12,219 nucleotides of DNA. Origin: an uncultured Solobacterium sp. Lineage in GTDB: Bacteria; Bacillota_I; Bacilli_A; Erysipelotrichales; Erysipelotrichaceae. Both the position numbers and the translations under genes were made by a program. The notes below the pieces were generated by a model. It ran no database searches and had not been told where the DNA came from. It worked only from the letters and a program-made list of their open reading frames with translations. Below are positions 1 through 12,219 of this stretch, piece by piece; the stretch's first letter is position 1; every line of letters begins with the position of its first letter. The DNA lies in assembly GCA_900552125.1 (NCBI GenBank), contig URYK01000062.1, forward strand, positions 1 through 12,219, written 5' to 3'.

Positions 1-326
1 CAGGTACTGGTAAAATCACAGTTAACAAAAAAGATGTAGAAGAATACATCCCACATGCTGACCTTCGTCTTGTTATCAACCAACCATTCGCAGTTACTTC
101 AACTGTTGGTTCATACGACGTTTTCGTTAATGTTGTAGGTGGTGGTTACGCAGGTCAATCAGGAGCTATCCGTCACGGTATCGCTCGCGCATTGCTTCAA
201 GTAGACCCAGACTTCCGTGATTCATTGAAACGCGCTGGTCTTCTTACACGTGATGCACGTATGGTTGAACGTAAAAAACCAGGTCTCAAAAAAGCCCGCA
301 AGGCATCACAATTCTCAAAACGTTAA
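1..326 (+). CDS. rpsI: 30S ribosomal protein S9, 3' part (5' end outside window)
   Basis: Ribosomal protein S9 of the small subunit. Its basic C-terminal tail reaches into the decoding centre near P-site tRNA. The window holds 107 codons in frame from base 3, and the family is about 130 residues, so only the N-terminus is missing. Visible S9 features are the [19 protein letters not shown] segment and the basic tail ending in SQFSKR. The last 18 codons also serve as the attachment site of the mobile element that follows. The reading frame and stop codon remain intact after insertion, so the protein sequence should be unchanged. A terminator follows at 395-429. Confidence 0.98.
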
Positions 327-327
327 T
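272..327 (+). repeat. attL: rpsI 3' end, left boundary of the element
   Basis: This 56-bp stretch matches 11767-11822 with five mismatches. The final 22 bp (306-327) are identical and end at the rpsI stop codon plus one base. All five mismatches are synonymous third-position changes in rpsI codons. Crossover therefore probably took place in the identical core. Confidence 0.9.
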
Positions 328-395
328 ACCCAGTTATATCAACGTTTCAGAACAATTCTCAAAACGTTAATACCCAGTTATATCAACGTTTCAGA
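308..395 (+). repeat. Perfect 44-bp tandem duplication containing the att core
   Basis: Two exact 44-bp copies lie head to tail at 308-351 and 352-395. Each begins with acaattctcaaaacgttaat, the att core, followed by 24 bp of element left arm. The second core (352-371) is thus a spare attachment core just inside the element. The right end has only one core. A slippage duplication or the scar of an earlier tandem insertion would both explain it. Confidence 0.93.
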
Positions 396-429
396 GCACT
401 TTGCGAAGATTTCGCAGGGTGCTTTTTTT
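395..429 (+). terminator. Rho-independent terminator supplied by the element behind rpsI
   Basis: The stem GCACTTTGCGAA pairs with TTCGCAGGGTGC (12 pairs, two of them T·G) around a GAT loop at 408-410. A run of seven T follows at 423-429. It lies on the element side of the att core, so it replaces the host terminator displaced to 11844-11871. Confidence 0.88.
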
Positions 430-445
430 GATGTTTTTGAACTTG

Positions 446-469
446 TGATAACCTTTTTGATAACCCTTT
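446..469 (+). repeat. Left-end TGATAACC direct repeats, probable integrase arm sites
   Basis: TGATAACC occurs at 446-453 and again at 458-465 (extended by CTTT), 12 bp apart. The same doublet in the same orientation recurs at the right end (11650-11672). Paired short direct repeats at both ends of such elements usually bind the N-terminal arm-binding domain of the integrase. That role is inferred. Confidence 0.6.
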
Positions 470-507
470 AGAAACTTTATTCTAGAAAAAATCCCAATCA
501 AGAGATA

Positions 508-1662
508 TTATTTTGCTTGATTGAGATAGTCCGCAAATTTTTTGATGGAGTTTTGCTCTCCAGTTTTTGTTGTATGGGTATAGATATCAAGCGTCATTTG
601 ACTACTTGCATGCCCTAAACGTTTAGAGGTATTGGTTGGGTCAATTCCGATTTCTGTCATAAGAGTAGCATGAGTATGTCGAAATCCGTGTGGACTGATA
701 GGTTTTAACTTGTATTTTCTGATAATCCGTTTGAGGATATTATTGAGATAGTCCGCATGTAAAGGTTCAATCTGGTCCGAGTTTGTCAAGTAGGTAAACA
801 TGTACTCATTAGAAAGGTCAATTTTTGAAATCGCTAACTGATTTTGTTCCTGCCTATAAAGTTCTTGCCAATGCTTTAAGATGTCAATGGTTTCACTATC
901 TAAATATATTGAGCGAACTGAAAAACTATTTTTAGTACCTTTTTCGATAGCATGACCATCAATCCTACCGATACTCTTATTGATAGTTAGTAGATTATTA
1001 TCAAAATCTAAGTCTCCCCATCTTAGAGCGTAAAGTTCTCCCTTCCGTAAGCCGCTATAAGCTAGTAAACGAAATAAGGCAAAGTGTTTATAAGGTTCTA
1101 TCTCTTTTACGATTTTTAAAAAGCGATGCAATTCTTCAAGAGACCAGAAGTTTTCTGATTTCTCTTTTTTTATTTTTGGCATGATAACATTAGCCATCGG
1201 ATTTTTGTCAATATAGTTCATGTTGATGGCAAAATCAAATATTTTAGATGTGTAAGACTTGATATGCTTCATATTTTTGAAGGTCTTTGATTTTTCTGTA
1301 ATAAAATTTTGACATTCCAATGGACTGATACGACTAATTGTCTTATGACCAAAAATTGGAAGGATATGAATGCGGTATATATCCTTAGTCTTTGCAGCAG
1401 TGGTAGCTTCAACAGTATTTTGATAAGCTTGGAACCATTCTTGATATAGTTCCTGATAGCTGATCTTGGTATTTTGCTTGGATGCTTTTAGAACTTCTGA
1501 AAGTTGACCAGTTTCTAGCCTAGCTTCATATACCCTAGCCTCTTTTTTAGTTTTAAAGCCTCGTTTTAGATGTCTCTTCTTTTTTCCGTATTCATCTAAA
1601 CCGATATAAAAGCTAACGTAATAAAAAAATCCTTTTTTTGTTTCGTATTTATGTATAGACAT
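508..1662 (-). CDS. int: Tyrosine-family site-specific integrase
   Basis: A 384-aa integrase that should carry out recombination between the element att site and the rpsI 3' end. Residues 1-50 form the AP2-like arm-binding region common in Gram-positive integrases. Residues about 65-150 are the SAM-like core-binding domain, and 170-384 the catalytic domain. The catalytic set is visible: R206 (SGLRKGEL), K244, H325 and R328 (HGFRHTHA), H351 (RLGHASS) and the nucleophile Y361 (DIYTHT). The length is typical and the gene intact. It sits next to attL with its stop facing rpsI, the usual layout for this type of element. A GGGGA stretch lies 6-10 bases upstream of the ATG. Expression may continue from the repressor gene, because no clear promoter of its own is visible in the 54-bp gap between them. 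Confidence 0.96.
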   Translation of the reverse strand: MSIHKYETKKGFFYYVSFYIGLDEYGKKKRHLKRGFKTKKEARVYEARLETGQLSEVLKASKQNTKISYQELYQEWFQAYQNTVEATTAAKTKDIYRIHILPIFGHKTISRISPLECQNFITEKSKTFKNMKHIKSYTSKIFDFAINMNYIDKNPMANVIMPKIKKEKSENFWSLEELHRFLKIVKEIEPYKHFALFRLLAYSGLRKGELYALRWGDLDFDNNLLTINKSIGRIDGHAIEKGTKNSFSVRSIYLDSETIDILKHWQELYRQEQNQLAISKIDLSNEYMFTYLTNSDQIEPLHADYLNNILKRIIRKYKLKPISPHGFRHTHATLMTEIGIDPTNTSKRLGHASSQMTLDIYTHTTKTGEQNSIKKFADYLNQAK

Positions 1663-1680
1663 AACAGTTCCCCATTTCTA

Positions 1681-1710
1681 AGTTTTCGGAGCTTATGTAA
1701 TTGAGAAACT
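1681..1710 (+). repeat. Element-wide 30-bp repeat, copy 1 (int/repressor gap)
   Basis: This 30-bp sequence begins AGTTTTCGGAGC and ends TTGAGAAACT. It matches the reverse complement of 11614-11643 at 29 of 30 bases, and 2340-2366 at 24 of 27 bases in the same orientation. It occupies most of the gap between the int start and the repressor stop. It is probably a protein-binding site of the element, but the binder is unknown. Confidence 0.8.
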
Positions 1711-1716
1711 GTTCGT

Positions 1717-2235
1717 TTATTTTTTGTGTCGATCTTCTTGCCTAATTCGGTATTCTTCAGTCTGAATCCAAGTTTGCCAAATTTCTGACTCTCGTTTTAA
1801 ACTATTCATGTGTTTAGTGAAGGTTTTCATGAATTCTTCCTCATGATTAACCAAGTAACGAGCTAAAATGCGTCTAAAATCGTCTGAGAAGCCCTCATTT
1901 AAGGGCATAGACAAATGAATCTCCCCTAATTCAATTCCTTTCTTCAGCTTCTCCATATCGCTTTTAAAAGGTGTTACAGAACTAATCTCGGAAACCTTAA
2001 AGCTGTCTGTGATAATGTCCATAGTTGACGGCGCTTGTCTATTATCGTCAAGTCCTAAGATGTAAGCAACAGATACTCCAAAATAATCAGCTAATTTTTG
2101 AGCATTTCCTTTTTTGGGTTGACGAATGCCTTGATTGTATCCCGATAAGGTAGGATAAGCAATATCTGTAGCAGAACTAATCTCAGTTAGTTTTTTGCCA
2201 CTCTCTTCTATCAGTTTTGCAATATGATTGGTCAT
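1717..2235 (-). CDS. XRE (Cro/CI-like) repressor of the element
   Basis: A 172-aa protein with an N-terminal helix-turn-helix of the Cro/CI type (about residues 4-62: IAKLIEESGKKLTEISSATDI, then YPTLSGYNQGIRQPKKGNAQKLADYFGVSVAYILGL in segments). The C-terminal half is charged and helical, and no LexA/S24 self-cleavage domain is visible. Induction is therefore unlikely to work by RecA-triggered autoproteolysis. The chosen ATG at 2235 has an AAGGAGG ribosome site just upstream. A longer in-frame start at 2265 would lie above the -10 at 2254-2259 and is rejected. The gene is divergent from the excisionase/replication operon across a region with three matching palindromes (2269-2329), where it probably binds to control both directions. 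It likely maintains the integrated state. Confidence 0.92.
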   Translation of the reverse strand: MTNHIAKLIEESGKKLTEISSATDIAYPTLSGYNQGIRQPKKGNAQKLADYFGVSVAYILGLDDNRQAPSTMDIITDSFKVSEISSVTPFKSDMEKLKKGIELGEIHLSMPLNEGFSDDFRRILARYLVNHEEEFMKTFTKHMNSLKRESEIWQTWIQTEEYRIRQEDRHKK

Positions 2236-2253
2236 AAATACCTCCTTGAGAGT

Positions 2254-2282
2254 ATTATAACACATTTAATTCTTTTTGAATA
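2254..2282 (-). promoter_or_regulatory. Leftward promoter of the repressor gene
   Basis: On the minus strand TATAAT (2259-2254) is preceded by TG one base upstream (TGTTATAAT), an extended -10. At 17-bp spacing the -35 is a weak TATTCA (2282-2277), which overlaps operator 1 (2269-2281). Transcription would start near 2247, just ahead of the ribosome site for the ATG at 2235. The overlap suggests autoregulation. Confidence 0.7.
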
Positions 2283-2329
2283 AAAATAGTTGACATAAAT
2301 TCCGAAAGAATATATAATTCAAAATGAAT
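2269..2329. promoter_or_regulatory. Three-operator control region, ATTC-N5-GAAT palindromes
   Basis: Three 13-bp palindromes share ATTC-N5-GAAT: ATTCTTTTTGAAT (2269-2281), ATTCCGAAAGAAT (2299-2311) and ATTCAAAATGAAT (2317-2329). Operator 2 fills the spacer of the rightward promoter, operator 3 overlaps its -10 and start region, and operator 1 overlaps the -35 of the leftward promoter. Spacings are 30 and 18 bp. This is a lambda-like tripartite operator, and the neighbouring XRE repressor is the natural ligand. Confidence 0.85.
2290..2318 (+). promoter_or_regulatory. Rightward consensus promoter of the excision/replication/mobilisation operon
   Basis: TTGACA at 2290-2295, a 17-bp spacer and TATAAT at 2313-2318 form a perfect consensus sigma-A promoter. 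It reads into the genes at 2384-4517. Two operators lie within it, so it should be strong when derepressed and shut when the repressor is bound. Confidence 0.88.
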
Positions 2330-2339
2330 AATAAATAAA

Positions 2340-2366
2340 TTTTCGGAGTTTATTTAATTGAGAAAT
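2340..2366 (+). repeat. Element-wide repeat, copy 2 (leader of the rightward operon)
   Basis: A 27-bp sequence starting TTTTCGGAG and ending TTGAGAAAT, matching 1683-1709 at 24 of 27 bases. It sits downstream of the rightward start point and 17 bp ahead of the first start codon. Relative to transcription it runs opposite to the copy ahead of int, which favours a DNA site over an RNA structure. Confidence 0.7.
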
Positions 2367-2383
2367 AGAAATGAGGTAATCTT

Positions 2384-2668
2384 ATGGCTGATGAAACCAC
2401 TTTAGTTGTACAACTACCGAAATCATTGGAAAGACAGTTGAGAGCTTACTATGACGAGATGGTCAGTAGTGCCATCGCACGTGCTTTAGAGGATAAGGAA
2501 CTCTATAAGCCAATGGTTCGGATGTCTGCCTTATCCCGCTGGTTAGATGTTTCAACGACTACGATTCAAAAATGGACACGAGAAGGAATGCCTACAATGG
2601 TCATTGATGGCGTGACTCTTTACGATAAACGAGCAGTTACACGTTGGTTGAAGCAATATGAAAGATGA
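2384..2668 (+). CDS. Excisionase-like helix-turn-helix protein
   Basis: A 94-aa protein whose C-terminal half (about residues 46-94) is a MerR/excisionase-type winged HTH: MSALSRWLDVSTTTIQKWTR, a turn, then a hydrophobic hairpin (PTMVIDGVTLYDK) and a closing helix (RAVTRWLKQY). This layout is typical of small recombination directionality factors and of HTH_17 DNA-binding proteins. The N-terminal 45 residues are a charged helix of unknown role. It is the first gene of the repressed rightward operon, the usual place for an excisionase. GAGGTAA precedes the ATG. It could bind the 27-30 bp repeats near both ends of the element, but that is inference; a transcriptional role is the alternative. Confidence 0.75.
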   Translation: MADETTLVVQLPKSLERQLRAYYDEMVSSAIARALEDKELYKPMVRMSALSRWLDVSTTTIQKWTREGMPTMVIDGVTLYDKRAVTRWLKQYER

Positions 2669-2676
2669 GGTAGGGC

Positions 2677-3501
2677 ATGGCTAATAGACGAATGTTGAGT
2701 AAGACAGTGGTGCAGACGCAACGCTTTCTACGCCTACCACTTGAAGCACAGGCCCTTTATTGTCACTTGGTAGTTAATGCGGATGACGATGGGATTGTTG
2801 AGGCATTTCCGATTATGCGAATGATTAACGCCAATGAAGATAGCCTAAATTTATTAACCCTTAAGCAGTATTTACTCTTGTTAAACAATGAGATGGTTTA
2901 CTTTATCAAGGATTTCTTTGAGCAGAATACCATTAAAGCAGACCGTTACACACCTAGTAATCATCGTCAACTCCTTATCGATTATCTGAAGGATAATCAA
3001 TTGTTAGAGAAGATAAATCTAGGTCCACGCTTAATCAATTACCTTCAAACTACTCGGCTCCAAGTTGGAACCAGTCTGGATCCAGATGGGAACCTCAATA
3101 TAATTAAAGATAAGATAAGTAAAGATAGGATAGGTAAAGATAAGTTAAGTCAAGATAAGATAGGATTAGATAATGATCCAATCTCATCACGACTGACTGA
3201 TGATATCTGGTTAATGGAAACGCTATGGCATCGAGAATTAACCCAACATGAGAAAGTATTACTAGAGGAATTAACAGTTGAACATTCCTTATTGCAGTTA
3301 GCTATTCAGAAAACAGCTGAGCTTGAATCAAGGAAACAAAACATGAGTTACGTCAAAGGGATACTAACGAATTGGGAAGCTAGAGGACTTATCACTGCTG
3401 ACCAAGTGATAGCGTCTGAAAAAGACTACCATCCATTGGAAATTTCAAATGTGGAAGTATCTGAAGATTTCTTAGCAGCTATGGATTTATGGAAAGATTA
3501 G
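2677..3501 (+). CDS. Phage-type replisome organiser with DnaD-like C-terminal domain
   Basis: A 274-aa replication initiation protein. Residues 1-110 match the phage replisome-organiser N-terminal domain (MANRRMLSKTVVQTQRFLRL, QALYCHLVVNADDDGIVEAF). Residues about 185-255 match the DnaD/DnaB C-terminal domain, including the YxxxIxxxW motif in SYVKGILTNWEARGL. Such proteins bind an origin and bring in host primosome components and helicase. Between the domains is a linker of 5-residue repeats (KDKIS, KDRIG, KDKLS, QDKIG) encoded by a 15-bp DNA repeat that looks like an iteron array, so the origin may lie in the gene. The ribosome site GAGGTAGGG overlaps the stop of the preceding gene. Its presence implies autonomous replication after excision, as seen in phages and phage satellites. 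Confidence 0.88.
   Translation: MANRRMLSKTVVQTQRFLRLPLEAQALYCHLVVNADDDGIVEAFPIMRMINANEDSLNLLTLKQYLLLLNNEMVYFIKDFFEQNTIKADRYTPSNHRQLLIDYLKDNQLLEKINLGPRLINYLQTTRLQVGTSLDPDGNLNIIKDKISKDRIGKDKLSQDKIGLDNDPISSRLTDDIWLMETLWHRELTQHEKVLLEELTVEHSLLQLAIQKTAELESRKQNMSYVKGILTNWEARGLITADQVIASEKDYHPLEISNVEVSEDFLAAMDLWKD
3106..3165 (+). repeat. Four 15-bp iterons inside the replication gene, candidate origin
   Basis: Four direct repeats of period 15: aaagataagataagt (3106), aaagataggataggt (3121), aaagataagttaagt (3136) and caagataagatagga (3151). They are in frame and encode the interdomain linker. Phage replisome organisers often bind repeats located within their own gene, so this is a plausible replication origin. 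Confidence 0.7.
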
Positions 3502-3515
3502 GAGGATAACTAGAG

Positions 3516-3806
3516 ATGACAGTATATTATCAATTAGAGAATATGTTAGTGGCTGGTTTTAAGTCACAAGAGGAGTACGACCGCTACCTGGCCCTCAAGA
3601 AGGACTATGAAAGTGAGACAGAGGACTATAGCTTTTCGATTAGAGAAATCACAAATCAGCTTGAAATCATTTGTCAGGCCTTAGAGAATGATTTTCCGAA
3701 CTTATCAGAAGCATTACTGACCGATTATTTAGAACTGGTAGAAGAGTTGAAACGATATGATACTAATCAGGCAGATAGCTATTTAAGGATGGTCCGTCAT
3801 GTCTGA
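3516..3806 (+). CDS. Small acidic helical protein of unknown function
   Basis: A 96-aa protein that I do not recognise. It is acidic, without cysteine clusters or membrane segments. It reads as mostly helical, with a possible coiled stretch around residues 40-85 (SFSIREITNQLEIICQALEN, then LLTDYLELVEELKRYDTN). A good AGGAGG lies 10 bp before the ATG. Its stop overlaps the start of the downstream MobC-like gene by 8 bp, so the two are probably translationally coupled. By position it may help replication or relaxosome assembly, but the sequence itself gives no function. Confidence 0.8.
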   Translation: MTVYYQLENMLVAGFKSQEEYDRYLALKKDYESETEDYSFSIREITNQLEIICQALENDFPNLSEALLTDYLELVEELKRYDTNQADSYLRMVRHV

Positions 3807-4161
3807 ACGTGTCAGAACTATTTTAAAGAAGTTTTATGTGACGGAGTCGCAGAATGAAGTCCTTAATCAGTTAGTGGATGATACAGGATTAGTGACATTC
3901 TCTAATTATGCTCGTCGGATGCTCTTTAAGGAAACGTCGCTCTTTATTCAATTTGATGACACTCAGTTTGATGAAATGATTTATTCTCTGAGACGCATTG
4001 AAAATAATTTAAGGCAGTTATCTAAAATTGCAGAGCAGTCTCAAGATAGTCAAGCCTACAGAGCTATGGACTATAGCAGAAGGCTAGTTTCAAATTATGA
4101 AAAGCAGTTAACACGTTACCACAAGAAAAAGAAACGGAAATTATTATCTAAGGGAACTTAA
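3799..4161 (+). CDS. MobC-like relaxosome accessory protein 1
   Basis: A 120-aa basic protein resembling the MobC family of plasmid and IME mobilisation proteins. The N-terminal part looks like a ribbon-helix-helix DNA-binding fold (RTILKKFYVTESQNEVLNQL, then TFSNYARRMLFKE). It is followed by the typical MobC helix (SLRRIENNLRQLSKIAEQ, near residues 64-81) and a lysine-rich tail (KKKKRK). MobC proteins bind the transfer origin and help the relaxase open the DNA. The gene overlaps both neighbours, so it belongs to one operon. Normally a relaxase gene follows mobC; here a second MobC-like gene follows and no relaxase is found. The family assignment rests on motif resemblance. Confidence 0.72.
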   Translation: MSERVRTILKKFYVTESQNEVLNQLVDDTGLVTFSNYARRMLFKETSLFIQFDDTQFDEMIYSLRRIENNLRQLSKIAEQSQDSQAYRAMDYSRRLVSNYEKQLTRYHKKKKRKLLSKGT

Positions 4162-4517
4162 TGGTTAAAAAGAGAATTAGGAATGTTATTAAACAAGTCT
4201 TTTTGTCTGAAGAAGAAAATCAAAAACTGTTAGAGCGAATGAAGCAAGATGGTTTTTCAAACTTTTCTCGTTTTGCTAGAAAGCAGTTATTAAAACCTGA
4301 TTTTGAAGTCTGGACAGTGAGCTTTCCAGAATATTTGTCGCTGACAGGTAGATTATTATTTGTTGGTAGAGCAATTAATAGCCTCGCTAAAAGCACAACC
4401 CAGTTTGGAAAAATTTCCCAACAAGATTTGATGAAATTAGGTCAGTTGATGGAGGAACTTGTAGAATTGGTGGAGAAACAATTGAAGGAAGACAAGCAAC
4501 GAATAGCTAAGAAGTGA
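4161..4517 (+). CDS. MobC-like relaxosome accessory protein 2
   Basis: A 118-aa basic protein with the same plan as its upstream neighbour: an N-terminal ribbon-helix-helix-like part (IRNVIKQVFLSEEENQKLLE, then GFSNFSRFARKQLL), a central hydrophobic and helical part (SLTGRLLFVGRAINSLAKST) and a charged C-terminal helix. The shared SNxxRxARxxL pattern suggests the pair arose by duplication and diverged. The start codon overlaps the preceding stop by one base, which implies coupled translation. The two may form a heteromeric DNA-binding complex at a transfer origin in the non-coding stretch that follows. Alternatively they could be transcriptional regulators of ribbon-helix-helix type. Confidence 0.68.
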   Translation: MVKKRIRNVIKQVFLSEEENQKLLERMKQDGFSNFSRFARKQLLKPDFEVWTVSFPEYLSLTGRLLFVGRAINSLAKSTTQFGKISQQDLMKLGQLMEELVELVEKQLKEDKQRIAKK

Positions 4518-4562
4518 TAATCTTCCAGTCATTTTGATGACCTCATTTCAAAATATGATAGC

Positions 4563-4591
4563 AAAAACGCTGATGCTGATCAACGTTTTTT
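4563..4591 (+). terminator. Probable terminator of the replication/mobilisation operon
   Basis: AAAAACG (4563-4569) pairs with CGTTTTT (4584-4590) and, across one mismatch, TGAT pairs with ATCA around a GCTG loop. A T run closes the hairpin. It lies 46 bp after the last mob gene. The outer stem is AT-rich, so termination may be partial. Confidence 0.55.
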
Positions 4592-4610
4592 ATCATGTCG
4601 TCGTGAAAAC

Positions 4611-4799
4611 TCCCTGTACGGACAATGTACGGCACCGTATCAAGTACGGAAATGTCCTTAAAATATCAAAAGGACTTTGCGAGCTCAGACAGTGTATACA
4701 CACTATCATTAAAATAGAAACATCAGTAAAGGTCAGATTGACACTTTTAACTGATAGTTCAATTTTATTTTGGGGAGAATCCCCAAACCCCTGTGCATC
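4611..4799. other. Hairpin-rich non-coding region, candidate oriT
   Basis: The gap 4518-4907 holds no convincing gene but is dense in structure. GTACGG occurs at 4616, 4627 and 4644. TACGG-CA-CCGTA forms an inverted repeat at 4628-4639. GGACA (4620-4624) pairs with TGTCC (4653-4657), and GTCCTT (4654-4659) with AAGGAC (4670-4675). GTGTATACAC is a palindrome near 4692. ATCAGT (4722-4727) pairs with ACTGAT (4750-4755). TTTGGGGA-GAA-TCCCCAAA (4769-4787) is a perfect hairpin followed by CCCCTGTGCATC. A hairpin next to a C-rich nick-like stretch beside mobC-like genes fits an oriT. It could also be a single-strand replication origin. Confidence 0.45.
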
Positions 4800-4825
4800 T
4801 TATATGTTGATTTTTGCAACTTATA
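4794..4825 (+). promoter_or_regulatory. Candidate LytTR operator, two direct repeats 21 bp apart
   Basis: TGCATCTTATA (4794-4804) and TGCAACTTATA (4815-4825) match at 10 of 11 bases and are spaced 21 bp, two helical turns. LytTR regulators typically bind pairs of short direct repeats at this spacing just upstream of a weak -35. The second repeat ends 32 bp before the candidate -10 TATACT. The operon encodes its own LytTR protein. Confidence 0.6.
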
Positions 4826-4834
4826 GACCAAAAG

Positions 4835-4863
4835 AACATAAATTTTATTGATGGAGTTATACT
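4835..4863 (+). promoter_or_regulatory. Candidate promoter of the peptide operon
   Basis: TATACT at 4858-4863 is a good -10. At 17-bp spacing the -35 is only AACATA (4835-4840), which suggests dependence on an activator bound upstream. Transcription would start about 38 bp ahead of the first start codon of the operon at 4908. Confidence 0.5.
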
Positions 4864-4907
4864 AACAATGTCAAAGGTGACAAATTTTAAATAAGGAGGA
4901 AACCTAT

Positions 4908-4994
4908 ATGAAACCCTGCAAACAAACATTTGCAATTTACGGATTGCTATCTGGTTTAATTTATGGGCTTGTTTTCTTATTTTGGAAAGGATAA
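4908..4994 (+). CDS. 28-aa membrane peptide with glycine zipper
   Basis: A short gene with the clearest ribosome site of the operon (AAGGAGG, 9 bp before ATG). The product is MKPCKQTFAIYG followed by a hydrophobic run LLSGLIYGLVFLFW and a final KG. G12, G16 and G20 form a GxxxGxxxG glycine zipper in a single transmembrane helix, a pattern that favours helix packing. It stops 6 bp before the precursor gene, so the two should be translated from one message. I do not recognise a family. Possible roles are an immunity peptide that occupies the target, a helper of export or modification at the membrane, or a second, unmodified membrane-active peptide. Being the first gene, ahead of the attenuator, it should be made at high level along with the precursor. 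Confidence 0.7.
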   Translation: MKPCKQTFAIYGLLSGLIYGLVFLFWKG

Positions 4995-5000
4995 AAAGTT

Positions 5001-5141
5001 ATGGAACAACTAGAAATTTCAGAATTTCAAACACAAGGTTTTGAAGTCAAAAAACTAGATACAGATGATTTCTTATCTAGTGACCAAATGAACTGGAGTG
5101 TAACATTATGCTGCTGTCCATGTTGCTGTTGTTGTGGTTAA
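5001..5141 (+). CDS. TOMM precursor peptide with polycysteine core
   Basis: A 46-aa precursor. Residues 1-36 form an acidic leader (MEQLEISEFQTQGFEVKKLD, then TDDFLSSDQMNWSVTL). Residues 37-46 are the core CCCPCCCCCG, with eight cysteines, one proline and a terminal glycine. The enzymes encoded just downstream are the classic set for turning core cysteines into thiazoles, so this is the substrate in the same role as SagA of streptolysin S. Unlike SagA, the core has no Ser or Thr, no Gly-rich tail and no double-glycine end to the leader, so only thiazoles can form. The LDTDDF stretch recalls acidic LDxDDF-type leaders of thiopeptides, but without core Ser residues the pyridine ring chemistry is excluded. 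AAAGGA lies 9 bp before the ATG. The gene is too short for most annotation pipelines. Confidence 0.9.
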   Translation: MEQLEISEFQTQGFEVKKLDTDDFLSSDQMNWSVTLCCCPCCCCCG

Positions 5142-5169
5142 TTTTTTAACCCAATTATTAGTTGTCAAT

Positions 5170-5221
5170 AAAGCACTATAGTGATTCATTGCTTTTCAAT
5201 TGGATTCTATAGTGCTTTTTT
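5170..5221 (+). terminator. Attenuator-like terminator between precursor and enzyme genes
   Basis: AAAGCACTATAG (5170-5181) and CTATAGTGCTTT (5207-5218) form a perfect 12-bp stem, with a T run to 5221. The 25-nt loop contains a small inner hairpin (ATTG-CTTTT-CAAT). It lies 28 bp after the precursor stop. Partial read-through would give much precursor and less enzyme, as known for the terminator behind sagA in streptolysin S operons. Confidence 0.88.
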
Positions 5222-5246
5222 ATCCATAAATTAGGGAGTTTTGAGT

Positions 5247-6119
5247 ATGAGAACAAATATTACTTATTATATGTCATCAGAGGAAAAAATCTATATTAAG
5301 GATGGAACAAATATTTATGAATTGAAAGATTTCCCACAGAAAGAGTTTGAATTGTGTTGGAAAAGTTTACAAAACAGGAATCATGAAGATATTGATAATA
5401 ATTTAATTCCTTTAAGGGAAAGTTTAATAAAATTTTTGAATTCTATAGGTGCCTTTAATGTGGTTCGTAGTATTGAAGAACAACTGAATAATGTTGGATT
5501 AAATGGGTCTGGTAAATTTAGTAATTTTACTGTCGGTGTATGTGGTGACCAAGATCTTGTTAAATATTACTGTAAACAATATAACACGACTTATAATATC
5601 ATTGAGATAAAAACATTTACAGAAAACTTTGATTTTGGTTTGATTTTATCTAGGGATAGTAATGTAAAACAGTATTTACAATATAATAGAAAATTATATT
5701 CTACAGGAAAGGTATTTGATAGCTTATTATTTTCACAATTTAGTTTTCTTATTGGTCCACATACTGTTCCGAAATATACTTCTTGTATTGAATGTATGCG
5801 TCTTCATGAAGTTGATAATAATTTTTATGGAAATATTTTAACTGAATTTGATAAGATTGACATTGATAGTCAAGAATTTATTCCTGAACTAATGCTGAAT
5901 CTAGGGCTTTCTTTTTATGAGATACAAGTATTGAAACAAATCTTAAGTGATAGAAAAGATGCTGTAGAAGTTGAAAATTCTCAGAAAGTTTTATCCTATC
6001 AATTGTTAGAAGGAATTTGGGAAGAACATCATTTGTTAAAACATCCAAATTGTAGTTGTTGTTTTCCAAGAGAAATGGCGAATAAACAGATTTTTGAGGT
6101 AAATGTAAATGGTAATTAG
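5247..6119 (+). CDS. SagC-type cyclodehydratase partner (E1-like, leader-binding)
   Basis: A 290-aa protein of the TOMM cyclodehydratase C-protein class. It binds the precursor leader and delivers the core to the YcaO enzyme. Residues about 1-90 fit the winged-helix RiPP recognition element, and 93-185 a degenerate E1/ThiF-like part. Two cysteine pairs, C180-IE-C183 in the GPHTVPKYTSCIEC stretch and C269-S-C271 in HPNCSCC, match the structural zinc site of this family. The fold carries no clear ATP site, as expected, since YcaO does the ATP chemistry. ATG at 5247 is favoured by AGGGAG 8 bp upstream over a TTG two codons earlier. The 3' end overlaps the YcaO gene by 11 bp, so the partners should be made together. 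Here C and D proteins are separate, as in streptolysin S. Confidence 0.88.
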   Translation: MRTNITYYMSSEEKIYIKDGTNIYELKDFPQKEFELCWKSLQNRNHEDIDNNLIPLRESLIKFLNSIGAFNVVRSIEEQLNNVGLNGSGKFSNFTVGVCGDQDLVKYYCKQYNTTYNIIEIKTFTENFDFGLILSRDSNVKQYLQYNRKLYSTGKVFDSLLFSQFSFLIGPHTVPKYTSCIECMRLHEVDNNFYGNILTEFDKIDIDSQEFIPELMLNLGLSFYEIQVLKQILSDRKDAVEVENSQKVLSYQLLEGIWEEHHLLKHPNCSCCFPREMANKQIFEVNVNGN

Positions 6120-7323
6120 AAAAGCTCATAGATCGATATTTGTAGATGAGAGATATGGTCTAATAAAAAATATTTATAATTTACCAACTTTTGCAGGTCT
6201 ACCTAGAGTACATGTGAAAATGGCTTTTGGAGGAAATTATTTCACAGCGGGTTTTAATGCCAGTGGAGCTGGTATTACTGAACAGTCAGCGGAAAATTCT
6301 GCAATTGGAGAATATATCGAGAGATATTCTTGTCTACATCCTAGATCAGAAATAATTACTTGTGAATCAGACAGAAAAATATTACCATCAGTATTTAATG
6401 TGGGAGCTGATGATGGATTAGAAAATTATGATTGGATAAATGCTATCAATGTTATTGATTCGACTCAAGTTCAAATACCAATTGATTGTGTGTATTTGAC
6501 GTATAGAAGCAAAGGTAATTCGTGGGTTACGACTTCGACTGGTGCAGCTTGTGGAGAAAGTTTAGACCAGTGTATGTGGAAAGGGATTGCAGAGATTTTT
6601 GAAAGAGATGCTTTTCAATACATATGGCGTAGGCAACTTTCTTGTCCTAAAATAGATATTCATGAAAATAGTGAACTAAAAGTATTTTTTGATAAATATA
6701 TCAAATCTCCAAACATTGAGTTTTCTATTTATAAAATGGAGTTAGACTGGAATGTACCGGCAGTTTTTGGTGTAGCTAAATTTCCTAATGGTGGATGTGT
6801 AGTTGGAGCTAGTGTAAGACGTACGTGGATTGAAGCTTGTAAAAAAACATTAGTAGAACTTTCTCAGAGTGTTATCGGATATGCTGCATTAATTTTTGAT
6901 CCCAAACGTGAAAATATTGTGGATTATTCATTGATTAACGAATATCAGGACCATTCATTATTATATCTGTCAGATGGGATGTCTACACATTTGACATTTT
7001 TAGATAATGGGGAACGATTCGCTTTACCAGATGAATTAATTGTTGAGAATGATAAAGGAATTGCGGAATATTTTATCGATGCGGTAAGACGGATTGGAAA
7101 AGCAGCTTATTTTGTAGATGTGACTTCTAAAGAGCTTAGTTCTTTAAATTGGTTAGTTGGTAAAACGATTATACCAGGTATGTTAGATATTGAACCGAAT
7201 TTTATTAAATATTTAGAAGCTAATCGTTTAGCTGAGATTGATAAGAATCTGATTGATTTAGGATTACGAACAGAAAAAGAGCTGGGAAACCCTCAACCAA
7301 CTGTTCCTCATCCATTTCCGTGA
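6109..7323 (+). CDS. YcaO-domain cyclodehydratase (SagD type)
   Basis: A 404-aa YcaO enzyme that uses ATP to activate the peptide backbone and cyclise cysteine into thiazoline. The ATP/Mg motifs are visible: S64-x3-E68-x2-E71-R72 (SAIGEYIERY) and E162-x2-E165-R166 (AEIFERDAF), with a conserved STGAACGE stretch near 143-150. The C-terminus ends PHPFP, the PxPxP tail that azoline-forming YcaO proteins need for catalysis. The length is near that of a stand-alone D protein. Its ATG lies in the end of the C-protein gene, with TGAGGT as ribosome site. With the partner upstream it should form the complete cyclodehydratase acting on the 46-aa precursor. No key residue appears to be missing. Confidence 0.95.
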   Translation: MVIRKAHRSIFVDERYGLIKNIYNLPTFAGLPRVHVKMAFGGNYFTAGFNASGAGITEQSAENSAIGEYIERYSCLHPRSEIITCESDRKILPSVFNVGADDGLENYDWINAINVIDSTQVQIPIDCVYLTYRSKGNSWVTTSTGAACGESLDQCMWKGIAEIFERDAFQYIWRRQLSCPKIDIHENSELKVFFDKYIKSPNIEFSIYKMELDWNVPAVFGVAKFPNGGCVVGASVRRTWIEACKKTLVELSQSVIGYAALIFDPKRENIVDYSLINEYQDHSLLYLSDGMSTHLTFLDNGERFALPDELIVENDKGIAEYFIDAVRRIGKAAYFVDVTSKELSSLNWLVGKTIIPGMLDIEPNFIKYLEANRLAEIDKNLIDLGLRTEKELGNPQPTVPHPFP

Positions 7324-7335
7324 TTGGAGGCTAAG

Positions 7336-8145
7336 ATGGACGATTTTAAATTTACGATGATTAGTAACTATCATGCTTGTAAATTATCTGATGATGACTA
7401 TTTATTGCAATTATTTCATCAGAATACAAAACATGGAAATCAGTACTTGATGAGGAATATGTTCCAATCTAGAACTTTGCTAAATAATAAAAATTTTTTA
7501 AAGGCTAGCTCTGTTAGAGAGAAGCAATACCCCCTCTGTGAAAAAGTTCAACTACAGAATCGAACAAAAGATCTATTGATGGATTATATGTATAATAGAC
7601 GCTCACAAGTAAAGGAACCTGTTACAAATTATATTCTAACAGAAGAAATTATTTCGGATATTTTTTGGTCGGGTTATGGATTAAATTATAAACATACGAG
7701 GGTAGTTCCTTCAGGGGGAGCATTGTTTCCTCTTGAATTATATGGGGTTATTATGCAAGATGTAGGAAGGATAAAAAAAGGCCTATATCACTATAGTCCA
7801 TCTTCTAATGCGTTGGAATTGATTTCAGAAGAAGAAGATGTTTTTTATATTGCTTCCTATATTATGATGTTACAAAATCTTGAGAATACCTCGCTAGTTC
7901 TGTTTACTACTGCTATTTTTAGTAGGATGACTTTTAAATATGATGCAAGGGCGTATAGGTATTTGTTATTAGAAGCAGGAGCAATGTTGCAGAATATTTC
8001 TCTAGTAGCTACTAAATATAAATTAGTTAGCACATGTATTGGTGGAACTGATGATAATAAAGTTGAAGAATTACTAGGGATTGATGGAATTAAGGAGAGC
8101 TTAGTTAATTGTTTACTCCTTACCAAAGATGGAAGTTGGCAATAA
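7336..8145 (+). CDS. SagB-type azoline dehydrogenase (nitroreductase fold, FMN)
   Basis: A 269-aa FMN-dependent oxidase that should turn thiazolines into aromatic thiazoles. Family hallmarks are the RRS motif (R88-R89-S90), PSGGALFPLELYGV (125-138) and AGAMLQNISLVATKYKL (214-230), followed by GGTDDNKVEELLGID (236-250). The K201-Y202 pair in FKYDARAYRY matches the Lys-Tyr motif reported as catalytic in TOMM dehydrogenases. The ATG at 7336 is preferred because TTGGAGG at 7324-7330 is its ribosome site; an in-frame TTG at 7324 would lie inside that site. It follows the YcaO gene by 12 bp. The gene order precursor-C-D-B differs from sagABCD of streptolysin S. Confidence 0.93.
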   Translation: MDDFKFTMISNYHACKLSDDDYLLQLFHQNTKHGNQYLMRNMFQSRTLLNNKNFLKASSVREKQYPLCEKVQLQNRTKDLLMDYMYNRRSQVKEPVTNYILTEEIISDIFWSGYGLNYKHTRVVPSGGALFPLELYGVIMQDVGRIKKGLYHYSPSSNALELISEEEDVFYIASYIMMLQNLENTSLVLFTTAIFSRMTFKYDARAYRYLLLEAGAMLQNISLVATKYKLVSTCIGGTDDNKVEELLGIDGIKESLVNCLLLTKDGSWQ

Positions 8146-8146
8146 A

Positions 8147-9073
8147 ATGAAATACTATACTATAAAAAGAGGTGAAAGAAGTTCTCACAGTACTATATAT
8201 ATTGTATGCTCTAATTTTGAAAAAGATAGATTTCATATCATGGAACATATGATTATGAGTTTTCTCTTCAAAAAAGACATTCAAGGCGTAGATGCAGTGA
8301 CAACAGAAGACTTCATAAAGTTTAAAATTTTTAACCCGCTCATAGACTTACAGGAACTTATGAAAATTATTGATTCTGACTTGTGGTTTTCAGAAGAGTC
8401 ATATTATTTTGCTTTGTCAGAAATAAAACAAGAGAATGCTTTAATTAGCTCTAACATCAGTAATTTGTTGAACAAAATTATTTGTACAAACTATAAACTA
8501 GGAGAGAATGTTCCATTTGAAAGTTATAAAGAGTGGTTTTATAAAGTATTATCTTCAATGAGTTGTATGACAATCTCTAATCAAATTGAAAAAAGTGCAG
8601 ATTTCTCTGAATTAACAAGTAGTTCAAATAGGGGAGTTCTTAGCTATAATGATGTTGATTTCTTCTATTCATATATTAAGTTAGCATTTTCAGATATTCC
8701 CAACTTTTCTAGTTTTTATTTCTTACAAAATTTTTCGAATCATATTAATAAAAGATTGAAGAAGTTGAGGAATTCGGGTATTTATTATGCATTTTGCTTT
8801 TGTAAATATCATAGAGAATATGTAGAGTTTTTTATCGTTATTTCTATAAATAAAACAGTTCCAAATTGTTATGACTATATTATTGATGAACTAACTGCTA
8901 TTTACAGAGCTTATGATTATCGTGAAAATCATGATACTGGAGTGCAGGAATTTAAAGAAGATTTGTGCGCAATATATTTGACAGATTCATTTATTGAGAG
9001 TAATATTCCCGAATTTACTTCTGTTCAAAGAGATTTTGTTAATAAAATAATTTTGATGTTGGGTGGTGATTAA
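8147..9073 (+). CDS. M16-like zinc peptidase, candidate leader peptidase
   Basis: A 308-aa protein with H30-I-M-E33-H34, the inverted zinc motif HxxEH of M16 (insulinase/pitrilysin) peptidases. E92 or E96 in FALSEIKQENALI is a candidate third ligand. That spacing (about 60) is shorter than the usual mid-70s, and the remaining sequence is diverged. M16 members usually have two such domains or pair with an inactive partner; at this length there is room for little more than one. In streptolysin S and many relatives the protease is a membrane CAAX-type protein, and this cluster has none. The protein is thus the best candidate for leader removal. M16-like proteins do process other bacterial peptides (AlbE/AlbF for subtilosin, PqqF). 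The start is uncertain: 8147 is 1 bp after the preceding stop, and 8129 is an alternative. Confidence 0.72.
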   Translation: MKYYTIKRGERSSHSTIYIVCSNFEKDRFHIMEHMIMSFLFKKDIQGVDAVTTEDFIKFKIFNPLIDLQELMKIIDSDLWFSEESYYFALSEIKQENALISSNISNLLNKIICTNYKLGENVPFESYKEWFYKVLSSMSCMTISNQIEKSADFSELTSSSNRGVLSYNDVDFFYSYIKLAFSDIPNFSSFYFLQNFSNHINKRLKKLRNSGIYYAFCFCKYHREYVEFFIVISINKTVPNCYDYIIDELTAIYRAYDYRENHDTGVQEFKEDLCAIYLTDSFIESNIPEFTSVQRDFVNKIILMLGGD

Positions 9074-9074
9074 A

Positions 9075-9944
9075 GTGAATAATGTTTTTGAAATATCAAA
9101 TATTACCAAATCATTCAAAAATAAACAAATATTAAAAGGTGTTGACTTGGTTGTGAACAAGGGTGATATCATTGGACTTTTGGGTTTGAATGGTGAAGGA
9201 AAGTCCACTTTAATAAAAATAATTTTAGGTATACTTTCTCAAGATTCTGGGGAGGTTAAGAGGAATTTCGAGATTAAATCTGATGTTGGGGTTATGTTGC
9301 AGGAAATTTCTATGCCTGAGAAGATGAAGGTCTACGAATGGTTAGATATGGTGAAGCGCTTTTCAACCAATTCCAAATCAGTCGAAAGTGTTTTAGATAG
9401 TGTTAACTTAAGAACAGTGAAGAATAAATATTGTGACTCTTTATCAGGTGGACAACAAAGGCGAGTTCAATTTGCTACTGCGATAATTAATAATCCTAAA
9501 GTACTTATATTGGATGAACCAACAGTAGGGATGGATGTAGTATCAAAAAAAGCATTTTGGGAGACGTTAAACACATTTTCGTTCAGTAAGGATTTGACAA
9601 TAATCTTGATTAGTCATGATATGGAGGAAGTTTCTGAGTTCTGTAACAGAGTACTTATTTTGTCAAAGGGGCTATTAGTTTCAGATAGTAAAATGACTAA
9701 TGTTCAGGATAAAATCGAAAAACGCTCATCGTATTCAGTAGATAAGAGTCAAATAACTCAAAAACAATTAGAAGTAATTAAAAAATTTAGTTTTGAAGAG
9801 ACTGATTCTGAAATAGAATTTAAGTATCAAATGATAGATGAAGTAGTATCTATAGGAAAAATTCCTATTTCGATTATAAAAAAGAATCAAAGTAATCTAC
9901 GTCAATATTTTATGGAGGTATTAGAAAATGTTCCAAGCGAGTAG
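9075..9944 (+). CDS. ABC transporter ATP-binding protein
   Basis: A 289-aa ATPase that powers the exporter whose membrane subunit is encoded next. Motifs are complete: Walker A G37-LNGEGKST (with E where A is more common), signature LSGGQQ (123-128), Walker B VLILDEPT (143-150) and switch histidine H181. Residues about 205-289 form an extra C-terminal part seen in drug and bacteriocin ABC-2 transporters. The GTG at 9075 is chosen because GGTGG lies 7 bp upstream; a GTG at 9063 in the same frame is the alternative. Its 3' end overlaps the permease gene by 17 bp. By context it exports the mature azole peptide and probably also protects the producer. Confidence 0.94.
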   Translation: MNNVFEISNITKSFKNKQILKGVDLVVNKGDIIGLLGLNGEGKSTLIKIILGILSQDSGEVKRNFEIKSDVGVMLQEISMPEKMKVYEWLDMVKRFSTNSKSVESVLDSVNLRTVKNKYCDSLSGGQQRRVQFATAIINNPKVLILDEPTVGMDVVSKKAFWETLNTFSFSKDLTIILISHDMEEVSEFCNRVLILSKGLLVSDSKMTNVQDKIEKRSSYSVDKSQITQKQLEVIKKFSFEETDSEIEFKYQMIDEVVSIGKIPISIIKKNQSNLRQYFMEVLENVPSE

Positions 9945-10671
9945 ACTTTTCTTCTTAATATGGTTGGATATAAAAAGGGTTTTTAGAGATACCAAATATG
10001 TATTATTTATCATTGCTTTGCCTGTCATTTTTTATATTATATATACAGCGATTTTTCCTAAAAATGCTAATGTTAACGATGTACCGTGGTCAGAGTATTG
10101 TTTAATTTCTATGATTGCTTTTGGAATTATGGGGAATGCAATCAATCTCCTTGGTACTAAAATTGCAGATGAACGAAAAAAAAAATGGTATACTTATTTG
10201 AGAGTATCTCCAGTTAATTCTATTTACTATGTGATTAGTCATGTATTTTCATATTTGTTGATCTCAGTTGCTTTTACATTCCTTATGTTTGTAGTTGCCT
10301 ACCTTTATAAAGGAATCAATTTAGGAGTACTTGAAACGATTAATATAGGAATTACACTAAATATTGGAAGTGTTGTATTTTTAATTATGGCCTTGCTAAT
10401 CGGTAGATTAGATAGTTTGTCTCAACCAATCGGAACAATAACATATTTAGTGCTTTCTTTTTTGGGTGGTTTATGGATGCCAGTGGCAGCTATGCCAAAA
10501 TTTCTTTCTCAGATTGCAACTTTCTTGCCATCGTATAACTACGCTCGCCTGGGGTGGCGATTGTTAGAAAATAAAGGTATTGATGTTAGATCTGTAACTA
10601 TTCTCTTTATTTATATTATATGCTTCTTGGGAATCTATATCTTATTACAGAGAAAGGAGCAGGCTAATTAG
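9928..10671 (+). CDS. ABC-2 type transporter permease
   Basis: A 247-aa integral membrane protein with six predicted helices (near residues 25-45, 57-80, 103-128, 135-160, 168-190 and 222-241) and the ABC-2 family layout, including a conserved stretch ahead of the fifth loop (SFLGGLWMPVAAMPKFLSQI). It should dimerise and pair with the ATPase encoded upstream, whose gene it overlaps by 17 bp. GGAGGT precedes the ATG by 9 bp. Only one permease gene is present, whereas streptolysin S operons have two (SagH and SagI), so this exporter is a homodimer or of a simpler type. Confidence 0.92.
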   Translation: MFQASRLFFLIWLDIKRVFRDTKYVLFIIALPVIFYIIYTAIFPKNANVNDVPWSEYCLISMIAFGIMGNAINLLGTKIADERKKKWYTYLRVSPVNSIYYVISHVFSYLLISVAFTFLMFVVAYLYKGINLGVLETINIGITLNIGSVVFLIMALLIGRLDSLSQPIGTITYLVLSFLGGLWMPVAAMPKFLSQIATFLPSYNYARLGWRLLENKGIDVRSVTILFIYIICFLGIYILLQRKEQAN

Positions 10672-10680
10672 GAGGCTTTT

Positions 10681-11196
10681 TTGAAAATAAACGAGTACTT
10701 TGGAAATATATCTAAATTAGAGAAAATGTTGTCCGAGTGGATTGATTTACCAGTCTCTTTAAACGTACGCTCAGCAGAAGCGAAAAATATAACATTTCTT
10801 TTTGAAAATTTTGGTGAGGAAGAGATTGTTAGTTTTTTTAAAGATAATATTCAACAGACTGAACATGCCGTTGTAGGTTATAGACAAGATGACACTTATG
10901 GAGATATATTAGGAAAATGCGACTATCAGGATGTGCTGTATTTTGAAGGTATTGGTGATAAGGTATATGCTTATGCTGACAATCTCACTTTGCGTCTAAA
11001 AAATAAGTTGTATGAGATAGAAGAGTTCAGCAAATTATATGTGAGAATTAGTAAATCTTTTATTGTTAATATATTAGTTGTAGAAAAAATTTATCCTTCT
11101 CTGAATGGAAAATTTCTCATTGAATTAACAGATGGTCAAAACTTAACGGTTTCTCGAAAATATAAAAAACAATTTTTAGAGTACTTGGGGGATTAG
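10681..11196 (+). CDS. LytTR-domain transcription regulator
   Basis: A 171-aa regulator with a C-terminal LytTR DNA-binding domain (about residues 78-171): DVLYFEGIGDKVYAYA, LYVRISKSFIVNILVVEKIY and LTVSRKYKKQFLEYLG. The N-terminal 75 residues are not a receiver domain and no phosphoacceptor aspartate context is seen, so it is not a classic two-component regulator. The start is a TTG placed 5 bp behind AGGAGG; no ATG fits as well. A DUF3021-like membrane protein follows directly, the arrangement of LytTR regulatory pairs such as HdrRM and BrsRM of Streptococcus mutans, which control bacteriocin genes and in which the membrane partner holds the regulator inactive. A direct-repeat site at 4794-4825 is a likely target. 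Confidence 0.9.
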   Translation: MKINEYFGNISKLEKMLSEWIDLPVSLNVRSAEAKNITFLFENFGEEEIVSFFKDNIQQTEHAVVGYRQDDTYGDILGKCDYQDVLYFEGIGDKVYAYADNLTLRLKNKLYEIEEFSKLYVRISKSFIVNILVVEKIYPSLNGKFLIELTDGQNLTVSRKYKKQFLEYLGD

Positions 11197-11198
11197 TG

Positions 11199-11588
11199 GT
11201 GAAATACTTAAAAAAACTTCTACTCTTGCTTTGCATTGGTGCAATCTATAATCTATATTTTACTCTTATAAATTCAGGTTTAACGTCTTGGATCAATATT
11301 ATTATATTCATAGTATTTGGATATGTTGAAGTACTTGCTTTAGAGTTGTTATTTAAATACTCCATTAAATTTCAGAAAAGCATCTATATCCAAATACTTA
11401 CTATATTTTTAATATCTAGTATAGTTGAAATAGCATATATGCTGGTTACTGGTTTGAGTTTTACTATAGCGATTCATTTTGTTTTGCTAGGAATACCTGT
11501 TACAATCATTGGTTTATTGTATTGGAAATATCATGTTGATAAAATTGAAAAATTATTAAGAGACAAAAAATCTAATCTATCGAATTGA
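11199..11588 (+). CDS. DUF3021-like four-helix membrane protein
   Basis: A 129-aa hydrophobic protein with four predicted membrane helices (about residues 6-26, 30-53, 62-84 and 88-110) and a basic cytoplasmic tail. Size, topology and position directly after a LytTR gene fit the DUF3021 family. Such partners are thought to restrain the LytTR protein at the membrane. Of two adjacent GTG codons, 11199 is preferred because GGGGG ends 7 bp upstream; 11196 would be too close and overlaps the preceding stop. It is the last gene of the operon. It could instead help immunity, but the pairing points to regulation. Confidence 0.8.
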   Translation: MKYLKKLLLLLCIGAIYNLYFTLINSGLTSWINIIIFIVFGYVEVLALELLFKYSIKFQKSIYIQILTIFLISSIVEIAYMLVTGLSFTIAIHFVLLGIPVTIIGLLYWKYHVDKIEKLLRDKKSNLSN

Positions 11589-11613
11589 TTTTCATGATTA
11601 ACATTGCTATTCG

Positions 11614-11643
11614 AGTTTCTAAATTACATAAGCTCCGAAAACT
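11614..11643 (-). repeat. Element-wide 30-bp repeat, copy 3 (inverted, right end)
   Basis: The reverse complement matches 1681-1710 at 29 of 30 bases. It lies 25 bp after the last cargo gene, just inside the right-end integrase sites and in the opposite orientation to the left copies. Near identity across 10 kb suggests selection or recent spread inside the element. Confidence 0.85.
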
Positions 11644-11649
11644 CATTTT

Positions 11650-11672
11650 TGATAACCTCTTGATAACCCTTT
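11650..11672 (+). repeat. Right-end TGATAACC direct repeats, probable integrase arm sites
   Basis: TGATAACC at 11650-11657 and TGATAACCCTTT at 11661-11672, spaced 11 bp, mirror the doublet at 446-469 in the same orientation. They sit about 130 bp inside attR and are likely arm-type binding sites of the integrase. Confidence 0.6.
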
Positions 11673-11766
11673 GTCTGAAATAATAGGTTAGAAGTGATAA
11701 GAAACGAATAAAGTATCTAATAGGTGCTTGGAATTACTGACATTTATCAAAGAATGATAAATGAGA

Positions 11767-11822
11767 TAAAAAACCAGGTCTTAAAAAAGCTCGTAAAGCT
11801 TCACAATTCTCAAAACGTTAAT
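11767..11822 (+). repeat. attR: recoded rpsI 3' end, right boundary of the element
   Basis: It reads in frame as [17 protein letters not shown] and stop, the same residues as the true rpsI end, but with five synonymous base changes against 272-327. The last 22 bp (11801-11822) are identical to attL. The part before the core is element DNA, so the element carries an rpsI tail of different origin. Confidence 0.92.
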
Positions 11823-11843
11823 CCGTTTTTCAGATTTGTACAA

Positions 11844-11871
11844 AAGAACACTCTTTGGGGTGTTCTTTTTT
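11844..11871 (+). terminator. Host rpsI terminator displaced beyond attR
   Basis: AAGAACAC (11844-11851) pairs with GTGTTCTT (11860-11867) and T's continue to 11871. It lies 22 bp after the att core on the chromosomal side, where the terminator of an uninterrupted rpsI would be. Confidence 0.85.
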
Positions 11872-12059
11872 GCTTTTGAAAAAAATTATTGGAGTAGGAT
11901 TTTAGAGAAGGGACTCAAAATACAGTCATGTGCCTCTTAAAATGCCTGAAAGAGTCTTAGTGTCCTATAAAAGGGAAAAGTAATAGAAGGTGATTTGATG
12001 CTTAAATAGAGCCTGTGAGAGCGTCTACTAGAATAAATCAAAAAAACTTAAAAAACATA

Positions 12060-12219
12060 TTGACAGTATAGATGAAGTTTAGTATACTAAATAAGCTGTT
12101 GTTTGAGGCAGCAAATATTTCAAAAATGCTTTGAAAAAAGTTCAAAAAACTTCTTGACAAAGCGTTGAAGAAATGATAAACTAATATAGCTGTTGTTCGA
12201 GAGGGTGACAGAAACAAGT
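12060..12219 (+). promoter_or_regulatory. Tandem strong promoters P1/P2, probably of an rRNA operon
   Basis: P1 has TTGACA (12060-12065), 17 bp, TATACT (12083-12088). P2 has TTGACA (12154-12159), 17 bp, TAAACT (12177-12182) with TG upstream. Seven bases after each -10 the sequence reads AGCTGTTGTTYGAG, so both transcripts would start alike. Such tandem promoters are typical of streptococcal rRNA operons, but the 16S gene lies outside the window. The stretch 11880-12055 shows nothing recognisable. Confidence 0.6.

Follow-up and report, generated by a model that had tools for sequence, protein, structure and literature searches.

A putative mobile element encoding a predicted linear thiazole peptide with a near-invariant cysteine core

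Gene content of the locus

The window, by which we mean the whole 12,219-nucleotide stretch analyzed here, contains a predicted biosynthetic cluster for a thiazole/oxazole-modified peptide (TOMM) between the repeats of a putative mobile element. We call a cluster close if its YcaO protein shares 38% identity or more with that of the window; the clusters of this kind compared here at the DNA level number 10, the window counted among them. The features are as follows.

272 to 327, no strand: attL at the rpsI 3' end, a 56-nt direct repeat 91% identical to 11767 to 11822, spacing 11,495
508 to 1662, minus strand: tyrosine integrase with arm-binding and SAM-like domains (PF00589, 2.6e-25)
1717 to 2265, minus strand: HTH regulator of the Cro/C1 type (PF01381, 7.3e-07)
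2384 to 2668, plus strand: small HTH protein, perhaps an excisionase (phrog_668, 1.3e-08; phrog_66, excisionase and regulator, 9.8e-04)
2677 to 3501, plus strand: DnaD-like helicase loader (phrog_5708, 4.1e-48; PF07261, 5.8e-08)
3516 to 3806, plus strand: DUF5962 protein (PF19387, 3.5e-45)
3799 to 4161, plus strand: NikA-like mobilization protein (PF21983, 8.8e-09)
4161 to 4517, plus strand: weakly matched MobC/NikA-like protein (PF21983, 0.002, and PF19514, 0.0026, both under the gathering score)
4908 to 4994, plus strand: unlisted 28-aa hydrophobic micropeptide ORF directly 5' of the precursor, with counterparts in 8 loci
5001 to 5141, plus strand: predicted TOMM precursor peptide of 46 aa, with counterparts in 10 of 10 close clusters (dN/dS 0.071 and 0.058 in two pairs)
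5109 to 5135, plus strand: core Cys3-Pro-Cys5, precursor residues 37 to 45, exact in 9 of 10 clusters
5170 to 5218, plus strand: hairpin running into a T run in the gap between precursor and C gene (90-nt stretch, MFE -19.7, z -4.27)
5247 to 6119, plus strand: E1-like/leader-binding cyclodehydratase partner, or C protein (TIGR03882, 2.3e-06, 27.9 bits, below the cut-off of 36.9)
6109 to 7323, plus strand: YcaO cyclodehydratase, or D protein (PF02624, 1e-38; TIGR03604, 4.1e-50, 170.7 bits, below the cut-off of 219.25)
7324 to 8145, plus strand: SagB-family FMN dehydrogenase (TIGR03605, 123.4 bits, cut-off 78.4), with a listed TTG start and an ATG at 7336
8129 to 9073, plus strand: short M16-type zinc protease, with HxxEH at residues 36 to 40, E102, and an M16 fold in its model
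9063 to 9944, plus strand: ABC transporter ATPase (PF00005, 6.8e-28)
9928 to 10671, plus strand: ABC-2 type permease (PF01061, 2e-13)
10681 to 11196, plus strand: LytTR-domain regulator (PF04397, 3.4e-17)
11196 to 11588, plus strand: small membrane protein beside the LytTR gene, with counterparts in L018, L016, and L013
11767 to 11822, no strand: attR, the second copy of the 56-nt direct repeat

Read as a whole, the sequence appears to be that of an 11.5-kb mobile element carrying the entire cluster, and an integrase, 56-nt flanking repeats, and a NikA-like gene are present. The frame at 3 to 326 is presumably the end of ribosomal protein S9 (rpsI), as recognized from its translation. Two identical 44-nt tandem copies, the first beginning inside the att repeat, occupy positions 308 to 395, so that part of the att site is duplicated at the left end. 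Two consecutive mobilization accessory-like genes lie at 3799 to 4517; no relaxase gene was recognized there, and the element ORFs scanned gave no match to a relaxase family. Ahead of the cluster, at 4609 to 4704, the motif tacgg recurs several times and is accompanied by a near-palindrome (agtgtatacacact, at 4691), partly present also in the remnant L109 discussed below; this region is possibly a transfer origin.

The precursor ORF (5001 to 5141, plus strand) translates as MEQLEISEFQTQGFEVKKLDTDDFLSSDQMNWSVTLCCCPCCCCCG, with a predicted leader MEQ...DFLSSDQ. A sequence-only reading had described a 46-aa peptide ending in ten residues, eight of them cysteine, directly ahead of a set of thiazole-forming enzymes, and both statements are confirmed: the C terminus is CCCPCCCCCG, the ATG of the E1-like gene (5247) follows the precursor stop after 105 bases, YcaO and SagB genes come next, and the set is complete with the expected motifs. 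The genes downstream of the precursor are tightly packed on one strand in the order E1-like C, YcaO, SagB type, HxxEH protein, ATPase, permease, LytTR, and small protein. All cluster ORFs are open in the window, and the motifs tested are intact.

The C protein has two CxxC pairs that are invariant in 10 of 10 aligned rows, and the best Foldseek matches of its model (pLDDT 79.8) are the heterocyclases 4v1t (cyanobactin type) and TruD 4bs9 and a McbBCD subunit. The modeled fold is that of a heterocyclase partner, the E1-like component expected of a TOMM cluster. In YcaO, residues E68/E71/R72, E162/E165/R166, and Q253 and a C-terminal PHPFP are invariant in 15 of 15 aligned rows; we take the invariant residues to be the ATP site and PHPFP to be the PxPxP motif. 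This YcaO is 99% identical to P0013, a Streptococcus suis protein according to its source. In SagB, K205-Y206 is invariant in 10 of 10 aligned rows and is presumably the catalytic Lys-Tyr pair. The locus therefore holds what is found in TOMM clusters, namely, YcaO, an E1-like partner, an FMN dehydrogenase, and a short precursor with a Cys/Ser/Thr-rich core adjoining the enzymes.

No Pfam family matches the HxxEH protein. All 11 aligned rows keep its residues H36, E39, H40, and E102, and the 50 Foldseek matches listed for its moderate-confidence model (pLDDT 67.4) are M16 proteases and M16-fold proteins, e.g., bc1 core subunits. They include a homologue of AlbEF, which acts as the protease in a RiPP pathway. 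The modeled fold suggests that the HxxEH protein is probably an M16-type leader protease. An "insulinase family" gene is annotated at the same position in the cluster of a Lactiplantibacillus plantarum plasmid, and direct comparison of the two proteins was not significant. According to the portion of PMC10885120 consulted, an M16 heterodimer cuts off the leaders of some class III lanthipeptides.

The ATPase matches 188 NCBIfam families, and among the matches listed none lies above its cut-off. The protein at 11196 to 11588, which we read from its sequence as a membrane protein, had no Pfam or NCBIfam match above cut-off. Matches to this protein and to the LytTR regulator were absent from the three Staphylococcus loci (L011, L012, and L015).

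Conservation of the core across genera

The genome collection was searched with an alignment of 13 YcaO relatives, which returned 9 relatives at 7 distinct loci (two loci belong to one draft strain); a protein search gave 23 YcaO proteins, and the precursor count covers species also met as genome loci. Together with loci from further genome searches, this gives the ten close clusters, those of the window, Streptococcus gallolyticus BI02 (L014, fragmented), G045 (L018), Listeria immobilis (L016), Staphylococcus cornubiensis (L011), S. intermedius (L012), S. pseudintermedius (L015), G684 of the same genus (L114), Lactococcus ileimucosae (L013), and G557 (L053), another Bacilli genome outside Streptococcus, Staphylococcus, Lactococcus, and Listeria.

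A precursor was found in all ten, adjoining the C gene in nine and 1.9 kb off in L114. Because a counterpart stands upstream in each of the ten close clusters, the ORF at 5001 to 5141 is a genuine gene rather than a chance reading frame. Its identification as the precursor gene of a TOMM cluster, as the sequence-only reading had proposed, is well supported by sequence comparison. Conservation of the cysteines had been set beforehand as a test, and it was passed: nine of the ten clusters have CCCPCCCCC unaltered, with all eight Cys and the Pro, and L053 has CCCPCCCCF, keeping seven Cys. The peptide may stop right after the Cys run or go on with Gly or Val, and in L053 a Gly stands behind the Phe; two residues at most come after the run or its remnant.

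The conserved block exceeds the Cys run, reading [DE]DFL[AS][SN][DE]QMNWx[VI]TL-CCCPCCCCC in the nine closest precursors. At position 33 the precursors carry Ser, Thr, or Asn, and the Asn, found in L114, weakens the idea that this residue is an invariable ring-forming hydroxyl. Position 35, two residues ahead of the Cys run, is Thr except in L053, where it is Ser; conservation of this residue beside the run makes an oxazole at position 35 possible. The earlier expectation of a product devoid of Ser/Thr-derived rings is for the same reason not established.

Cys codons of the core interchange almost exclusively by silent changes. In a 16-codon stretch that includes the core, the 21 pairs formed by seven loci show 0 to 7 synonymous Cys codon changes and no non-synonymous ones, and each of the 7 pairs involving L053 has one non-synonymous Cys change in the same comparison; L114 stands outside it. 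The precursor dN/dS is 0.071 between the window and L018 and 0.058 between L011 and L015. The C, D, B, M16, and permease genes give 0.04 to 0.32 in the computable pairs, with the caveat that the window/L018 pair is near saturation (dS 1.5 to 2.2) and that its permease value was not computable. At the sequence level, the core is kept under purifying selection.

Identity to the window across six loci, leaving out the near-identical BI02 copy, is 35 to 48% for C, 56 to 70% for D, 54 to 72% for B, and 26 to 37% for M16. The corresponding values are 24% (C), 38% (D), and 36% (B) in L053 and 61% (D), 57% (B), and 25 to 42% (C, in two pieces) in L114. The enzymes of close clusters are thus mostly 24 to 72% identical to those of the window, while the core is near-invariant.

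A precursor search among proteins matched 8 of 8 candidates, of which 5 keep CCCPCCCCC and 3 have lost it through a frame change or fusion (P0008 joins the leader to an M16 segment); these three lie on short contigs and could be artifacts of assembly. The homologue P0001 reads as a fusion of micropeptide and precursor. A scan of 284 Streptococcus genomes for the loose codon pattern Cys3-x-x-Cys4 gave 18 sites, spread over 16 genomes. Three of these sites have Cys3-Pro-Cys (G001, G045, and G046), and all three are the precursor gene. Three non-precursor sites were examined (G112, G145, and G166), and their surroundings showed distant ABC ATPases or no match.

Two further features accompany the precursor. 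The micropeptide ORF is preceded by a Shine-Dalgarno-like sequence (AAGGAGGA), and micropeptides of 25 to 30 aa, all with G-x-x-Y-x-x-x-F, occur in the window, L014, L018, L011, L012, L015, L013, and L016, ending 3 to 22 bases before the precursor start. Their dN/dS is 0.26 to 0.48 in four close pairs with few changes. The micropeptide is also retained in L075, a deleted form of the window's element; it was not seen in L053 or L001, and its frame looks broken in L114. All eight loci that were folded have a stem between precursor and C gene (z -1.72 to -4.27), with sequences that differ by genus and a weak U tract in L053. The window hairpin at 5170 to 5218 was missed by a simple consensus terminator scan, and Rfam gave no match at gathering score. 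The hairpin may give a high ratio of precursor to enzymes.

Distribution, sister clusters, and deleted relatives

Close YcaO genes occur in 2 of 284 Streptococcus genomes (G045 and G046; G065 and G134 have relatives at 27 to 29% identity) and in 4 of 84 genomes of the genus taken as Staphylococcus; 398 genomes of the class gave 42 YcaO matches, 3 of them close. The phage and viral collections yielded no YcaO relative. Among plasmids, 15 records match YcaO, all at <60% identity, and the precursor matches none.

The genomic setting of the cluster differs between hosts. In Staphylococcus pseudintermedius, S. intermedius, and S. cornubiensis, it stands just before what we take to be a radA-like gene, with a presumed clpC-like gene on its other flank in L015 and L115. 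An integrase lies near L018, and the Lactococcus locus (L013) adjoins genes that we regard as plasmid-like. These differing settings suggest horizontal spread between genera, together with stable residence in the S. intermedius group.

Sister clusters share the overall design. The WCCCCYFCTSTG clusters of G065 (L022) and G296 (L054), plus the L. plantarum plasmid cluster (L001), have the order C-D-SagB-M16-ABC, preceded by short precursors that carry a Cys run; in L054 the C gene is assigned by position only. Compared to the window, their D proteins are 27 to 28% identical, their M16 proteins are larger (409 to 424 aa), and their cores are WCCCCYFCTSTGK/S and WCCLFCCCC instead of Cys3-Pro-Cys5. 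The streptococcal locus L022 (12052 to 12329, minus strand) has two tandem precursors ending in YCCCC.. and WCCCC.., with core WCCCCYFCTSTGK and an M16-like gene. At 7158 to 7370, L054 has core WCCCCYFCTSTGS and the same gene order, M16-like gene included. Plasmid pPB of L. plantarum encodes an unannotated 35-aa precursor ending in WCCLFCCCC (L001, 5532 to 5639) by YcaO, SagB, insulinase, and ABC genes. The YcaO of a second plasmid (L002) is annotated as two pieces.

Some relatives have lost genes. G001, the nearest genome in the collection, has the element at 98 to 99% identity without window positions 5405 to 8960: C is cut after about 53 residues, D and B are gone, M16 is reduced to its last 37 or so codons, and a 90-aa in-frame remnant results. 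Its precursor is 100% identical to that of the window, and its ATPase, permease, LytTR, and membrane genes are 98 to 99% identical. The permease is found at ≥70% identity in 4 of 284 Streptococcus genomes (G001, G198, G045, and G046); among the matches listed, others are at ≤31%. G198 is without window positions 4884 to 8296, which include the precursor, and without most of the left part of the element. Its M16 and ATPase frames are broken, the latter by a frameshift, and its permease, LytTR, and membrane genes are open. This remnant occupies L109 6689 to 10404, where precursor and synthesis genes are missing. The frameshifted ATPase of G198 led us to reject the idea that a functional transporter survives in every deletion variant.

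Other relatives are damaged in different ways. The G046 cluster is in pieces with stops, the C gene of L013 contains a stop, and in L114 the C match is split, M16 and ATPase match only in part, and the precursor lies far off. In the Lactococcus locus (L013, 11042 to 12688), the M16 and ABC ATPase frames are apparently fused into one 548-aa ORF. The permease matches of the Listeria locus (L016, 5599 to 6323) fall in two pieces in different frames, and the gene looks interrupted.

Candidate product and known systems

We conclude that the TOMM cluster of the window is probably mobile and self-contained and makes a linear thiazole peptide, most likely a self-protected polythiazole bacteriocin active against related Gram-positive bacteria. 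In the proposed pathway, the E1-like C protein would bind the leader (MEQ...DFLSSDQ), and YcaO with C would turn the Cys run into thiazolines, possibly along with Thr35 and Ser33. SagB would oxidize the thiazolines to thiazoles, giving predicted blocks of three and five rings with Pro between them. The small M16 protease would then cut off the leader, and the ABC-2 transporter would export the product, protect the producer, or both, presumably under LytTR control.

The bacteriocin role is the likeliest one on several counts. The cluster lies on a putative mobile element, and G001 has no synthesis genes yet still has the precursor and transporter; giving up costly synthesis while keeping protection is consistent with a bacteriocin. 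Against this role, transporter retention is not uniform, as the broken ATPase of G198 indicates that plain decay also happens, and ABC-2 transporters may serve export rather than protection. Also on the negative side for the overall reading are the three Staphylococcus loci with no match to the LytTR regulator or membrane protein, the loss of the core in three of eight precursor homologues, and the moderate confidence of the M16 model. The number of broken relatives (G001, G198, G046, L013, L016, and L114) could even mean that the cluster is a decaying relic that makes nothing in its host. We hold this to be the least probable reading, as the cluster ORFs of the window are open with tested motifs intact and dN/dS is 0.04 to 0.32 in the 11 computable gene pairs (with window/L018 near saturation).

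The same C, D, and B logic, an ABC transporter, and a Cys-rich core would also suit a streptolysin S-like cytolysin directed at animal cells instead of a bacteriocin, and the hosts are streptococcal, staphylococcal, and listerial. Such a product is unlikely, however, given that SagC, SagD, and SagH scores fall below curated cut-offs, that at most two residues follow the Cys run or its remnant, and that an M16 protease takes the place of the CPBP protease which the text consulted of PMC10763512 gives as LlsP of lls-type loci. We consider it quite improbable that the peptide is instead a metallophore or redox peptide, with thiazoles as ligands or with unmodified Cys. Eight consecutive thiols or thiazoles and near-invariant Cys would be in keeping with metal binding, but no metal transporter, receptor, or metal-regulator gene was recognized among the cluster proteins scanned, and the regulator is of the LytTR type. 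Moreover, if the Cys stayed unmodified, the conserved YcaO and SagB genes would serve no purpose.

Returning to the polythiazole bacteriocin, several genera share a nearly identical precursor ending, and the clusters therefore probably specify one conserved compound of antibacterial type. Bacteriocin cores tend to vary, and a near-invariant core beside enzymes at 24 to 72% identity seems unusual for them. A core that stays nearly constant while the enzymes diverge points to a conserved target and to a single compound worth isolating. A more specific version, in which all eight Cys form an all-thiazole octamer (3 + 5, with Pro) with one conserved target, the membrane micropeptide is an integral immunity or export helper, and elements that keep the transporter after losing the synthesis genes persist as resistant non-producers, is a speculative extension that we think rather doubtful. 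The unbroken C-terminal Cys run would allow the number of rings and the order of their formation to be counted by mass (eight thiazoles would lower the calculated monoisotopic mass of the precursor from 5216.12 to 5055.91 Da), and the natural enzyme-gene deletion in a near-identical element offers a ready comparison strain for immunity.

The cluster resembles those of streptolysin S and listeriolysin S in its C-D-B logic, ABC export, and Cys-containing core and differs from them in its M16 protease and C-terminal Cys run. Scores against the streptolysin S families are below cut-off (SagC, 15.7 versus 187.65 bits; SagD, 170.7 versus 219.25; SagH, 16.4 versus 450), so that by curated scores the cluster falls outside this family. 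Plantazolicin-type LAPs likewise have contiguous azoles built by YcaO, C, and B; in contrast to these, no methyltransferase family match was seen among the cluster proteins scanned.

Among named groups, gallolytisin comes nearest; it was predicted, without a product, as a streptococcal TOMM group with a Cys run and is one of ten unexplored groups (Cox et al. 2015, PMC4603692, in the portion consulted). The sequence-only reading knew of no characterized product with this core. None came to light among the best matches listed in the largely open literature searched, where the core string is unmentioned, but the kind had been predicted, as gallolytisin; the name was met only in Cox et al. 2015. 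Like gallolytisin as described there, for S. gallolyticus, the window combines a streptococcal setting with discrete C and D proteins, ABC transporters, a regulator, and a Cys run with one interrupting residue; the same text places gallolytisin D proteins nearest plantazolicin D. The S. gallolyticus-type locus L018 has a YcaO 70% identical to that of the window and core CCCPCCCCCV, the S. gallolyticus-type P0005 has Cys3-Pro-Cys5, and P0012, which its source names S. gallolyticus, is almost the same as the C protein of L018.

The core motif printed for gallolytisin is Cys4-Xaa-Cys4, where Xaa is Pro, Ala, or Asp (PMC4603692, as consulted), whereas nine of the ten precursors here have Cys3-Pro-Cys5 and one has Cys3-Pro-Cys4. 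Cys4-[Pro/Ala/Asp]-Cys4, read by eye, was found at 0 of the 18 pattern sites in the 284 Streptococcus genomes. Since the printed formula fits 0 of 10 precursors, we call the cluster gallolytisin-like; the formula may be loose, and the cluster may yet belong to the group. The description in the consulted text of PMC4603692 includes no M16 protease, micropeptide, hairpin, or mobile element and no Staphylococcus, Listeria, or Lactococcus members. To a kind of cluster predicted earlier, the present analysis adds a near-invariant core across genera, a probable M16 leader protease, a micropeptide, a hairpin, a putative mobile element, and natural forms that appear to be non-producers.
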